Below, piece by piece: positions 1-64,000 of a stretch of 64,000 nucleotides of DNA (position 1 is its first letter; the number at the start of each line of letters is the position of its first letter). The notes below the pieces were generated by a model. The model saw only the letters and a program-made list of their open reading frames with translations. It was not told the DNA's origin and ran no database searches. Source of the stretch: Oscillospiraceae bacterium (GTDB taxonomy: Bacteria > Bacillota > Clostridia > Oscillospirales > Ruminococcaceae); contig JAUNSK010000004.1 of the NCBI GenBank assembly GCA_030539275.1, positions 1 to 64,000 of the forward strand, given 5' to 3'. A program made the position numbers and the translations under genes.

Positions 1-79
1 ATGTGTTGTGTCTAATTCATAAATCAATGTGTCCAGGATTCTGGGTACATATCATTTTAGTGTACACCTCTTTTATTAT

Positions 80-1228
80 CTAAACTATAAAGCTTCTGCG
101 TTTAAGCACTGCTGAAAGCATTTCAGGAAGTCTTTCAGGAGGACATGCAAAACATGGAATATCCAGGTCTGCGACCTTCTGAGCTATCTGAGAGTCATAT
201 GACGGCTTTCCACTGTCAGAAATTGCAAGCAGAACTACAATATTTACGCCTGACTCTTTCAGATCTTGAAGTCTGCGTATAAGTCCGTTTCTGTTTCCGC
301 CCTCATAAAGATCAGTTATAAGAAACATAGTGGTTTTTTCCGGTTCCTGTACAAGTTCACTGCAGTAGGCAACAGACTTTTCTATATTCGTTCCGCCGCC
401 CAGCTGTATTCCATACAGAAGATCCACCGGATCGCTGCACATTTCAGTCAGATCATTGACCGTTGTATCAAATGCAACAACATGTGTTTTAAGTGAGCTC
501 ATGCTTGCCAGTATGCATCCCATTACAGAAGAATATATGGCAGACTCGCCCATAGAGCCACTCTGGTCTATGTCGAGTATTACTGTTCTTGATGCACTGT
601 GAGCTGCTCTTTCAAAGAAATAGAACTTCTCAGGCAGGATAGTATTAAGCTGTTTATTATAATTTTTCAGGTTTCTTGATATTGTCATCCTGTAATCAAG
701 TGCAGAAGCGGACTGGATAGGCGAATGCTCATGTCTGTTTAGCGCTGCAGTAACTGAGCGCTTCAGATCATCAGCCAGACGTCTGTTAATGTCCTCGACG
801 ATCTTTTGTATATACTGACGTGCATTGTCCTTAGCTTTCTGCGGTATCTGATCCTTGAGCATGAGCAGAATGGCACCGGTTGAAATATCAGGCTCGAGAC
901 TATCCAGCATTTCAGGTTCAAAGAGCAGTTGTCTGAGTCCTTTGCGCTCTATAGCATCATTCTGAATTATCTTTATTTCCATAGGTTCAAAAAGAGTCCT
1001 CAGATCTCCGAGCCATTTTGTAAGCATAGGGTTGGACATTCCGTTTCCGCCTGATTTCCCTGCGCTGTTTTCTGTACCGCTGTTGCCATATATCTGATCA
1101 AGTGCACTGTCCATAAGCAGATCATCCGCAGACAAGTCTTCATTATTTATACCCATCGATGCGAACATTTTGTCACTGTCGTTTCCAAGAATAAGACGCC
1201 AGCGTTTAAGTATTTCTTTATTCTCCAT
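80..1228 (-). CDS. vWA domain protein of a MoxR-associated operon
   Basis: A 382-residue protein with a helical first half and a C-terminal von Willebrand A domain. The metal-ion (MIDAS) residues are visible: D221-x-S223-x-S225 after a hydrophobic strand, the GGGT turn ending at T280 and ITD ending at D306. There is no signal peptide or membrane segment, so it should act in the cytoplasm. vWA proteins of this kind are partners of MoxR AAA+ ATPases and are thought to bridge the ATPase and its client through the metal site. It is the last gene of the five-gene operon, and its ATG overlaps the stop of the DUF5682 gene by one base. The assignment to the CoxE/MoxR-partner type is from motifs and context; the client is unknown. 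Confidence 0.85.
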   Translation of the reverse strand: MENKEILKRWRLILGNDSDKMFASMGINNEDLSADDLLMDSALDQIYGNSGTENSAGKSGGNGMSNPMLTKWLGDLRTLFEPMEIKIIQNDAIERKGLRQLLFEPEMLDSLEPDISTGAILLMLKDQIPQKAKDNARQYIQKIVEDINRRLADDLKRSVTAALNRHEHSPIQSASALDYRMTISRNLKNYNKQLNTILPEKFYFFERAAHSASRTVILDIDQSGSMGESAIYSSVMGCILASMSSLKTHVVAFDTTVNDLTEMCSDPVDLLYGIQLGGGTNIEKSVAYCSELVQEPEKTTMFLITDLYEGGNRNGLIRRLQDLKESGVNIVVLLAISDSGKPSYDSQIAQKVADLDIPCFACPPERLPEMLSAVLKRRSFIV

Positions 1229-3483
1229 TATATATCTCCGAAATCAAAATCATCAAGTTCCTCAAGATTCTGCTTTTCTTCCTCAGACATTTCGGTCATT
1301 ATAAACTCTGCTGCCGCTTCCTTTGTAATTCCCAGTATTTCACCTATATTTTCAGCTACATCAGATTTTTCATTAGGTGTAAATTCGCAAAATGTTCTGC
1401 GAAGACAAACAAGTACCGGTTTAAATTCATTTTCATCCAGCTGTGATATGAAGCTGCACAGCTTTTCCCACACAGACAGTCTGCTGATAAGAGAACGTCT
1501 GTTTTTTCTTGCCAGTCCCTCAAACCATAAAGCACTGTCTGCAGGAGACGATCCCTTTGAGAGCTTTCTGCTGATAAGTATACTCAGAGTCTCATTTTCA
1601 ATTTTTCCTCTCTCACATAGAACCGCACATGCAAAGCCTGATACAAGGGGATTTGCAAATTCACTGTCTGTTATCTCACTTAGCAGAGTCAGAAATCTCA
1701 AATCATCCAGATTATCATGAGAAAGACACGCATCATTGACTACTGATACAGCACTTATAAGATCCTCAGCAGCTTTATTGTCACACACAGCCGCGTTTTT
1801 CGCACACAGGCAGAACCTAAGAAAGAGCTTTTCAAGCAGGGGACATACCGGCTGCGGATCGATGCGTCTTATGCTTCCGAAACGGATCACTGATGACAAA
1901 AATCCGACAGATTTTCCGATCTCACATGCTGATGAACAGTCAGCTGTCTGTCTCTGTACAGCTGATACCGCTGATTTAACACAGTCAGACAAGCCGCATA
2001 AAAACACATCAGACAGAATTTGTGATGACTCAGTTACAGATGAAGCAGATGCCAGACTCATATTCAGAACATATTCGCACGCATCAGCTACTGTATCACC
2101 GCCAAGTGAAGCTTCAACTATTTCTATCTCTGCCTCCGGTGTCCACTTCAGGATCCATGCTTCTTTCCATGTTGCATTTTCCTGACTTATACAACCATTT
2201 TTGCCGAAATGAACTCCGAGCACCCTGAGTCTGTGCAGAAAAAAGGAACGGTGCAGGTCAAGAAAAGCAGATTTTTCAGATTTTACACGCAGATTTTCTC
2301 TCAGGTCAAGCACAGTTTCCTCAGCCTGAGCCTTGCGGAATTTTTCAAGTTTCAGTTCCTTCAGCTGTCTTACAAAATCCTCCTGAACTGAGGTACAGAC
2401 TGTGCCCTCAGGAAGAGAACCGATCTTCGTACCTATTTCTGTATCCGCACATGCCAGTGAGATCTCACCAAATGAACCATGTCCTATGCAGGTTACCGCA
2501 GCATCTCTCAGGTCATTAAGGTTTGGGTATCTTCCGTTTCGCATACGTGCCAGAGCGCAGGCCAGACGTTTTGCCTCAATTACCTCGGCTGTAGAGGCAG
2601 CATATCCGTTTTTGCGCTGAAACAGAGCAATCTTTGACAGATATTCTGCGGCACTGTTTTCAGGAGTCATGCTCCTGCGATTTTTCCAGAGCATTTCGTA
2701 AAATGCCGGAGCCTTGCTGCCTGCACCGTAGCCGGAACGTGATGAAAGCCTGTAGTATGAGTACGGCATAAGAGTAGCCTTTATCTGAATCTTTTTAAGT
2801 TTTTCTGTAAGCTTTCTGTCTTCATCTGAAAACACTGTATCTTTTATCCCCATAGTATGAAATGCGCCGGTAATAACAGCAATTTTATCAGATTCCACAA
2901 CAGACTCAGCTTCTGAAATAATTTTTCTCATATATGCCTCACGTACTATGTTGTGAGCATCTATTTGAGAATCTGATCTGATATTGCGTCCATATTCGCT
3001 TACCGCAGCTATAAAATCATCATAATCATTACACTGTTCAAAACTGTATTCCCAGAATGAGTCATTATCACAGCCTGCAGCCTTTTCGATCTTTTGATAA
3101 ACACTTTCCCCGGGCGGTGTGTCATCATCTTCTTCAAAGTCTTTTTCATCCTGTTCTTCATTATAAGATCCTGCAAGCTGACATGATGCGGGAAGATCAC
3201 AGAATCTGACCTGAACATTGTGTTTAATTGCCCATTTCATAGCCTGGTATTCTGGTGAAAACTCAGCAAATGGCCACAGAACAGTTTTCACAGGTGCTTT
3301 TTCAGTATAGGCGAGTATGGCAGCCGGAAGTGCGGCATCTATCCCGCAAAGAGACCCGATAAGTCCGTCAAGATCAGACGGACCTTCAATAAGAACTAAC
3401 TTTGCATCTACACGATTCAGAAATTCGCAAACATAATACGCACAGGCAGGTGACAGATGTCTGACACCAAAATAATGAGCCAT
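1228..3483 (-). CDS. DUF5682 family protein (ChaN/TraB-like N-terminal fold)
   Basis: A 751-residue cytoplasmic protein. The N-terminus carries GVRHLSPA (residues 6-13) and LIEGPSD (31-37), and GAFH occurs at 206-209. This spacing of an early His motif, a Glu motif and a later GAxH recalls the TraB/ChaN/erythromycin-esterase fold, where these residues sit in the active site. An acidic linker (about 111-123) interrupts the domain. The long helical C-terminal half has no motif I recognise. One-base overlaps (TAATG) with the MoxR gene before it and the vWA gene after it imply translational coupling. DUF5682 proteins are repeatedly found beside MoxR and vWA genes, which supports the name; a hydrolase activity is inference. 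Confidence 0.8.
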   Translation of the reverse strand: MAHYFGVRHLSPACAYYVCEFLNRVDAKLVLIEGPSDLDGLIGSLCGIDAALPAAILAYTEKAPVKTVLWPFAEFSPEYQAMKWAIKHNVQVRFCDLPASCQLAGSYNEEQDEKDFEEDDDTPPGESVYQKIEKAAGCDNDSFWEYSFEQCNDYDDFIAAVSEYGRNIRSDSQIDAHNIVREAYMRKIISEAESVVESDKIAVITGAFHTMGIKDTVFSDEDRKLTEKLKKIQIKATLMPYSYYRLSSRSGYGAGSKAPAFYEMLWKNRRSMTPENSAAEYLSKIALFQRKNGYAASTAEVIEAKRLACALARMRNGRYPNLNDLRDAAVTCIGHGSFGEISLACADTEIGTKIGSLPEGTVCTSVQEDFVRQLKELKLEKFRKAQAEETVLDLRENLRVKSEKSAFLDLHRSFFLHRLRVLGVHFGKNGCISQENATWKEAWILKWTPEAEIEIVEASLGGDTVADACEYVLNMSLASASSVTESSQILSDVFLCGLSDCVKSAVSAVQRQTADCSSACEIGKSVGFLSSVIRFGSIRRIDPQPVCPLLEKLFLRFCLCAKNAAVCDNKAAEDLISAVSVVNDACLSHDNLDDLRFLTLLSEITDSEFANPLVSGFACAVLCERGKIENETLSILISRKLSKGSSPADSALWFEGLARKNRRSLISRLSVWEKLCSFISQLDENEFKPVLVCLRRTFCEFTPNEKSDVAENIGEILGITKEAAAEFIMTEMSEEEKQNLEELDDFDFGDI

Positions 3484-4562
3484 TATGAATTTCTCTCCTT
3501 ACACTCAGCATAAAGAGATGCACAGCCGCTCCTCTTGCGCATAACATTTTCCAGATATTCGGTCCAGACTGCCTTATCCTTGGCTTCATCCTTTACAATA
3601 GCGCCCTGAAGTGCAGCTGCAAGATCTCCGTCTGTGATCTGACCGTTTCCGAAGCTGCCGGCAAGCGCCATACTGTTTACAAGCAGAGAAATTGCCTCAG
3701 CAGATGACAGAACACCTGAAGTTTGTTTAAGCTTGATCTGTCCGTCAAGAGTCTGACCATTTCTCAGCTCTCTGAAAACTGTTACCACACGCTCAACTGC
3801 TGTACTATCCGGAAGAGATGCTGCCAGTCCGAAATTATCAGCAAGCTGAGCTACTCGTGTATTTACAATATTAATCTCTGTGCGCATATCACTCGGTGCA
3901 GGAAGAACAACAATATTGAAACGGCGCTTGAGTGCACTTGACATTTCATTTACACCCTTGTCTCTGGTATTGGCGGTCGCTATTACTGAAAAGCCTTTTT
4001 TCGCAGGGACCTCCTCAGATAGTTCCGGTACCGATATACGCTTTTCAGATAAGATAGAGATAAGTGCATCCTGAACTTCGCTTGCACATCGTGATATTTC
4101 TTCTATTCGCACTATTGAACCTGTTTCCATAGCACTGTATACCGGACTCTTTACAAGGGAGTCATGAGACGGGCCTTTGGCAAGCAGCATGGCATAGTTC
4201 CAGGAATAGCGGATCTGTTCCTCAGTCGTACCGGCAGTACCCTGGATAACCTTTGATGAATCACCGTTTATAGCAGCTGTAAGATGTTCAGACAGCCATG
4301 ATTTTGCAGTTCCAGGCTCACCGATAAGCAGAAGGGCACGGTCAGTAACAAGAGTAGCTATACATATCTCAACTACTCGCTTGTCACCCATGTATTTAGG
4401 AGTTATTTCTGTGCCCCCGGATTTTCCTCCCATTATGTATGTAAGAACTGATTTCGGAGACATCTTCCAGCCTGTCGGCACCGGGTATTTTTCATTTGCA
4501 ATCAGGGCATCCAGTTCATTTCTATACTGTTGCTCTGCACTTAAACGTAATAGATCTGACAT
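3483..4562 (-). CDS. MoxR-family AAA+ ATPase
   Basis: A 359-residue AAA+ ATPase. Walker A is GEPGTAKS (residues 81-88). The Walker B strand reads SIVRIEEI (149-156), with Glu in place of the usual Asp. A sensor-1 type ATANTRDKG follows near 195-203, then the arginine-bearing LKRRFNI. MoxR ATPases form ring assemblies that remodel or activate client proteins together with vWA partners. Here the vWA gene is two genes downstream, and the stop codon overlaps the next start. The gene is preceded by the helical-repeat gene with a gap of about 20 bases. It is likely the motor of the operon. Client and trigger cannot be read from the sequence. Confidence 0.9.
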   Translation of the reverse strand: MSDLLRLSAEQQYRNELDALIANEKYPVPTGWKMSPKSVLTYIMGGKSGGTEITPKYMGDKRVVEICIATLVTDRALLLIGEPGTAKSWLSEHLTAAINGDSSKVIQGTAGTTEEQIRYSWNYAMLLAKGPSHDSLVKSPVYSAMETGSIVRIEEISRCASEVQDALISILSEKRISVPELSEEVPAKKGFSVIATANTRDKGVNEMSSALKRRFNIVVLPAPSDMRTEINIVNTRVAQLADNFGLAASLPDSTAVERVVTVFRELRNGQTLDGQIKLKQTSGVLSSAEAISLLVNSMALAGSFGNGQITDGDLAAALQGAIVKDEAKDKAVWTEYLENVMRKRSGCASLYAECKERNS

Positions 4563-4583
4563 TTCATTAACTTCCTTTCATTC

Positions 4584-6416
4584 TTATATATTAAGGGGAT
4601 GATTCTGCAGTTCATATAAAGCTCTGTTGATAATATAATCGCTTTTCCCGCCGCGTACAGATTCTGCTTTTACAATTGCTTCTTTGATCACGGCTGATTT
4701 TTCTGAGTCTGTCAGAGGAAAACTGTATAACACATCAATTGTTTTACCGTCAAAGGTGTGTTTGCTTTCATTAAGCAGTACATACAAAAAATATCTTGGA
4801 TACAGATCTTTAAAGAGCTGCGGTGAACACATGGAAGCATTGTCAGCCAGAATATTGACAACATTTGTACTTGCACAGTATTCACTTGCATATCCTGCGA
4901 ATCTGACTGCTGCAGCTCTGATACGATCTGAATCACTACTACTGCAGCTTTGTGACAGATGGATAAGTGATGCGCAGCAATCTTCTATCTCCTGAGTATA
5001 TTGTGCTTTTTCTTTCAGATATTCACTTTTCTTATCGTCATCTTTTATAACAGATGAAATTATTTTCGAGACCGGAGAATTAATCTTTCTTTCTATATCT
5101 GCAAGCCTGCCTATTCGGTTAGTATTAGTGAGAAAATCCAGTATGTTCTGAGGCAGCTCAGAAAAGAGTCTGAGCCAAGGACCGTATGAACTGACCATGG
5201 TCCTGTATGAAGTATAATAACACCCGTTAAGCTTGACATATCGCATATTATGGATCGGCACAAGTGCGGTTTTTGTGTCAGCATACATATCATCATCCAG
5301 TTCACTGTATGCTGTATCAGGATCTTCTGAAAGTGCAAGAATAATCCTCGACGACAAGAAATACTTATTTCGTGAATAAAGACGCCTGATAAGATCCCTG
5401 TATTCCGGTTCTTCATTGTCAAACAGATTTCTTATCAGTATATTATTCAGATCTATGCTGTATCCCATACGGCTGATAAAAATATCATCCGCATCCGTTT
5501 TATTTGAAAGCATATTATTATTTCTTGTTTTGTTTTCTCTGATAAACTCAGTAACCACAGAACTTTTTGATTTCGCAAAAAACGGCTCATAGCTGTCCTT
5601 GAAATTTTCCGAAAGCTTCCTGAAGATCGGAGCAGCTTCATCAGGATTAAGCTCAGCGATCGCTGATAATGCAGCTTTTTTTATTATGCCTTTCTGAGTT
5701 TTGTACATATCTATCAGAAGTTCTGTATTTGATCTGCTGCAGGCAAGTGCCTCAACGGCTGCTGCTCTTATTTCTTCAGGTATATTTTCATTCTTCGCAA
5801 GAGCAGTATACCAGTCGTTTTCATCAGATCCTGCAAGCGTTCTTACACATCTGACTATATTGCCGTACGATTGTGGATTTCCTGAATCAAGTGATGATTT
5901 CAACATCGGTACTATTGCGCAACCGTAATAGGAGAGAAGCAGCTGTGCAGACTCCGGCATTTTCTTTGCATAAAGCGACTGGATAAATGCGTATAGTACA
6001 CGCGGATCATCGCTCAGAGCACGACTGCCGATGTTATCAATAAATTTGACTGCTCCGCTTTTTATGTAGTCTGCATATTGTGAAACAGCACAGTATGATA
6101 CTTCACCATATGGATCTGTTCTGACTGCTGAATCTGCACCTTCATGTGTTTCACTGCTGTCCGTGTACGATCCCTGAACAACTGCAATTGCATCTGCAAG
6201 GGCAATGCACTCGGTGATCTTTTCACTTGGTTTTTCACAGGTCAGAAGTTCTCTGCAGATCGAATATAATTTTGCAAGAGGCTTGCTCTGAGCGGCTTCA
6301 CTGCCCATTGCCTCGACTGCCTTAACCAGACGGAAATCTTCCTTTACCGAGTCAGTTCCTGCCGCTGCACAGGCATAAAGACGTTCTCTTAAGCTGTAAA
6401 ATATTGAAATGTCCAT
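4584..6416 (-). CDS. Helical-repeat (HEAT-like) protein of the MoxR operon
   Basis: A 610-residue protein made almost wholly of amphipathic helices with repeated units such as IPEEIRAAAVEALACS and IKKAALSAIAELNPDEA, the look of a HEAT or Armadillo solenoid. I chose the ATG at 6416 (MDISIF) because AAAGGA lies just before it; an in-frame ATG 63 bases upstream has no such site and would overlap the preceding gene. No enzyme motif, signal peptide or membrane segment is seen. In related clusters a large helical protein of this kind (often DUF5691) occupies the same position, so a scaffold or client-binding role is inferred. Confidence 0.7.
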   Translation of the reverse strand: MDISIFYSLRERLYACAAAGTDSVKEDFRLVKAVEAMGSEAAQSKPLAKLYSICRELLTCEKPSEKITECIALADAIAVVQGSYTDSSETHEGADSAVRTDPYGEVSYCAVSQYADYIKSGAVKFIDNIGSRALSDDPRVLYAFIQSLYAKKMPESAQLLLSYYGCAIVPMLKSSLDSGNPQSYGNIVRCVRTLAGSDENDWYTALAKNENIPEEIRAAAVEALACSRSNTELLIDMYKTQKGIIKKAALSAIAELNPDEAAPIFRKLSENFKDSYEPFFAKSKSSVVTEFIRENKTRNNNMLSNKTDADDIFISRMGYSIDLNNILIRNLFDNEEPEYRDLIRRLYSRNKYFLSSRIILALSEDPDTAYSELDDDMYADTKTALVPIHNMRYVKLNGCYYTSYRTMVSSYGPWLRLFSELPQNILDFLTNTNRIGRLADIERKINSPVSKIISSVIKDDDKKSEYLKEKAQYTQEIEDCCASLIHLSQSCSSSDSDRIRAAAVRFAGYASEYCASTNVVNILADNASMCSPQLFKDLYPRYFLYVLLNESKHTFDGKTIDVLYSFPLTDSEKSAVIKEAIVKAESVRGGKSDYIINRALYELQNHPLNI

Positions 6417-6430
6417 TTTGCTTTCCTTTC

Positions 6431-7864
6431 TCACACTAGTCTGATAATTCCGCAGTTGTTTACAATACTTATCGGGCATAGGTATATACGTCTCTCATTT
6501 TCCCTGTAATACAGCTCACCCAGAACTGCACCGTTTGTCAGATTTTCATGTGAAAGAATTCTCAGTATCCTGCAGGTACACGAATTTTCACTGTTTGATC
6601 TTAAGGCTATTGTATCATTTGAAAGCTTAAGCACAGGATGAGAGTCTGAATCAGAAAACTCTATTTTATCGAACTTTAACAGCACAGCAGCAGACGGAGC
6701 TGACAACGTATTTTTCAGTTCATTCTTTGCCTTTTTTATTGTTTCACTAATACTCTGGCTGGCTATTGACAGCACCTGAGCGAACACTTCCGGTGAAGCA
6801 TCAGCTATATCTGCATTTTCCCAGCGGATTCGTTTGTTGATACCTCCGGGATAACTGTAAAGCATTCTGATACTGTGAACTCCAAACGCTGAGTCCATGG
6901 CATTTATATAACCCGCAGCTCTGAGAGGACGAATATTTTGTGTCTGTGATATTTCACCTGTATCAAGGTCTGCCCAGTACGCCTTATCTATTTCAGCAGA
7001 GCGAAGATCGTCATATATAACATTGAATGACAGCTGGATCATTTTTGCATTTTCCTTATACAGTCCTATTTCTTTGAGCTGAGACAGCTTCCATACGTTG
7101 CCCATAGCCTCATAAAGTGTATTGTCATCAGGAAGAACTTCTCCGCTTTCGAGCTTTTTATCTATGTAATCCATGCATTTTCTGACTGTCGATGACAGTC
7201 TGACACAAAGCGATGTGATTCTGTGTATCTCAGTGTCATCAGGTGAAGCTGACAGTCTGTAAGCGGCTGACACTATTTCTGTCATAACGGCCTGAGGCGC
7301 CGGAAGATAATAATCCCCGAGCTGTTTGGCAAGATTTTTGTACTGCTGAGCGGATGAACTCGTCACAGATGAAACACCGCGGCTCAGAAGTTCATTTACA
7401 AACCCATAAGCCAGTTCAAGTCCTTCTTTTTGTTTCTTAAGCTTTTTTTGCGCAGCTGCTTTATTCTGTTTTGGCTTCTTCTCAGAATTCTCACTGTCTT
7501 CATTAGCTTTAGCTTTTTTTTCAATTTTTTCACGTTTTGCTGCTATATCTTCAGGTATATCCGATACTTCAAACTCTTTTTGTGCAAGCCAGTCATACAT
7601 TATACCCACACAATGCTTGCATGGGATCTGGCGGCTGGGGCAGGAACAGCGGTATACAGGAGCTTCACCCGATAAATCAATTGATGTCTTATATAAGCTG
7701 GCACCGCTTCCTTTGCAGTCTCCGAAAATAAGAGTCTCATCTTCGGTTTTATAAAGCTTCACAAAACCTCGTGAACGCGATATCTTCAGTCCGTTAGCTG
7801 CACAAGCAGCATTTGGTGCAGACGAACGGATCAGGTCTTCTGATATTTTACTTGCTGTCGACAT
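6431..7864 (-). CDS. SWIM zinc finger protein, first gene of the MoxR operon
   Basis: A 477-residue protein. Residues 72-90 hold the SWIM zinc-binding pattern CxC-x6-CxH (C73, C75, C82, H84). A lysine-rich charged linker (about 108-145) follows, then a helical and beta-rich C-terminal half with no recognised domain. SWIM fingers bind nucleic acid or protein; in bacteria they occur in MoxR/vWA clusters and next to SNF2 helicases. The start is ATG behind AAAAGGAGAG, about 48 bases downstream of a clear promoter -10 box, so this gene begins the transcript. It could supply target recognition for the complex, which is inference. Confidence 0.85.
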   Translation of the reverse strand: MSTASKISEDLIRSSAPNAACAANGLKISRSRGFVKLYKTEDETLIFGDCKGSGASLYKTSIDLSGEAPVYRCSCPSRQIPCKHCVGIMYDWLAQKEFEVSDIPEDIAAKREKIEKKAKANEDSENSEKKPKQNKAAAQKKLKKQKEGLELAYGFVNELLSRGVSSVTSSSAQQYKNLAKQLGDYYLPAPQAVMTEIVSAAYRLSASPDDTEIHRITSLCVRLSSTVRKCMDYIDKKLESGEVLPDDNTLYEAMGNVWKLSQLKEIGLYKENAKMIQLSFNVIYDDLRSAEIDKAYWADLDTGEISQTQNIRPLRAAGYINAMDSAFGVHSIRMLYSYPGGINKRIRWENADIADASPEVFAQVLSIASQSISETIKKAKNELKNTLSAPSAAVLLKFDKIEFSDSDSHPVLKLSNDTIALRSNSENSCTCRILRILSHENLTNGAVLGELYYRENERRIYLCPISIVNNCGIIRLV

Positions 7865-7911
7865 TTTTCTCTCCTTTTAAAATAAATTGACATATAAAAC
7901 TAAATATATAT

Positions 7912-7940
7912 ATTATAAATAATAATAGGTGATATTTCAA
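7912..7940 (-). promoter_or_regulatory. Promoter of the SWIM/MoxR operon
   Basis: On the minus strand a -35 box TTGAAA and a -10 box TATAAT are separated by exactly 17 bases. The start codon lies about 48 bases downstream. No operator-like repeat is obvious. Confidence 0.7.
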
Positions 7941-8023
7941 GTATTTTATGTAAAAAATGCAAAAAATCGCACCGGCTCTGTGTCTCCTGTATACTGCAAA
8001 ATATATATATAATGTAAATCATG

Positions 8024-8052
8024 TTGAATTAATGGGAAATATAGTGTATAAT
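8024..8052 (+). promoter_or_regulatory. Promoter of the DUF4261 gene
   Basis: TTGAAT and TATAAT with a 17-base spacer, 55 bases before the ATG at 8107. It is divergent from the SWIM operon promoter and about 85 bases from it. Confidence 0.65.
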
Positions 8053-8106
8053 TAATAAATATCAACTTCTATATATGTACACGCAACCAGATAACTGGAG
8101 GACAAT

Positions 8107-9288
8107 ATGAACGACAAAATATTACAGGCCCGGCAGCAGCTCAGCGAATGGCTCAGTGATCCTCATGAACTCGGATGCAAACCATACAAGGTCGAGTATA
8201 CTCAGACATTTACTGATAAAGACGATATTGAATGCATGATATTCAGATACAAAAAAACTATAATGGGCAAATGGCTTCTCGCAATAGTGAGCGAATCAGG
8301 TACTTTCAGTGAAATGCAGGAGTATAACAGCACTACTGCAGTTGCTGACGCATCCCGGATCCTCGATACTCTTAAAGAATACTGGAAATCGCAGGCACTC
8401 AATAACAGTGATCAGCCGCAGGATAACACAATGAAACAGGACCTGAGTCAGAAATCTCAACCCGGTTCTGTTTTTATGATGCATCTTCTGTTTAAAAATC
8501 CTGTATCTATGCCTGACAAAAATACTATGACTTCTGTAATGTCAAAACATCTCGGAGATGTAGACTGTTTTAGCTTCAATGACAAAGTAGCAGCATTTGC
8601 TGCAAAAAAATACCTCAGTGAATTCAAGGATGCCAGAATTCCTCCTCAGCTTATGATAATGGGCTGTAATGAGTTTGATCCGGATACTATAGATCAGTTA
8701 AGAAAAAGTCAGATGTGGGATTGCATTGAGGACAGAGACAGGATCCTCAGTGAATGCCGCTATCAGATTTTTGCAAACGATATGATGGCAGCTCTGCCTG
8801 CTTTACAGCGTGCTGACCTCGATATGAACTTTATGGAAGCATTAGCTGAGATATTTGTAGACTGTGAAGCTGTTTATTTTGAAAACTCAGGCAAACTATT
8901 TACATGCGAGGATATAAGAAATCATAATATTCCCGCTGAGGACAGATTTATTTATTTTGCAGTCAATGTAAGATTCTTTAATATCAGGTCAACTGACGAT
9001 ATGGTTATCGATACTCTGGGAATGAATGTACTGTATCTGCCGGACATTCAGTATCATTTTCATGGACTTGATCCTGAAGCTGTAGTAAATCATGCATACA
9101 ATATGGCTGTATATATCTTTAAAAATGATAATCCCATAAATCAGGGTGATACAATAGACGCACTTGAAAATAATGAGATGAGCACAAAGGTCAGATGGAA
9201 GTGCAGTTATGAGGATTCACTGATCCAGCCGTCAAGAGAAGTAATAGATATCTATACAAATCAGTATGCATCCGGAACACGTGAATGA
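8107..9288 (+). CDS. DUF4261 domain protein
   Basis: A 393-residue soluble protein with the ATG behind CTGGAGGACAAT. The N-terminal third (to about residue 100) is a small alpha/beta region, followed by a polar linker. Residues about 118-390 resemble DUF4261, with the FMMHLLFKNP start and the late DTLGMNVLYLPDIQYHF segment. The function of DUF4261 is unknown. It is followed after 30 bases by the GNAT-YoaP gene, probably in one transcript. The family name is from memory of the pattern and is moderately sure. Confidence 0.6.
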   Translation: MNDKILQARQQLSEWLSDPHELGCKPYKVEYTQTFTDKDDIECMIFRYKKTIMGKWLLAIVSESGTFSEMQEYNSTTAVADASRILDTLKEYWKSQALNNSDQPQDNTMKQDLSQKSQPGSVFMMHLLFKNPVSMPDKNTMTSVMSKHLGDVDCFSFNDKVAAFAAKKYLSEFKDARIPPQLMIMGCNEFDPDTIDQLRKSQMWDCIEDRDRILSECRYQIFANDMMAALPALQRADLDMNFMEALAEIFVDCEAVYFENSGKLFTCEDIRNHNIPAEDRFIYFAVNVRFFNIRSTDDMVIDTLGMNVLYLPDIQYHFHGLDPEAVVNHAYNMAVYIFKNDNPINQGDTIDALENNEMSTKVRWKCSYEDSLIQPSREVIDIYTNQYASGTRE

Positions 9289-9318
9289 CAATAATAATCA
9301 GAACAGGAGAATAAACAT

Positions 9319-10083
9319 ATGGACCTTATAAAATTAACACCTGAAAATCTTGAAACCGAACATATCTGCTGTGCGATAGCATCAGAAAAAGACTGCCAGG
9401 TAAAATCTAAAAAAGCATGGCTTAAAAAACGTCTTGACGATGGTCTTGTCTTTCTCAAAGGCAACGTCCGCGGAAAATGTTTTATTGAATATATTCCGGC
9501 TGAAGCAGCCTGGTTGCCTGTCAACGCTCCGGGATATATGTTTATCGACTGCCTTTGGGTATCAGGCCAGTACAAAGGTCACGGATACTCAGATCTGCTT
9601 CTTAATGAATGCATACGTGACGCTAAGGAAAAGGGCAAACTCGGACTTGCAGTACTTACCAGCGTGAAAAAGAAAATGGGCTTTCTTGCGGATCCAAAGT
9701 ATCTGGCTTATAAGGGATTTGTCAAAGCTGATACCTGTGAGCCGTACTTCGAGCTTATGTATCTGCCTTTTAATGATAATGAAACTGCAGTTCCTGAGTT
9801 TAATACTAAGGATATGAGCAGTACAGCATCACAAAGCGGATTTACGGTATACTACACAAATCAGTGCCCGTTTACTGCAAAATATGTACCGCTGCTTGAA
9901 GCCCAGGCAATACAGAAAGGCGCTCCGATACAGATCATACATATTGATTCACTCACAAAGGCACAAACCGCTCCTTGTCCTTTTACAGCCTTCAGTTTAT
10001 ATTATAATGGTCAGTTTATTACCCATGAGATTCAGTCAGAAAAGAAATTTGAAAAAATTCTTGCTGAAAAAGGATATATATAA
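9319..10083 (+). CDS. GNAT acetyltransferase fused to a YoaP-like thioredoxin-fold domain
   Basis: A 254-residue two-domain protein. The N-terminal 150 residues are a GNAT fold with the acetyl-CoA loop QYKGHGYSDLL near 92-102. The C-terminal part (about 170-254) is a thioredoxin-like YoaP domain: FTVYYTNQCPFTAKYV with Cys in an NQCPF motif, then APCPFTAFSLYYNG. GNAT enzymes move an acetyl group from acetyl-CoA to an amine; the substrate here is not predictable. AGGAGA precedes the ATG. A hairpin terminator follows at 10115, closing a two-gene unit with the DUF4261 gene. Confidence 0.8.
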   Translation: MDLIKLTPENLETEHICCAIASEKDCQVKSKKAWLKKRLDDGLVFLKGNVRGKCFIEYIPAEAAWLPVNAPGYMFIDCLWVSGQYKGHGYSDLLLNECIRDAKEKGKLGLAVLTSVKKKMGFLADPKYLAYKGFVKADTCEPYFELMYLPFNDNETAVPEFNTKDMSSTASQSGFTVYYTNQCPFTAKYVPLLEAQAIQKGAPIQIIHIDSLTKAQTAPCPFTAFSLYYNGQFITHEIQSEKKFEKILAEKGYI

Positions 10084-10114
10084 AGTATTCAAGAACTTAA
10101 AAATTAATACCACA

Positions 10115-10155
10115 AAAGTCCTGATCCCGTATTTGCGGTGTATCAGGATTTTTTA
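10115..10155 (+). terminator. Terminator after the GNAT-YoaP gene
   Basis: An imperfect hairpin with arms GTCCTGAT and ATCAGGAT is followed by a run of six T. Confidence 0.7.
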
Positions 10156-10274
10156 TGCCGGAATTATTTCTTTGACAGTAATAAGTATAAAAACCATGAA
10201 ATGTCATATACTTACCGAAGATGAAAAATTTATTTTTTTATACTCAATAATTCTGTATAAGGAATGTATCAACT

Positions 10275-11114
10275 ATGGATAGAATATGGATCGCAGGTGC
10301 TAACGGACAGATCGGTGCGGCTCTTGCCAGACTTCTGGATACTATGGACAACGAGCTGCTGTGCACAGACATTGATGAAGTAGACGTCACAGATGAGGAC
10401 AGTGTTGACACATACGCGACGATCAACAGACCTAATGTGATCATTAACTGTTCCGGTACCGTAGATCACAGGCTGTGTAATGAAAACCCGGATGAAGCAT
10501 ACAAAGTTAATGCAATAGGAACAAGGAATCTTGCCGTACATGCAAATAATCTTAATGCAAAGTTTGTTCACATATCAACAGATGATGTTTTTGATTCACA
10601 CAGCGGTCATAACCAGATATTCAATGAGTTCGACACTCCGCATCCTGAGACTATATACGCAAAATCAAAATATGCCGGCGAACAGATAATTCAGACTCTT
10701 ATGCATAAGTACTTCATAATCCGAAGCTCCTGGGTTTACGGAATGAAAAATGACTATATTAACACAGTACACAGGCTTCTTCAGAAAGGTGAGAAGGTAA
10801 GTGCCTCAAAAAATGAGCATGCTGTGCCGACATATTCAGCTGACATCGCATATGTAATTGAAAGTCTTCTTCACACTTCAGATTACGGTATCTATCATAT
10901 TACCTCAAAAGGCAGCTGCAGCAGATATGAATATGCATGCGAAATTGCAAAGCTGCTGGGCTACAGGCAGGATATGATAGTTTCTGTAAAGACTCCGGAC
11001 AAGTGTACCGTACTTGACAATATGATGCTCAGACTTATCGGTATCTCAGGACTTGATGACTGGAAAGAAACTCTGAGAGACTATATATCCAGCAGTAAGG
11101 AGAAGGACGTATGA
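10275..11114 (+). CDS. RmlD-like NAD(P)-dependent sugar reductase (SDR family)
   Basis: A 279-residue extended short-chain dehydrogenase. The nucleotide-binding motif GANGQIG is at residues 8-14, the STDDVFD strand near 101-107, and the catalytic pair is Y128-x3-K132. This arrangement is typical of dTDP-4-dehydrorhamnose reductase, which makes dTDP-L-rhamnose. No rmlA, rmlB or rmlC gene is nearby, so the true substrate may be another nucleotide sugar or metabolite. The gene overlaps the symporter start by four bases (ATGA), an odd pairing suggesting co-translation. Confidence 0.75.
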   Translation: MDRIWIAGANGQIGAALARLLDTMDNELLCTDIDEVDVTDEDSVDTYATINRPNVIINCSGTVDHRLCNENPDEAYKVNAIGTRNLAVHANNLNAKFVHISTDDVFDSHSGHNQIFNEFDTPHPETIYAKSKYAGEQIIQTLMHKYFIIRSSWVYGMKNDYINTVHRLLQKGEKVSASKNEHAVPTYSADIAYVIESLLHTSDYGIYHITSKGSCSRYEYACEIAKLLGYRQDMIVSVKTPDKCTVLDNMMLRLIGISGLDDWKETLRDYISSSKEKDV

Positions 11115-12382
11115 AGGAAACGAAAAAAAAGAAGAAAAAGCTTGGTATTACAAGTCAGGTATTTATTGCACTGATAACAGGTGTAATAGTCGGGGTGATT
11201 ATTAATGCTGCTGTGCCCGCATCGTATGTCCGTGATACAGTTCTTGTAAACGGCATATTCTATGTAGTCGGAAACGGATTTATCCGGCTGATGAAAATGC
11301 TTGTAGTTCCTCTCGTTTTCTGCTCACTTATCTGCGGAACAATGGCAATAGGGGATACCAAAAAGCTGGGAAAGGTAGGTATCCGGACAGTCGGTTTTTA
11401 TCTTGCTACTACTGCATGCGCCATCATAGTTTCCCTTACACTTGCAAACCTGACAAATCCGGGTCTGGGACTTGATGTCAGCAATCTGACATTTGCAGAA
11501 GTTGAAGAAGCGCCTCCGCAGGATATCCGTGATACACTTCTTAATATTATACCGGACAATCCTATCCATTCAATGGCGAGCGGTGACATGCTTCCGATAA
11601 TACTGTTTGCATTGTTTATAGGGATCTGTATAGCAAAGCTCGGCGAAAGAAGTGAAACAGTTTCAAACTTTTTCAGCCAGTTTAATGATATTATGATGGA
11701 AATGACGATGCTGGTAATGAAGGCTGCCCCTGTCGGTGTTTTCTGTCTTGTTGCAAAAACCTTTTCATCTCTTGGAATTTCTGCTATAATGTCATTAATA
11801 AAGTATATCGCAACAGTAACACTTGCACTTATTGTTCAGTGTGTTGTCGTATACATGATCATACTCTTTATCTTTACAAGGCTTAATCCTTTTAAATTTT
11901 TAAAAAAATTCTTTCCGGTTATGGAATTTGCTTTTTCTACTGCTACCTCAAATGCAACGATCCCTCTCAATATTGAAACACTTGAGAAAAAGATGGGTGT
12001 ATCAAAAAGGATATCATCATTTACAATTCCTCTGGGTGCTACCATCAATATGGACGGAACGTCAATAATGCAGGGCGTTGCAGTAATTTTCGCGGCTCAG
12101 GCATTTAATATTGACCTTACTACAGCAGATTATCTTACGGTTATCCTTACCGCTACACTTGCATCCATAGGAACAGCAGGTGTACCGAGTGTCGGACTTA
12201 TAACACTTTCAATGGTTTTTGCATCAGTAGGACTCCCGTCCGCAGCTATCGGACTTATCATGGGAGTTGACAGAATACTTGATATGATGAGAACTGCAGT
12301 TAATATCACCGGTGATGCAGTATGTACTACAGTTGTTGCATATCAGGAAAAAAGCATTAATATCGATGTATTTAACGAGTGA
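11111..12382 (+). CDS. Dicarboxylate/amino acid:cation symporter (DAACS family)
   Basis: A 423-residue membrane transporter with about eight hydrophobic segments. The family marks are present: the serine/threonine-rich reentrant loop FSTATSNATIPLN, the NMDGTS motif in the unwound helix, and a second reentrant hairpin around LASIGTAGVPSVG. Members take up glutamate, aspartate, serine or C4-dicarboxylates with sodium or protons. The lysine-rich start (ETKKKKKKLG) is the cytoplasmic end. It overlaps the RmlD-like gene by four bases and is closed by a strong terminator. The exact substrate cannot be told. Confidence 0.9.
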   Translation: MKETKKKKKKLGITSQVFIALITGVIVGVIINAAVPASYVRDTVLVNGIFYVVGNGFIRLMKMLVVPLVFCSLICGTMAIGDTKKLGKVGIRTVGFYLATTACAIIVSLTLANLTNPGLGLDVSNLTFAEVEEAPPQDIRDTLLNIIPDNPIHSMASGDMLPIILFALFIGICIAKLGERSETVSNFFSQFNDIMMEMTMLVMKAAPVGVFCLVAKTFSSLGISAIMSLIKYIATVTLALIVQCVVVYMIILFIFTRLNPFKFLKKFFPVMEFAFSTATSNATIPLNIETLEKKMGVSKRISSFTIPLGATINMDGTSIMQGVAVIFAAQAFNIDLTTADYLTVILTATLASIGTAGVPSVGLITLSMVFASVGLPSAAIGLIMGVDRILDMMRTAVNITGDAVCTTVVAYQEKSINIDVFNE

Positions 12383-12389
12383 TTATTGA

Positions 12390-12415
12390 AGCCGGCATGA
12401 TGCCGGCTTTTTTGC
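12390..12415 (+). terminator. Terminator after the symporter gene
   Basis: A tight GC-rich hairpin, GCCGGCA and TGCCGGC, is followed by seven T with one interruption. Confidence 0.85.
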
Positions 12416-12454
12416 GTATTAATTATATTTATTTAAAAAATTTTAATTATTGAT

Positions 12455-12467
12455 GAAACGAATTGTC
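12455..12467 (+). promoter_or_regulatory. Shared motif copy 1, upstream of the ECF sigma gene
   Basis: GAAACGAATTGTC ends 33 bases before the sigma-factor ATG. Two similar words stand before the response regulator and the last permease of this module. TGAAAC is also compatible with an ECF-type -35 box. It is a candidate self-regulated promoter or response-regulator site. Confidence 0.4.
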
Positions 12468-12500
12468 CCGCTGAAAGTCATATATACAGGAGGTGATAAA

Positions 12501-12989
12501 ATGAATGTTCCGGACTTCGGTGAAATATACGCCGAACACTTTACCCCGGTTTACAAATATGTAATGAGTCTGTGCCGTGACAGCAGCATTGCTGAAGAGA
12601 TCACACAGGAAACATTTTTTAAAGCTCTTAAAAATATAAGCGGTTTTAACGGTGACAGCAAACTGTATGTCTGGCTATGCCAGATCGCCAGAAACACTTA
12701 CTTTACATATTACAAAAAATGCAGCCGTTCAGATTCGCTTGACAGCATTCCGTCATCGTGTAACGGTGTCAGATCTGATCCTGAACAATTATTAACTGAC
12801 AAAGAATCAGCAAGGAAACTGCATATGCTCCTTCACAGTCTCAGTGATCCTTACAAGGAGGTCTTTACACTCAGGGTATTCGGAGAGCTTTCATTTATTC
12901 AGATCGGCGAACTGTTCAATAAGACCGACAGCTGGGCACGACTTATTTACTACAGGGCAAAAAAACAATTACAGGAGGAAATGAAATGA
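12501..12989 (+). CDS. ECF sigma factor (RNA polymerase sigma-70 family)
   Basis: A 162-residue extracytoplasmic-function sigma factor. Region 2 spans about residues 10-75 (EEITQETFFKALKNI and the aromatic TYFTYYKK end), and region 4 is a helix-turn-helix at about 105-160. I set the start at 12501 because ACAGGAGGTGATAAA lies immediately upstream; an earlier in-frame ATG at 12450 lacks a site. It overlaps the anti-sigma gene by four bases (ATGA). It should redirect RNA polymerase when the membrane anti-sigma releases it. Confidence 0.9.
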   Translation: MNVPDFGEIYAEHFTPVYKYVMSLCRDSSIAEEITQETFFKALKNISGFNGDSKLYVWLCQIARNTYFTYYKKCSRSDSLDSIPSSCNGVRSDPEQLLTDKESARKLHMLLHSLSDPYKEVFTLRVFGELSFIQIGELFNKTDSWARLIYYRAKKQLQEEMK

Positions 12990-13306
12990 AAATTACATGT
13001 GATATAGTCAGAGATCTGCTTCCGTTATATCATGACGGTGTATGCAGTCAGGACAGCAGACAGCTTGTAGAAGAACATCTCAGCTCCTGCGAAAGATGTG
13101 CTGATGACCTCAGCTCAATGGACAGTGATCTCAGCATTTCTCAGATCAATCAGAATCTTGATACGGCAAAATCCACTGCGGATCTATCAAAACGCTGGAA
13201 GAAAACTATGCATAACTGGCTGTTCGGCGGAATCCTGTCCACAGCTGCAGTTATAGCATTGATATTATTACTTCTTTACATATTCGTAGACATACAGATA
13301 AATTAA
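12986..13306 (+). CDS. Zinc-finger anti-sigma factor, membrane-anchored
   Basis: A 106-residue protein with the anti-sigma zinc pattern H31-x3-C35-x2-C38 after the family start CDIVRDLLPLYHDGVC, and one C-terminal membrane helix (about 78-103). Such proteins hold an ECF sigma factor at the membrane until an envelope signal frees it. The four-base overlap with the sigma gene fits a one-to-one pair. Almost nothing lies outside the membrane, so sensing is probably through the helix or the ABC partner (inference). Confidence 0.85.
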   Translation: MKITCDIVRDLLPLYHDGVCSQDSRQLVEEHLSSCERCADDLSSMDSDLSISQINQNLDTAKSTADLSKRWKKTMHNWLFGGILSTAAVIALILLLLYIFVDIQIN

Positions 13307-13318
13307 ATGGAGACAAAA

Positions 13319-14023
13319 ATGAGTGAATATATATTGAGTGCGGTTCATATAGAAAAAAGCTATGGACAAAAGAAGATTCTTACAGATGTTAATATCAACA
13401 TCAGACCTGGAGAAATATACGGACTTATCGGAAAAAACGGTTCCGGCAAGACAACATTTCTGCGTATCATAACAGGTCTTATAACGGATTATAAAGGAAA
13501 AGTGATAACTAGTCAGGAACCGGAGGATAACTTCAGAGTATCGGCTGTGATCGGATCGCCTTCATTGTATCTGAACATGACAGCATATGATAATCTGAAA
13601 ATACAGTCTATGCTTCTCGGTTATAAAGACGACAGAATAATTAAAGATTCACTTGAGCTTGTCGGACTTGAAAACAGCAGGGTAAAGATTAAAAACTTTT
13701 CTCTTGGAATGACACAGAGATTAAGACTTGCTGCAGCACTCATTTCATCGCCAAAGCTTCTTATACTTGACGAACCTATAAACGGTCTGGATCCGGACGC
13801 AATAGCCGGACTTCGTCACTTGCTTACTGATCTCAATCGTGAAAGAAAAATTACTATAATTATTTCAAGCCATATTCTAGGCGAACTTGAACATACGGCA
13901 TGCAGATTCGGAATTTTGCATGACGGAATGATAAGAAAAGAAATAACAAGTAAAGAGCTGAAAATTTCCGGAATTTCTCTGGAAGAGTTATATCTGCAAA
14001 ATACTTATAAGGGAGGTGTCTGA
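13319..14023 (+). CDS. ABC transporter ATP-binding protein (BcrA-like)
   Basis: A 234-residue ATPase. Walker A is GKNGSGKTT, the signature reads FSLGMTQRL as in BcrA/lantibiotic-immunity ATPases, and Walker B is KLLILDEP. The start at 13319 is preferred to the ATG at 13307 because GGAG lies between them at the right distance. It pairs with the next gene, a six-helix permease. Such pairs pump bacitracin or peptide antibiotics or lipid-linked compounds; the cargo here is unknown. Confidence 0.85.
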   Translation: MSEYILSAVHIEKSYGQKKILTDVNINIRPGEIYGLIGKNGSGKTTFLRIITGLITDYKGKVITSQEPEDNFRVSAVIGSPSLYLNMTAYDNLKIQSMLLGYKDDRIIKDSLELVGLENSRVKIKNFSLGMTQRLRLAAALISSPKLLILDEPINGLDPDAIAGLRHLLTDLNRERKITIIISSHILGELEHTACRFGILHDGMIRKEITSKELKISGISLEELYLQNTYKGGV

Positions 14024-14800
14024 ATGATTCACATTATAAAAAGTGATATGTTTCGTGTAAAAAGAAACTGCGTATTTTATTTTATTCTGTTTCTTGCTGC
14101 AGTACCTCCGCTGCTTCTGAACATAGCCGTCAGAAATGGTATCCGCCTCGGTATATCTGTTTTTTCAGACATGACATCATTTACAGATGTCAATGATATA
14201 GTTATGTCAGGTATACAGTATCAGAAAGGCCTTGGTCTGCTGTGTTCGATATTTATTTCTGTATATGTCAGTCAGGAATTCAGCTGGAAAACATGGCAGA
14301 ATAAATATCTTATACATAGAAGCCGTATCAGAATGTACCTCTCAAAAACAGCAGTGAGCATTCTTATCTGCCAAGCTGTGTTTGTTGTGTATGAAATTAC
14401 CGCATTTGTCTGCAGCTCTGATATGAGCGGAATGATCTCGCCATCATATCTGTTATCCATGGCAAATGCTTTAATTGTCTATGCTGCTCTCGGAGCAGTA
14501 TTATGCATGATATCTATTCTCATAAAAAGCAGCCCTGCCGGAACTGTTTTTTCATGTCTTTATGTTTTGTTCAGTCAGTCAGCAGCAGACAACATACTTG
14601 CATTTTTTTCAGGCAAAACTGATATTGTATCACGAAGCTTAGTCAGGATAACTGAACATGGACTGTACTGTACATGCTTATCAGTCTGCAGTTACTATCA
14701 TCAAAGCAGCTTTTCCGCTCTCACTGTCGTAAGTCCTGTTCTGATCATAGTTCTTTCAACACTTGCAGGCGCAGCTTTATTCAATAAATATGAATTTTAA
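14024..14800 (+). CDS. ABC transporter permease (BcrB-like)
   Basis: A 258-residue protein with about six hydrophobic segments (near 14-34, 66-84, 106-128, 140-165, 170-190, 230-250). The ATG follows the ATPase stop directly and GGAGGTGTC sits inside the end of that gene. It is the membrane partner of the BcrA-like ATPase. No sequence feature gives the substrate. Confidence 0.8.
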   Translation: MIHIIKSDMFRVKRNCVFYFILFLAAVPPLLLNIAVRNGIRLGISVFSDMTSFTDVNDIVMSGIQYQKGLGLLCSIFISVYVSQEFSWKTWQNKYLIHRSRIRMYLSKTAVSILICQAVFVVYEITAFVCSSDMSGMISPSYLLSMANALIVYAALGAVLCMISILIKSSPAGTVFSCLYVLFSQSAADNILAFFSGKTDIVSRSLVRITEHGLYCTCLSVCSYYHQSSFSALTVVSPVLIIVLSTLAGAALFNKYEF

Positions 14801-14828
14801 TTCAGCAGTTTCTGGTCCTTTGTTTTTT

Positions 14829-14840
14829 CGAACAATTGTC
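14829..14840 (+). promoter_or_regulatory. Shared motif copy 2, upstream of the response regulator
   Basis: CGAACAATTGTC, followed eight bases later by GTTATA, lies 47 bases before the response regulator ATG. It resembles the copies before the sigma gene and the second permease. Confidence 0.4.
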
Positions 14841-14887
14841 TTTTTCCTGTTATACCTGAAGCAAATATATGAAAAGATGTGATACAA

Positions 14888-15562
14888 ATGAAAAACAAAA
14901 TTCTTGTTATTGACGATGATGTCATGATACTCAAAATGCTCGGAAGAAATCTTCTGGCATATGATTATGATGTAATGACGGCCCGGACATCACAAAATGC
15001 ACTTGATAAACTAAAAAACAAACCTGATCTTATCCTTCTTGACGTTAATATGCCCGGAATGAATGGTTTTGAACTATGTTCGCTTATAAGGGATCACGTT
15101 TCATGTCCAATTATATTTCTCACAGCAAGAGTCAGTGAGCATGACAAAGTAACCGGTCTTATGGCCGGGGGAGATGACTATATTACAAAACCTTTTTCAG
15201 TAGATGAACTTATGGCGCGCATTATGGCGCATCTAAGACGAGAGCGCAGACATGCCTGCAGCGAAAATGTCAGATTCAGCAATCAATTGATAATCGACTA
15301 CAGCAGCCGTACAGTATACTTTAACGATAATAAGCTGAGCTTTTCACGCACAGAGTTTGAGATCATAAGATTTCTTTCTGAAAATGCCGGTATGGTATTT
15401 GACAGGGAAACTATATATGAAAGGCTGTGGGGATTCGATAAAGAAGGAGACAGTGTTGTAATAAAAGAACATATCAGAAAAATAAGAAACAAGCTTGCAG
15501 AATATACCGATGAGCAGTACATAGAGACAGTATGGGGAGTAGGGTACAAGTGGACAAAATAA
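14888..15562 (+). CDS. OmpR-family response regulator
   Basis: A receiver domain (residues 1-120) with the acidic pair in VIDDD, the phospho-acceptor Asp in LILLDVNMPG, and Lys in TKPFS. A winged-helix DNA-binding domain (about 130-224) ends in VWGVGYKW. The ATG at 14888 is chosen; a GTG nine bases upstream is also possible, and neither has a strong ribosome site. It overlaps the kinase gene, forming a two-component pair inside the sigma/ABC module, which suggests it answers the same stress. Confidence 0.9.
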   Translation: MKNKILVIDDDVMILKMLGRNLLAYDYDVMTARTSQNALDKLKNKPDLILLDVNMPGMNGFELCSLIRDHVSCPIIFLTARVSEHDKVTGLMAGGDDYITKPFSVDELMARIMAHLRRERRHACSENVRFSNQLIIDYSSRTVYFNDNKLSFSRTEFEIIRFLSENAGMVFDRETIYERLWGFDKEGDSVVIKEHIRKIRNKLAEYTDEQYIETVWGVGYKWTK

Positions 15563-16740
15563 AAATCAGATTTGAGAAGATGACATTAAAAAAAGCAATG
15601 ATCTTAATATTTATAGTAACTGTCTGCCTGATATGTGCTTTATCAAGTTCTGCCGTGTTCTTCTTCAGCCATACGCAGCGTGAACTTCTCGATCACAGGC
15701 CGATCCGTATTAAGAATTCAGGCATATCATCACAGATGAGGGAAGACGGCAGCTACAATGTTTATGTTGACAACAGTCAGGTCGAATTGCTCCCGTTAGC
15801 AGGCAGACAAAAAGTGCTTTACATTGGCTGCTATGCGGGGATGATCGGGCTTCCTGTTTTATTTATACTAACAGGAATAGTGATGGGATCAAAAATATAT
15901 TATAAACTGAAGATCAAAAAACCTGTAGATGAACTGAACAGGGCAATTCAAAATATTTCTGACAAAGACCTGGATTTCACAATTAACTGCAGCAGTACAG
16001 ATGAACTGGGGAAGCTGTGTTCATCAATGGAGCTGATGAGAGCGCAGCTGCTCGAAAGCAACAAAAAACAGTGGGACCTTATGCAGCAGAGAAAGCTGCT
16101 CAATGAGTCCTGCGCACATGATCTCAGAACACCTATAACTGTGATCAGAGGTTACCTTGATTATATGGAGAGAGCAAATAATAACGGTATGCTTGTCAGT
16201 GATGATATTTCAGAGACCATCAGCGATATGAAGGAAGCTGCAGTGAGAATGGAAAGCTATGTTGACTGTTTAAGAGATATTGAAAGGCTTGACAGGATCC
16301 CGGTGAATGCCGGCAGCACTGAAGTTGTACAGCTGATTAAAGAGATAAGAAATACTGCAGAAAACCTGAATACCAGCTTGAAAATAACTGTGTCAGAAAA
16401 CTGTAAGTGCCGGGTAATATGTACAGATAAGCTGCTGCTTGAACGAATCATAGAAAATCTTGTTTCAAACAGCGTGAGATACGCCAATGATGAGATCAGA
16501 ATAGAATTAAGCGATGATAATACATATCTGATCGTAATTGTTGCAGATGACGGAACAGGGTTCAGCAATACAGATATTGATAAAGCAGTTACTCCGTTTT
16601 ACAGCAGCAGCAAAGACTCAGCGCATTTTGGAATAGGTCTGAGTATATGCAGAATTTTATCAGAAAAGCTTGGCGGTGATCTTCTTATCGCCAACAATAA
16701 AAACGGCGGTGCATCAGTCAGGGTCAGGATAAAAAAATAA
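15550..16740 (+). CDS. Sensor histidine kinase
   Basis: A 396-residue membrane kinase using GTG at 15550, behind GGGGAGTAGGG; it overlaps the regulator gene by 13 bases. Two membrane helices (near 15-38 and 90-115) flank a short outer loop of about 50 residues. A HAMP region follows, then the H-box CAHDLRTPITVIRGY, the N-box NLVSNSVRYA, and G-boxes DDGTGF and GIGLSIC. The small sensor loop is typical of kinases that sense through the membrane or a partner ABC transporter (BceS-like behaviour, inferred). Confidence 0.85.
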   Translation: MDKIKIRFEKMTLKKAMILIFIVTVCLICALSSSAVFFFSHTQRELLDHRPIRIKNSGISSQMREDGSYNVYVDNSQVELLPLAGRQKVLYIGCYAGMIGLPVLFILTGIVMGSKIYYKLKIKKPVDELNRAIQNISDKDLDFTINCSSTDELGKLCSSMELMRAQLLESNKKQWDLMQQRKLLNESCAHDLRTPITVIRGYLDYMERANNNGMLVSDDISETISDMKEAAVRMESYVDCLRDIERLDRIPVNAGSTEVVQLIKEIRNTAENLNTSLKITVSENCKCRVICTDKLLLERIIENLVSNSVRYANDEIRIELSDDNTYLIVIVADDGTGFSNTDIDKAVTPFYSSSKDSAHFGIGLSICRILSEKLGGDLLIANNKNGGASVRVRIKK

Positions 16741-16747
16741 TATTTTT

Positions 16748-16759
16748 CGAAACATTGTC
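16748..16759 (+). promoter_or_regulatory. Shared motif copy 3, upstream of the second permease
   Basis: CGAAACATTGTC, followed seven bases later by GTATATAA, just after the kinase stop. It is the third copy in the module. Confidence 0.4.
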
Positions 16760-16771
16760 TTTATCAGTATA

Positions 16772-16806
16772 TAATCTCCTTATAATCAGATAAGGAGATT
16801 TTTTAT
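16772..16806 (+). terminator. Terminator or leader hairpin before the second permease
   Basis: Arms AATCTCCTTAT and ATAAGGAGATT with a short loop are followed by six T. It probably ends the kinase transcript; it also begins only about 13 bases after motif copy 3, so it could lie at the 5' end of the next transcript. Confidence 0.7.
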
Positions 16807-16838
16807 ACAAAAAATCTATATTGCAGGAGGAAAAGCTA

Positions 16839-18230
16839 ATGAAATTATTTTTTATCGAATGTAAAAGGAGCGCCCTGAACATCATATATCTGCTGTTCAT
16901 AATACTGCTTACTGCAAACTGGTATACAAACTTTGCAGATGTAACAGACAGTGAGATAAAACGTACTGCTTCTGATGAGTCAGCGTCAGTATCAATTAAC
17001 AGACCGCTGCTTTTAAAGCCTGAACCCGATGATCCCGGTTTTGGCAGCAAAACTGAGGAAAACCCTGAGAAAATAATGACAGGTGCAGCAGAAAAATTAA
17101 TTACTGAATATAAAAAGAATATCTACGCTGCATATCCGTTCGGTTACTATAAAACAGTATCCCTGAGTGAAACAAGTCAGATGCGTGTTCTCGAAATTAT
17201 TAAGGAGATCACAGGACTCGATGAGAGCCAGCTTAACGACCTGCCTGATAATTTCTTTCCGACAGTAAACGGTACTATAATCCACTTCAGCCAGTCAGAT
17301 AATCTGCAGACAGGATCATCAGAATTTAAAGTAGATTCATCCGTTAGCGACGGTATTGATCAGCCTGATACAGATGATCACACAAAGAAGTTCATATCTC
17401 AGGTTTCGTATGAACACTTTAAAGAACTTATGTCAGAAATGGAGGATATGATCGGATTAAAAGGATCAAATTACTCCATGAAAATGCTTATTACATATTG
17501 CGGTCAGACAGAAATGACATACGAGGATGCCTGTGAAGAATACAGACAGACATGCGAAAATGATAAGGTTACTGGTGGCTTTGCAAGACTCATGTGTGAT
17601 TATATGGGCCAGGTGATCGGACTGCTTCCCGTTATAATTACAGTATTTATATGGCTCAGAGACAAACGCCATAATACAGATATGCTTATATACTGTCGTA
17701 AAATCTCATCATTTAAACTCATTTTTACACGCATTTCAGCAAATACAGCTGTTGTCCTTCTTCCGGTATTTTTGCTGAGTTTTCAGTCTCTGATACCTCT
17801 TGTAAAATTTGCAGCGGAGAATAACCTTTCTGCTGATTATTCTGCCTTTATAAAATATATTTTATGGTGGCTGCTTCCCGAAACACTTATAGTTATCACG
17901 ACAGGAACATTCCTGACGCTGCTTACAGATTCACCTGTTGCTGTACTTGTTCAGTTTATATGGTGGTTTGCAGCCAGAGGAATGACTGACCTGTCAGATG
18001 ATACATCGCTCTTAACACTTATGATAAGACACAATACTCTGAGCGGATACGAAATAATACAGCAAAATGCAGGACTTATAACCCTCAACAGACTGCTTTT
18101 TGTAATGCTGAGCATGGTTCTTACAGCCTGCAGCGTCTTAGTTCTTAATAAGAAAAGGAACGGCAGACTTAATGCTTCCGGGATGTATAAAACCTTGTTT
18201 GCGACTGTCAGGGAAAAAATAAGAGCCTGA
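16839..18230 (+). CDS. Large ABC-2 type permease-like membrane protein
   Basis: A 463-residue protein with one N-terminal helix (about 10-28), a large outer domain (about 30-250) rich in Asp, Glu and Lys, and about five helices in the second half. The layout resembles ABC-2 permeases with an extracellular domain. The start is ATG at 16839 behind GCAGGAGG. It has no ATPase gene of its own; the BcrA-like ATPase at 13.3 kb could serve it. It lies downstream of the two-component genes and shares their upstream motif, so it may be their target. Confidence 0.65.
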   Translation: MKLFFIECKRSALNIIYLLFIILLTANWYTNFADVTDSEIKRTASDESASVSINRPLLLKPEPDDPGFGSKTEENPEKIMTGAAEKLITEYKKNIYAAYPFGYYKTVSLSETSQMRVLEIIKEITGLDESQLNDLPDNFFPTVNGTIIHFSQSDNLQTGSSEFKVDSSVSDGIDQPDTDDHTKKFISQVSYEHFKELMSEMEDMIGLKGSNYSMKMLITYCGQTEMTYEDACEEYRQTCENDKVTGGFARLMCDYMGQVIGLLPVIITVFIWLRDKRHNTDMLIYCRKISSFKLIFTRISANTAVVLLPVFLLSFQSLIPLVKFAAENNLSADYSAFIKYILWWLLPETLIVITTGTFLTLLTDSPVAVLVQFIWWFAARGMTDLSDDTSLLTLMIRHNTLSGYEIIQQNAGLITLNRLLFVMLSMVLTACSVLVLNKKRNGRLNASGMYKTLFATVREKIRA

Positions 18231-18276
18231 CTGCAGATGCATGGATTTTTATATCAAACTAAAATACATCTTGCTA

Positions 18277-18305
18277 TTGACAACATTTTGTTTACGCTAT
18301 ATAAT
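18277..18305 (+). promoter_or_regulatory. Strong promoter of the 18.3-20.6 kb operon
   Basis: Consensus TTGACA and TATAAT with a 17-base spacer, 57 bases before the oxidoreductase ATG. Confidence 0.8.
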
Positions 18306-18362
18306 TAACAAAAACACTCAGGTACTATTACAAAAAGATACCCGCAATACGGAGGAAAATAT

Positions 18363-19337
18363 ATGAATCTAGCTATAATCGGTGCCGGCGGCATTGCTGA
18401 AAAAATGGCCCTGACAGTCAACAAAATGAATGACGTAACCTGTTTTGCAATAGCTTCACGTGATATAAAAAAAGCAGAAGAATTTGCCGGAAAGTTTGGT
18501 TTTAAAAAAGCTTACGGCTCGTATGAAGAACTTGTTAATGACAATGAAATAGATCTTGTGTATATTGCCACTCCTCATTCACACCATTATCAGCATATAA
18601 AGCTTTGTCTTGAAAATGGCAGAAATGTACTGTGTGAAAAAGCTTTTACTGCAAATGCCAGACAAGCAAAAGAGGTAATCGAACTTGCACATGAAAAAAA
18701 ATGTCTTCTGACAGAAGCGATCTGGACAAGATATATGCCGTCTGCTGTAATGATAAATGAAATACTGGGGAGCGGAATTATCGGCGCTCCGTCATCACTG
18801 ACAGCAAATATCGGATATCCGATTGCAGACAAACCAAGACTGGCACAGCCTTCTCTTGCAGGCGGTGCATTGCTTGATATTGGAATTTACCCTATAAACT
18901 TTGCGTTTATGGTATTTGGTACAGATATAAAAAATGTAGTTTCAACTGCAGTTATAACTCCTGCGGGTGTAGATAACAAAAACAGTATTACTATCACCTA
19001 TAACGACGGAAGACAAGCTGTACTTCACAGCAATGCCTGTGCACGTACAGACCGCCGCGGTGTGATATATGCAAGCAAAGGCTATATGGAAATAGACAAT
19101 ATAAATAACTGCCGGACTATCAGTCTCTACAGCAATGATGGTGAACTGACAGGTGAGTATACTGTTCCACCGCAGATAAGCGGCTATGAATACGAGGTGC
19201 TTTCATGCATGAAAGCCATCAGTGAAGGCAGGATCGAATGCCCTGAAATGACCCACGACAAAACGATATTTGTTATGGAATTTATGGATAAGCTGAGATA
19301 TGAATGGGGCGTAAGGTATCCGTTTGACCAGAATTAA
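18363..19337 (+). CDS. Gfo/Idh/MocA family oxidoreductase
   Basis: A 324-residue NAD(P)-dependent dehydrogenase. The N-terminal Rossmann motif is GAGGIAEKM (residues 7-15). The family segment VLCEKAFTANARQA has Ala where EKP is usual. A C-terminal beta-sheet domain follows, with DIGIYPINF near 176. Members oxidise sugars, inositols or related polyols; this one is closest in look to trans-1,2-dihydrobenzene-1,2-diol dehydrogenase-like bacterial proteins. GGAGGAAAA precedes the ATG. It heads a three-gene run. Confidence 0.85.
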   Translation: MNLAIIGAGGIAEKMALTVNKMNDVTCFAIASRDIKKAEEFAGKFGFKKAYGSYEELVNDNEIDLVYIATPHSHHYQHIKLCLENGRNVLCEKAFTANARQAKEVIELAHEKKCLLTEAIWTRYMPSAVMINEILGSGIIGAPSSLTANIGYPIADKPRLAQPSLAGGALLDIGIYPINFAFMVFGTDIKNVVSTAVITPAGVDNKNSITITYNDGRQAVLHSNACARTDRRGVIYASKGYMEIDNINNCRTISLYSNDGELTGEYTVPPQISGYEYEVLSCMKAISEGRIECPEMTHDKTIFVMEFMDKLRYEWGVRYPFDQN

Positions 19338-19355
19338 TATGAAAGGCAATTATAA

Positions 19356-19697
19356 ATGAATATACAGATTTTCGGAACAAAAAAATGCTTTGATACTAAA
19401 AAGGCAGAACGATATTTTAAAGAACGCAAAGTAAAATACCAGTTGATCGACATGAAAGAAAAAGGCATGAGCAAAGGTGAATTCAACAGCGTCAGACAGG
19501 CTCTCGGCGGTATTGACAACATGATAGATGAGTCAAACAAAGACAAGGATCTTCTTGCACTGTTAAAATATATCGCAGATGAAAGCAAGGAAGAAAAGCT
19601 GTTTGAAAATCAAAATCTTATTAAAACTCCAATAGTCAGAAACGGAAAACAGGCGACTGCCGGATATCAGCCTGACATATGGAAAACCTGGGCATAA
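19356..19697 (+). CDS. ArsC/Spx-family thioredoxin-fold protein
   Basis: A 113-residue protein of the ArsC/Spx/YffB type: a strand MNIQIFG, a single N-terminal Cys (C11 in TKKCFDTKKAERYF), and the late TPIVRNGKQATAGYQPDIW segment. Family members reduce arsenate or bind RNA polymerase (Spx). Spx has CxxC, which is absent here, so a reductase-like or unknown role is likelier. It lies 18 bases after the oxidoreductase gene. Confidence 0.8.
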   Translation: MNIQIFGTKKCFDTKKAERYFKERKVKYQLIDMKEKGMSKGEFNSVRQALGGIDNMIDESNKDKDLLALLKYIADESKEEKLFENQNLIKTPIVRNGKQATAGYQPDIWKTWA

Positions 19698-19710
19698 AGG
19701 ACTTAATAAT

Positions 19711-20580
19711 ATGCATAATGTACAAGCAAAAGGAATATTATCAGCCTCAAACGGCATGAATATATACCGAGGATGCCTTCACGGCTGCATATACTGCGAT
19801 TCACGAAGCAAATGCTACAATATGCAGCATGATTTTGAAGATATCGAGGTCAAGGTAAATGCCCCTGAACTACTTGACCTTGCTTTAAGGCATAAGCGAC
19901 ACAAATGCATGATATGCACAGGATCAATGAGTGATCCGTATACTCCTCCTGAACAAAAACTTATGCTTACCAGAAAAGTTCTTGAGACTATAGAAAAGCA
20001 TGGATTCGGACTGTCTGTTCTCACAAAGTCTGATCTTATTCTGAGGGATCTTGACCTTCTGAAAAGTATAAACAGCAGTGCAAAATGTGTCGTTATGATG
20101 ACTATGACAACATACGATGATGATCTGTGCTCAATTATTGAACCCGGTGTCTGTACAACTTCAAGACGTTTTGAGGTACTCACAGCCATGAAAGAGGCCG
20201 GAATACCTACTGTTGTATGGATCTCTCCGATCCTTCCTTTTATTAATGACACCCCAGGGAACATTAACGGTCTTCTTGATTACTGTATAAAAGCCGGTGT
20301 GTACGGAATTGTTACCTTCGGACCAGGAGTCACTATGCGTGAAGGTGACAGGGAATACTTTTATGAAAAGCTTGACCGGCATTTCCCCGGAATAAAACAA
20401 AAGTATATTCGCAAATATGGCATGAGCTACGAACTGATCAGTGACAGGGGAGACGAACTTATGGATATACTCACAACAAGATGCCGTGATAATTCAATAG
20501 TATGCAGCTCACAGAAAGTTTTTGATTATATCAGGACCTTTGAAGAAAAGACAGGTGGCGAACAGCTTAGTTTCTTTTAG
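19711..20580 (+). CDS. Radical SAM protein (spore photoproduct lyase-like group)
   Basis: A 289-residue radical SAM enzyme. The cluster Cys residues are C22, C26 and C29 in RGCLHGCIYCD, preceded by NIYRGC as in the SplB-like/Rv2578c group. It shows no auxiliary cluster motif. The reaction is unknown. AAAGGA precedes the ATG 13 bases after the ArsC-like stop, so the gene ends a three-gene operon closed by a bidirectional terminator shared with feoB. Confidence 0.85.
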   Translation: MHNVQAKGILSASNGMNIYRGCLHGCIYCDSRSKCYNMQHDFEDIEVKVNAPELLDLALRHKRHKCMICTGSMSDPYTPPEQKLMLTRKVLETIEKHGFGLSVLTKSDLILRDLDLLKSINSSAKCVVMMTMTTYDDDLCSIIEPGVCTTSRRFEVLTAMKEAGIPTVVWISPILPFINDTPGNINGLLDYCIKAGVYGIVTFGPGVTMREGDREYFYEKLDRHFPGIKQKYIRKYGMSYELISDRGDELMDILTTRCRDNSIVCSSQKVFDYIRTFEEKTGGEQLSFF

Positions 20581-20611
20581 AGTTAAAAAGTTCATTGCAC
20601 TTAATTTATAT

Positions 20612-20658
20612 ACATGAAAAAACGGGATCACTTCAAAGTGTATCCCGTTTTTCATGTA
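20612..20658. terminator. Bidirectional terminator between the radical SAM gene and feoB
   Basis: A long inverted repeat (arms ACATGAAAAAACGGGAT and its near complement) with T runs on both strands, between two convergent genes. Confidence 0.85.
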
Positions 20659-20671
20659 TATTATCATATTA

Positions 20672-22819
20672 TCATATCAGACTTGCTATCGTATTAAATA
20701 CAAAACATATAACTATTCCGCATACAGTCGGAATAAGCATCGAAAGTCCGGTCCATTTCCAGCTTCCGGTTTCTTTCTTTATTGTCATCAGTGTCGTTGA
20801 ACACGGCCAGTGCATAAGTGAGAAAAGCATAACACTCACTGCAGTTATCCAGGTCCATCCGTTTTCTACAAGCAGCGCCTTCAGGTCGCTGTACTTATCA
20901 AATTCAAGAATACTTCCTTCTGACATATATGCCATAATAATGATCGGTACTACTATCTCATTAGCCGGCAGGCCAAGAATAAACGCCATCAATATTACAC
21001 CGTCAAGGCCAAGCAGACTTGCAAAAGGATCAAGGAAATCAGCGCAGTATCTAAGCAGACTTATATCATTTATTTCTATATTTGCCATAAGCCATATAAC
21101 CAAGCCGGCAGGTGCTGCTACTACTACAGCACGGCCCAGAACAAACAATGTTCTGTCAAATATTGAGCGAACTATAACCTTGCCAATCTGAGGCTTTCTG
21201 TACGGAGGAAGTTCCAGAGTATATGATGATGGCATACCCTTAAGTATAGTCTTTGAAAGCAGCCTTGAAGTTATAAACGTCATAAATACACCAAGAATAA
21301 TTACGCCGGTCAGCAGCACGGCTGAAAGAACTGAACCGCCTGCACCGACAGCGGAGCCTATAAAGAACATAGATATAATAGCAATAAGTGTCGGAAATCT
21401 TCCGTTGCACGGAACAAAGTTATTTGTTATCATTGCTATCAGTCGTTCACGTGGTGAATCAATAATTCTGCAGCCTACTATACCTGCTGCGTTACAGCCA
21501 AACCCCATTGCCATAGTCAGTGATTGTTTTCCGCATGCATTACATTTTTTAAATGGTTTATCCAGATTATAAGCGATCCTCGGAAGATACCCTGCATCCT
21601 CAAGCAGCGTAAACAGAGGAAAGAATATTGCCATTGGCGGAAGCATTACAGATACTACCCATGCTACAACCCTGTATACACCCAGAATCAGTGACTCTGA
21701 CAGCCACGAAGGGGCATTGATATATACAAAAAATGCATATAGTTTATCCTGTAACCAGAACAGACCGTTTCCTATCAGTTCAGAAGGATAATTTGCACCT
21801 GCAATTGTCAGCCAGAATACAACCAAAAGCAGCAAAATCATAATGGGATAACCAGTATATTTACTTGTAAGTATTTTGTCTATCTTTTTATCCCTGCAGT
21901 TATAGCTGCACTTATCGTATTTTACAGTATCCATGCAGATCTCTTCAGCAGCAAGAACTATACATGATACTATTCTGTCCTTTATATTTGTTTCATTTAT
22001 ACCATTGTCAGCAAGGTGTTTCTTCGCTTTAGCCACTGCCTGCTTAACTTCTTCGTCTTCAATAATATCCTCATCAAAATATGCAATGAGTTCATTATTC
22101 AATGACTCATCATAGTCGAGCAGCTTAAGACTCAGCCATCTTTCGCTTATTCGTCCGCCGGTCGTCTTCTTAAGTACGGGTTCTATAATTGAAATAGCTT
22201 CCTCAATAGGCTGTGTATAGCGTATCCTGTATGACTTCTGAGGTTTATCATCAGTTACAAGCTTATCAAGTTCATGAGTAAAATTATCCAGGCTTTTTTT
22301 CTTTCTTGCAATAGTTCCTACTACAGGAACACCAAGCTGTTCAGATAATCCTTTCAGATCAATACATATGTTTTTCCTTTTTGCTTCATCCATAAGATTT
22401 ACACATACAAGAACCTTATCCGATATCTCTATTGTCTGCAGAACAAGATTAAGATTTCTCTCCAGACATGTAGCATCACATACTACTACAACAGCATCAG
22501 GCTCACCAAAGCATATAAAGTTTCTTGCAACTTCTTCCTCAGCCGAGTGAGCCATCAGGGAATACGTACCCGGTATATCAACAAGAACATATGACTGTTC
22601 TTTTGTACTGCAGTATCCCTGTGCATTTGATACTGTTTTACCCGGCCAGTTGCCGGTATGCTGATTAAGTCCTGTAAGATTATTGAAAACCGTGCTTTTG
22701 CCGACGTTAGGATTTCCTGCTATAGCAACTACCTTGTCATTTTCAGTCTGCTTCAGGATCTCAAGTCCTGAATCTATTGCTTTAATTCCGACTGAGCTTT
22801 TTGTTAAACCCAATAACAT
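20672..22819 (-). CDS. feoB: Ferrous iron transporter FeoB
   Basis: A 715-residue Fe(II) transporter. The N-terminal GTPase domain has GNPNVGKS (G1) near residue 36 and DIPGTYS (G3); G4 is NLMD. A helical GDI-like linker follows, then about eight membrane helices with the GATE motifs around GFGCNAAGI and NNFVPCNGRFP. The ATG at 22819 follows GAGGTG immediately, and a GTG or TTG nearby is also possible. It lies 14 bases after feoA and is transcribed from the shared feoA/dtxR intergenic region. Confidence 0.97.
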   Translation of the reverse strand: MLLGLTKSSVGIKAIDSGLEILKQTENDKVVAIAGNPNVGKSTVFNNLTGLNQHTGNWPGKTVSNAQGYCSTKEQSYVLVDIPGTYSLMAHSAEEEVARNFICFGEPDAVVVVCDATCLERNLNLVLQTIEISDKVLVCVNLMDEAKRKNICIDLKGLSEQLGVPVVGTIARKKKSLDNFTHELDKLVTDDKPQKSYRIRYTQPIEEAISIIEPVLKKTTGGRISERWLSLKLLDYDESLNNELIAYFDEDIIEDEEVKQAVAKAKKHLADNGINETNIKDRIVSCIVLAAEEICMDTVKYDKCSYNCRDKKIDKILTSKYTGYPIMILLLLVVFWLTIAGANYPSELIGNGLFWLQDKLYAFFVYINAPSWLSESLILGVYRVVAWVVSVMLPPMAIFFPLFTLLEDAGYLPRIAYNLDKPFKKCNACGKQSLTMAMGFGCNAAGIVGCRIIDSPRERLIAMITNNFVPCNGRFPTLIAIISMFFIGSAVGAGGSVLSAVLLTGVIILGVFMTFITSRLLSKTILKGMPSSYTLELPPYRKPQIGKVIVRSIFDRTLFVLGRAVVVAAPAGLVIWLMANIEINDISLLRYCADFLDPFASLLGLDGVILMAFILGLPANEIVVPIIIMAYMSEGSILEFDKYSDLKALLVENGWTWITAVSVMLFSLMHWPCSTTLMTIKKETGSWKWTGLSMLIPTVCGIVICFVFNTIASLI

Positions 22820-22833
22820 CACCTCATATATTT

Positions 22834-23067
22834 TCAGTTATATATCAAAATATTTTTACAATCCTCAGATCTTATTGCAATTACTGCGCCGCGGATAAGA
22901 TATGCGGACGGATCTCCTCCGGGACTTCTTCCAAGACATTCAACTTCAGTGTTTTCTATAAGACCTATATCAAGAAGTCTTCTTCTGATGCTGCCGGTTG
23001 ATAACAGATTCTTTATTCTAGCCTTCTGACCAGGCCTTATATCATTTAAACTGGATACTGTATTCAT
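22834..23067 (-). CDS. feoA: FeoA family protein
   Basis: A 77-residue SH3-like protein that assists FeoB. The family pattern is present: an LNDIRPGQKARI start, the RRRLLDIGLIENTEVECL centre and RGAVIAIRSEDCKNILI end. GAGGAGAAATTAATT precedes the ATG. A perfect inverted repeat lies 35 bases upstream, where a metal-responsive repressor could block transcription. Confidence 0.95.
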   Translation of the reverse strand: MNTVSSLNDIRPGQKARIKNLLSTGSIRRRLLDIGLIENTEVECLGRSPGGDPSAYLIRGAVIAIRSEDCKNILIYN

Positions 23068-23101
23068 AATTAATTTCTCCTCGAATATATATTAATTAGT
23101 G

Positions 23102-23122
23102 TAAGGAAACTTTTTTTCCTTA
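23102..23122. promoter_or_regulatory. Candidate metal-regulator operator between feoA and the DtxR gene
   Basis: A perfect inverted repeat, TAAGGAAA - five bases - TTTCCTTA. It lies just downstream of a minus-strand TATAAT at 23128-23133, so a bound regulator would block feoAB. The divergent DtxR-family gene begins 53 bases to the right. Confidence 0.55.
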
Positions 23123-23174
23123 TCCTATTATATTTGATTCTCCGTAATATGTTACACTTTGAAAGGAGGATACT

Positions 23175-23603
23175 ATGATAAATGAAGAACAATTCTATAC
23201 GATGAAAGTATATGAGCTCAATCATTCGGAGAACTTATCTGCGTCAATGGAAGATTATCTTGAGATGATATACCGTATACATATAAAAAATAATGTTATA
23301 AGAATAAATGAAATAGCGGCAAATCTTCATGTAAAACCATCAAGTGCGTCAAAAATGGTAAACAATCTGAAGATTCTGGGGTACTTAATTAATGAGAAAT
23401 ACGGTTATATCAAACTAACCCCTTCAGGCGAGGAACTGGGAAAGTATCTGTTATACAGACATACTGTCATAAACAGATTTTTATGTATACTTAATAATAC
23501 TGACAATGAACTTGATCAGGCAGAAAAAATAGAACATTTTCTTAACAGAAACACTATTAAGAATCTGGATAAGCTGACAGGGAAACTTGAGATGTATATA
23601 TAA
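23175..23603 (+). CDS. DtxR-family iron-dependent regulator (short form)
   Basis: A 142-residue regulator with an N-terminal winged helix: the family start SMEDYLEMIYRIH at about 18-30, then IRINEIAANLHVKPSSASKMVNNL. The dimer region with His and Glu ligands follows (HTVINRFL, EKIEHFLN); the SH3-like third domain is absent, as in MntR-type proteins. GAAAGGAGGATACT precedes the ATG. Its place opposite feoAB, with an inverted repeat between, points to control of iron uptake. Confidence 0.88.
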   Translation: MINEEQFYTMKVYELNHSENLSASMEDYLEMIYRIHIKNNVIRINEIAANLHVKPSSASKMVNNLKILGYLINEKYGYIKLTPSGEELGKYLLYRHTVINRFLCILNNTDNELDQAEKIEHFLNRNTIKNLDKLTGKLEMYI

Positions 23604-23636
23604 AGTGTGTCTACTATTTAACGAATCATTATAATA

Positions 23637-23690
23637 ATAATCAGCACTTATAAACTGCTTTTAAACATTTTATAAGTGCTGATTATTTGA
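23637..23690 (+). terminator. Terminator after the DtxR-family gene
   Basis: Eighteen-base arms (starting ATAATCAGCACTTATAAA) with a 13-base loop and a weak T tail. Confidence 0.7.
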
Positions 23691-23718
23691 TTTCTTATAC
23701 TATAAAGATAAACAGATA

Positions 23719-23841
23719 TTAATCTCCGCCGGGTCCGCTGCGCGGCGTTCTTGTATCAGGTTCTTCTTTAAGATGAGTACTTGTCCACTGATTGTTGCCG
23801 GCTGTCTTTTTATTAAGATCGGGTTTATTTTTCTTCGACAT
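23719..23841 (-). CDS. 40-residue basic peptide, unknown function
   Basis: A short gene supported by a strong ribosome site, CAAAGGAGAATTGAT before ATG, and a clean stop. The peptide starts MSKKNKPDLNKK and ends RTPRSGPGGD; it is polar and charged with a proline/glycine tail, without signal peptide or membrane segment. I do not recognise a family. No neighbour is on the same strand within 200 bases except the tRNA upstream. It may be a small structural or nucleic-acid-binding peptide. Confidence 0.55.
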   Translation of the reverse strand: MSKKNKPDLNKKTAGNNQWTSTHLKEEPDTRTPRSGPGGD

Positions 23842-23947
23842 ATCAATTCTCCTTTGTTTTTCTTAGTTTATGTCAGACCATGATAATTATACATACATGT
23901 CAGTTTATTAACAGGATTACAACAGGGGAGAATAATATTTATAAAAT

Positions 23948-23986
23948 AACAAAAAGCCTATGACTACAAATGTTCATAGTCATAGG
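23948..23986 (-). terminator. Terminator downstream of tRNA-Gln
   Basis: A perfect ten-base stem, CCTATGACTA and TAGTCATAGG, followed on the minus strand by CTTTTTG. Confidence 0.75.
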
Positions 23987-24073
23987 GGTATTGCTGGGGT
24001 ACTGGAGTAAAAAAGCAAAAAATAAAACACGTATCTTATTCGTCAAATGACCTGGATACGCGCTTTATAAGTA

Positions 24074-24145
24074 TTGGGACAGCTGGATTCGAACCAGCGG
24101 GTGACGGAGTCAAAGTCCGTTGCCTTACCGCTTGGCTATGCCCCA
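24074..24145 (-). tRNA. tRNA-Gln (anticodon TTG)
   Basis: A 72-base cloverleaf on the minus strand. The acceptor arms TGGGGCA and TGTCCCA pair with one G-U, the anticodon loop CTTTGAC sits on the stem ACGGA/TCCGT, and the T-loop is GGTTCGAATCC. CCA is not encoded. Confidence 0.95.
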
Positions 24146-24605
24146 AAATGCCAATTGCATAAACTATTATATCACTTGTCAAAATTATTGTCAATACTTT
24201 TTTACTAAATACAATAAATGTTCACAGAATTCGCGTAATAGTTCCAATTTTTGCAGTCCAGACAACAGAACAAGTATTAAAATTGAAATAGTATATATTA
24301 ATAATATATTCAAGCATTAATGTATCTGGAAACAAAGAGCCTGATCAACAAAATAAAAAGCAAATGCAGCATACATTACTTAACTGAACAAAGTAAACAC
24401 AGACATTTATCCGTGTCCTGATAAGTTTGCTTTGTTTATATATTTTATACAGCATGATCAGAAATAAAACAGAACAGAAAAATAAAACTTTATAAACCAA
24501 AAGAAAAAGAGAGAGTCTTAAATAAAAATTTAATTCAAAATAATTATTTATATTAATAAATACACATATACAGATATCCGGGCTGAGATCATGAAAAACA
24601 GCTTC

Positions 24606-24706
24606 AGACCACTTCTGAGGGATTCTGGTATACCCAATTGCGCAAAACTGTGATTTTGTGAAATTGGTATATAATAATTACAACCACTTCTGTGGCGGAT
24701 TCAGAA
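24606..24706. repeat. Imperfect 20-base direct repeats around a palindrome
   Basis: CCACTTCTGAGGGATTCTGG begins near 24608, and a similar copy, CCACTTCTGTGGCGGATTC, near 24684. Between them ATACCCAATT and AATTGGTAT form an inverted repeat. The element could be a small non-autonomous repeat or a regulatory RNA remnant. Confidence 0.4.
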
Positions 24707-24834
24707 GCGTTTTTTTACATCATAGTATTATCAATCCAATCACATTCGTTTTAATTATCATACTGAGTATTAAATCATTCCCTCATGATACTTAGTGAAC
24801 GAATTATTTATAACATAATTAATTAAACCAGCAA

Positions 24835-24861
24835 TAAAAAAAGCGATGTACAAGACATCGC
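24835..24861 (-). terminator. Terminator of the coiled-coil protein gene
   Basis: Stem GCGATGT and ACATCGC with a five-base loop, followed by seven T on the minus strand. Confidence 0.85.
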
Positions 24862-24904
24862 AAATCTTTTTGTTATTAATAATATATGTATAACTGTTTA
24901 TCGA

Positions 24905-25474
24905 TCAACTGTTCATAGGAAAGTCTATATTAAGTACTCCTCCGGCCGACACAGCCCATTCAGCAAGAGCATTTGTCGTTTCTCTTGTTATCTCGGCATG
25001 CTCCTTGATCTCTGACAATGTATCAGCAATCTTATTCAGATGACTATCCATAGTGTCAATACGCGTATCCATAATATCCAGTCTGCTGTCCATAGCATCA
25101 AGTCTTAGATCCATTGTATCAAGACGAGTATCTACAGCCTTAAGATGATTATCCATAGTGCCCAGACTACTGTCTATTTTCTTAAGATGATCGTCAAAGC
25201 CATCCAGACGGTTGTCTAATATCTTGAAATGATCGTCAACGCTGTCAAGACGGTTATCTAATGTTTTTAGATGATCATCAACGCTGTCAAGACGAACATC
25301 AAGCGTCTTAATATGACCATCGACTTTGTCCAGACGGCTATCCATTGTCGCAATATGATCATCAACGCTGTCAAGACGATTATCTAAAGCTTTGAAGCGT
25401 TCATCAACAAGAGATAGACAATCTTTTATACCGTCAAGTCGACTCAGGATAATCTGCAGCATCTCATTATCCAA
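24905..25474 (-). CDS. Coiled-coil protein built of 14-residue tandem repeats
   Basis: A 189-residue acidic protein. Residues about 25-110 are six near-identical 14-residue units of the type LDSVDDHLKTLDNR, and then four 7-residue units (LDTMDLR, LDAMDSR and so on) lead to about 145. All keep hydrophobic a/d positions, so it should be one long parallel coiled coil. No membrane segment is seen. A short hydrophobic C-terminus follows (EWAVSAGGVLNID). The start is TTG behind AGGTGGGGTGG, with ATG four codons later. The repeats invite slippage, and copy number may vary between strains. Function unknown. Confidence 0.75.
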   Translation of the reverse strand: MDNEMLQIILSRLDGIKDCLSLVDERFKALDNRLDSVDDHIATMDSRLDKVDGHIKTLDVRLDSVDDHLKTLDNRLDSVDDHFKILDNRLDGFDDHLKKIDSSLGTMDNHLKAVDTRLDTMDLRLDAMDSRLDIMDTRIDTMDSHLNKIADTLSEIKEHAEITRETTNALAEWAVSAGGVLNIDFPMNS

Positions 25475-25674
25475 TAATATACCACCCCACCTCAGAAGTT
25501 TTTGAATTCTGCACGTTTATAAGCGCAGTAATTTCATATAACCAGTATATTTATTATACATCATCATATATTACTAAGTCAATACGGATATTTATTTATT
25601 CATAATAAATTCCTGAAATTGTAAATGCATGACAATATAAAATTTTATGTTTAGTTGAACAGATTTATCTTATG

Positions 25675-26511
25675 TCAGCAGCAGTCACAATGATAATTAA
25701 TATCGCTGAAATTACAGTTTTTAAGTTTCCCGCTGTTAATGAAAAAATGGCATATGCCGGCATCTCCCCACATTATTTTTGTGAAATTCCGGCCAAAATC
25801 GCTATTGAGCTGTAAAAGCTGAAAATCGAATTTCTCCTGTTCTTCTTCCGAATCACGAATATCATATTGACAGAATTCAGGTGAACCTCCGATCTTATGA
25901 ATATAATTACATGCGTTTGCGTATACCCCATCTTCTAAGATTTTGTCGGACAGATGAAGTTTATACTTCAAATCAGATATGTAATTTATTTTTTCATCTG
26001 ACAGTAAATTAAAATACTTGCAAAATACTCTGTTATAAGCAATTGATTTTTTATTAGTATCTTCCATGACTGGTTTAAACTCAATACCATACTCACCACA
26101 CAAAGGAAAAAATTCTTCGTCTTCTTCAGTTAATTCAGTAATCTGCGGCACAGAATGATTATCTATAATATCACTATAATATATTACTCTGAATCCCTTG
26201 CCGTTTTTATCACACATTCCCCAGGTATCATCTATATCTATCCAGAACTGCAGCATACCTTTTTGCGGATAATTATCTATTCCATGAATATCACTGCAAT
26301 TTATCTGCATGAGAAATCTGAGCTGATCACCGTAACTGTTATACGGAATTTCTGCGCCTGTCGGAAAATATGGAATACCGCCTATTTTGCTTTCAAACAC
26401 TGATGGAATTTTATCAGTTAATTCAAATCCCACACAATATTGTTTTCCGAGTTCCTTAAGAGTTTTTTCATCAGCAGTTTTTACATACTGCAAAGCTTGT
26501 TCTTCTGTCAT
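25675..26511 (-). CDS. YwqG-like DUF1963 protein
   Basis: A 278-residue soluble protein. DUF1963 features are present: SKIGGIPYFPTGAEIPY near 53-69, the LRFLMQINCSDI strand, GMLQFWIDIDDTWG and the late MWGDAGICHFFI. I chose the ATG at 26511 because AAGGAGAAAT precedes it, in place of an ATG 69 bases upstream without a site. It ends in a Cys-rich tail (HCDCC). The function of the family is unknown; members are often found near toxin immunity genes, but no toxin is seen here. Confidence 0.8.
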   Translation of the reverse strand: MTEEQALQYVKTADEKTLKELGKQYCVGFELTDKIPSVFESKIGGIPYFPTGAEIPYNSYGDQLRFLMQINCSDIHGIDNYPQKGMLQFWIDIDDTWGMCDKNGKGFRVIYYSDIIDNHSVPQITELTEEDEEFFPLCGEYGIEFKPVMEDTNKKSIAYNRVFCKYFNLLSDEKINYISDLKYKLHLSDKILEDGVYANACNYIHKIGGSPEFCQYDIRDSEEEQEKFDFQLLQLNSDFGRNFTKIMWGDAGICHFFINSGKLKNCNFSDINYHCDCC

Positions 26512-26785
26512 TTTATTTCTCCTTGTTGATACCTGACGATAGTCAGAATTATTTATTGTCATCATAAATATCCTGTTCATAACTGTCAGCTTAAGACCAG
26601 ATATTTTTTGATATGTTTATTTTACCATATTTAAATAAGAATTAATAGATATTTCGTTTTTTATTATTCAGGAAAAGTAAAAGTTTTTACTAATTTTTTA
26701 GATATTTTTAATAAATGAATACAAAATCTTTCTTTAAGAAATAATAATAAAGTTGTTAATATATTTTGTCAAGGAGAAATTCAAT

Positions 26786-27841
26786 ATGAAATGTTATGCT
26801 ATGCTTGGAATAGGCAAAACCGGATGGATTGAAAAGGATAAACCACAGTGCGGTCCTCTGGATGCAATTGTAAAACCGATCGCTGTCTCCCCTTGCACCT
26901 CTGATATTCATACTGTCTGGGAAGGTGCTATCGGTGAAAGACACGATATGGTTTTAGGTCATGAGTCCGTCGGAGAAGTAGTAGAAGTCGGAAATCTTGT
27001 ACGAGATATAAAAGTCGGAGACAAGGTTCTCGTTCCTGCCATTACTCCTGACTGGAATGCTCTTGAATCACAGGGTGGTTTTTCAATGCATTCCGGTGGA
27101 ATGCTTTCAGGATGGAAGTTTTCGAACTTCAAAGACGGCGTATTTGCCGAATTCTATCATGTGAATGATGCAGACGGAAACCTGGCTGTTCTTCCTGAAG
27201 GGCTTGACCCGGCTTGTGCTGTAATGCTCAGTGATATGGTTCCTACAGGGCTGCACGGTGCAGAGCTTGCCGATATAAAGTTTGGTGATACTGTGTGTGT
27301 AATAGGAATAGGCCCTGTTGGTCTTATGTCTGTTGCAGGAGCAGCGATCAAAGGTGCTTCTCAGCTATATGCTGTTGGTTCGAGACCTAACTGTGTTCAG
27401 GCTGCCAGAGAATATGGTGCAACTGATATAATCAATTACAGAGAAGGCGACATTGTAGATCAGATCATGGATAAAACACATGGCAAGGGTGTTGATAAGG
27501 TTATAATTGCCGGAGGCGACAACGATACGTTTATTCAGGCTATTAAAATGATGAAACCAGGCGGAATAATAGGTAATGTAAATTATCTGGGCAGCGGAGA
27601 TTATGTCAAGATCCCAAGAGTTGAATGGGGCTGTGGTATGGGTCATAAAACCATTGCAGGCGGACTTATGCCGGGCGGACGTCTGAGAATGGAGAAACTT
27701 GCATCACTTCTTGTTACCGGAAGAATAGATGTCAGCAAACTTATCACACACAAATTCAACGGTTTTGAGCATATAGAAGAGGCTCTTCTTCTTATGAAGG
27801 ATAAACCGGCAGATCTAATAAAACCAGTAGTAGTAATGTAA
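26786..27841 (+). CDS. NADP-dependent secondary alcohol dehydrogenase (zinc type)
   Basis: A 351-residue medium-chain dehydrogenase, the same length as the Clostridium beijerinckii enzyme. The catalytic zinc ligands fall at the same numbers: C37, H59 and D150. The nucleotide-binding motif is GIGPVG (174-179), and the NADP phosphate contacts G198, S199, R200 and Y218 are all present. It should interconvert ketones such as acetone and secondary alcohols with NADPH in the cytoplasm. The start at 26786 follows AAGGAGAAATTCAAT. It stands alone with its own terminator, so it may serve as a redox outlet. The activity is inferred from these residues. Confidence 0.92.
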   Translation: MKCYAMLGIGKTGWIEKDKPQCGPLDAIVKPIAVSPCTSDIHTVWEGAIGERHDMVLGHESVGEVVEVGNLVRDIKVGDKVLVPAITPDWNALESQGGFSMHSGGMLSGWKFSNFKDGVFAEFYHVNDADGNLAVLPEGLDPACAVMLSDMVPTGLHGAELADIKFGDTVCVIGIGPVGLMSVAGAAIKGASQLYAVGSRPNCVQAAREYGATDIINYREGDIVDQIMDKTHGKGVDKVIIAGGDNDTFIQAIKMMKPGGIIGNVNYLGSGDYVKIPRVEWGCGMGHKTIAGGLMPGGRLRMEKLASLLVTGRIDVSKLITHKFNGFEHIEEALLLMKDKPADLIKPVVVM

Positions 27842-27854
27842 CCTGTAAACAATG

Positions 27855-27899
27855 ATGCCTGTCAGTCACTGTATTGTGATTTGACAGGCATATTTTTTG
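27855..27899 (+). terminator. Terminator after the alcohol dehydrogenase
   Basis: Stem ATGCCTGTCA and TGACAGGCAT with six T on the plus strand. Confidence 0.85.
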
Positions 27900-28310
27900 T
27901 CAGATGATTATTCCATTGCAGTGATCGATCTCATGCTGAATGATCTGTGCAGTAAAATCGGTAAAGTTTTTTACTCTTTCCCTGAAGTCTGTTGTATAGT
28001 ATGAAACCTTTATCGATTTGTATCGTTTTGCAGGACGTACTCCTGAAAGTGAAAGACATCCTTCTTTGGCTTCATACTCACCGCTGCATTTTATTATACG
28101 GGGATTCATCATAACAACGCACTCCCCTTGTGATTTAAAAACTATTATGTTCTTATTTACACCAATCATATTTGCTGCCATGCCGACACATTCATCTATA
28201 TGTGCCTCGAGAGTATCAATAAGATCCCTGGCTGTCTGAGTATCATCCTGTGTTGCTGGCATTGCTTTCTGAGACAGAAAAATAACATCCTTTATTATTG
28301 GCTTTACCAT
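27900..28310 (-). CDS. def: Peptide deformylase
   Basis: A 136-residue deformylase that removes the formyl group from new proteins. The three motifs are GMAANMIG (43-50, usually GxAAxQxG), EGCLS (83-87, metal Cys) and HEIDH (126-130, metal His pair and Glu). It is short, ending six residues after HEIDH, so the C-terminal helix is missing as in some small clostridial forms. The motif-1 Gln is replaced by Met. It may be a second, non-essential deformylase, since the gene is not next to fmt or priA. Confidence 0.88.
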   Translation of the reverse strand: MVKPIIKDVIFLSQKAMPATQDDTQTARDLIDTLEAHIDECVGMAANMIGVNKNIIVFKSQGECVVMMNPRIIKCSGEYEAKEGCLSLSGVRPAKRYKSIKVSYYTTDFRERVKNFTDFTAQIIQHEIDHCNGIII

Positions 28311-28355
28311 GACCGATCCCTTCCCGGTTTGCTCTAAATCAAACCGTTTAATAAA

Positions 28356-29099
28356 TTATTTACTGATAAATTTTCTTATAGTCTTTTTGTGGCGGCAAAG
28401 TCTTTCATTACACCGAACACATGAAAGATTTGCATTGCTTTTTTCTGAGAATCTCTCCGGATGCCTGTGATATATGATCTCCCACTGTATCAGAAGCGCA
28501 GCGCCAAGTCCGAAAAGGCCCCAGGTAAAAATATTCTTAATAAATACAAGAGGTGTAAACATCATTGCATAATCCCAGTTATATATTCGGCACGTCCCGC
28601 AGCATTTGTTTTTCATTATCCATTCCTGAAACGGACAATAAAACAGGATACATATTATATCACAAACAGAATAGAAAAGACTGATAAGTATAAGAACTGA
28701 TGCACTGATAATTTCGGTTAAGTAAAGACAGCCAAATACAGAATTAACTATGATCCATGAAACAGCGACTATCAGGTGTGATCTGTCATGGTGACCATTT
28801 TCTGAAGTATTCCTTTTTAACGGCTCATAATTACAGTTAAACTGCTTCTGATTTCCCATACTTTCAAGCCCTGACGGAAAAAATCTCATCACCATTTCTA
28901 CAGCAAAAATAATTCCGATAAGTACAAAGATGTGTTTGTGATTGAAGATATTTACCGTTACTCTTTTAGAAAAATCAGTATAATCCATTATGCAGACAGC
29001 TGCGAATACTATCAGCATTATTGACCGTTCTATCAGTTTTATATAGTGTATATGCGAAATTTCTGATAAAAGTGAATGCCATGTATTTTTATTTATCAT
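28356..29099 (-). CDS. Membrane protein with Cys-rich segments, unknown function
   Basis: A 247-residue protein with about five hydrophobic segments (near 30-45, 57-75, 108-125, 130-155, 178-200). Between them lies KCCGTCRIYNWD, and the tail has LSCVRCNERLCRHK, both possible metal sites facing the cytoplasm. The ATG at 29099 is preferred, behind AAGGAGACTTTG. I recall similar unnamed proteins in ruminococci but no function. It stands between the deformylase and SIMPL genes, all on the minus strand. Confidence 0.6.
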   Translation of the reverse strand: MINKNTWHSLLSEISHIHYIKLIERSIMLIVFAAVCIMDYTDFSKRVTVNIFNHKHIFVLIGIIFAVEMVMRFFPSGLESMGNQKQFNCNYEPLKRNTSENGHHDRSHLIVAVSWIIVNSVFGCLYLTEIISASVLILISLFYSVCDIICILFYCPFQEWIMKNKCCGTCRIYNWDYAMMFTPLVFIKNIFTWGLFGLGAALLIQWEIIYHRHPERFSEKSNANLSCVRCNERLCRHKKTIRKFISK

Positions 29100-29147
29100 C
29101 AAAGTCTCCTTGAAAAACAGTTATAAAAATATTGCTGTAATATTTTT

Positions 29148-29801
29148 TCAGTTAATAGTCCATACAAATGTTGCAGTATCACTCATATCTATATCATCAG
29201 GAACAATATCTATGCTTCTGGCTTCACAAGGCATCATGCACTTATTATTCATCTCATAGCTGGTCTTTGAATAAAAATCGATCTCCCCCCAGTTGTAATC
29301 TATAGTTATAAGTTCCCCGAGAACCACGCCGGACGCTTCACAGAGGATTTGTGCTTTTTGTCTTGCGTTTTCTGCCGCTCTTTTAAGCATCTGCGCCTGG
29401 GCTGCTTCCTTATCCCTGACACTGAATGATATTGAAAACTCCGGCTGCGCATCAGAATGTGCAAGTACTGATATTAGCTGTGACAAGCGATTCATATCAT
29501 AATCAAATTCGATCTTCAGACTGTGAGGACATCTGTATCCTTTGAAAACTCTTTTATAATTCCCGCTCTTGTCCTGGATACTTTCAAATTGAGGCATGAT
29601 ATCGAAGCTCTCTGTTTTGAGATCATCATGGCCGAAACCCGATTTTTGTATATTACTGCGAAGCTTTTCAAGCTTATTGTCAGCGATAGCCAGTGTGTTT
29701 TCATAGTCCTGACTTTGTGCTTCAAGATTAATACTGATAATAATCAGATCCGGTCTTGCACTCACCTTTCCGGCTCCCTTAACTGTTATTGTCTTGTCCA
29801 T
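29148..29801 (-). CDS. SIMPL (DUF541) domain protein
   Basis: A 217-residue protein with the SIMPL start ITVKGAGKVSARPDLIIISINLEA, the central SFDIMPQFE and the late AAENARQKAQILCEASGVVLGELI helix. There is no signal peptide or lipobox, unlike many Gram-negative members, so it is probably cytoplasmic. Family function is unclear (kinase-signalling partner in mammals, oxidative stress in bacteria). AAGGAGGATAAAT precedes the ATG. Confidence 0.85.
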   Translation of the reverse strand: MDKTITVKGAGKVSARPDLIIISINLEAQSQDYENTLAIADNKLEKLRSNIQKSGFGHDDLKTESFDIMPQFESIQDKSGNYKRVFKGYRCPHSLKIEFDYDMNRLSQLISVLAHSDAQPEFSISFSVRDKEAAQAQMLKRAAENARQKAQILCEASGVVLGELITIDYNWGEIDFYSKTSYEMNNKCMMPCEARSIDIVPDDIDMSDTATFVWTIN

Positions 29802-30272
29802 ATTTATCCTCCTTTAATAAAATCATTGATTAAATTTGTGTAAAAGAATACTTTTTCTGTTCATATTTCATTTCATCTTTAGTATATTGCATAATAAATA
29901 TGTAATTTAAATGTATTATATCATTTTTAATATAATAAGTCAATCAGCTGTCAGTTTTACAGTTAAAAAATATGTATGTCTATAAAGAACATTCCGGATA
30001 TTATCGTGCACTAATTTTTTTATTATGCATAAAATAAAAATAGATTAAAAACTTAATCCATATTTAAAAAAAACAGTATCCTCTGCACCAAATATAACAT
30101 AAAAAGAATTATAAATTAAAATAACCTGCATTACTTATATGAACGGCTGATTTATATACTCATATACTCATAAAGATGTTTCTTTACGTCTTTTACTATC
30201 AAACAGACAAATCTATTCATATACTATACTACAGGTTATAACAATACAACCTGAGAAAGGAGATAAGAACTT
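29802..30272. other. AT-rich intergenic region, no gene seen
   Basis: This region lies between the divergent SIMPL and DUF11 genes. I find no open frame with a ribosome site and no clear hairpin; it should hold the two promoters. Confidence 0.6.
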
Positions 30273-31133
30273 ATGGCACAGTTTTCAAACCAGGCTTCAC
30301 TGACATACAATGGCGTGACGACCACTTCAAATACTATAACAGGCGAAATCACGGAGGTTCTGAAAATATTTAAAGATGCAGCCGCTCAACAGTATCAATA
30401 CGGTGACACGATCTATTATGAAATTAACCTGCAGAATCAGGGTACATCTGATTACAGTAATCTGACTATTACAGACGACCTCGGCGTTTATACATCAGGA
30501 ACTGATACATTTATACCTCTAACTTTTGTCCCGAATTCAGCAATCTTCTTTTCTGATGGAATAATACAGCAGCCTCCGACGACACAGATTGCGGATGGAA
30601 AGCTTGTAATCAGTGGTCTGAGTGTAAAAGCAAACAAGAGCTCTCATGTTTTATACAGTGTTACTGTAAACTCATTTGCACCTCTGAGCACAGGTTCAAT
30701 TATTGAAAATACTGCAACAATCAGCGGAGGAACACTTGCAAGCCCTATCTCAGCAACTGAAATAGTTACTGTAAATACGCAGCCAAATCTCACAATATTT
30801 AAAGATGTATATCCAAAGACTATAGTTGATAATGGTCAGATCACCTACACATTTACTATTCAGAATACTGGTGATGAAGCAACAGCTGCCGCTCTGATTT
30901 CTGTATCAGATATCTTCACACCAGCAATTGAAAACATCAGCGTTTCACTTGATGGCGTTACATGGCCTGCAACCGACAATTACACTTATAGCATAACAGA
31001 CGGCAAGGGCGTATTTGTAACAGAACCTGGCAAAATAACAGTTCCGGCAGCCGACATTACACAGAATCCTGTAACCGGCGAATGGACTATTAATCCAGGC
31101 ATAAGAACTCTGACTGTAACCGGAACAGTATAG
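30273..31133 (+). CDS. DUF11-like surface repeat protein A
   Basis: A 286-residue beta-rich protein starting MAQFSNQASLTYNGVTTTSNT. It holds two immunoglobulin-like units (about 30-165 and 170-286), each with the DUF11 pattern: YGDTIYYEINLQNQG plus LTITDDLG, then NGQITYTFTIQNTGDE plus SVSDIF. Lys/Asn and Asp/Glu positions typical of self-formed isopeptide domains are plausible. There is no signal peptide or sortase motif, so export is by an unknown route or the protein is intracellular. AAAGGAG precedes the ATG. A paralog of nearly the same length follows. Confidence 0.75.
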   Translation: MAQFSNQASLTYNGVTTTSNTITGEITEVLKIFKDAAAQQYQYGDTIYYEINLQNQGTSDYSNLTITDDLGVYTSGTDTFIPLTFVPNSAIFFSDGIIQQPPTTQIADGKLVISGLSVKANKSSHVLYSVTVNSFAPLSTGSIIENTATISGGTLASPISATEIVTVNTQPNLTIFKDVYPKTIVDNGQITYTFTIQNTGDEATAAALISVSDIFTPAIENISVSLDGVTWPATDNYTYSITDGKGVFVTEPGKITVPAADITQNPVTGEWTINPGIRTLTVTGTV

Positions 31134-31169
31134 AGACGGCACACAGCGTTATAATCAGGACATAAAAAA

Positions 31170-31215
31170 GGCTTCACAGCAGTATTTATTCAACGCTGTG
31201 GAGTCTGTTTTTTTG
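31170..31215 (+). terminator. Terminator between the two DUF11 genes
   Basis: Stem CTTCACAGC and GCTGTGGAG with a TGTTTTTTT tail. Confidence 0.8.
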
Positions 31216-31318
31216 TATCTGCAAAAAAATCTGCCGGCAATTATTACTTTCATAACGGATTTAAGTCACAATACTGCTCAGATCCTGCTATACTGACAAT
31301 ATGAAAGGAGGCAGATAC

Positions 31319-32173
31319 ATGGCACAATTTGTTACACCAAAAGCTGTCCTGACATACGATAGCTCAACAGTTTATTCAAACGAAGAGTTATTCAGTATTT
31401 CTGAAACTCTAAGTTTGGATGTATATACACAAGTCACAAAGTATAAGACCGGTGATATGATCACATATATTATATTTATTAAAAATTCAGATCCGACAAC
31501 TGATATATATGATCTGCGGGTTTCAAGCAATATGGGAGCTTATTCTTTTTCAGACACTACTCTGAAACCGCTCGTCTGGGACAATAAAAAAATACGCATA
31601 TATACTTCTTATGGAAGATATCATATTTTCGATGTGCGCGAAAATCCCTTTACTATATCCCCACTGAATTTACTGGCTGACAGTACTATGAAAATACTAT
31701 ACCACACTTTTGTAAATCATTATGCACCACTGGCACCAGACGCACAAATAGAGAACATCTTTACGCTCAGCGACAAAGACAACAATGTTCTTGATACTGA
31801 GAGTAATATTATCACCTGCGACACCAGCACAAATCTGAAGATTTATCAGAACATGGATGATTATACAATTCTCCCTGAAAAGCAGATGAAGTTTTATTTC
31901 ACTATAGTAAATTCAGGTGCAGCTGCAGACAGAAATGCCAATGTAGTATTTAAAGACTATTTCCCGCCTGATTTCAATATTATTTATGTTAAGTTCAACA
32001 ATACAGACTGGAGCAACTATTATCATTACCATTATAATAAATCAAGCGGCTTCTTTATTACCGCCGACAGTCAGATAACTGTTGACGCAGCTGAGTACAA
32101 ACAGGACCCTGACACCGGAATATGGACCATTGCACCCCAAAAATCTACTTTAGAGATCTGCGGATACTTATGA
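31319..32173 (+). CDS. DUF11-like surface repeat protein B
   Basis: A 284-residue paralog of the preceding gene with the same MAQF start, the same two-unit layout and aligned ends (TVDAAEYKQDPDTGIWTIAP against TVPAADITQNPVTGEWTINP). Sequence is well diverged, and aromatic residues have replaced many Thr/Ser. ATG at 31319 is behind AAAGGAGGCAGATAC. It has its own terminator before and after, so the two copies are separately expressed. No signal peptide is seen. Confidence 0.7.
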   Translation: MAQFVTPKAVLTYDSSTVYSNEELFSISETLSLDVYTQVTKYKTGDMITYIIFIKNSDPTTDIYDLRVSSNMGAYSFSDTTLKPLVWDNKKIRIYTSYGRYHIFDVRENPFTISPLNLLADSTMKILYHTFVNHYAPLAPDAQIENIFTLSDKDNNVLDTESNIITCDTSTNLKIYQNMDDYTILPEKQMKFYFTIVNSGAAADRNANVVFKDYFPPDFNIIYVKFNNTDWSNYYHYHYNKSSGFFITADSQITVDAAEYKQDPDTGIWTIAPQKSTLEICGYL

Positions 32174-32258
32174 TTTCAAAACTTTACATCTCTTTAGAAT
32201 AATTAAACGAAGCTATGATTATCCGGTTATTGATTTTAAGAGTATATTTTATTTATTA

Positions 32259-32290
32259 AGCCGCTCAGATATTTTACTGAGCGGTCTTTA
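32259..32290 (+). terminator. Terminator after DUF11 protein B
   Basis: Stem CCGCTCAG and CTGAGCGG, then TCTTTATT. It also lies just beyond the stop of the convergent 58-residue gene. Confidence 0.75.
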
Positions 32291-32294
32291 TTGA

Positions 32295-32471
32295 TTATTT
32301 GTGATTTTTTTCATACTGTGTTCCGAAGTAAAACGCTATTACTGAAGTAAAAACTGTAAGGAACTGTTCTGCCGATATTTTGTTACGTATTGCAAGATAT
32401 GAAAATACCAGAGTCAGAATTATTGTTACAATGGACTTTACATTTATCAGTGCTGCAAACTTTCTTTTCAT
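32295..32471 (-). CDS. 58-residue single-span membrane peptide (holin-like)
   Basis: A small gene with a strong ribosome site (ATGGAGGTAACAG before ATG). The peptide starts MKRKFAALINVKSIVTIILT, has a hydrophobic stretch at about 14-28, a polar turn NKISAEQ, a second hydrophobic stretch FLTVFTSVIAFYFGTQ and a charged tail. I recall similar small proteins in Firmicute phages and chromosomes, sometimes called holin-like. No lysin or phage gene is beside it, so the name is tentative. Confidence 0.65.
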   Translation of the reverse strand: MKRKFAALINVKSIVTIILTLVFSYLAIRNKISAEQFLTVFTSVIAFYFGTQYEKNHK

Positions 32472-32611
32472 CTGTTACCTCCATATAATCAGTCTGAAAG
32501 GTGTATTTCAGGAAACCGGAAGTTTTCAGAGTCTGTCCATATTAAATTGTTATTATAGTTGTTATATTACATTATATTAAATATCTTTTCGGACGTGCAT
32601 ACAATTGGACA

Positions 32612-32668
32612 AAAAAACAGATAACGGCAAGGTATTTTAATTAAATACCTTGCCGTTATCTACACTGT
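32612..32668. terminator. Bidirectional terminator, near-perfect palindrome
   Basis: Eighteen-base arms (GATAACGGCAAGGTATTT and its complement) around a short loop, A-run before and T-run after, so it works on both strands. It ends the 94-residue gene to the right. Confidence 0.85.
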
Positions 32669-32702
32669 TTTTATTATAATAATATATAGCTTAAGCACAT
32701 TA

Positions 32703-32987
32703 TCAGTAATCACTGTTCTGGATCTGGTCATATGCCTGATCTTTCATTCTGCCTTCCAGCTCTTCAGAATACTTATCTTTGGCTTTGAGCACCAACTGAT
32801 CTGCCTGCTTGCAGTTATAAGCAGAAGGATCTGAACCTATTGCTTTTTCAATTGATTCAAGACGTGCATGGAATTCAGCAGCTTTTGTTGCAACATCAGA
32901 TAATTCCTTTACAAAACTGCCTTCTTCTTTTAATAATTTTGACAGATCATGAGTAAGCTCAACTGAACCGTTATTCTTATTAAACAT
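32703..32987 (-). CDS. 94-residue acidic helical protein, unknown
   Basis: A soluble, mostly helical protein (MFNKNNGSVELTHDLSKLLK onward) with one Cys. I start it at 32987 because AAAGGATGATTGTT gives proper spacing; an ATG nine bases earlier would sit on the ribosome site. A promoter lies at 33033-33060 and a strong terminator follows. No family recognised. Possible coiled-coil pairing in the central region. Confidence 0.6.
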   Translation of the reverse strand: MFNKNNGSVELTHDLSKLLKEEGSFVKELSDVATKAAEFHARLESIEKAIGSDPSAYNCKQADQLVLKAKDKYSEELEGRMKDQAYDQIQNSDY

Positions 32988-33032
32988 AACAATCATCCTT
33001 TCTGTTTTATTAGTATGTGAATCAAAAAGATT

Positions 33033-33060
33033 ATTATACTATCAGGGTGATTTTACGCAA
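33033..33060 (-). promoter_or_regulatory. Promoter of the 94-residue protein gene
   Basis: Minus-strand TTGCGT and TATAAT, 16-base spacer, 45 bases before the start. Confidence 0.55.
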
Positions 33061-33091
33061 AATTACTGATAAAAAATATTTTTGAAATCTG

Positions 33092-36000
33092 TCAGGTCCA
33101 TATGCTTTTTACTATAAGATCAGTTATATCAAATTTTTTATTAAAACAGACATATCCTATCAATTCTTCCTGAAAAGCATGATAATTTTGTCCCAGGTCA
33201 TATTCAAAGGTGAAACAGCCGTATTTCTCACTCTTTCTGAAATATATGTCCTGTCTTCTCATATCTCCACACCAGTCATATTCTTTGCAGTAATCACTAA
33301 AATGTTCATCAATATAATCACATGCCTTTTCTTCCAGATCATCTGTATTTTGCTTGAATGCTGTTACAAATTCCTTATCAAAGTTCTGGAATACTTCTTT
33401 TTCTGTATACCCTTCAAAACGAATATAAAGATCCTGATCATTATTATTTTTTAATTTTATACAGACGTATTGCTGTTTATTAATATATTTTTCTGCTTCC
33501 CATAAAGTAATAAGAGCTTGTCTGTCTTCTTCATTCAGTACTCCAATATCAGATGCCGGAGTCCCGTTTATGGTATAATCATCCGGACATTCTTCGAATG
33601 AAGAATCGTCTATATCTGTAAGACTCTCAGGTATTATAAGCGTTTTAAGACCTGAACATCCGTAAAACGCCTTTTCACCTATGCTCTGACATCCTTCTGC
33701 AATCGTAACAGTTTCAAGGCCTTCACACTTATAAAATACACATCTATTGATTTTTTTTACACTTCCGGGTATATTTACAGCTGAGAGGTTTTTACAGGAA
33801 TAAAATGCACTATCGCCGATATCTGTGCAGCTGTCAGGAATACCAGCATACGTTAATTCATTGCACCCGTTAAATGCATAGCTGCCGATACTGGTAAAGC
33901 CATCAGGCAACTTGATGGATGTAACGGATGAGTTACTGAATGATTCTTTGCCGATATCTATTAAACTATCTGAAAGCTTAATGTTTTTAATTCCGCTTGC
34001 GAAGAATGCCCCATAGGGGATACTTGTTACGTGATCCGGAATAATTAATGAACTAAGACTTTTACAATGGCGAAATGATTCCACTCCGATACTGCAAAGA
34101 GTATCAGGAAGAGACACACTGACAAGACTTGTGCATTCATAAAATGTATAATCATTTATTCTTTCAACGCCATCAGGAATTATTACTTTTTTAATATATG
34201 AACAGTTTTTAAATGCACCTTTCTCAATTTCTCTTACGGTCGGAGGAATTATTACATCATTTTGGTTTTCACAGGGACAGAAGATAAGTTTTGTTTTATC
34301 TTTGTTATACAGAACCCCATCAACGCTGCAGTAGTTCATATTCTCGTCACTTACATTAACACTCTCAAGTTCATGACATGCCTCAAACGCATCTGCTGCA
34401 ATATTCTTTACACTTGCGGGAATACTTACTGATTTAAGACTACGGCATGACCAGAATGCATTACCGGCTATACTTAATACGCCGTCAGAAATGGTTATAC
34501 TCTGAAGACTTTGACACCATCCAAAAGCATTTGCTTCAATACACTTCACAGTATCTGGGATAAAAACTGATGCAAGTTTTTCACACCTATAGAATGCATA
34601 TGCACTTATTATGCATACTCCATGAGATATTTTTACTTCCTTAAGTTCTCTGAAGTTCAGAAATGCTCCTTTTTCTATAATACTTACACTTTCAGGTATA
34701 CAGATGGAACTCTTTTTCTGATCTATGCAGCTCACAAGCATGGATTTATTTTTACTGAAAAGAAATCCATCTTCAAAGCAAAAGTTAGTATTGTCAGGAT
34801 GGATCTTTATTTCAGTAAGATTACTGCAGCCTGAAAATGCATCTCCTTCTATATAACTTGTGTTCTTAGGTATATTAATGCACCTGAGCGATTCACAATT
34901 TTCAAATGCATAACCTTCTATCCTGATTATGCTGTCCGGAAGAGTTACCGTTTCAAGACTTTTACAACCGGAAAACATTGAGTTGCTTAAGTACTTTAAT
35001 CCGTTTTTAATAATAAGATCTTCAAGCTGTGTACAATCTGAGAATGCGTCTTTCCCGATGTTTTTAAGACTTCCCGGAATGGTAATATCATAAAGAGATT
35101 CACACCATTTAAATGCTTCATCTCCAATACTGATTAAACCCTCAGACAATGTTACAGTCTCAAGGCCACTGCTCTCTTTAAATGCTTCTTTACCGACTTC
35201 AGTCACTACAGATGGAATTATAACACTTGACAGACGAGAATTTTTAAAAGCTCCATTTTCTATTGATGTTACAGGAATTCCATTAACATTCGGACAAATG
35301 TCCAGGTCAGATGCTTCATAACTGCATTCTATGATGGATGCCTTTGAGCCTCTGATGCGGTATTTGTACTCATTATTGTTATTACCTTTCCATCCGGTCT
35401 CATTTTCTTCATCTTCCTGCATCTTCTGACTCTTCTGAGTATTATTAATGTTTCTGCTATTATTTTTATATTCAGTAAATACAGCACGTATTTCTTCGTT
35501 ATCAAAAATATATGTATACCCGATAAATGTGTCAATATTGTTCCTGGTAATAATATAATCTGATGAAATCAGCTTACGTGCGCTTTCCTGATCATTATTT
35601 TTAACAATATCCATTACTATATCATTTATACTATTGTTTACATAAAATTCTGCGCATCTTATATCTGAACAAAGCATATGGAGCACAAGATCAGTTTTTA
35701 AGCTGCCGATATCCTTAAAATAATATTTTTCTATAAACAGCTCAAATATTTCTGACATATCTGTTTTTTCATCAATATCGATACTATATGTAAATCCGTT
35801 TTTTCTGAGTTTATAATAAATTTTTCTGATGCCCGAAGTATTTTTGAGAGCATATTTTCCAACATATGAAATACTGTCAGGCAGTGTTAAACTTGTCATA
35901 TTCCTTGAATTATAAAACGCCATATCAGCAATTTTTCTGATCCCGTCAGGAATTACGACATCACCTGTACAGCTATCACCGTTTATAACGATAGAATTAA

Positions 36001-36436
36001 TAATAACAAGGGGATCTTGTGATTTTTTTTTATCTAACCACGGTGTTTCTGCAAAAGCGTAACATCCTGTTTTGGTCACAGTCCCAGAGATCACGACATC
36101 AGAAAGATCTGTACAGCAGCAGAAAGCTTCATAACCTATTTCAGTTACGCCCTCCGGAATTTTTACCTGAGATAAGCTGCTGCAGCCATAAAACGCTTTT
36201 TCACCTATTCTGATTAAAGAGTCAGGCAACTTAACATTTTTAAGATTTGTGCAGTTTGAGAAAGCTGCAGTTTCAATATACTCAACATTATCCGGAATAG
36301 TAATATCTGTAAGACTCACGCAGTCTGCAAAAGCGTTCGTTCCTATTGTTGTGACGCCATCCGGAATAACAACATCTGATACCGCAGAATCAGCTGTATA
36401 TCTGCTTAGAATACCGTCTGATATTTCAAAACTCAT
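33092..36436 (-). CDS. BspA-like leucine-rich repeat (LRR_5) protein
   Basis: An 1114-residue protein with about 25-30 units of the BspA/LRR_5 type, for example IPDGVTTIGTNAFADCVSLT. The repeats occupy about 1-225 and 355-985, split by a non-repeat helical insert (about 225-355) that ends in a polar linker (NNTQKSQKMQEDEENE). Units near 560 and 720 are spaced by longer DGFLF/DGVLY loops. The C-terminal 125 residues form a separate alpha/beta domain I do not know. No signal peptide, sorting motif or membrane helix is present, which is unusual for this family of mostly secreted binding proteins. GAGGTGAACATAT precedes the ATG. Confidence 0.85.
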   Translation of the reverse strand: MSFEISDGILSRYTADSAVSDVVIPDGVTTIGTNAFADCVSLTDITIPDNVEYIETAAFSNCTNLKNVKLPDSLIRIGEKAFYGCSSLSQVKIPEGVTEIGYEAFCCCTDLSDVVISGTVTKTGCYAFAETPWLDKKKSQDPLVIINSIVINGDSCTGDVVIPDGIRKIADMAFYNSRNMTSLTLPDSISYVGKYALKNTSGIRKIYYKLRKNGFTYSIDIDEKTDMSEIFELFIEKYYFKDIGSLKTDLVLHMLCSDIRCAEFYVNNSINDIVMDIVKNNDQESARKLISSDYIITRNNIDTFIGYTYIFDNEEIRAVFTEYKNNSRNINNTQKSQKMQEDEENETGWKGNNNNEYKYRIRGSKASIIECSYEASDLDICPNVNGIPVTSIENGAFKNSRLSSVIIPSVVTEVGKEAFKESSGLETVTLSEGLISIGDEAFKWCESLYDITIPGSLKNIGKDAFSDCTQLEDLIIKNGLKYLSNSMFSGCKSLETVTLPDSIIRIEGYAFENCESLRCINIPKNTSYIEGDAFSGCSNLTEIKIHPDNTNFCFEDGFLFSKNKSMLVSCIDQKKSSICIPESVSIIEKGAFLNFRELKEVKISHGVCIISAYAFYRCEKLASVFIPDTVKCIEANAFGWCQSLQSITISDGVLSIAGNAFWSCRSLKSVSIPASVKNIAADAFEACHELESVNVSDENMNYCSVDGVLYNKDKTKLIFCPCENQNDVIIPPTVREIEKGAFKNCSYIKKVIIPDGVERINDYTFYECTSLVSVSLPDTLCSIGVESFRHCKSLSSLIIPDHVTSIPYGAFFASGIKNIKLSDSLIDIGKESFSNSSVTSIKLPDGFTSIGSYAFNGCNELTYAGIPDSCTDIGDSAFYSCKNLSAVNIPGSVKKINRCVFYKCEGLETVTIAEGCQSIGEKAFYGCSGLKTLIIPESLTDIDDSSFEECPDDYTINGTPASDIGVLNEEDRQALITLWEAEKYINKQQYVCIKLKNNNDQDLYIRFEGYTEKEVFQNFDKEFVTAFKQNTDDLEEKACDYIDEHFSDYCKEYDWCGDMRRQDIYFRKSEKYGCFTFEYDLGQNYHAFQEELIGYVCFNKKFDITDLIVKSIWT

Positions 36437-36531
36437 ATATGTTCACCTCTATTTTTTTGATTAGATTTACTTATTGTTCCTTTTGTACAATTGGCCGTTT
36501 ATGTTTCATAATACGTCATCTCCTGAGTAGA

Positions 36532-36906
36532 TTATCTGATCAGTTTCAGAATTTCAGTGTCAGCCGGACAAAATTCGTACTTCGCTATCTCATCCGGTGT
36601 GATCCATCTGAGATCATTGTGTTCAAGAAGCTTTGGTGTTCCTTTTAAGATCGTGCAGCAAAAAAGAGTAAGATGTATCGTTATATCAGGATACTCATGT
36701 ATCTGCTCGGCAAATATATCACCGACCGAAACCGTAATATCAAGTTCTTCTGTACATTCTCTTATTAACGCCTGCTCTTTTGTTTCACCAGGCTCAACCT
36801 TCCCGCCGACAAATTCCCATAACAGTCCCCTTGCCTTGTCTGCCGGGCGCTGACAGATCATAAATCTGCTGTCTTTCTGAATAAGTGCTGCTACTACTTC
36901 AGTCAT
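36532..36906 (-). CDS. NUDIX hydrolase (MutT-like)
   Basis: A 124-residue MutT-type pyrophosphohydrolase. The Nudix box GGKVEPGETKEQALIRECTE is followed by EL and matches GX5EX7REUXEE. The start TEVVAALIQKDSRFMICQRP is typical of 8-oxo-dGTP or (d)CTP pyrophosphatases, which clean damaged nucleotides. AAGGAGTACAAACC precedes the ATG. It is a single-gene unit. Confidence 0.9.
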   Translation of the reverse strand: MTEVVAALIQKDSRFMICQRPADKARGLLWEFVGGKVEPGETKEQALIRECTEELDITVSVGDIFAEQIHEYPDITIHLTLFCCTILKGTPKLLEHNDLRWITPDEIAKYEFCPADTEILKLIR

Positions 36907-37114
36907 GGTTTGTACTCCTTGTAATATTGATCAGATCTACAATAATAGTTTAGAATAATATATTAACTAATATTTTACCATATTATTTTATATATTTCAA
37001 TAACAAGCCTTAATTATACTTTTCAGGTGTTTACTCATTTGTATCATATGTTACTGTCTTGTTGTCAAAGCAAATAGAGATTAAAAAACTTTAAAATCTA
37101 TATCACAAATAAAA

Positions 37115-37141
37115 AAGCGGAGAATACCTGATTCTCCGCTT
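37115..37141 (-). terminator. Terminator after dockerin protein 1 (repeat hairpin copy 1)
   Basis: AAGCGGAGAAT and ATTCTCCGCTT with a five-base loop, followed by six T on the minus strand. The same hairpin occurs at 38154, and a decayed form at 53037. Confidence 0.85.
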
Positions 37142-37194
37142 AAAACGACTATCTGATCCTGTTACACATAATTAATGATCCTGTACAGGAGCTT

Positions 37195-38097
37195 TTATTC
37201 ATACAGATATCCGTACTGTCTTGTATTTGTGCCTGCTATAACCTGCTGAAGAGTAGGTCCGTCCAGAATACTGATTATTCCGTCACGGGTAATATCTGCG
37301 GCACCGTCACGGTATTTTTTATTGTATTCAACAGTTGCCTCATGCATCTGAATTCTGAACAGCTCAGTCTGGTCTTTAGAGTCTATAAATGTATCTCCGT
37401 TTACATCGCCGACCATCATAGGTCTCTGAACGTAATCTACATATCTGTGTCCGTGTACATTGAGATCATTTATATTAGCTGAGTTGATCCAGTTGATTTT
37501 ACAGTTACCATCTGCATCACAGTCTGCATACTGTATTGTGTTATCACGTACACCGGTTATAAAAATGCTGAAGCCACCGTTGTCATAGAATTTTAAAACA
37601 TCACCTATTCTCGGTGTATATGCTGTGCCGTCATCATACTTTATTGCGTTTGATACACGACTTAAATTACACTGAATAAATGAGTCTGTCTCAAAATAAT
37701 CTGATTGTACCTTTGAAGCAAAACCAGCACTCTTTCTTAAGCTGTATGTAGAAATTGCATAGTATCCGAAAATACCCAGCTGATTACCTGAAGAATCATA
37801 TCTCATACCAGATGAGCAAAGGAAATCAGGAGTATAATAGTTATAGGTGCTGCTTGGTGCAGAAACAGAACGGTTTGCATTGCCGCCGGCCCAGTAACTT
37901 GAATTTGTGTATACCATACTCTCATGTCTTACGAAATCAGACATATGCTGTGGCAGCATAGCAGTTCTCTGGTTCAGAAATGTAACATTAGTTCCTTGTG
38001 TTGCCGGTATCTCAGCAGCACTGATTGATGGTACTGTCAGTGAAGCCGCAAAAACAGATGCACACAAAATTGACAAAACACGTTTTTTTATTTTCAT
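37195..38097 (-). CDS. Secreted dockerin protein with an inactive papain-like domain, copy 1
   Basis: A 300-residue secreted protein: signal peptide 1-27 (KKRVLSILCASVFAAS, cut near SISA), a CHAP/NlpC-like domain about 85-225, and a type I dockerin at 228-292 with two calcium loops (DVNGDTFID and DITRDGIIS). Against the homologue at 51.7 kb the catalytic Cys is Ser (S123 in RKSAGF) and the catalytic His is Phe (F176 in GGFSIF). The fold seems kept but the protease or amidase should be dead. The start is ATG at 38097 behind GGGGAAATTA. It has no clear promoter of its own and follows copy 2 after a hairpin, so it may depend on read-through. Confidence 0.85.
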   Translation of the reverse strand: MKIKKRVLSILCASVFAASLTVPSISAAEIPATQGTNVTFLNQRTAMLPQHMSDFVRHESMVYTNSSYWAGGNANRSVSAPSSTYNYYTPDFLCSSGMRYDSSGNQLGIFGYYAISTYSLRKSAGFASKVQSDYFETDSFIQCNLSRVSNAIKYDDGTAYTPRIGDVLKFYDNGGFSIFITGVRDNTIQYADCDADGNCKINWINSANINDLNVHGHRYVDYVQRPMMVGDVNGDTFIDSKDQTELFRIQMHEATVEYNKKYRDGAADITRDGIISILDGPTLQQVIAGTNTRQYGYLYE

Positions 38098-38153
38098 TTT
38101 TAATTTCCCCATTCAATTTATTTTTTAGCAAACTTAAATAAGCAATGATAAAG

Positions 38154-38180
38154 AAGCGGAGAATACCTGATTCTCCGCTT
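38154..38180 (-). terminator. Repeat hairpin copy 2, between the two dockerin genes
   Basis: The same 11-base arms as the hairpin at 37115, but followed only by TCTTTATC on the minus strand. It may terminate only in part, letting some transcript reach dockerin gene 1. Confidence 0.7.
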
Positions 38181-38233
38181 AATATGATTAACTGATCCTG
38201 CTGCACAAAATAACTTATTTGTTACAGAAATTT

Positions 38234-39136
38234 TTATTCGTACAGATATCCGTACTGTCTTGTATTTGTGCCTGCTATTACCTGCTGAAGAGTAGGTCCG
38301 TCAAGAATACTGATTATTCCGTCACGGGTAATATCTGCGGCAGCATCACGGTATTTTCTATTGTATACAACAGTTGGCTCATTCAGCTGAATATAGAACA
38401 GCTCTGTCTGGTCTTTTGCATCAATAAATGTATCTCCGTTTACATCGCCAACCATCATAGGTCTCTGAACATAATCTACATATCTGTGTCCGTGTACATT
38501 GAGATCACTCATATTAGCTGTGTTGCTCCAATTGATCTTGCAGTTACCGTCTGCATCACAGTCAACATATGAAATTGTGCTGCCATTTACATTAGTAATA
38601 AAAATACTGAAGCCTCCGTTGTCATAAAACTTTATAACATCACCTATTCTTGGTGTATATGTTGTGTTGTCATCAAACTTTATTCTGTTTGATGAACGGC
38701 TTAAATTACACTGAATAAATGAATCTGTCTGAAAATAATCTGCCTGTAACTTTGAAGCAAAACCAGCACTTCTTCTCATGCTGTATGTTGAAATTGCATA
38801 GTATCCGAAAACACCAAGCTGATTACCTGATGAATCATATCTCATGCCAGATGAGCAAAGGAAATCAGGAGTATAATAGTTATATGTACTGCTTGGTGAT
38901 GAAGTCCAATGGTTTACGTTTCCGCCAGCCCAGTATTTTGAATTTGGGTATTTCTGATATTCAGCTCTTACGAAATCAGTCATATTCTGCGGCATCATAC
39001 AAGTTTTCTGTGACTGTAATGTAACAGAAACTCCTGGTGTTACCGGGATATCAGCAGCGCTGATTGATGGAACTGCCATTGAAGCAGCAAAAATTGATGC
39101 GCACAAAATTGATAAAACACGTTTTCTCATTTTCAT
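38234..39136 (-). CDS. Secreted dockerin protein with an inactive papain-like domain, copy 2
   Basis: A 300-residue tandem paralog of the next gene, the same length and alignable without gaps. Signal peptide 1-27, papain-like domain 85-225, dockerin 228-292. It carries the same losses: S123 in RRSAGF and F176 in GGFSIF. Differences cluster in about 30-80, the N-terminal part of the mature protein, which may bind the partner. The start is ATG at 39136; a longer reading lacks a ribosome site. The promoter is at 39197. The dockerin implies docking onto a cohesin scaffold outside the cell. Confidence 0.85.
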   Translation of the reverse strand: MKMRKRVLSILCASIFAASMAVPSISAADIPVTPGVSVTLQSQKTCMMPQNMTDFVRAEYQKYPNSKYWAGGNVNHWTSSPSSTYNYYTPDFLCSSGMRYDSSGNQLGVFGYYAISTYSMRRSAGFASKLQADYFQTDSFIQCNLSRSSNRIKFDDNTTYTPRIGDVIKFYDNGGFSIFITNVNGSTISYVDCDADGNCKINWSNTANMSDLNVHGHRYVDYVQRPMMVGDVNGDTFIDAKDQTELFYIQLNEPTVVYNRKYRDAAADITRDGIISILDGPTLQQVIAGTNTRQYGYLYE

Positions 39137-39196
39137 TGTTATTTCCCCATTCATTATAATTTTAGCATTCCTGTAATTAGCAATGCTAATGTAATT

Positions 39197-39225
39197 ATTA
39201 TACTGGCGCATTTTGTAAAAGTCAA
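39197..39225 (-). promoter_or_regulatory. Promoter of the dockerin gene pair
   Basis: TTGACT and TATAAT with a 17-base spacer. The early transcript can form a hairpin from TTAGCATT and AATGCTAA (39162-39189). The dockerin gene at 52.6 kb has the same -35 context and a similar hairpin. Confidence 0.7.
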
Positions 39226-39402
39226 GATTTTTTTGCATATATTGTACGAATAAACAATTTTAAACAAGAAAAAATATAAATATTAAACCAATTATTACAT
39301 TATAGTCCGCATATTAACATCTGATTTCTAAATATTTATGCTTCTTCTTAAATTTATTAACAAAATAAATATTTATAATGGTAATCTGTTATTTTAGTTC
39401 AA

Positions 39403-40131
39403 TTAAAGAAATTTTTTTAATACTATAGTTGTAATAAATGCAAACAATACACTTGTCAGAGTACCGAGCAAATATTTTTCTGCAAATTTCTTGTCTTCAA
39501 GCTGCTTGTAACGGGCTATGCTTTTTGCAGTAAGTACAAACCCGATAGCTCCGAACTGATTGCATAGGATAAGAATTGAGACAATAATTCGTTCAAGCTT
39601 TCCGATGATACGCCCTATCTGCGGATCGCTGTCATCCTGATCACCGCTGTTTTCAGTAATTATATACGCAAACAGTTTTTTTATAAATACCGCTGCAGCA
39701 TCCCATAAAATCACAAATATTAATAAGAGTATAACAAAACGGTTAAAATACTGACTATTCTCAAGATGGTCAGATAATGATGTTGTCCCGTCAGACAGAT
39801 CAAAAGCATAATACAAGGCTGCAATTATAGAAGTATGCAATATCTGATCCACAATAAATGAAGCAAATATTACCGGTTTACTGTTATATTTCTTTTCAAT
39901 ACGAGTTCTTATCCAGTCGATCAGGAAATGGGAACATATTATAATTATGTATGGGAAAATGGCTCTTGTAAATCTTTCGAATGGAAATATCCCGGCAAGA
40001 AATATGCCGGCATAGATCAATGCATGATACAGAAGAAATTTGAAATCCACAAGTTTTTTCTGTGCCATTTTTGCGCTCTGAAATGTAAAATCCGCAAGAA
40101 AATGTGCGGTAAGCATTATAAAAATAATCAT
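39403..40131 (-). CDS. DUF3307 membrane protein
   Basis: A 242-residue protein with about six helices. The N-terminal DUF3307 pattern is clear: LTAHFLADFTFQSAKMAQKK and FPYIIIICSHFLIDWIRTRI, with conserved His and Asp in membrane helices. It lies ten bases after satD with its own GAGGTG site. DUF3307 and SatD genes often pair, and the function of the pair is unknown. Confidence 0.85.
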   Translation of the reverse strand: MIIFIMLTAHFLADFTFQSAKMAQKKLVDFKFLLYHALIYAGIFLAGIFPFERFTRAIFPYIIIICSHFLIDWIRTRIEKKYNSKPVIFASFIVDQILHTSIIAALYYAFDLSDGTTSLSDHLENSQYFNRFVILLLIFVILWDAAAVFIKKLFAYIITENSGDQDDSDPQIGRIIGKLERIIVSILILCNQFGAIGFVLTAKSIARYKQLEDKKFAEKYLLGTLTSVLFAFITTIVLKKFL

Positions 40132-40141
40132 ATTTCACCTC

Positions 40142-40993
40142 TTATAAATATTTGTTCATAAACTTCAAAGCAACAATAGCTGAATTTCTTGCTTCATAAA
40201 TATTGCCTGTTCTGAACGTTTTTTCTATGCTCTGTCTGCTTATATTCATGATCCCTGAAAGTCTCGTTGTCATACCTCTTATCTTCCCGCCTGCAGCATA
40301 AAAGCCACTGTTGTGACCTGCACAATCAGTCCTGACTGACTCTGAACTTAAAAATTCTATTCTGTCAAAAGGGTAAGTAGTTACAGATTTATTTTTTTTG
40401 TATTTGTAATACGCCAGCCTGTTTTTCTGTTCTACGAGATCTGAGATCAGGTTAATTTTACTGATATCAATAGTATGACGGTAGTCTAACGGATAAATCA
40501 GTTCAGACAGCAGCATAAGTTCATTCTGATATTCACTGTGGTTCCCCGTCAACGCAAACGGCGTATTGATCAGTTCGTTTACAAATATATCACTGCCTTT
40601 TCCTGAGTAGAGCAGAACAGAATATCCTATAGTTTTTTCTGCATTTTCTATTGCACTTCGTGCATTATGGTATGCCGGCCCGTCCTGAGCAGTCGTACCG
40701 GCATTATCTACCTTTACATTCCACTCCCCTATACCGATCCCGGCTCTTATTCTTACAGGTAAAACAAGCATATAAAACAACCTGAAATACAGATATGCTG
40801 ATTCAGGGGTATTAAACAGACCCTGGATCTCATCTCCGGCACTGAAAATAACTTCTCTGGCTAATGAATCAGAAAAAACTTCGTTAAGATTTTTTATTGC
40901 CGTAATAATAAAGTTCTGTATGGAATTTCTGTCCTCAACGGTGTATGAACGGGATCTTTTAATATCTATAATTAATGCAGAATAATTTTTCAT
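40142..40993 (-). CDS. satD: SatD family protein
   Basis: A 283-residue cytoplasmic protein. The SatD pattern includes YSALIIDIKRSRSY at 3-16, VIFSAGDEIQGLF in the middle and RIRAGIGIGEWNVKV after it, a fold recalling nucleotide cyclases. A C-terminal helix-turn-helix-like segment (TTRLSGIMNISRQSIEKTF) could bind DNA. I start it at 40993 behind CCAGAGGTGATGAT. A 30-base palindrome lies over its -35 box, so self-regulation is likely. SatD was named in streptococcal acid tolerance (established, family level); the biochemical role is unknown. Confidence 0.85.
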   Translation of the reverse strand: MKNYSALIIDIKRSRSYTVEDRNSIQNFIITAIKNLNEVFSDSLAREVIFSAGDEIQGLFNTPESAYLYFRLFYMLVLPVRIRAGIGIGEWNVKVDNAGTTAQDGPAYHNARSAIENAEKTIGYSVLLYSGKGSDIFVNELINTPFALTGNHSEYQNELMLLSELIYPLDYRHTIDISKINLISDLVEQKNRLAYYKYKKNKSVTTYPFDRIEFLSSESVRTDCAGHNSGFYAAGGKIRGMTTRLSGIMNISRQSIEKTFRTGNIYEARNSAIVALKFMNKYL

Positions 40994-41012
40994 ATCATCA
41001 CCTCTGGTAAAT

Positions 41013-41061
41013 ATTATAACATAAATCAATAAAAAATGCAACCTGTACAGGTTGCATTTTT
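41013..41061 (-). promoter_or_regulatory. satD promoter with a palindromic operator
   Basis: Minus-strand -35 TTGCAT and -10 TATAAT, 17-base spacer. The -35 box is the edge of a perfect 30-base palindrome at 41032-41061 (half site AAAAATGCAACCTGT). A third TGCAACC half-site lies upstream, near 41080. The palindrome may also terminate transcripts from the ABC gene upstream. Confidence 0.65.
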
Positions 41062-41140
41062 GAAAGGTAATATATTTTGGTTGCATATAATACAAGAAAA
41101 ACAATACTTTTCATGTATATGCCGATGAGAATAACATAAA

Positions 41141-43408
41141 TCAATTCCTGATATAACTTAAATAAAGTCCTCCATTATCAACAAGTTCCTGATGTGTACC
41201 TGACTCAGCAACATGCCCATTCTCAATAACGTAAATATAATCACAGTTTTTTATAGTATTTAATCTGTGTGCAATTATAATACATGTCTTTTCAGATGAA
41301 AGATTATCTATCGTTTCTTTTATACTTTTTTCAGATATAGTATCAAGATTACTTGTTGCCTCATCCATAATCAGTATATCAGGATCTCTTAACAATGCTC
41401 TGGCAATTGCAAGACGCTGTCTCTGACCACCGGACAGATTGTTGCCGTTCTCCTCAATAACTGTCTCATAGCCCATAGGCAGCTTGTTTATAAACTCATC
41501 AGCCAGGCACAGCCTGCAAATATTTTCTATTTGTTCATTATCAATATTCTGATTTCCCATTCTAAGGTTATTGTATATTGTATCTGAAAAAAGAAATATA
41601 CTCTGAGAGATATATGCTACCTTTTTTCTTATTACTGAGGATGAATAATTACTGATATCTTTTCCTCCTATCAGAACTGAACCTTTTTCCGGTTCATAAA
41701 AAGACATTAATAACTTCATCGCAGTAGTCTTTCCGCATCCGCTTTCTCCGACTATCGCAGTTTTACTGCCTTTTCTGAAGGTTAATGAGAGATCATCAAG
41801 TACAAGATCTCTGTTAGAATATCTGAAATACACATCTTTAAATTCAATATCGCCTTTCAGATCAGGATTATTATCCTGGTTTTTATCAATCTCACATTCA
41901 ACATCCAGTATATCATTTAATCTCTCTGATGCTACTATCGCTGTCTGTATCTGAGGCTGAAGATTAATGAGATTCTGAACCGGTTCCAGAAAAAAGCTGA
42001 TCAGGTAATAGAAAATAAATAAATCAGAAAGCGATATTATATTTTTAACACAAAGGCTTGCCCCTGACCACAACAAAATGACTGTTCCAATAGATGAACC
42101 TGCCGAAACCAGAGATTCCTGGATAATATATATCATAGAACCTTTTACATTTTTATCAGCAAAGGCCTGGTATACTGACCTCGTTGTGTTTTTTGCCTCA
42201 TTTTCATATTGAAATGATTTGATAGTTTCGATGCCGTCAATTGATTCTTTCAGATAAGAAGTAACTTTTGCATTCTGCTCCATTATTTCATGATTTACTG
42301 ATTTTATCGGATTTTTAAATGCAAAAACAATAACAGCATAAATCAGCATTATTAAAACGGTAATTATGAATAACTCACGATTAATAAAGTACAAAATAAA
42401 ACCGCATGAGACAGCCATTATTGTATCAAGTATCAGCGACAAGGCAGCAGACGAAACAGCGTCCCTGATTTTATTAGTATCATTAAATCTGGACATGTAT
42501 TCGCCTGTTTTTCGAGTTCCATAGAATCCGATCGGTAAGTCAAGCAAATGATCGTAATAATTTAGTGTCAGCGGTATATCTACTGATTTTGCAGTAATAG
42601 TGAGAAAATAGCCTCTCAGGATCTGTATTAAAATCTTTATCAGATACAGGCAGATTATTGAAATACAGACTGTTGTCAGATTGGCATAAATAATACTGAA
42701 CTTTGATTCTATACTTTTAAGAACCTGCATAAATCTGCTTGTACCATCATACCCCATACCTGAAGCAAGGCCCATATTTGCAGAATGTCCCGGGTTTTCA
42801 ATATCTGAGATAACATACTGAAATATTACCGAACTGCTGACATTAATAAAAATTATTATCAATGACAAAAAGAATACTGCTGCAAGAAGTTTTTTCTGTG
42901 ATAATATGTACTTAAAATACTTTGTGAAAGAGCCTTTTCTTTCGTCTTTTTTTTCAAACTTATCATCCGGCTCAAATGTTATTATTTGATCCTGCCACAA
43001 TAGAATAAACTTATCTTCAGACATAGATGTGATTTTATCTTCAGCAGGATCACCTATAATCAGTTTCCTGTTCTTTACAGCATAAACAACAATAAAATGT
43101 TCATAACCTTCTTCATTTATTATTCTTGCTATGAACGGAAACTTTATTTCATTATTATTTATCCCTTCAAGGAGTTCACCATAATCGCCCTCAAGCCCTT
43201 CCGACTCAAGCCCGATTTCTTTTGCACCGGTAATAATTCCATATATGTTTGCCCCCATGTTATCAACTTTTATCAGGCTGCGACACTTTGCTATAGTCAG
43301 TTTTGAGCCATAAAATTCGGATATCATGGAGAGACAGGCTGCACCGCAGTCTTTTTCATCATGTTGCTGTATATGTGGATATTTCAATTTTTCACCGCCT
43401 GTATGCAT
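41141..43408 (-). CDS. Peptidase C39 ABC exporter for a double-glycine peptide
   Basis: A 755-residue three-domain exporter. The C39 peptidase (1-150) has C21 in HDEKDCGAAC, H104 in GYEHFIVVY and D120 in IIGDPAED. Five to six membrane helices span about 170-450. The ATPase has GESGCGKTT, LSGGQRQRLAIARAL and ILIMDEATSNLD. It cuts leaders after Gly-Gly and exports the core peptide. An ATG six bases after the lipoprotein stop has no ribosome site; TTG at 43387 (LKYPHI) behind GGCGGTGA is a good alternative start. The likely substrate is the 66-residue peptide encoded 0.8 kb upstream in the same operon. Confidence 0.92.
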   Translation of the reverse strand: MHTGGEKLKYPHIQQHDEKDCGAACLSMISEFYGSKLTIAKCRSLIKVDNMGANIYGIITGAKEIGLESEGLEGDYGELLEGINNNEIKFPFIARIINEEGYEHFIVVYAVKNRKLIIGDPAEDKITSMSEDKFILLWQDQIITFEPDDKFEKKDERKGSFTKYFKYILSQKKLLAAVFFLSLIIIFINVSSSVIFQYVISDIENPGHSANMGLASGMGYDGTSRFMQVLKSIESKFSIIYANLTTVCISIICLYLIKILIQILRGYFLTITAKSVDIPLTLNYYDHLLDLPIGFYGTRKTGEYMSRFNDTNKIRDAVSSAALSLILDTIMAVSCGFILYFINRELFIITVLIMLIYAVIVFAFKNPIKSVNHEIMEQNAKVTSYLKESIDGIETIKSFQYENEAKNTTRSVYQAFADKNVKGSMIYIIQESLVSAGSSIGTVILLWSGASLCVKNIISLSDLFIFYYLISFFLEPVQNLINLQPQIQTAIVASERLNDILDVECEIDKNQDNNPDLKGDIEFKDVYFRYSNRDLVLDDLSLTFRKGSKTAIVGESGCGKTTAMKLLMSFYEPEKGSVLIGGKDISNYSSSVIRKKVAYISQSIFLFSDTIYNNLRMGNQNIDNEQIENICRLCLADEFINKLPMGYETVIEENGNNLSGGQRQRLAIARALLRDPDILIMDEATSNLDTISEKSIKETIDNLSSEKTCIIIAHRLNTIKNCDYIYVIENGHVAESGTHQELVDNGGLYLSYIRN

Positions 43409-43414
43409 AGATTA

Positions 43415-44164
43415 TTAAGTCTCATCTAATGATATCTCTTTATAATCATCTGGTATTGAGTATTCTATTTTTTCACTGGTATTTTCAAATTTTTTAATTT
43501 CGACCCTGACAAAACTGTTATTATCATTCTCATTGATAAAATATTTTTCAATAACGCCATCTTTAAAATATATATAATAATTATAGCCTGAGTTTTTATC
43601 AATATAATTCAGCCTGTAATACCGGGCACCGTCGATTTTACATGAGCATGCAGATTCAGGATCTATTTTGCCCAGTATATCATAAACATTAAGCAGTGTA
43701 TATTCATACACATCATCGCCTTTTTCTTCAATTTCTGACTGAATCTCCTCATTCATTTTATAGTACTGCCTGCCGTCAGGAAAAATATAATACTGCGTAT
43801 TGTCCTGAGTGAAATATATATCTGAACTGTTGTCAGGATAATATGTTTCAACATACATCTGATCTTTTTCTATAGTGGCAGATACGCTGTACTCATCTTC
43901 AATATTGATCGTATTGTTTAATTCGTAATAATCCAGTTCATACAACAGGGTTCCATTATTAATTATTTTACTATATTTTTCTATTAAGGAATTATCTATC
44001 TGAGCTTGCGTTATATCAGTTTCACCAAATAAATTATCTGCGCTTTCAGAAGCAGTGACAACATTTTCTATACTTTCGTTTGCAGAATATTCATTATTGC
44101 TGCATCCTACATTCAAAAATAAAAAATTGAGCAGACACAAAAAAACAGCTATTTTCTTCTTCAC
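43415..44164 (-). CDS. Lipoprotein of the peptide cassette, possible immunity or partner
   Basis: A 249-residue protein with a lipoprotein signal (KKKIAVFLCLLNFLFLNVGC, Cys as the modified residue; the -3 position is unusual). The mature part is acidic and beta-rich with many Tyr, ending EYSIPDDYKEI, a shape like LolA/DUF6612-type lipoproteins. It lies between precursor and exporter, where immunity proteins are often coded, but immunity is inference. It could also chaperone or sense the peptide. Confidence 0.65.
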   Translation of the reverse strand: MKKKIAVFLCLLNFLFLNVGCSNNEYSANESIENVVTASESADNLFGETDITQAQIDNSLIEKYSKIINNGTLLYELDYYELNNTINIEDEYSVSATIEKDQMYVETYYPDNSSDIYFTQDNTQYYIFPDGRQYYKMNEEIQSEIEEKGDDVYEYTLLNVYDILGKIDPESACSCKIDGARYYRLNYIDKNSGYNYYIYFKDGVIEKYFINENDNNSFVRVEIKKFENTSEKIEYSIPDDYKEISLDET

Positions 44165-44180
44165 TTTTATATCCTTTCAT

Positions 44181-44226
44181 AAAAAACTCTCCCTTGGGCG
44201 ATAAGCCTTACACACTCAAGGGAGAG
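44181..44226 (-). terminator. Partial terminator between the peptide gene and the lipoprotein gene
   Basis: A ten-base perfect stem, CTCTCCCTTG and CAAGGGAGAG, with a 20-base loop and six T on the minus strand. It would give much precursor message and less for the lipoprotein and exporter. Confidence 0.8.
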
Positions 44227-44245
44227 AATTATTATTAACTGATTT

Positions 44246-44446
44246 TTATTTGTATATATATGTCTTAAACAAATGTGATGAATAAGGTGATGCACCATAC
44301 TTGCTTACATGTGACTCCTTGCATCCGCTGATTGAGCAATGCCACCAATATGTAGTTTTAAATAAACCATTCTGTCTTGCACAGAGTGCATCTGATCTGT
44401 GTCCACCATTAGATTTTCTTGTTTCTTCTACTGTCATTTTCTTCAC
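44246..44446 (-). CDS. Double-glycine leader peptide (bacteriocin or signal precursor)
   Basis: A 66-residue precursor starting with GTG behind AGGAGGATTATCGC. Residues 1-15, MKKMTVEETRKSNGG, form a typical double-glycine leader for C39 exporters. The 51-residue core is basic and aromatic, with C22, C37 and C42, five His and WWHC at 34-37. No modification enzyme gene is in the operon, so it is likely exported unmodified, perhaps with one disulfide. It resembles class II bacteriocins in plan, but lacks the YGNG motif. A peptide pheromone is the alternative. Confidence 0.8.
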   Translation of the reverse strand: MKKMTVEETRKSNGGHRSDALCARQNGLFKTTYWWHCSISGCKESHVSKYGASPYSSHLFKTYIYK

Positions 44447-44501
44447 GCGATAATCCTCCTAAAATAAAATAATGTAAGAAATTTAAACAACTTCTGACAT
44501 T

Positions 44502-44530
44502 ATTATATAGTATTTATATGTAGTTGTCAA
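44502..44530 (-). promoter_or_regulatory. Promoter of the peptide cassette
   Basis: Consensus TTGACA and TATAAT with a 17-base spacer, 56 bases before the GTG. Just upstream (about 44545-44585) TATATAAAAAATC and GATTTTTTAGTTATATA form an inverted repeat that could bind a regulator. Confidence 0.75.
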
Positions 44531-44709
44531 TATAGAAATGCAAATTTGGCTATATAAAAAATCGAGATTTTTTAGTTATATATGACTAATGGAATGCGTA
44601 TTATATGGCATCTAATGTTAATTGCGCCCATAAATAATTATATTTATATTAACAACAGTATTTCTTCCAACAACAGTTTGAAAGTCAGGAGCCTAATGAT
44701 CTGACAGCA

Positions 44710-44745
44710 AAAATAATGCAGCCTTTTCAGGCTGCATCAAAAAAA
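44710..44745 (-). terminator. Terminator after the amino-acid ABC genes
   Basis: Stem GATGCAGCC and GGCTGCATT with a short loop and ATTTTTG after it on the minus strand. Confidence 0.8.
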
Positions 44746-44802
44746 TATTTAACTTGATAATAAAACAGTAACAGTTTACACGTCAGAATGTGATAATGTA
44801 TT

Positions 44803-45543
44803 TTACAGAAGCTTTGAGAAAAATTCCTGAAGGCGTCCGTTTTTCGGGTTATTGAAAACCTCCTGAGGCGTATCGTCTTCAGCAACAACACCATTGTCAA
44901 TAAATATTATACGACTTGCAACTTCTCTTGCAAATCCCATTTCGTGTGTAACACAGACCATTGTAATCCCTGTAGCAGCAAGCTCTTTCATAACATCAAG
45001 TACTTCCCCTACCATTTCCGGGTCAAGAGCGGATGTAGGTTCGTCAAAAAATATGACCTCCGGATTCATAGCAAGAGCGCGGCAGATCGCTACACGCTGT
45101 TTCTGACCGCCTGACAGCTGATTAGGATAACTCGAGACCTTTGATTCAAGACCTACTCTCCTGAGTAAGTCTATCGCCTGTGCCTCGGCCTCAGCCTTTG
45201 GAATTTTCTTAAGTTTAATAGGTGCAATAGTAAGATTATCAAGAATAGTCAGATGAGGAAAGAGATTAAAGTGCTGGAACACCATCATCATTTTCTGACG
45301 CTGTTTATTCAGATCAGTCTTTGGATCAGTTATTTCAACATCATCAAGAAATATTTTACCTTCTGTAGGAGTTTCAAGAAGATTCAGACATCTTAAGAAT
45401 GTAGATTTTCCGCAGCCGGATGGTCCCAGAATAACTACTACCTCGCCCTTATGGATATCGAGTGAAATCCCGTTAAGAACATCAAGCTTTCCAAAAGATT
45501 TTTTAAGATTTTCTACATGGATTATAACATTATCTTGCATCAT
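44803..45543 (-). CDS. Polar amino-acid ABC transporter ATPase (GlnQ-like)
   Basis: A 246-residue ATPase. Walker A is GPSGCGKST, signature [16 protein letters not shown], Walker B VIFFDEP. The length and the [17 protein letters not shown] style are those of polar amino-acid importers. ATG at 45543 follows AAAGGAGACTTAAAA and overlaps the end of the permease gene by 14 bases. It powers the fused binding-protein/permease encoded just upstream. Confidence 0.93.
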
Positions 45544-47050
45544 TTTTAAGTCTCCTTTCAAGCTTGCCAACGAGCATACTCAGGAAAATAACAATAATAA
45601 GATATATCAGAGCAACAGCAATCAGCGGCATAAAGGCATCATAGGTACGGCTTCTGATAAGGTCACCGCCTCTGGTAAGGTCACGGATACCGATATAGCC
45701 GGAAATTGAAGTTTCTTTCAGGAGAACAATAAACTCATTGCCCAGAGCCGGCAGTATATTCTTAATAGCCTGAGGAAGAATGAAATACAGCATAGTTCTT
45801 ACATAATTGAATCCCAGGCTTCGTCCGGCCTCAAACTGTCCTTCATCTATAGATGAAAGTCCTGAGCGTACGATCTCAGCGATATATGCGGAAGAATTAA
45901 GACCAAAAGCAATAGTCGCAACAAGAACAGCATCTATATTTGAACTTGCAAAAACAACATAATAGATTATGAGAAGCTGTATCATGGCTGGCGTACCACG
46001 GATAATGGTAATATATAATTTGCAGATACTGTTAAGGAACCTGAACTTTTTATTCATATCACAGGAAAACCTGATTATTGCAAGAATAAATCCTCCTGCC
46101 ACACCTATAAGTACAGCAAAAAATGATATCCTGAGTGTGGTTAAAATACCATTGGTTACAAATTTCCAGCGTGACTCAGCGATAAAGTTTGTATAGAAAC
46201 TATCTTTGAAGTCAGCAATGAATGAAGCGCCGTCACTTTCTCCGTTTCTGATAATTACGACCTGATGTGAAGTTGTATACGACTGGGTAAAGTTAATATT
46301 TTTAAGTCTGTCCTCTGTAACAGTCATACCGGCAACGCCAATATCTGCTTTACCAGATGCAACAGCTGTGATAATTGAATCAAATTCCATATCCTGAATG
46401 ACAAGTTCCATTCCCAGAATGTCTGCGACGGCCTGTATCATTTCAGCGTCGATGCCGATAATTCTGCCGTCCTCTATGTACTCATAAGGCTCAAAAGCAG
46501 CATTAGTGGCCATTGTAAGTGTACCGTTTGTGCGTTTGGTGTCTTCAGGTGAAATATATGGACTGCTGCCAGTATTATCACCGATATAGTTTAAAATAAT
46601 TTTATCAAGAGTACCGTTTTCTTTGAGCTGAGAAATAGCCCCATTTACCTTGTCAAGAAGTTCATCGTTGCCCTTTGCAATACATGCAGCATATTCTTCA
46701 GTCACGAAATCCTCCGGCAAAATTGAAAGATCCTTATTAAGTTCAACATATTTTTTTGCAGGCTCACTGTCTATAATAACACAGTCTACCTTACCCTGTT
46801 TAAGTGCCATAACAGCATCGGCACCTTTGTTGAACTGTTTAATGACAGAACCCTGCTCAGTATAGTCACTCGCATATATGTCTCCTGTCGTGCCCATCTG
46901 AGTACCTATAGTTTTTCCCGGCAGATCATCAATTTCTGCTACGTCTGAAGCAGGGATATCATTTTTCCCGCACCCGCACAATGCAGCCATAATGACCATC
47001 ATCAGCACAAAGCAAGTACTGATCTTTTTAAAGCTGATAAAATTACTCAT
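45530..47050 (-). CDS. Fused substrate-binding protein and permease of an amino-acid ABC importer
   Basis: A 506-residue protein. A signal-anchor with lipobox-like LCGCG (1-27) leads to about 240 residues of type 3 solute-binding sequence, then five helices with the permease EAA loop [20 protein letters not shown]. The binding lobes are in reversed order: the usual C-terminal lobe ([29 protein letters not shown]) comes first at about 44-155, and the usual N-terminal lobe ([23 protein letters not shown]) at about 178-270, next to the membrane. It probably imports a polar amino acid such as glutamine, Arg or Cys; which one is unknown. GGGAGGAAAGA precedes the ATG. Confidence 0.88.
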
Positions 47051-47132
47051 TCTTTCCTCCCGAAACTGTTATTTGATGAAATTATTTATAAGACAAATCA
47101 TACTCATACGCCATCAATTAATTCATTTTAAC

Positions 47133-47174
47133 GCAAAAAACTGCAGATACGCAAAAGAAACGTATCTACAGTTT
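47133..47174 (-). terminator. Leader hairpin with a T-run, candidate attenuator of the amino-acid transporter
   Basis: Arms AAACTGTAGATACG and CGTATCTGCAGTT with a nine-base loop, then six T on the minus strand. It lies inside the 280-base leader between a strong promoter (47336-47364) and the transporter start. Upstream CTACAG (about 47258-47263) could pair with the first arm as an anti-terminator. Confidence 0.6.
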
Positions 47175-47335
47175 ATAAAATCTTTTCGATTACGCATATT
47201 CAATTAATATAAAATTAAACACACTCAAGATACCTGATAAACGTCGTATATGCATTGTCTGTAGTAATATAATGTATAATAAAATATTTATGTATAAAAA
47301 ATTAATTGAAAGTCGTAATATATGCATTTGCTAAT

Positions 47336-47364
47336 ATGATATCATACAATTTATTATTTGTCAA
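47336..47364 (-). promoter_or_regulatory. Promoter of the amino-acid transporter operon
   Basis: Minus-strand TTGACA and TATCAT with a 17-base spacer, about 285 bases before the ATG, leaving a long leader. Two ATGCATATxxACGAC-like words occur in the leader, near 47327 and 47255. Confidence 0.65.
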
Positions 47365-47654
47365 CGTTTATATTTGTTTAATTTGTATATAAAATGAATT
47401 ACTGGTTTAATATGTTTTAATAATTATGCATTATTTGTGTTTTAATTATGAAAATGTATCTCAGCGATATTTTTTGATGCTGATAAAGAAATTTATCTTT
47501 CCTGATGCTTTTTAATTATAAATCTTTTCACAAAATATATGTTGCTGTAAAGCAATTTTATACTGTCTCAGCAAATCATTATTAAGAAGTATTATTTATT
47601 TCTATTATACCCTTCGGAGTGTCTATATCATTCGTTACAACTTAAAAAAAAAAT

Positions 47655-48062
47655 TTATTTACAGATCTGTTTTACAAACCATTCTTTTGCTTTTTCAAAA
47701 TCATTTATAAATGCCAGAAAAAAAGTCTTACTCAATAAAGCAGATCTGAGTGCTCTTTCGGTTTTTCTGTCTGATCCGATAAAACATACTCTTAAAAATA
47801 TTTTTGAAGAGTTCAGTAAGACATCAGCTATAGCCTCAACGATTTCTTTTGTTATCACTGTTTCGTCAAGTACAAATCCTATCATTGAAGGACATGACGG
47901 ACGGCAGAAAATCTGGCGGTCGGAGTTTAACTTTTCAAGAACAAGATCAGCATTATCATATAGACTGTCTAAATGCTCAAACCATATTTCACCGCCGCCG
48001 TACGGCAGACTGAAGGATTTCTTTTTGAAGCCCGACAGCATTTCTGGATTTTCATAATTCAT
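47655..48062 (-). CDS. 135-residue soluble protein, unknown
   Basis: An alpha/beta protein starting MNYENPEMLSGFKKKSFSLP at an ATG seven bases after the MBL-hydrolase stop; a longer reading overlapping that gene has no ribosome site. The second half (ITKEIVEAIADVLLNSSKIFLRVCFIG) resembles a SpoIIAA/STAS-like strand-helix order. No membrane segment or catalytic motif. It is probably co-transcribed with the hydrolase. Function unknown. Confidence 0.6.
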   Translation of the reverse strand: MNYENPEMLSGFKKKSFSLPYGGGEIWFEHLDSLYDNADLVLEKLNSDRQIFCRPSCPSMIGFVLDETVITKEIVEAIADVLLNSSKIFLRVCFIGSDRKTERALRSALLSKTFFLAFINDFEKAKEWFVKQICK

Positions 48063-48069
48063 GTAGTCA

Positions 48070-48828
48070 TCAACCCTTCTCACTATTTGTCTGACCTGAT
48101 CCGTTTTTATTTTCTTCAAGCAAAATAGCGCATTTTCCGTATTTATAGATGTAAGGCACACCATTAGTTACTAAAGGAATATCTACCTTAAACCCTGTGA
48201 TCATTTTATCCTGAATTCCCTGGACGCATTTTATCATATCACTGACTGTCTGCGCCGGTAACGGACATGTGTTATGGCAGCAGTATATTGTATTATATTT
48301 TCCGTCATCCTTCATCAGTTCAAGACGTTTGAGGCTCACAAGATAATCGTCAATATTGCGTCCTTCTCCTGACATGAATACAGGACCATAGGAAACTGTG
48401 TCTCCTGCAAAGAGAATTTTGTTTTCTTCGTCGAGAAGACAGACTGAACCTGCAGTATGTCCCGGTGTAAATATGACTCTGAGCTTTCTGTCCCCTATAT
48501 CAAAAACATCACCTTCATTGACAGGCAGCAGGCTGACATCTTTATATGTCTCATTTGCGAGAACTGCCGGCATATCGTTTTCATTTATAAAAGCCGACGA
48601 AAAGTCCTGTAGATTGCCTGTATGATCGCCATCTGCGTGTGTCAGGATGACATCTACCGGAAGAGAGGTTATTTCTTTTATTCTTGTTATAATATCAGTC
48701 CTGACTGCCCCTGTATCAAGAAGCAGTGCTTTTGTTTTTGAGACAATCAGAAATGCGCGGACCATTTGCTGATCTATCGCATAGATTCCGTCGCAGTAGT
48801 TGATAATTGTTGTTTTTAATTGATCCAT
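48070..48828 (-). CDS. MBL-fold metallo-hydrolase
   Basis: A 252-residue metallo-beta-lactamase-fold enzyme with the metal motif THADGDHTGN near 63-72, the FTPGHTAGSVCLLD His loop, the GDTVSYGPVF Asp loop and a late CCHNTCPLP His. The first His-x-His is His-x-Asp (HADGDH), as in several hydrolases of this superfamily. The substrate is unknown. GAAGGTGTTCCA precedes the ATG. Confidence 0.88.
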   Translation of the reverse strand: MDQLKTTIINYCDGIYAIDQQMVRAFLIVSKTKALLLDTGAVRTDIITRIKEITSLPVDVILTHADGDHTGNLQDFSSAFINENDMPAVLANETYKDVSLLPVNEGDVFDIGDRKLRVIFTPGHTAGSVCLLDEENKILFAGDTVSYGPVFMSGEGRNIDDYLVSLKRLELMKDDGKYNTIYCCHNTCPLPAQTVSDMIKCVQGIQDKMITGFKVDIPLVTNGVPYIYKYGKCAILLEENKNGSGQTNSEKG

Positions 48829-48880
48829 TGGAACACCTTCACTTTCTTTTGTCAGATAAAATCTGTTTATATTATAAAGC

Positions 48881-49051
48881 TTATTCAGCTTGCTTTATTA
48901 ATCCTTTAACACCTGTTGCTTTATTTACATATCGTTTCTTATTCATCATTGTTTTTCCATACTGTATCGCACAGGCCGGACATGAGTTTATACAGGCAAC
49001 ACACTGCTGACAATTGTGACCCCAAACCGGTCTGCCGCTTTCTATACTCAT
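48881..49051 (-). pseudogene. Decayed EFR1-type ferredoxin, C-terminal remnant
   Basis: A 56-codon frame contains a 4Fe-4S motif (C-x2-C-x2-C-x3-C in NCQQCVACINSCPACAIQYG) followed by KKRYVNKATG, as at the end of EFR1 family flavodoxin-ferredoxins. Immediately upstream in another frame (to about 49110) is RKIESCLRKISEIADIINE, like the segment before the clusters of that family. The first cluster and the flavodoxin domain are missing, so this looks like a deleted and frameshifted gene. There is no good ribosome site. Confidence 0.6.
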
Positions 49052-49468
49052 TAATTATATCGGCAATTTCACTTATTTTTCTAAGACAGGATTCTATTTT
49101 TCTTTCTGAACACTATCCGGTTTTGCATCATAGAAAATATTATTGTTGCCCGGCTTTTTTACTTGCCATTCAATTTCTTCTCATTTATTTTAGTATAATC
49201 TTTAACTTTTTTATTGACCTTTGTAATATTTCGTTGTATAATAATATATAATAAATAGTTTAATACATATTTTATGTAAATTATTCGTTATAATCACGAT
49301 AATTATATAAAAAACGCCTTGATTGATTTATGATACATTTTACTTAGCAGTGCAGGATTTTTCTTAGATATATATCAGATTTCTGACGGAAAACTATTTC
49401 ATAGTGTTTTTAAAATGATTTCAAAACAAATCTTATAAAAATAATGACGTGAACAGGAGGTAATCTTT
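49052..49468. other. Intergenic region with decayed coding traces
   Basis: Apart from the ferredoxin remnant edge I see no gene. A short frame with FYDAKPDSVQKEK near 49100-49190 has no start codon. The rest is AT-rich and leads to the 60-residue basic protein gene. Confidence 0.5.
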
Positions 49469-49651
49469 ATGGCTAAAAAATCAGCATTAGAAAAAATCAT
49501 CAATGAACTATGTGGTGTTTCACAAGCCAAAAGAAAAATTGCAAGAGCTACAGGAATTCCAACAACTAAAGCAGGCCGAAAAGCAAAAGCACAAAGAACA
49601 ATGATGAAAGTTCTGCTTCCCTCTTCTTCCAGGAAGAGCAAGAGCAGATAG
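49469..49651 (+). CDS. 60-residue highly basic protein, unknown
   Basis: A short gene with a strong site (ACAGGAGGTAATCTTT before ATG) and its own terminator. The product starts MAKKSALEKIINELCGVSQA and ends PSSSRKSKSR; it is rich in Lys and Arg with a predicted helix 4-28, so it may bind nucleic acid. ARATGIPTTKAGRKAKAQR in the centre recalls small conserved Firmicute proteins without known role. No signal peptide. Confidence 0.65.
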   Translation: MAKKSALEKIINELCGVSQAKRKIARATGIPTTKAGRKAKAQRTMMKVLLPSSSRKSKSR

Positions 49652-49672
49652 AGAAATATCTGAACAGATTAT

Positions 49673-49712
49673 TAACCCGCCTGAGTACGTTTTCTGACGT
49701 AATCAGGCGGGT
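49673..49712 (+). terminator. Terminator after the basic protein gene
   Basis: Stem AACCCGCCTGA and TCAGGCGGGTT around a TACGT/ACGTA inner stem. The T tail is weak. Confidence 0.75.
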
Positions 49713-49951
49713 TATCTGTGCATGAAATGGTTCTGTACATGCATTATCTCAGGCAAATGCTTTCTTTTATTTAAACACCAGTGTATATTTATTTTATTTA
49801 TTATGATATAATATAAATGTTTAATAGAATCCTGAGATTACCAGGAAGTATGTATGAAAAGTTTTTGAAGTATCAATGATATATTAATATATTTTATTTG
49901 TATTGTTTGCAAATCACACAGCAGCCATAACTCAGAAAGGATCAGAGAAAG

Positions 49952-50182
49952 ATGAACGAAATTATTAAAGGACGCAGATACAAACACTTTAAGGGAAATT
50001 TATATCAGGTAATTGATGTTGCTCAACATTCAGAAACCGGTGAGTTATTTGTTGTATATAAAGCACTATACGGTGATTTCAAAACATATATAAGACCATA
50101 TGATATGTTTACTTCTGAAGTTGACCATGAAAAATATCCTGATGTCACTCAAAAGTACAGATTTGAATTAGTAGATGAGTAA
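49952..50182 (+). CDS. DUF1653 protein
   Basis: A 76-residue protein matching DUF1653: [25 protein letters not shown] at the start and the late [16 protein letters not shown]. Small beta-barrel-like; function unknown. GAAAGGATCAGAGAAAG precedes the ATG, and a TATAAT lies near 49807. Confidence 0.85.
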
Positions 50183-50299
50183 TTCTTTATTATACAGTCA
50201 AATAAGACTTTACTCAAACTGTGTGTAGTAATATTTTCCGGATACTTTTTGCGGTCCTCCTCCCCTTTCAGGGGAGCTACAAAGAAGGATTTGTGGTGA

Positions 50300-50710
50300 T
50301 CATAACAGCAGCCTTGATATTTCAACAGTTACTATTTTCAGCATTGCACCGCCGGACATCAAGTAAAACCATATTTCACGGGCATGTTGATTTCTCGTAA
50401 ACAGCGTTGCAATTGCTGCAATGATGATAAGAGCGGCACCGATACAGCCGACTATATCAGGGATACTTATAAGTTCAAATATTCCCGGGGCACAGCTGCC
50501 GTCAATTTTATTCTGAATAGTTTTATCCAGTCCGTCTCTTGCAGCTGCATAACAACAGATCACCAGACCGTATGCTATAACAAACAGACTGCGGCGTCCC
50601 CAGAACTGGATGTCTTCATGCTTTATTATGCTGTAAGATACAAATGCAATAAGTCCGGTCAGGAGAATTGTCGTAACCGTAGTTGTCGTATTTCCAAAGT
50701 AAAGTTTCAT
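50300..50710 (-). CDS. Four-helix membrane protein, unknown
   Basis: A 136-residue protein with four hydrophobic segments (about 9-27, 42-58, 78-100, 112-132). No motif recognised. ATGAGGAGATAAT precedes the ATG. It lies 118 bases after the TetR stop on the same strand and could be part of its regulon, but no operator is seen before it. Confidence 0.6.
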   Translation of the reverse strand: MKLYFGNTTTTVTTILLTGLIAFVSYSIIKHEDIQFWGRRSLFVIAYGLVICCYAAARDGLDKTIQNKIDGSCAPGIFELISIPDIVGCIGAALIIIAAIATLFTRNQHAREIWFYLMSGGAMLKIVTVEISRLLL

Positions 50711-50828
50711 ATTATCTCCTCATTTCTGTATATTTAAAATCTCTTGTGTCGCTTTTGGCATATAAATTTTTATATATAATATTTATTTATCTGAATTAAA
50801 TCAGTGTCTGAAGCTTTTTCTCGCTGCA

Positions 50829-51461
50829 TTATTCATTTTTTGTGTCATCTTCTGCACGGACATTCAGTGTCTGTGCAAATCTGTCTATGTGCTTTCTCAA
50901 AGCCCCGGTAAGTCTGTCCTTATCACCCTTTGAATCATAAATGCTGTAAAGCAGATAGATAGGTCCATAGAACTCAAGTGCAAGCTGGAACGGGTCGGTA
51001 TCACTATCTGCCATTGGTCTGAATACTTCCTGCATATATTCAACAGGACCGGTCGAAATATAACGCTTATAAAGCTCAGACATTTCAGGATTTCGGTACT
51101 GCTCCAGAGTGAGCATTTTTCTGAAGCCTGACGAAAAATCTTCATCTGTCCAATGAAGAAATAAAGCTTCACTGTACGCCTTGATCTGGTCAAGCGGGAT
51201 CCCCTGATAGGCCTCAATTATCTTATCAAACTCCCCTTCAGGCATCTTATATTCCTGCGCTCTCTCGGCGTCCTGATCATCCATCGTCTTTATTATGCTG
51301 TTGAAAATATCACGCTTGCTCTTATAATGCTTATAAAGAGACGGTGCTTTAATTCCAACGGCAGATGCGATCTGTTCAACGCTTACAGCTTCATACCCAT
51401 ACCTGGAAAACAGTTTTAAGGCCTCTGTTAGTATTTTTTTCTTTGTATTTTCTGTACTCAT
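50829..51461 (-). CDS. TetR/AcrR family regulator
   Basis: A 210-residue repressor with an N-terminal helix-turn-helix (about 8-50): LKLFSRYGYEAVSVEQIASA and VGIKAPSLYKHYKSKRDIF. The C-terminal ligand domain is divergent. AAAAGGAG precedes the ATG. The promoter just upstream contains two palindromic operators, so it represses itself. No transporter gene is adjacent, so its regulon is unknown. Confidence 0.88.
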   Translation of the reverse strand: MSTENTKKKILTEALKLFSRYGYEAVSVEQIASAVGIKAPSLYKHYKSKRDIFNSIIKTMDDQDAERAQEYKMPEGEFDKIIEAYQGIPLDQIKAYSEALFLHWTDEDFSSGFRKMLTLEQYRNPEMSELYKRYISTGPVEYMQEVFRPMADSDTDPFQLALEFYGPIYLLYSIYDSKGDKDRLTGALRKHIDRFAQTLNVRAEDDTKNE

Positions 51462-51479
51462 AAATTTTTCTCCTTTTTG

Positions 51480-51527
51480 GCTAATATTTATTAGCTTTAT
51501 TATAAGCTAATAAATATTAGCTGTCAA
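51480..51527 (-). promoter_or_regulatory. TetR promoter with two operators
   Basis: Minus-strand TTGACA (51522-51527) and TATAAT (51499-51504), 17-base spacer. The spacer is filled by one palindrome, GCTAATAAATATTAGC on the plus strand (51506-51521). A second, GCTAATATTTATTAGC (51480-51495), covers the start site. The two are mirror images, giving an 18-base perfect inverted repeat overall. Confidence 0.85.
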
Positions 51528-51581
51528 GAGGTTTTGGAAATTTTTTTGATAAAGGTACAATATTTTTTATCTGGATACAAG

Positions 51582-51615
51582 AATACCAGCCCTGAATAAT
51601 TCCAGGGCTGGTATT
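51582..51615 (-). terminator. Hairpin after the CHAP-dockerin gene
   Basis: A 13-base perfect stem, AATACCAGCCCTG, with a short loop. No T-run on either strand, so termination efficiency is uncertain. Confidence 0.6.
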
Positions 51616-51718
51616 TAAGATATCCTGACTGAAGCATAAAGTTCAGTAAATTCCTGATGATCCAACAACTCATGATAACTTGTTTCTTGCTGATAAAGTA
51701 TATCAGTCAGCTTGTTTT

Positions 51719-52651
51719 TTACTGATAAAGATATCCATAGTAATCAGTTGTATTATTATTTAAGGCTCTTGTAAGAAGCAGTAAGTCATACGAATCTACC
51801 TTTCCGCTGCCGTCAATATCACAGGCAACACTGCGATAGTTCAGATTACATTTTGCAACTGTAGGATTGCCGACTATCATCTTTCCGAGCTCTGTAACAT
51901 CTGCCTGATCTATTATAGTATCTCCGGTAACATCGCCAACCATCATTGGTCTGCCTACAAAGTCTATTCTTTTGTGACCGTTAACATTCAGGTTATCCAG
52001 ATATGCTGTCTGGTTCCACTTGATGATGCAATGACCATCAGAGTTGCAATCTGCATATATGATACGGTTTCCGTTGACTGATGTAATAAAAATACTATGA
52101 CCTGCAACGCCGTCATTAAATCTTAGATGATCACCGATTCTTGGTTCATACTTTGTTCCATCCATATACTGTATTTCGTTTCCAACACGTTTAAGTCCTA
52201 CCTGAACAGATGAATCTGTGCCAAAATAATCTGATTGTAATTTCTCTGCAAATCCATAGCACTGAGTTGAAGAACCACTCTGATCATATGAACCATATGA
52301 ACCATACGGCATAATGTCTGAAGCATAATATCCAAACACCTGGCCAAGATTATAATTAATACTTGCTTTTAATCTCTGATCAGGTTTATACTTATTATCA
52401 TTTGAATGATTGCTGCATGGAACAGTAATATAGCTGTCCGGATTGCCGCCAGCCCAATATGTTCCGTTAGGAAATTTTACTTTTTCTGACAAAAGAAAAT
52501 AATACATATTTTGTGAATCCATTGCGACATATTGTGGTGTTGATGTAACTTTTACAGGGTTTGTAACTTCTGCAAAAGCACTTGTTGTTGGTGCTGTTAT
52601 TGCAACAGCAACAACAGAGGCGAGTAGTGAGATCAAAATCCGTTTTTTCAT
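51719..52651 (-). CDS. Secreted CHAP/NlpC-like protein with a dockerin (active-site residues kept)
   Basis: A 310-residue secreted protein: signal peptide 1-27, a papain-like domain about 95-235 with candidate catalytic C131 (QCYGFAEKL) and H185 (AGHSIFIT), and a type I dockerin 237-303 (DVTGDTIID and DIDGSGKVD). It is a clear homologue of the two genes at 37-39 kb, which lack both catalytic residues. It may cut peptide bonds in the cell wall or in other proteins while attached to a scaffold. GGAGAAGTTATAA precedes the ATG. Confidence 0.85.
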   Translation of the reverse strand: MKKRILISLLASVVAVAITAPTTSAFAEVTNPVKVTSTPQYVAMDSQNMYYFLLSEKVKFPNGTYWAGGNPDSYITVPCSNHSNDNKYKPDQRLKASINYNLGQVFGYYASDIMPYGSYGSYDQSGSSTQCYGFAEKLQSDYFGTDSSVQVGLKRVGNEIQYMDGTKYEPRIGDHLRFNDGVAGHSIFITSVNGNRIIYADCNSDGHCIIKWNQTAYLDNLNVNGHKRIDFVGRPMMVGDVTGDTIIDQADVTELGKMIVGNPTVAKCNLNYRSVACDIDGSGKVDSYDLLLLTRALNNNTTDYYGYLYQ

Positions 52652-52711
52652 TTATAACTTCTCCAAATAATATATTTAATATTGCATTAATATAGCAATA
52701 TTATCTCCGTA

Positions 52712-52740
52712 ATTATAACAATCACTTTTTTAAAAGTCAA
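52712..52740 (-). promoter_or_regulatory. Promoter of the CHAP-dockerin gene
   Basis: TTGACT and TATAAT with a 17-base spacer, the same -35 context (TTGACTTTT) as the promoter at 39197. A hairpin from AATATTGC and GCAATATT (about 52677-52703) lies in the early leader. Confidence 0.7.
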
Positions 52741-53262
52741 GAACAATAAGAAAAATCGTCTGAAAACACAATTATCAACAAAATAAAGTATTATTTTTGA
52801 ACAGAAATATTTGCACGGTATAATACGTCACAAAATCTAATATAAGCCTAATCTGATCTGATTATTTCATTTTTTATTAATTGATGTTAAAGCAGCTGAT
52901 AAATAATATAAATATAAATAAATTTTAGTATTTATTGTTTTGAAAAACAATTTACGGTATATTATATTGTAATAAATAAATTGATGTGTTTTAACATGTA
53001 ATTTTACACATGTATTTTTAATTAAATAATTAAATAAGCGGAGAACAAAAATGTCCTTCCGCTTGTATGTATAATATTTAAAACAGTTTAATTACTATTT
53101 TTCTGTCAATATTCATCTGCGCTAATAATCATTCTCTTACATAAGTACAGTTACTGTCATTTATGTAGGCCATGGTATAGAAACGCAGCTATTTTCTTAT
53201 CAATCTGTACGGTTCTACAGTCAGTGTATTACTTGTGAACGTATAGCGGAATGGAGGATCCT
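52741..53262. other. AT-rich interval with an orphan promoter-like sequence
   Basis: No gene seen. A plus-strand TTGAAC and TATAAT pair, 16-base spacer, lies at 52797-52824, far from any start codon. A decayed copy of the dockerin repeat hairpin is at 53037-53064 (AAGCGGAGAAC with CTTCCGCTT). Confidence 0.45.
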
Positions 53263-53595
53263 ATGGAAGTTTTAGCTGGTTATATGGAAGGCCACAATAT
53301 ATATATAAACGAACATAAGGCTTATATTGAGCTAAATCATTTTCGATTATCTCTGACGCACTTTATTGTATCTGATATCGAATATATTGACAAATCAAAA
53401 ATTTACAATAAATCAACGGTCGTTTTCAACGGTCTTACTTACGAAATGCTTGATAAATCTCATAAGATCGGCAATCACGAAGATGAGGGTATGTACAAAA
53501 TAACATTTCTGAGTGGAAAACAGTCAATAGTACTATTAGACAAACCTACATACGATATGATTTACGCATCAGTTTTTAAGCACGAAAAACCTTAG
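53263..53595 (+). CDS. 110-residue soluble protein, unknown
   Basis: A mixed alpha/beta protein starting MEVLAGYMEGHNIYIN. The start at 53263 is set by GGAGG nine bases upstream; an ATG at 53251 would overlap that site. No family recognised. No signal peptide or membrane segment. It has its own terminator and stands alone. Confidence 0.65.
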   Translation: MEVLAGYMEGHNIYINEHKAYIELNHFRLSLTHFIVSDIEYIDKSKIYNKSTVVFNGLTYEMLDKSHKIGNHEDEGMYKITFLSGKQSIVLLDKPTYDMIYASVFKHEKP

Positions 53596-53628
53596 AGGTT
53601 TATTTAATAAAAATTTTCCCTGCGCATT

Positions 53629-53663
53629 AAAAGCGTTCCTGTTTATGTGACGGGAACGCTTTT
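53629..53663 (+). terminator. Terminator after the 110-residue protein gene
   Basis: Stem AAAAGCGTTCC and GGAACGCTTTT. It can act in both directions. Confidence 0.8.
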
Positions 53664-53717
53664 GTATATATTGAGTTTTATCGCTTTGTTGTGTTACCGA
53701 TATATTTTAATCCTGTT

Positions 53718-53942
53718 TCAGCTTTTTTTATTTAATATTTTCTTTATTATGACCACAAGAGAAACAGCCCATAAGATCAGGAAAATGAATCCCACGGGAA
53801 TAAACATAGCATCTTCCTGCCAGTCATTCGAACCGGGTGAAGTAACCCAGAGAGTCGAGATAAATATGAAAGACAAAGGAACGCACAATACGGATAATAT
53901 AATATAAGCCAGAGCAAGCATTAATTTTATTGTTTTTTTCAT
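53718..53942 (-). CDS. Small two-span membrane protein
   Basis: A 74-residue protein with helices at about 8-30 and 48-68, joined by a short outer loop that begins STLWVTSPGSNDW. AAAGGACAACT precedes the ATG. The same LW-TS motif occurs in the fragment at 54.6 kb, so a small family has copies here. In-frame coding without a start runs upstream of its ATG. Function unknown. Confidence 0.6.
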   Translation of the reverse strand: MKKTIKLMLALAYIILSVLCVPLSFIFISTLWVTSPGSNDWQEDAMFIPVGFIFLILWAVSLVVIIKKILNKKS

Positions 53943-54182
53943 AGTTGTCCTTTCCTTAATGTAATCAGAGCATGGAACATCATAATTATTTATGTAAGAA
54001 AGTTCGTCGGGCTCAAGGAAGCCATCGATTTCTTCTTCAAGTTCTGCCGGGGATATGGATTCGCATTTTGCATATTTAGGGATGTCGGCATATCGTTTAA
54101 CAAAAATGCAGTTAACGGCTTCTTTGACGATGGGGCCGAGGTTTTTATGACTCCAGGTTACAGCATGGAGGATTGTCCTTTA
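53943..54182 (-). pseudogene. Open frame without a start codon, probable gene fragment
   Basis: About 80 codons are open and in frame with the membrane protein that follows, from a stop near 54182 to its ATG. They read like real coding sequence (HAVTWSHKNLGPIVKEAVNC, then SISPAELEEEIDGFLEPDEL), but there is no ATG, GTG or TTG with a ribosome site. It looks like the C-terminal end of a lost gene, now fused in frame to its neighbour. Parent family unknown, possibly an immunity-type protein. Confidence 0.45.
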
Positions 54183-54404
54183 TGAATCAATAAATTAAAA
54201 ACTAAAATCATACCTCAAAATATAATCCAGTGGATTTTGTTTATAATAATTCAAATTCAAGGTTTATTTAGCAGAATTGTATACATATTTTAATACAATT
54301 TACATCAAATGTCAATACATATCATCCATATTCAACTAACAATACTTTATTTTCACAGGTGGATTTATAACATTGCTGCACATAGTTTATATGAATATTT
54401 AATT

Positions 54405-54605
54405 CTATCTGAAATCACAGAAAATATATTTGTTCTTATATTCATAAACGCTACATGTTTTCTTTGATAATTGCCTCAAAAAATCAGTCGTGTATTTTTG
54501 TGTGGACACAATTCGTCCGTCCTCAAGACGGACCCTGTAACTGTACAGGTTTGTTGATAACTGACTTGTTCCGCCGGGATTAAAATGTTCATCATCATCT
54601 ATCAC
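54405..54605 (-). CDS. 66-residue protein, possibly a truncated membrane-protein relative
   Basis: A frame starting at GTG (VIDDDEHFNPGG) and ending YKNKYIFCDFR. The same frame is open upstream to about 54680 and there encodes a hydrophobic stretch plus KTLWLTSQGE, matching STLWVTSPGS in the small membrane protein at 53.7 kb. The original start is missing, so this may be a broken copy of that family with a longer outer domain. No good ribosome site. Confidence 0.45.
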   Translation of the reverse strand: MIDDDEHFNPGGTSQLSTNLYSYRVRLEDGRIVSTQKYTTDFLRQLSKKTCSVYEYKNKYIFCDFR

Positions 54606-54916
54606 TTCACCCTGTGACGTGAGCCAGAGAGTTTTGATTAAAACGACTGATATGAAGATACAGTATGGTGCTCGATATTATTATTATCTGGAATTAAATG
54701 CAGTGTATAAATAATTTACTATGTAATTTGACTTATATTGTTGACTGTAGCTAAAATATGTTAAATAATAAATATATTATATAACATATTTTAGCTTTTT
54801 TATGCTATATTTATATGATTTACTTAATTTTACATGTATATTTCTTTTATAAAGACAATCTTTTCTAGTGATAGCATAACAAATACTATAAGATTATGAC
54901 ATAAGGATGAGAGAAT
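54606..54916. other. AT-rich intergenic region
   Basis: Besides the upstream part of the broken frame (to about 54680) I see an inverted repeat of AAATATGTTA-type words near 54755-54800 (GCTAAAATATGTTA and AACATATTTTAGC), a possible bidirectional terminator or operator before the next gene. Confidence 0.5.
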
Positions 54917-55822
54917 ATGAAAAAATTTTTGAAAATACTGCTTTTGATAATTATTTGGCCTTTAACTTTAACTTATCTTCTTTTAAAATCTAATACGTCA
55001 GGCAAGCTTAAAGTATCTGGATTAATTGGAATATGGTTTATAGCTCTTGCACTGGGAGCCGCTTCAGAACAGGCTACTAATGGTAATAAAAAAATAGAAG
55101 ATAAAACTATATCAGTAACGAACGTTACAACAGCTGCCGAAACCACCGTGAGTGAAACTACTACTACAAAATCAACTACAAAAGTGACAACCGTTACGAC
55201 TGCTTCAAGCAATCCTCTTATGAACTATAAACTTAATAAAGAAACCTCTCCTCAGAATATGAAATATGCATATATACAAGCCGATAAATCTAATATGACA
55301 AACATTACAGCTCGGCAGCTTCAGGAGTTTGTAAACAATAGCGGTGCCGGTCTTGAATGGCTAAGTATTAAGTACTCTGATGGTACAGGCATATACTTCC
55401 CAACTTTCAGTTCCCCTGTTACATATGGCAAGTATGGTAAACTGGACGATCAAGGCGCGATTACAAATGGTTTTGGAATTATAGATTTTGAAAATGATAT
55501 TATTAAGTTTTGCGACAATGATTATAATGAATTATCAGAATCTCAGGCATTTCCTTCGGACGGTTTTGATAATATGATCGTCACCGAAGCTGCTCCAGAA
55601 GCTGTAACAGATCCGTCGACTCCTGATCCTGAACCAGTACAGCAGCAGGCAAATGAACCAAGTGTTACTGACAGATCACAATGGAAAGTATATATTGCTG
55701 ACAGCGGAAACGGAAAGAAATATCATAATGATCCTAAGTGTGGAACTATGGACGGAGTTATTGAATTGACTATTGAAGAAGCTTTAGCCCAGGGATATAC
55801 GGCTTGTAAGAAATGTGCATAG
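54917..55822 (+). CDS. Membrane-anchored protein with Thr-rich stalk and Cys/His tail
   Basis: A 301-residue protein with two N-terminal helices (about 4-24 and 34-50), a Thr/Ser-rich stalk (about 65-100), a globular region (about 115-225), a Pro/Gln linker and a C-terminal 40-residue zinc-finger-like end: KKYHNDPKCGTM then GYTACKKCA. That tail (H-x4-C ... C-x2-C) occurs at the end of many Firmicute surface proteins and nucleases and is thought to bind metal. AAGGATGAGAGAAT precedes the ATG. Role unknown. Confidence 0.7.
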   Translation: MKKFLKILLLIIIWPLTLTYLLLKSNTSGKLKVSGLIGIWFIALALGAASEQATNGNKKIEDKTISVTNVTTAAETTVSETTTTKSTTKVTTVTTASSNPLMNYKLNKETSPQNMKYAYIQADKSNMTNITARQLQEFVNNSGAGLEWLSIKYSDGTGIYFPTFSSPVTYGKYGKLDDQGAITNGFGIIDFENDIIKFCDNDYNELSESQAFPSDGFDNMIVTEAAPEAVTDPSTPDPEPVQQQANEPSVTDRSQWKVYIADSGNGKKYHNDPKCGTMDGVIELTIEEALAQGYTACKKCA

Positions 55823-55941
55823 AGAGGTGTTTACAAAATGAGACAATGTCGAAAATGTATATCATTGATTATTATGTGATAAGTCATTTATACGACATAT
55901 TTACTATAAATTAAGGATTTTTTTCATCTACGTAAATATAA

Positions 55942-55985
55942 GAAAACCGCCTAACTACGTCGTTCAACGTAATTAAGCGGTTTTC
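55942..55985 (-). terminator. Hairpin beside the tmRNA 3'-end copy
   Basis: Stem AAAACCGCCTAACTACG and its near complement. It serves as terminator for the gene to its left, and on the minus strand it begins just past the 12-base tmRNA-end copy, as a tmRNA terminator would. Confidence 0.7.
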
Positions 55986-55989
55986 ATTT

Positions 55990-56001
55990 TGGTGGAGGCG
56001 A
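55990..56001 (-). repeat. 12-base copy of the tmRNA 3' end (possible att remnant)
   Basis: TGGTGGAGGCGA, identical to 57722-57733, the end of ssrA. On the minus strand it reads as the acceptor arm and CCA. The two copies bracket the MarR and 4Fe-4S genes. Confidence 0.5.
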
Positions 56002-56095
56002 AGCGTGACCTTCGAAATCCACACAAAACTTCATTATACTATCTTAACATCTGTTTTCATCAAACTTAAATAGCTTGTGTGAAATTTATTAACTC

Positions 56096-57055
56096 TTACT
56101 TGCTACCTGATTGTTTGAGTACACGCTTAGCACAAACACGAAGAGTATTTATATTTTCTGGAGAAATATGTTCTACTGTTTTTGGAATTATATGTTTACA
56201 TAAAGAATCATCAGAAGCTTTTAATATATTTTCAGGCTGAGCTAATTCTATAATGTCATCTAACCCTGGGAAAGCCTCACCACTAGTCCAATCATGTCTC
56301 ATATTATTAGGGCAGGCATCTTGGCAGTCGTCACATCCACAAATCCAATCTGAAAACTGATTTTCTTCAAGATGGGGTGGAATTTGTCCTTGACCATACG
56401 TTGTCCAAAAAGAAATACATGCCATAGGATTCATTGTATAAGGAGCGCAAAGTGCATGAGTTTTACAAGCCTTTTGACAAAGAGTACAACTTTCTGAACA
56501 TGCTCTTATGTTAGTAGTTTGCTTTAAGACACATTCTTTATCTATTATATATCCCTCTAATTCAACATATGAACCTTTTTCAGTATAAAAGAAGTTATTC
56601 TTTCTAAATATTCCCAAACCCGCTTTAACTGCTGCATGACGTAATGGAAAATTACGAAGTGCGCCATATTTTTTTCCACCTTCCCAACATATGTTATTTT
56701 CGGTCATCCATGTTTCAAACCTTATTTTGTCTTGATTAGCTTTGCTATCTGGAGCACTTTCTGGTGATAGGAAAAAAGCCTTGGCATATTTACCTTGCAG
56801 AGATTCTGGATATCGATATTTCCCAATCCATGTAGTACAAATAATTATTGCTTTTGCCCAAGGATATTGTTCTTGTATTTTAGTAAATCCATCCATAGCA
56901 TTATAAAATTGTTCACTTTGAGGAACCTTTTTCTTACGTTCATCCAGACGCTGCTTGTAACCATCTAAATCAGAAAGTGGTATAATACCACAATTATCGA
57001 ATCCACACTCTAGTGCATTATCATAAATTTCTTGTGCTAGTGTTTTATTTATCAT
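56096..57055 (-). CDS. QueG-like 4Fe-4S double-cluster protein
   Basis: A 319-residue protein related to epoxyqueuosine reductase. LRHAAVKAGLGIFRKN at about 147-162 matches the QueG core, and two ferredoxin motifs follow: CSESCTLCQKACKT and CGCDDCQDACPNN. It differs from QueG in the N-terminal third and lacks the cobalamin motif I would expect, so it is likelier a reductive-type relative than QueG itself. It lies downstream of marR and has a near-perfect copy of the MarR operator 23 bases before its ATG. It may handle an aromatic or quinone-like compound sensed by MarR (inference). Confidence 0.75.
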   Translation of the reverse strand: MINKTLAQEIYDNALECGFDNCGIIPLSDLDGYKQRLDERKKKVPQSEQFYNAMDGFTKIQEQYPWAKAIIICTTWIGKYRYPESLQGKYAKAFFLSPESAPDSKANQDKIRFETWMTENNICWEGGKKYGALRNFPLRHAAVKAGLGIFRKNNFFYTEKGSYVELEGYIIDKECVLKQTTNIRACSESCTLCQKACKTHALCAPYTMNPMACISFWTTYGQGQIPPHLEENQFSDWICGCDDCQDACPNNMRHDWTSGEAFPGLDDIIELAQPENILKASDDSLCKHIIPKTVEHISPENINTLRVCAKRVLKQSGSK

Positions 57056-57077
57056 ACATAGTACCGCCTTTCACAGT

Positions 57078-57095
57078 ATCGTGTACATACACAAT
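57078..57095 (-). promoter_or_regulatory. MarR operator copy before the 4Fe-4S gene
   Basis: ATCGTGTACATACACAAT differs from the perfect 18-base palindrome before marR at two positions. Confidence 0.6.
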
Positions 57096-57123
57096 AAAGC
57101 TAAAATAATAAATGCCTGTGATT

Positions 57124-57537
57124 TTATTCTTCAAGCAGGCATGTTAATAGTTCATTCCATTGTTTCATACGTTCTGTTCCTAATTTATCAGCGAATTCTT
57201 TTTGAGCTTTATCCCATCCTATATTTGCAGCAGAAAGAATTTCCTCTCCTACCTCGGTAAGTTCAAGCTGTTTTGCACGTCCCTTTAGGTTAGTATATGT
57301 TACAAGCTGCTTATCTGTTAAAACCTTAATATTTCTTGATATAGTAGAACGTTCAAATTGCAATATAGCCGCTAAATCAGTAACTGTTATTGGTGATAAA
57401 CTTGAAATATGTCTTAATATTGTATATTGTTGTACTGTAATGCCAATTGGTGCAAGATACTTATCATACATCCCAATAGTGCGGCTTGTAATCCATCTTA
57501 AATATAAGCAATTGCATTCTGATAAAGTTTTCTTCAT
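57124..57537 (-). CDS. MarR family regulator
   Basis: A 137-residue winged-helix regulator: YTILRHISSLSPITVTDLAAIL then LQFERSTISRNIKVLTDKQLV and the wing TNLKGRAKQLELTEVG. AAGGAGAAGACG precedes the ATG. The palindrome over its own promoter and the like copy before the next gene indicate control of both. The ligand is unknown. Confidence 0.9.
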   Translation of the reverse strand: MKKTLSECNCLYLRWITSRTIGMYDKYLAPIGITVQQYTILRHISSLSPITVTDLAAILQFERSTISRNIKVLTDKQLVTYTNLKGRAKQLELTEVGEEILSAANIGWDKAQKEFADKLGTERMKQWNELLTCLLEE

Positions 57538-57551
57538 CGTCTTCTCCTTAC

Positions 57552-57595
57552 ATTGTGTATATACACAATATACTATGTAGTTATATTTATGTCAA
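57552..57595 (-). promoter_or_regulatory. marR promoter with an operator
   Basis: Minus-strand TTGACA (57590-57595) and TATATT (57567-57572), 17-base spacer. The perfect palindrome ATTGTGTATATACACAAT (57552-57569) overlaps the -10 box. Confidence 0.75.
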
Positions 57596-57678
57596 TAATA
57601 TAAGAAATTTGTTATATCATACTACCATTTATTCCTTATAAAATTCTATAATGAAGCTAATTTTTTATTTATAATATG

Positions 57679-57720
57679 AAAAACCCACGAAAATCCAAAA
57701 TTATAATTTTCGTGGGTTTT
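57679..57720 (-). terminator. tmRNA terminator
   Basis: Stem AAAACCCACGAAAAT with its complement, directly after the ssrA 3' end, with a short T tail. Confidence 0.8.
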
Positions 57721-57721
57721 A

Positions 57722-58097
57722 TGGTGGAGGCGACGGGAATTGAACCCGTGTCCGAAAATCTATTCACATAACTTTCTACGAGTGTAGTCCATCATTTAAA
57801 TTCCCGGAAACTCCCGCAGGTGGACATGCTGAAGATCCCGGTAGCTCTATAGTACGATTACCATGCCAGAGCAAACACGATAATCGTTGACCGCTAAATT
57901 AGCGCTCGTTATAAGCCGCGGTACTCTTATAAGGAACGATCAGGGAGACTAGGCTGCCTGAAGCTGTAAGCCATTGTTGTGGCTTACTGTTATACTATTT
58001 CTAGCGTTTATATTTAGGTTACACCCGATTAAAGAGTTGGTGCGCCCTCTACTCGCTTATTATGCTGCAAAATCCCCGTCGAAACCTTTACGCCCCC
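57722..58097 (-). ncRNA. ssrA: tmRNA
   Basis: A 376-base RNA on the minus strand. The 5' end GGGGGCGTAAAGGTTTCGAC and the 3' end CCCGTCGCCTCCACCA pair as a seven-base acceptor with one G-U, with the T-loop GGTTCAATTCC. CCA is encoded. The tag reading frame appears to end AAT-GGC-TTA-CAG-CTT-CAG and then GCA-GCC-TAG, giving ...NGLQLQAA; the resume codon is not certain. It frees stalled ribosomes together with SmpB, whose gene is 42 bases upstream. Confidence 0.96.
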
Positions 58098-58139
58098 GTA
58101 TATATAAATTATGGGAAGATTTCATGTGGATAATCAGCA

Positions 58140-58610
58140 TTAACCGTTGTTTCTGGTTTTGATCATTCTGTCGATCTCACGTTTGGCATCACGCTGTGCT
58201 ATTGCATCACGTTTGTCGTGAAGCTTTTTACCTTTGCATAAGCCTACCTGGACCTTGACGTTTGATCCCTTGAAATAAATACTGATCGGGATAAGTGTAA
58301 GACCGTCACGCTTTATTGTTCCGAACAGTTTGTTGATCTCACTGCGGTGCATCAGAAGTCTGCGTACACGCATAGGATCACGGTTAAAGATGTTGCCTTT
58401 TTCATATGGTGAAATGTGCATTCCCTTGATGTAAAGCTCGCCGTTGTCGATGGAACACCAGCTGTCTTTGAGGTTTACTCCGCCCTGTCTTAATGACTTG
58501 ACTTCTGTACCTACAAGCTCTATTCCTGCTTCAAAACTTTCAAGAACGAAATAATCGTGTCTTGCTTTACGGTTGTCCGAAATAGTCTTGAATTTACTTC
58601 TGTCGATCAT
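58140..58610 (-). CDS. smpB: SsrA-binding protein SmpB
   Basis: A 156-residue protein with all SmpB marks: NRKARHDYFVLESFEAGIEL, GTEVKSLRQGGVNLKDSW, MHISPYEKGN and the basic tail KRDAIAQRDAKREIDR. It binds tmRNA and brings it to stalled ribosomes. It stands directly upstream of ssrA on the same strand, a common pairing. Confidence 0.97.
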   Translation of the reverse strand: MIDRSKFKTISDNRKARHDYFVLESFEAGIELVGTEVKSLRQGGVNLKDSWCSIDNGELYIKGMHISPYEKGNIFNRDPMRVRRLLMHRSEINKLFGTIKRDGLTLIPISIYFKGSNVKVQVGLCKGKKLHDKRDAIAQRDAKREIDRMIKTRNNG

Positions 58611-58793
58611 GCACTCACATCCCCTCTGATAAAAGTCAATAGTTTAATTATACAGCATGGCTGTTGTGTTGTCAAGCGGAATATATTTATAAACGATGTT
58701 TTTTACAGGTTTTTACTATTGTAAGATTGTTGTGTGGATTAATTATTGGGGAGATATATTTTGAATTTCTGTTTACTTTTTAAAGAAAAGAAT

Positions 58794-59041
58794 CACTTCT
58801 GCGGAAGTCATCATGGCTTTGCGGTCGCCCTGAACCTTCGCGGATATAGCTTGAGAATTTTTATTTTATATTTATAAAAAGAAAAGGTCGCTTCTGCGGA
58901 AGCGATCAGGGCTTTGCGGTCGCCCTGAACCTTCGCAGTTACAACTTGAGGATTCGTTATTTTTATCTTTGAAAAAAGAATCGCTTCTGCGGAAGCGACC
59001 TGGGCTTTGCGGTCGCCCAGGGCTTCGCAGATACATTCGCT
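58794..59041. repeat. Three tandem ~94-base structured repeats
   Basis: Units begin at 58794, 58889 and 58982. Each has a GC-rich part with two potential hairpins: CGCTTCTGCGGAAGCG, and CAGGGCTTTGCGGTCGCCCTG-like (arms CAGGGC and GCCCTG), then CTTCGC, followed by an AT-rich spacer. GC content is visibly above the surroundings. Arms differ by compensating changes between copies (CACTTC with GAAGT-, CGCTTC with GAAGCG), suggesting selected structure. They lie between smpB and the radA stop. Confidence 0.8.
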
Positions 59042-59064
59042 TTTAATATCGCATATAAAAAATA

Positions 59065-60444
59065 CTACTTTACGTATGAAAAGGCTTGTCGGAAGTTTGT
59101 GACGCCGATTATTTTCATGTTGTAGTTTGATGCTACTATGCCGCGGAGGGATTGTTTGGGGACTATGCATGTTTCAAATCCCATGCGTTCTGCTTCACGG
59201 AGGCGGTTCTGGATGTGGGAGACGGATCTGATCTCGCCGCCGAGGCCAAGTTCGCCGAAGGCTATGAGTTTTTCGTCGATTGGTTTGTCCATCATGCTTG
59301 AGTACAGGGCAAGAGCTACCGGAAGATCACCTGCGGGTTCATCGAGCTTGAAGCCGCCGACAATATTCAGATAAACGTCAAGTGTTCCGAAGAACAGTCC
59401 CGCTCTTTTCTCAAGTACTGCGATAATGATCGCCATACGGTTATAGTCAAAACCTGTTGCCGTTCTCCTTGGTGCTGCAAAGCCGCTCTTGGTGGCTAGT
59501 GCCTGGACCTCTGCAAGAATAGGACGTGAGCCCTCCATGATACAAGCTACACATATACCTGATACGCCGTTAGGACGGCCGGACAAGAGCATTTCTGAAG
59601 GATTTTCAACCTGTCTGAGGCCTGCGTCAGCCATTTCAAAAACTCCGACTTCATTGGTGGAACCGAAACGGTTTTTGACGGCTCTCAGCAGTCTGTAGCT
59701 CAGATGTCTTTCACCTTCGAAGTATAGAACGCAGTCTACTATATGTTCCATGACCTTTGGTCCGGCAATAGCACCGTCCTTATTAACGTGCCCTACTATA
59801 AATATCGGGATCTCATTTTTCTTTGCTGTGTGCATGAACATATTTGTACATTCCCTGACCTGCGTTATGCTTCCGGGGCTTGAATTTACCTGGCTTAAGT
59901 TCATGGTCTGGATAGAGTCTATTATTACTATATCCGGCTTGCTGCTTTCAATCGTTGTACATATAGCCTCTGCATCGGTTGATGCAAGAAGGTAAAGATT
60001 CTCTGTTGTAACTCCGAGTCTGTCTGCACGAAGCTTTATCTGTCTGGTTGATTCTTCTCCTGATACATACAGTATCGAATAATTATCGCCCATAAACTGA
60101 CATATCTGAAGGAGTATCGTACTCTTTCCTATACCGGGCTCTCCGCCGAGAAGAACGATAGAACCTTTTACGAGTCCTCCGCCGAGTACTCTGTCAAGTT
60201 CAGAAAGACCTGTATTGTATCTTACATCGTCATTTACATCTACTGATGACAGTACGGAGATCTTGTCTGAAAGACTTATAGCTGTTGATCTGCCTGCTGA
60301 CGATGAAGACCTTGATGATGATACTGTTACCTCTTTTTCCTCAAATGTATTCCACTCTCCGCAGTTCTGGCATTTTCCGTTCCACTTTGAACTTTCAAAT
60401 CCGCAGCTGCTGCATACATAGAGATTTTTTGATTTTACGGCCAT
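59065..60444 (-). CDS. radA: DNA repair protein RadA
   Basis: A 459-residue protein: N-terminal zinc finger C11-x2-C14, C25-x2-C28; RecA-like ATPase with GGEPGIGKST; the RadA motif KNRFG in LRAVKNRFGSTNEVG; and a Lon-like C-terminal domain (FDYNRMAIIIAVLEKRAG, GELGLGGEIRSV). It is a branch-migrating helicase in recombination. Its ATG overlaps the stop of the mscS-type gene by one base (TAATG), so the two are co-translated. Confidence 0.97.
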   Translation of the reverse strand: MAVKSKNLYVCSSCGFESSKWNGKCQNCGEWNTFEEKEVTVSSSRSSSSAGRSTAISLSDKISVLSSVDVNDDVRYNTGLSELDRVLGGGLVKGSIVLLGGEPGIGKSTILLQICQFMGDNYSILYVSGEESTRQIKLRADRLGVTTENLYLLASTDAEAICTTIESSKPDIVIIDSIQTMNLSQVNSSPGSITQVRECTNMFMHTAKKNEIPIFIVGHVNKDGAIAGPKVMEHIVDCVLYFEGERHLSYRLLRAVKNRFGSTNEVGVFEMADAGLRQVENPSEMLLSGRPNGVSGICVACIMEGSRPILAEVQALATKSGFAAPRRTATGFDYNRMAIIIAVLEKRAGLFFGTLDVYLNIVGGFKLDEPAGDLPVALALYSSMMDKPIDEKLIAFGELGLGGEIRSVSHIQNRLREAERMGFETCIVPKQSLRGIVASNYNMKIIGVTNFRQAFSYVK

Positions 60445-61406
60445 TATAGATCCTTTCTTATCTGCTCATCAGCTTCTTTTTCAATATGAACATCGAGGTG
60501 ATTGAACGGAATAGAAATATTATTTCTGTCAAACTCAAGCTTTACCTGTTCGAGAAGATCATACTTGAGATCCCAGTAATCATCAGTATTTACCCATACC
60601 TTAGCAAGAAGTATGATCGCACTTTCAGCATGTGAGCTCATTCTGACAACCGGCGCAGGATTTTGCAGTGCAAGCCTGCTGTCTGCAATGACTTCTTCAA
60701 TAATACGTTTTGCTACCCTGAAGTCATCGTTATAATCTACTGAAAACTCTATATCAAGTCTCCTGCGTTCCATTCCTGTATAGTTGGTTATAGTCTCATT
60801 CGCAACGATACCGTTCGGAACATATGAGATCTTGTTGTCGATCGTAGAAATTTTTGTGTATAATATGCTTATGCTCTCAACTGTTCCAGATACATTATGA
60901 GTCTCGATAAAATCTCCTGCCTTGAACGGCTTTGAGAAAATTATCAGAAGTCCGCCTGCAACATTTGAAAGACTCTGCTGCAGCGCAAGGCTGAGTGCAA
61001 GACCTGCGGCGCCTACTACTGCTACGATTGAAGTCATAGGAACACCGAGAAGAGTCAGGAACATGATAAATACAATAGTCAGAAGTACGATTCGAACAAA
61101 TGACTTGAGAAATGAATGTGTGGTCTTTTCGATATTTGCCTTGCCTATGACCTTATTGAATATTTTAAGTGTTATTTTCGTAAAAATAAGTCCGATAATA
61201 AGGATGATCAGAGCAAATATGAGAGCCGGCGCCTTTGCTGCGAGCATATCTGTAAGCTTTGTAAAAATACTTACTGCCTCATGAGCTTCACCTGCTATAG
61301 CCTCAGCTACATTAGGTTCGGTTGTTGTTGTTGTTAAAGGATCCAGTGTCGTTTCTGAAATAGTTGTTGCTGCCTGTGTTACTGCCTGCGTAAAAATAAT
61401 AATCAC
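60444..61406 (-). CDS. MscS-family mechanosensitive channel
   Basis: A 320-residue channel with membrane helices at about 57-80 and 100-120, the pore helix VGAAGLALSLALQQSLSN and the beta-domain signature FSKPFKAGDFIE. It opens under membrane tension and releases solutes. A Thr-rich N-terminal stretch (LDPLTTTTTEP) precedes the first helix. The start is taken as GTG at 61406, but the ribosome site there is poor and a later start is possible. Confidence 0.9.
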   Translation of the reverse strand: MIIIFTQAVTQAATTISETTLDPLTTTTTEPNVAEAIAGEAHEAVSIFTKLTDMLAAKAPALIFALIILIIGLIFTKITLKIFNKVIGKANIEKTTHSFLKSFVRIVLLTIVFIMFLTLLGVPMTSIVAVVGAAGLALSLALQQSLSNVAGGLLIIFSKPFKAGDFIETHNVSGTVESISILYTKISTIDNKISYVPNGIVANETITNYTGMERRRLDIEFSVDYNDDFRVAKRIIEEVIADSRLALQNPAPVVRMSSHAESAIILLAKVWVNTDDYWDLKYDLLEQVKLEFDRNNISIPFNHLDVHIEKEADEQIRKDL

Positions 61407-61538
61407 ACCCTGTTTAATAATATTTTCTGTTATGTACTGTTTTCATTCTGCCATATTTTAAGACAGTCCGACGAATATATTATATCACAGGCAGCTTAAA
61501 AAGTAAACGGATCATACACTGCTTGTTTTTATCTGATA

Positions 61539-64000
61539 TCAGTAACTCATTATATCATTGTATATTATTTCTCTGTCATCCGATCCTATCATGGACGGAT
61601 CAAACCGGTATTTAACACTGCCGTTATCGTTACAGCTTACATCTGGCACAATCGCTGACGCAAACCATGTGTGTATTTTTGCACTGGCATTTACCTCAAC
61701 CATTGTATAAGCACTGGTAATATCAAAGGCCTCCGGTTTTTCGAGTACTCTGCCGTCACAGCAGACATTGTTCATACCGTTAGTCATATTTATCTGAATG
61801 AGTACAGCGGTCCGCGACAGCATTGCGTCCTTTTTTTCAGGTGACATAGCTGCAAGCATCATAAATATTTTTAGGTACTCCTTATAGCTTATACTCAGCA
61901 TGTTTCCTTTCGCAGTTTTTACAGACTTTGCATCACTAAGCGCTTCTCCTTCAAATTTCTGAGAAACCTTTGCAGTCAAACCTGTCGTATACTTTTCTAC
62001 GGTATCACATGCATATTCCTTAGCCTTGCTTCCTGCCCGGCTTATCCCGTCAGATGCCTTCTGTTTAAGAGTCTCACTGTATCCGGCGATCCTGCTGTTT
62101 ATCTTTGAGCTCATTGATTCAAAAATGCTGTTTATTTTCCCGGTAGCCTCCTCAAATGCTGCATCTGCTTTAGCAGTACCGCTCTGCAGGACCTGAGTAT
62201 ATTTATCATATATGGCATCAGTTATCACTGACATATTTTCCTGAGTCAGATCGAGTACATAATTTTTTGCCTGCGAATATATATCAGACTCGTCACCTCT
62301 GAGACTGACAAGCTTATCAGTTATCATCGTATCTATCTTGTCTTTGGTAACTGTCCCGTCTGCGCTGTTGAGAACACTGTATACTACATCCTGAAGCGGC
62401 GCAATTACAGCATTGACAGCCGCTTGTGATGCCTCTTTGGAAACAGTGTCTATGTAACCTGTAACACAGCCGGTGAGTTCATCGATCTTATCACTGGAAA
62501 GAATGTCTATTTTCGTGAAGACGTCGTCAACTGCCTCACCGGTTTTTGAAACAGCAGCCGATACTATCGCTGAGCTGTTGTTTCTGACACAGTTCACTAT
62601 TCCTGTGGGCTTCATTACCCAGGTCGTACTTGTTTTATAAACAGGGACAGTACCGCCGTCGAGCAGTACATTAACATCATAGACTGATTCAGCAAGAGCA
62701 AGGGACAAAATAAGAACATTCTGAACTACCGGAATTCCAAAGCCCGTCCAGCCTGCTATTGCTGCAGCAGAGGACAGCGTAAATGCTTTGATCTGTGCAT
62801 CAGTATATGCGTACATTGTGTTTGTGACAAATCTCGTACCGAATATCAGGGCGTTTGTATACTGATGATTTTTCTGCATGTCCTCATTTCCCCAGAGTAT
62901 ATATTCCGCTTCACTCTTATAGAGAACATTGTTTTCAGGTGACAAAGCAATACCGCTGAGTGTAGTCGGAGATATTTTCTCACTCTTTACTCCGTCTGAT
63001 TTTCTGTCACTCGTATAGCAGCTGAACATCTCAGAAGCATACTCGGCAAAGTAAAGATTTCGTACTCCTTCTCCGGTGATATTTTTTATCAGATCACCCA
63101 TCCCTGAAAGAAAATCTGCGCTGCTGCTGAGCATATTCTGCTGATTTTCAAGCATCTCATCATCATTCTCCGTCGGAGAATTATCCTGCGAAAGTTCACA
63201 GGATTCTTCTTCACCGCCTGAGTAATTCAAAATGCCGTCAAGCAGCTCATCCGGTATATTATCGCTTAAACTTGTGCCAGCCGCCTCTGACAGATCCGCA
63301 CCGGATATTTTTGAAGTATCTGCAAATGACCTTATTTTATCTCTTATATTCTGAGCCTGACTGTTCTCCTGAGACTGCGCCTTATCCTGTGAGCAGACCC
63401 TGCACAGATATCCGTAAAACTCTTCGTCTGATGTTACCTTACCCGGCACAGCAGGCATCGTTCCTTCTTCAGTAAGTGTATCAGCAAGCTTATCAGCATC
63501 AGACGTCCCTGATCCATCTGCAGCACAGCTGTGTTTTATAAGTTCTGTATAATGTAACACATCAGACTGCGAATCTATGAGCTTTTCACCACAGAAGCTT
63601 ACGTTCTTAAGTTTGTCCTCTATATCACTCAGTTCACTTGCTTTTGCATCAAGGCTTTCTTTAAGTCTGCGAATGCTTTTCTTGTCTGCACAGCCGACAC
63701 TGCTTTCAAAATCACTTCTCATTGCATCCCTGAGTTCATCACTCTCAAGCTTATCAATACTTTGTGACCAGTTTTCCCCCTTTGACTCAAGCTCTTCTAT
63801 ACATGACAACAGATCATTTGTCTCTGAGCTCAGAGTCCGTGATGCATCCTCAAGATATTTAATTGCTGTCTCACACATTTCTTCTGTTCCGGACAGCCTG
63901 CTTCGTACATTGTCAAGCTTTTGCTGAAGATCGCTGATCCTTTGCTGATCATCATCTGACTGTTGTGAAACTGCCTTAAGCGTTATTTCCCTGCAGCAGG
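61539..64000 (-). CDS. DUF5702 protein, 5' end outside the window
   Basis: The frame is open to the window edge, so at least 819 residues are seen and the N-terminus is missing. The visible part has an N-terminal coiled coil (QQRISDLQQKLDNVRSRL onward), a low-complexity acidic middle, then the DUF5702 core: SEAEYILWGNEDMQKNHQYT, a hydrophobic stretch (IAGWTGFGIPVVQNVLILSLALAES), and the late YKEYLKIFMMLAAM and RTAVLIQINMTN. Between these lies a long helical insert (about 500-680). DUF5702 proteins belong to Tad/Flp-type pilus loci in ruminococci and usually begin with a membrane helix, expected just outside the window. Confidence 0.8.
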   Translation of the reverse strand, partial: CCREITLKAVSQQSDDDQQRISDLQQKLDNVRSRLSGTEEMCETAIKYLEDASRTLSSETNDLLSCIEELESKGENWSQSIDKLESDELRDAMRSDFESSVGCADKKSIRRLKESLDAKASELSDIEDKLKNVSFCGEKLIDSQSDVLHYTELIKHSCAADGSGTSDADKLADTLTEEGTMPAVPGKVTSDEEFYGYLCRVCSQDKAQSQENSQAQNIRDKIRSFADTSKISGADLSEAAGTSLSDNIPDELLDGILNYSGGEEESCELSQDNSPTENDDEMLENQQNMLSSSADFLSGMGDLIKNITGEGVRNLYFAEYASEMFSCYTSDRKSDGVKSEKISPTTLSGIALSPENNVLYKSEAEYILWGNEDMQKNHQYTNALIFGTRFVTNTMYAYTDAQIKAFTLSSAAAIAGWTGFGIPVVQNVLILSLALAESVYDVNVLLDGGTVPVYKTSTTWVMKPTGIVNCVRNNSSAIVSAAVSKTGEAVDDVFTKIDILSSDKIDELTGCVTGYIDTVSKEASQAAVNAVIAPLQDVVYSVLNSADGTVTKDKIDTMITDKLVSLRGDESDIYSQAKNYVLDLTQENMSVITDAIYDKYTQVLQSGTAKADAAFEEATGKINSIFESMSSKINSRIAGYSETLKQKASDGISRAGSKAKEYACDTVEKYTTGLTAKVSQKFEGEALSDAKSVKTAKGNMLSISYKEYLKIFMMLAAMSPEKKDAMLSRTAVLIQINMTNGMNNVCCDGRVLEKPEAFDITSAYTMVEVNASAKIHTWFASAIVPDVSCNDNGSVKYRFDPSMIGSDDREIIYNDIMSY

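Follow-up and report, generated by a model that had tools for sequence, protein, structure and literature searches.

A compact class II-like peptide export locus in an Oscillospiraceae bacterium, with probable zinc-finger cores in related loci

What kind of peptide is exported by a locus that consists of a short precursor with a double-glycine leader, a lipoprotein and a C39 exporter, and what might it do outside the cell? This question is raised by the minus strand of contig JAUNSK010000004.1 of an Oscillospiraceae bacterium of the gut, within the stretch of 64,000 nucleotides that was analyzed as a whole (hereafter the window). Read on that strand, the locus runs from promoter to precursor, hairpin with T6, lipoprotein, C39 exporter and terminator-like hairpin:

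44502..44530, minus strand: promoter TTGACA-17-TATAAT, agreeing with the sigma-70 consensus at 12/12 positions, some 55 bases upstream of the precursor start
44454..44460, minus strand: ribosome binding site AGGAGGA, read directly, 7 bases before the precursor GTG start
44246..44446, minus strand: precursor gene with GTG start, 66 aa plus stop, from its ORF translation and a leave-one-out leader score of 40.7
44402..44446, minus strand: double-glycine leader (M)KKMTVEETRKSNGG, 15 residues, from leader matrix scoring
44249..44401, minus strand: core, 51 residues, which fails the C2H2 and CxxC patterns
44181..44226, minus strand: intrinsic-terminator-like hairpin, 10-bp perfect stem plus T6, between precursor and lipoprotein
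43415..44164, minus strand: lipoprotein, 249 aa, GTG start preceded by GAAAGGA, without a family match over a curated cut-off
41141..43408, minus strand: C39 peptidase-containing ABC exporter, 755 aa, from Pfam, TIGR01193, alignment and tree
41032..41061, minus strand: terminator-like hairpin behind the exporter

All the parts listed by the initial annotation (precursor, leader, ten-base stem with T6, lipoprotein, and exporter with C21, H104 and D120) are present, and its view of the locus as a minimal double-glycine export unit is supported. The promoter and the hairpin behind the exporter are additions to that description. The promoter (44530-44502) is the sole 12/12 match among the matches listed in 41000-45000, and the arms of the first stem (44217-44226 and 44187-44196) are fully complementary over 10 bp, with the T6 at 44186-44181. 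A hairpin with a T-run after the last precursor also occurs in 12 of 20 related loci (13/21 counting the window locus), against 0.07 on average in 30 rounds of shuffling by permuted two-base blocks, which keep dinucleotides only roughly. A strong promoter would drive the precursor and, judging from this anatomy and its recurrence, the hairpin would pass only part of transcription on to the lipoprotein and exporter, leaving the precursor in excess.

The leader ends in GG before a short core, as in class II double-glycine systems, and is of the 15-residue type found in the zinc-finger-like set described below. When left out of the scoring matrix, it reached 40.7, whereas the next best of 2,717 start-codon 15-mers of the window reached 13.1. 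The matrix derives from 27 leaders that belong to the same loci and is to that extent circular; the leave-one-out score was meant as independent evidence, as were a reversed-sequence control (734,432 reversed bases gave one match at the scan threshold) and, below, the His-offset count over every CxxC core and the held-out exporters. This leader type is not exclusive to the clade of the window exporter, as peptides beside outside exporters score up to 30 (L144, L147, L152).

The exporter passes the TIGR01193 model with 595 bits against a cut-off of 524, as well as Pfam Peptidase_C39, and scores 422.9 bits with the NHLP-type model TIGR03796, below its curated cut-off of 853.3. C21, H104, D120 and Q15 are invariant across five aligned C39 domains, and the protein is a dedicated peptidase-exporter with intact catalytic residues, as expected of a class II system. 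These motifs, and the pairing of leader and exporter, suggest that the C39 domain would cut after Gly15 and that the same protein would export the 51-residue core. In the tree, the exporter sits in a supported clade of 23 rows (support 95/92). A gene with the same type of leader is present at 20 of the 22 other clade loci, the two exceptions being exporters that stand at the very end or start of their records. Two held-out near-clade exporters (L204 and L205) both lie beside such precursors, with CxxC cores, and among 21 weaker exporters only two have a leader match within flanks of at most 1.5 kb, neither of them with a CxxC core. Concerning a mobile origin, a pattern-based search of viral_contigs confirmed no exporter relative, and the 387 plasmid records that match the exporter all do so below 60% identity (at most 38.5% among the 15 matches listed); we rejected both phage and plasmid as sources.

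A Pfam scan of 16 window proteins found no modification enzyme or kinase, in line with the initial annotation, and the lack of the former is also expected of class II. The neighbours include SatD, DUF3307, an amino-acid-type ABC transporter and others. The class II lanthipeptides of Ruminococcus flavefaciens likewise have several GG-type precursors in related hosts (PMC13289728); in contrast to these, no lanthionine synthetase is present among the scanned window proteins. The locus resembles class II double-glycine bacteriocins in its short cationic precursor, GG leader, single protein expected to cut and export, and TIGR01193-type exporter. It differs from them in a leader of 15 residues, a core with neither YGNGV nor a family match, and no recognised immunity gene, and its sister loci differ in cores with zinc-finger spacing.

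These sister cores, carried by relatives in leader and exporter, with related rumen bacteria among the hosts, were not seen by the initial annotation. Cores are hypervariable in the clade. A Cys-x2-Cys core occurs in 17 of the 22 other clade loci, and the classical spacing C-x2-C-x12-H-x3-5-H in 7/22; L119 and L127 are exceptions, with cores lacking any Cys pair, as is L134, with C-x4-C. Over a wider set, 28 of 70 cores match C-x2,4-C-x12-H-x3,5-H, against a mean of 0.12 and a maximum of 2 in 500 rounds of shuffling. A His at +13 after CxxC is found in 33/57 cores (shuffles: mean 3.7, maximum 11, 1,000 rounds). Genes within one array are mutually dependent, and this is addressed by repeating the His count after removal of cores above about 50% identity, which gives 24/45 (shuffles: mean 2.8, maximum 11). 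A profile of such peptides retrieves solved C2H2 zinc fingers from the PDB, the model of an L122 peptide is beta-beta-alpha with C2H2 fingers as best Foldseek rows (weak, none at E 0.001 or better), and Pfam matches of single members are weak; the underlying set A3 consists of 32 peptides picked for their C2H2-like pattern, and its Pfam, PDB and model results only confirm that choice. We infer that the cores of many sister systems probably take a C2H2 zinc-finger fold around a metal ion.

The C2H2 finger is chiefly familiar from plant and animal proteins that bind DNA. Many sister cores share with eukaryotic C2H2 fingers (ZNF568, Kaiso, CTCF) the C-x2-C-x12-H-x3-5-H spacing and, in one model, the beta-beta-alpha fold, but here the finger is single, small, bacterial and placed behind an export leader, and the window core does not fit it. 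Ros/MucR proteins also have a bacterial C2H2-type finger. Ros is a transcriptional regulator whose spacer has 9 residues versus 12 in eukaryotic fingers (PMC9779718); many sister cores differ from it in a spacer of 12 and in belonging to peptides predicted to be exported.

The window core has 51 residues and a net charge of +5, with three Cys (C22 and C37-x4-C42) and four His (16, 36, 46 and 58). The initial annotation could place it in no familiar bacteriocin class; no family was matched in Pfam (up to E 1, zf-C2H2 included) or NCBIfam, and the YGNGV motif of class IIa (pediocin-like) bacteriocins is absent. Every zinc-finger pattern tried, whether CxxC or C2H2 spacing, fails on it. With a profile of the other cores its rank is 20 in a pool of 201, made up of the core and 200 shuffles, and it is indistinguishable from the shuffles; the profile of zinc-finger-type precursors does not pick up its precursor, and its structure model is poor (pLDDT 54.9). 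A zinc finger in the window core is supported by neither pattern, profile nor structure. Its C-x4-C pair and several His might, on slender grounds, bind a metal with another spacing.

The same data leave real, if less than even, room for an ordinary class II bacteriocin that shares only exporter and leader with the set. Such a peptide could be disulfide-bonded, as many class II bacteriocins are, and the window core is off the metal patterns and not recognisably related to the other cores. However, three Cys would leave one unpaired in a monomer, and the tree places the exporter among those that lie beside CxxC-type peptides. This alternative overlaps with our preferred explanation and parts from it only in rejecting a metal for the window peptide.

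Beside other exporters, convincing relatives exist for the leader and the exporter, but for neither the core nor the lipoprotein. A search with the precursor confirmed no relative in genome_contigs or viral_contigs and found none in plasmids. Among 297 family genomes it matched 25 others (E 0.0014-0.05), which we treated as chance, since the exporter query found no C39 match in L003-L032 within flanks of at most 1.5 kb and only ABC-ATPase matches at L010; of three genus matches in G010, the one opened (L003) lies opposite a kinase-like frame. Matches to the profile built on zinc-finger-type precursors arose at 15 places in 13/297 family genomes. The three best of these, in two genomes, are exporter loci, and none of the six opened among the 12 others has a leader score above 10 or a C2H2 pattern. 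Precursor relatives lacking any C39 exporter would, according to the initial annotation, count against its reading; the six places opened, half of the 12, showed no clear case, and the profile, which misses the window precursor, is a weak test of divergent members. The zinc-finger scenario proposed below would, if true, also account for core-only searches finding nothing here, with leader and exporter conserved and the core not.

The lipoprotein, with a lipobox-like stretch (LFLNVGCSN, by eye), is the sole candidate for cognate immunity at the window locus, a role that the initial annotation had suggested as possible. This suggestion is not supported: 80 exporter loci yielded no relative below E 5, and weak relatives occur in 2/296 other family genomes, with no exporter match within 1.5 kb. 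Its Pfam matches (Flavodoxin_3, OCRE) are weak and below cut-off, and the best row of a PDB search, at E 0.093, is no convincing relative. We consequently discarded it as a fixed partner, given its lack of relatives at other exporter loci. No common immunity gene was seen in the gene lists of the loci. Larger lipoproteins of quite another kind are encoded at some related loci; at four of these (L117, L121, L134 and L135), one with a solute-binding domain lies near the exporter.

The solute-binding lipoproteins of these four loci could bind a peptide, and peptide pheromones also use short double-glycine leaders. The peptide might then be a pheromone-like density signal to kin, with the lipoprotein as the outside part of a receptor. 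We consider this unlikely: neither a histidine kinase nor a response regulator is among the 16 window proteins scanned, the window lipoprotein is not conserved, and a locus with as many as ten different cores, such as the L122 array (ten genes; leader identity 0.77, core identity 0.39), is unlike the source of a single signal. The solute-binding domains of the same four loci, together with the Cys/His-rich cores and their zinc-finger spacing, would also suit a peptide metallophore that captures zinc or another metal outside and is retrieved by such lipoproteins. This is very improbable, as cores that vary around a constant metal knuckle point to selection on the remaining surface, the gene lists of the other loci showed no conspicuous lipoprotein of this kind next to the exporter, and the L119 and L127 cores have no Cys pair.

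Our main reading, to which we give a probability of about 0.6, is that the locus produces a single short cationic class II-like peptide and exports it, and that many sister cores are probably metal-folded. The window peptide is best read as diverging within a class II-bacteriocin-like exported family that is apparently undescribed and in part probably metal-stapled. Its most likely role after export would be that of a class II-like bacteriocin aimed at close relatives. Under anaerobic conditions, zinc could replace the role that disulfides play elsewhere; the window core may be a divergent version, with its C-x4-C and several His perhaps arranged in another metal spacing. More tentatively, and with slightly less than even confidence, we propose that Clostridia of the rumen and gut have adapted the classical C2H2 zinc finger for use as an exported weapon or signal, in a new class of double-glycine peptides that are stapled by zinc rather than by disulfides and have diversified in tandem arrays while the leader stayed constant and a single exporter clade served them, the window peptide being a variant in ligand spacing. 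If this is true, bacteria would send out diversified peptide sets in which each member is a free-standing zinc finger with a eukaryote-type spacer of 12 residues, and these would offer a new scaffold for narrow-spectrum antimicrobials that fold without oxygen and are suited to the rumen and gut.

The unit is encoded on the minus strand and comprises the following features:

44530-44502, minus: promoter TTGACA-17-TATAAT, the only 12/12 consensus match listed in 41000-45000
Before the precursor, minus: AGGAGGA followed by a GTG start, read from the sequence
44446-44246, minus: precursor
44226-44181, minus: hairpin with T6, between precursor and lipoprotein
44164-43415, minus: lipoprotein
43408-41141, minus: exporter
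41061-41032, minus: second hairpin, behind the exporter

The initial annotation was right in observing a precursor, a hairpin, a lipoprotein, and a C39 exporter, all of which are present in the sequence. A Pfam scan of 16 window proteins revealed no modification enzyme or kinase, and a class II-like peptide export unit is the best reading of the system. The unit is somewhat AT-richer than its surroundings (GC 0.331 vs 0.375 for the window). According to Pfam, its neighbours are SatD and DUF3307 genes at one end and an amino-acid-type ABC transporter at the other. The window also contains a single frame fusing a solute-binding protein to an ABC permease (45533-47050), three similar secreted proteins with dockerin-like C-terminal regions (37198-38112, 38234-39238, and 51719-52651, the middle one below the Pfam cut-off), and a BspA-type leucine-rich repeat protein of 1,114 residues (33095-36436).

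The exporter appears to be sound, because it reaches 595 bits against TIGR01193 (cut-off 524) and 108 bits against Peptidase_C39, and its residues C21, H104, D120, and Q15 are invariant across five aligned C39 domains. Its N-terminal part has matches in 32 of 396 family genomes, its own included (E up to 1e-12). Genes of 63-79 residues whose 15-residue leader resembles that of the window in type, one or two per locus, lie near the four closest other exporters (E < 1e-50) and near an exporter fragment in another record (together loci L127, L120, L128, L130, and L161, counted once). When 28 loci of more than 4 kb were screened with a simple leader pattern, six of the seven matches fell at these five loci and the seventh at another. 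In the fragment (L101 6458-6915 of R. albus KH2T6, apparently the same record as L161), alignment is limited to two pieces of the exporter (query residues 7-63 and 654-749), and a precursor lies upstream; the exporter of R. albus AR67 (L119) is 765 residues long, and the precursor there is nearly identical. Two more C39-type matches occur in the window's own genome (G000:C3:246069-246437 and G000:C6:239490-239858), the second with in-frame stops.

From a scan of genome contigs with a C39 alignment, the best 80 of 245 relatives were kept, and a tree was built of 79 rows, i.e. the window and 78 of these loci, two matched stretches of less than 110 residues being omitted. The window exporter falls in a clade of 23 rows (support 95/92), the other 22 of which (L108-L127, L134, and L135) are labelled Ruminococcus (nine), Lachnospiraceae (five), or otherwise (eight). 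The relatives, together with the dockerin genes, suggest that the host of the window is itself a Ruminococcus. At least one precursor with the same type of leader is present in 20 of these 22 loci; the exceptions are L116, whose record starts 564 bases before the exporter, and L112, whose record stops inside it. In 14 of the 20, no more than 300 bases separate the end of the nearest precursor from the C39 match that follows it, and precursors are located downstream of the exporter in L118, L122, and L134. In L117 and L121 a large lipoprotein gene stands between the exporter and the precursor, which is 2.3 kb upstream; this arrangement resembles that of the window. Two records labelled Alistipes (L109 and L123) stand inside this clade otherwise labelled Bacillota and may represent either misbinned contigs or recent transfer; the L123 precursor is near-identical to its Ruminococcus counterparts in L124 and L126.

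Used as a query, the window precursor retrieved no relatives by its own sequence. Its leader scores 40.7 against a leave-one-out matrix from the leaders of these loci, the next of 2,717 window candidates scoring 13.1, and reversed loci (734,432 bases) gave one match at the scan threshold. A held-out search of 394 order and 245 class genomes, with flanks of up to 1.5 kb, recovered two further near-clade exporters, L204 (E 5e-67) and L205 (E 4e-60), both with such precursors and CxxC cores. Leader matches were found at two of the 21 weaker held-out exporters L206-L226 (L222 and L225, both without CxxC), a count that precursors more than 1.5 kb away would escape. The leader type also extends outside the clade, where peptides beside more distant exporters score up to 30 (L144, L147, and L152). 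By eye, L050 (about 5650-5845) shows an apparent decayed second precursor beside an intact copy, its leader end lacking the double glycine and stops lying in frame.

A hairpin with a T-run, of -12 kcal/mol or better and at most 150 bases after the last precursor, recurs in 13 of 21 loci, counting the window; block-shuffled sequence gave a mean of 0.07 and no more than 1 over 30 rounds. This recurrence supports a control common to the loci, with more transcription for the precursor than for the genes behind it.

We scanned the cores of 70 different precursors from 39 of 42 loci (L108-L148 and L174), a set wider than the clade that includes some resembling other bacteriocins (L144, L146, and L147). 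The pattern C-x2,4-C-x12-H-x3,5-H is present in 28 cores from 10 loci (shuffled cores: mean 0.12, maximum 2 in 500 rounds), and CxxC in 57 (shuffles: 10.2, at most 18). Among these 57, which were not selected by the C2H2 pattern, 33 carry a His at exactly +13 counted from the second Cys (1,000 shuffles: mean 3.7, maximum 11 at this position), as do 24 of 45 after removal of similar cores; a second His peak lies at +18 (26 of 57). Within the clade, seven of 22 loci have a C2H2 core and 17 a CxxC or C2H2 core; the core of L134 carries C-x4-C, and those of L119 and L127 show none of these spacings. Three loci hold tandem precursor arrays:

L122 6111-8390: ten genes, nine with the C2H2 pattern, downstream of the exporter
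L118 7404-8404: five genes, downstream of the exporter
L108 54-2427: eight genes, upstream of the exporter

These precursors have short leaders, and most have a zinc-finger-like core; in L122 identity is 0.77 among leaders and 0.39 among cores. Cores of the R. albus type (L119 4608-4832, L127 4495-4707, and L161 909) lack Cys, share SGSYKEHWWSG, and may constitute a second type of core within this exporter clade. Near exporters outside the clade there are two precursors whose Cys-containing core is of another kind (L141 3026-3259 and L171 1863).

For the 32 peptides chosen for a C2H2-like pattern, profile and model results only confirm that choice: at E up to 0.1, zf-C2H2_4 matches 12 and zf-C2H2 11 (best 7.8e-4), and many other Pfam models, mostly zinc-binding, match few members, some equally well or slightly better. 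NCBIfam gave weak, mixed matches only. With an E limit of 1, a profile of the 32 retrieved 311 PDB sequences; C2H2 zinc-finger proteins head the best 60 (lowest E for a whole chain, summed over its repeats, 1.4e-26), and the best single finger among the alignments listed has E 0.0027. One L122 precursor was modelled as beta-beta-alpha (pLDDT 84-87 over residues 21-50), and in Foldseek this model is matched best by the Kaiso and CTCF C2H2 fingers (TM about 0.55), although E is 0.15 at best. Spacing, profile, and model taken together are the basis on which the sister peptides are predicted to be zinc-finger-like. Ros/MucR fingers, as described in the available text of PMC9779718, have a 9-residue spacer and differ in this from the x12 of the sister cores.

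The proposed immunity function of the lipoprotein finds no support: no relatives were detected at E < 5 in the 80 exporter loci, and weak ones occur in two of 296 other family genomes, neither with an exporter match within 1.5 kb; by eye, one lies among housekeeping-looking genes and one at a contig start. Elsewhere, the exporter is accompanied by a larger lipoprotein that is 713-756 residues long and has a solute-binding domain (L117, L121, L134, and L135), L128 encodes a larger lipoprotein of no clear family (the same protein as in L050), and ABC ATPase genes lie near the system in L118 and L119. A role for any of these proteins in immunity or reception is a guess.

We found no paper on zinc-finger-like or zinc-binding double-glycine bacteriocins in the open-licence literature, and because the search was limited to it, this does not prove novelty. 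The word "zinc" does not occur in the main text, as available, of a Hungate1000 bacteriocin survey (PMC13289728) or of the IIBacFinder atlas preview (PMC12648078); the atlas may list some of these precursors. In the accessible portions of PMC9372549, where the search term appears in the reference list, and of PMC13252029, such peptides are not the subject.

The window's own core is the weak point of the case. It contains C37-x4-C42, one further Cys, and four His but matches none of the zinc-finger patterns, comes 20th of 201 when scored together with its shuffles against the profile of the other cores, was not found when its genome was searched with the profile of the 32 peptides, and is poorly modelled (pLDDT 54.9). 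What places the window in the set is its leader, exporter, and layout rather than its core. The larger find is the exporter clade with zinc-finger-like peptides, to which the window belongs as a divergent member.
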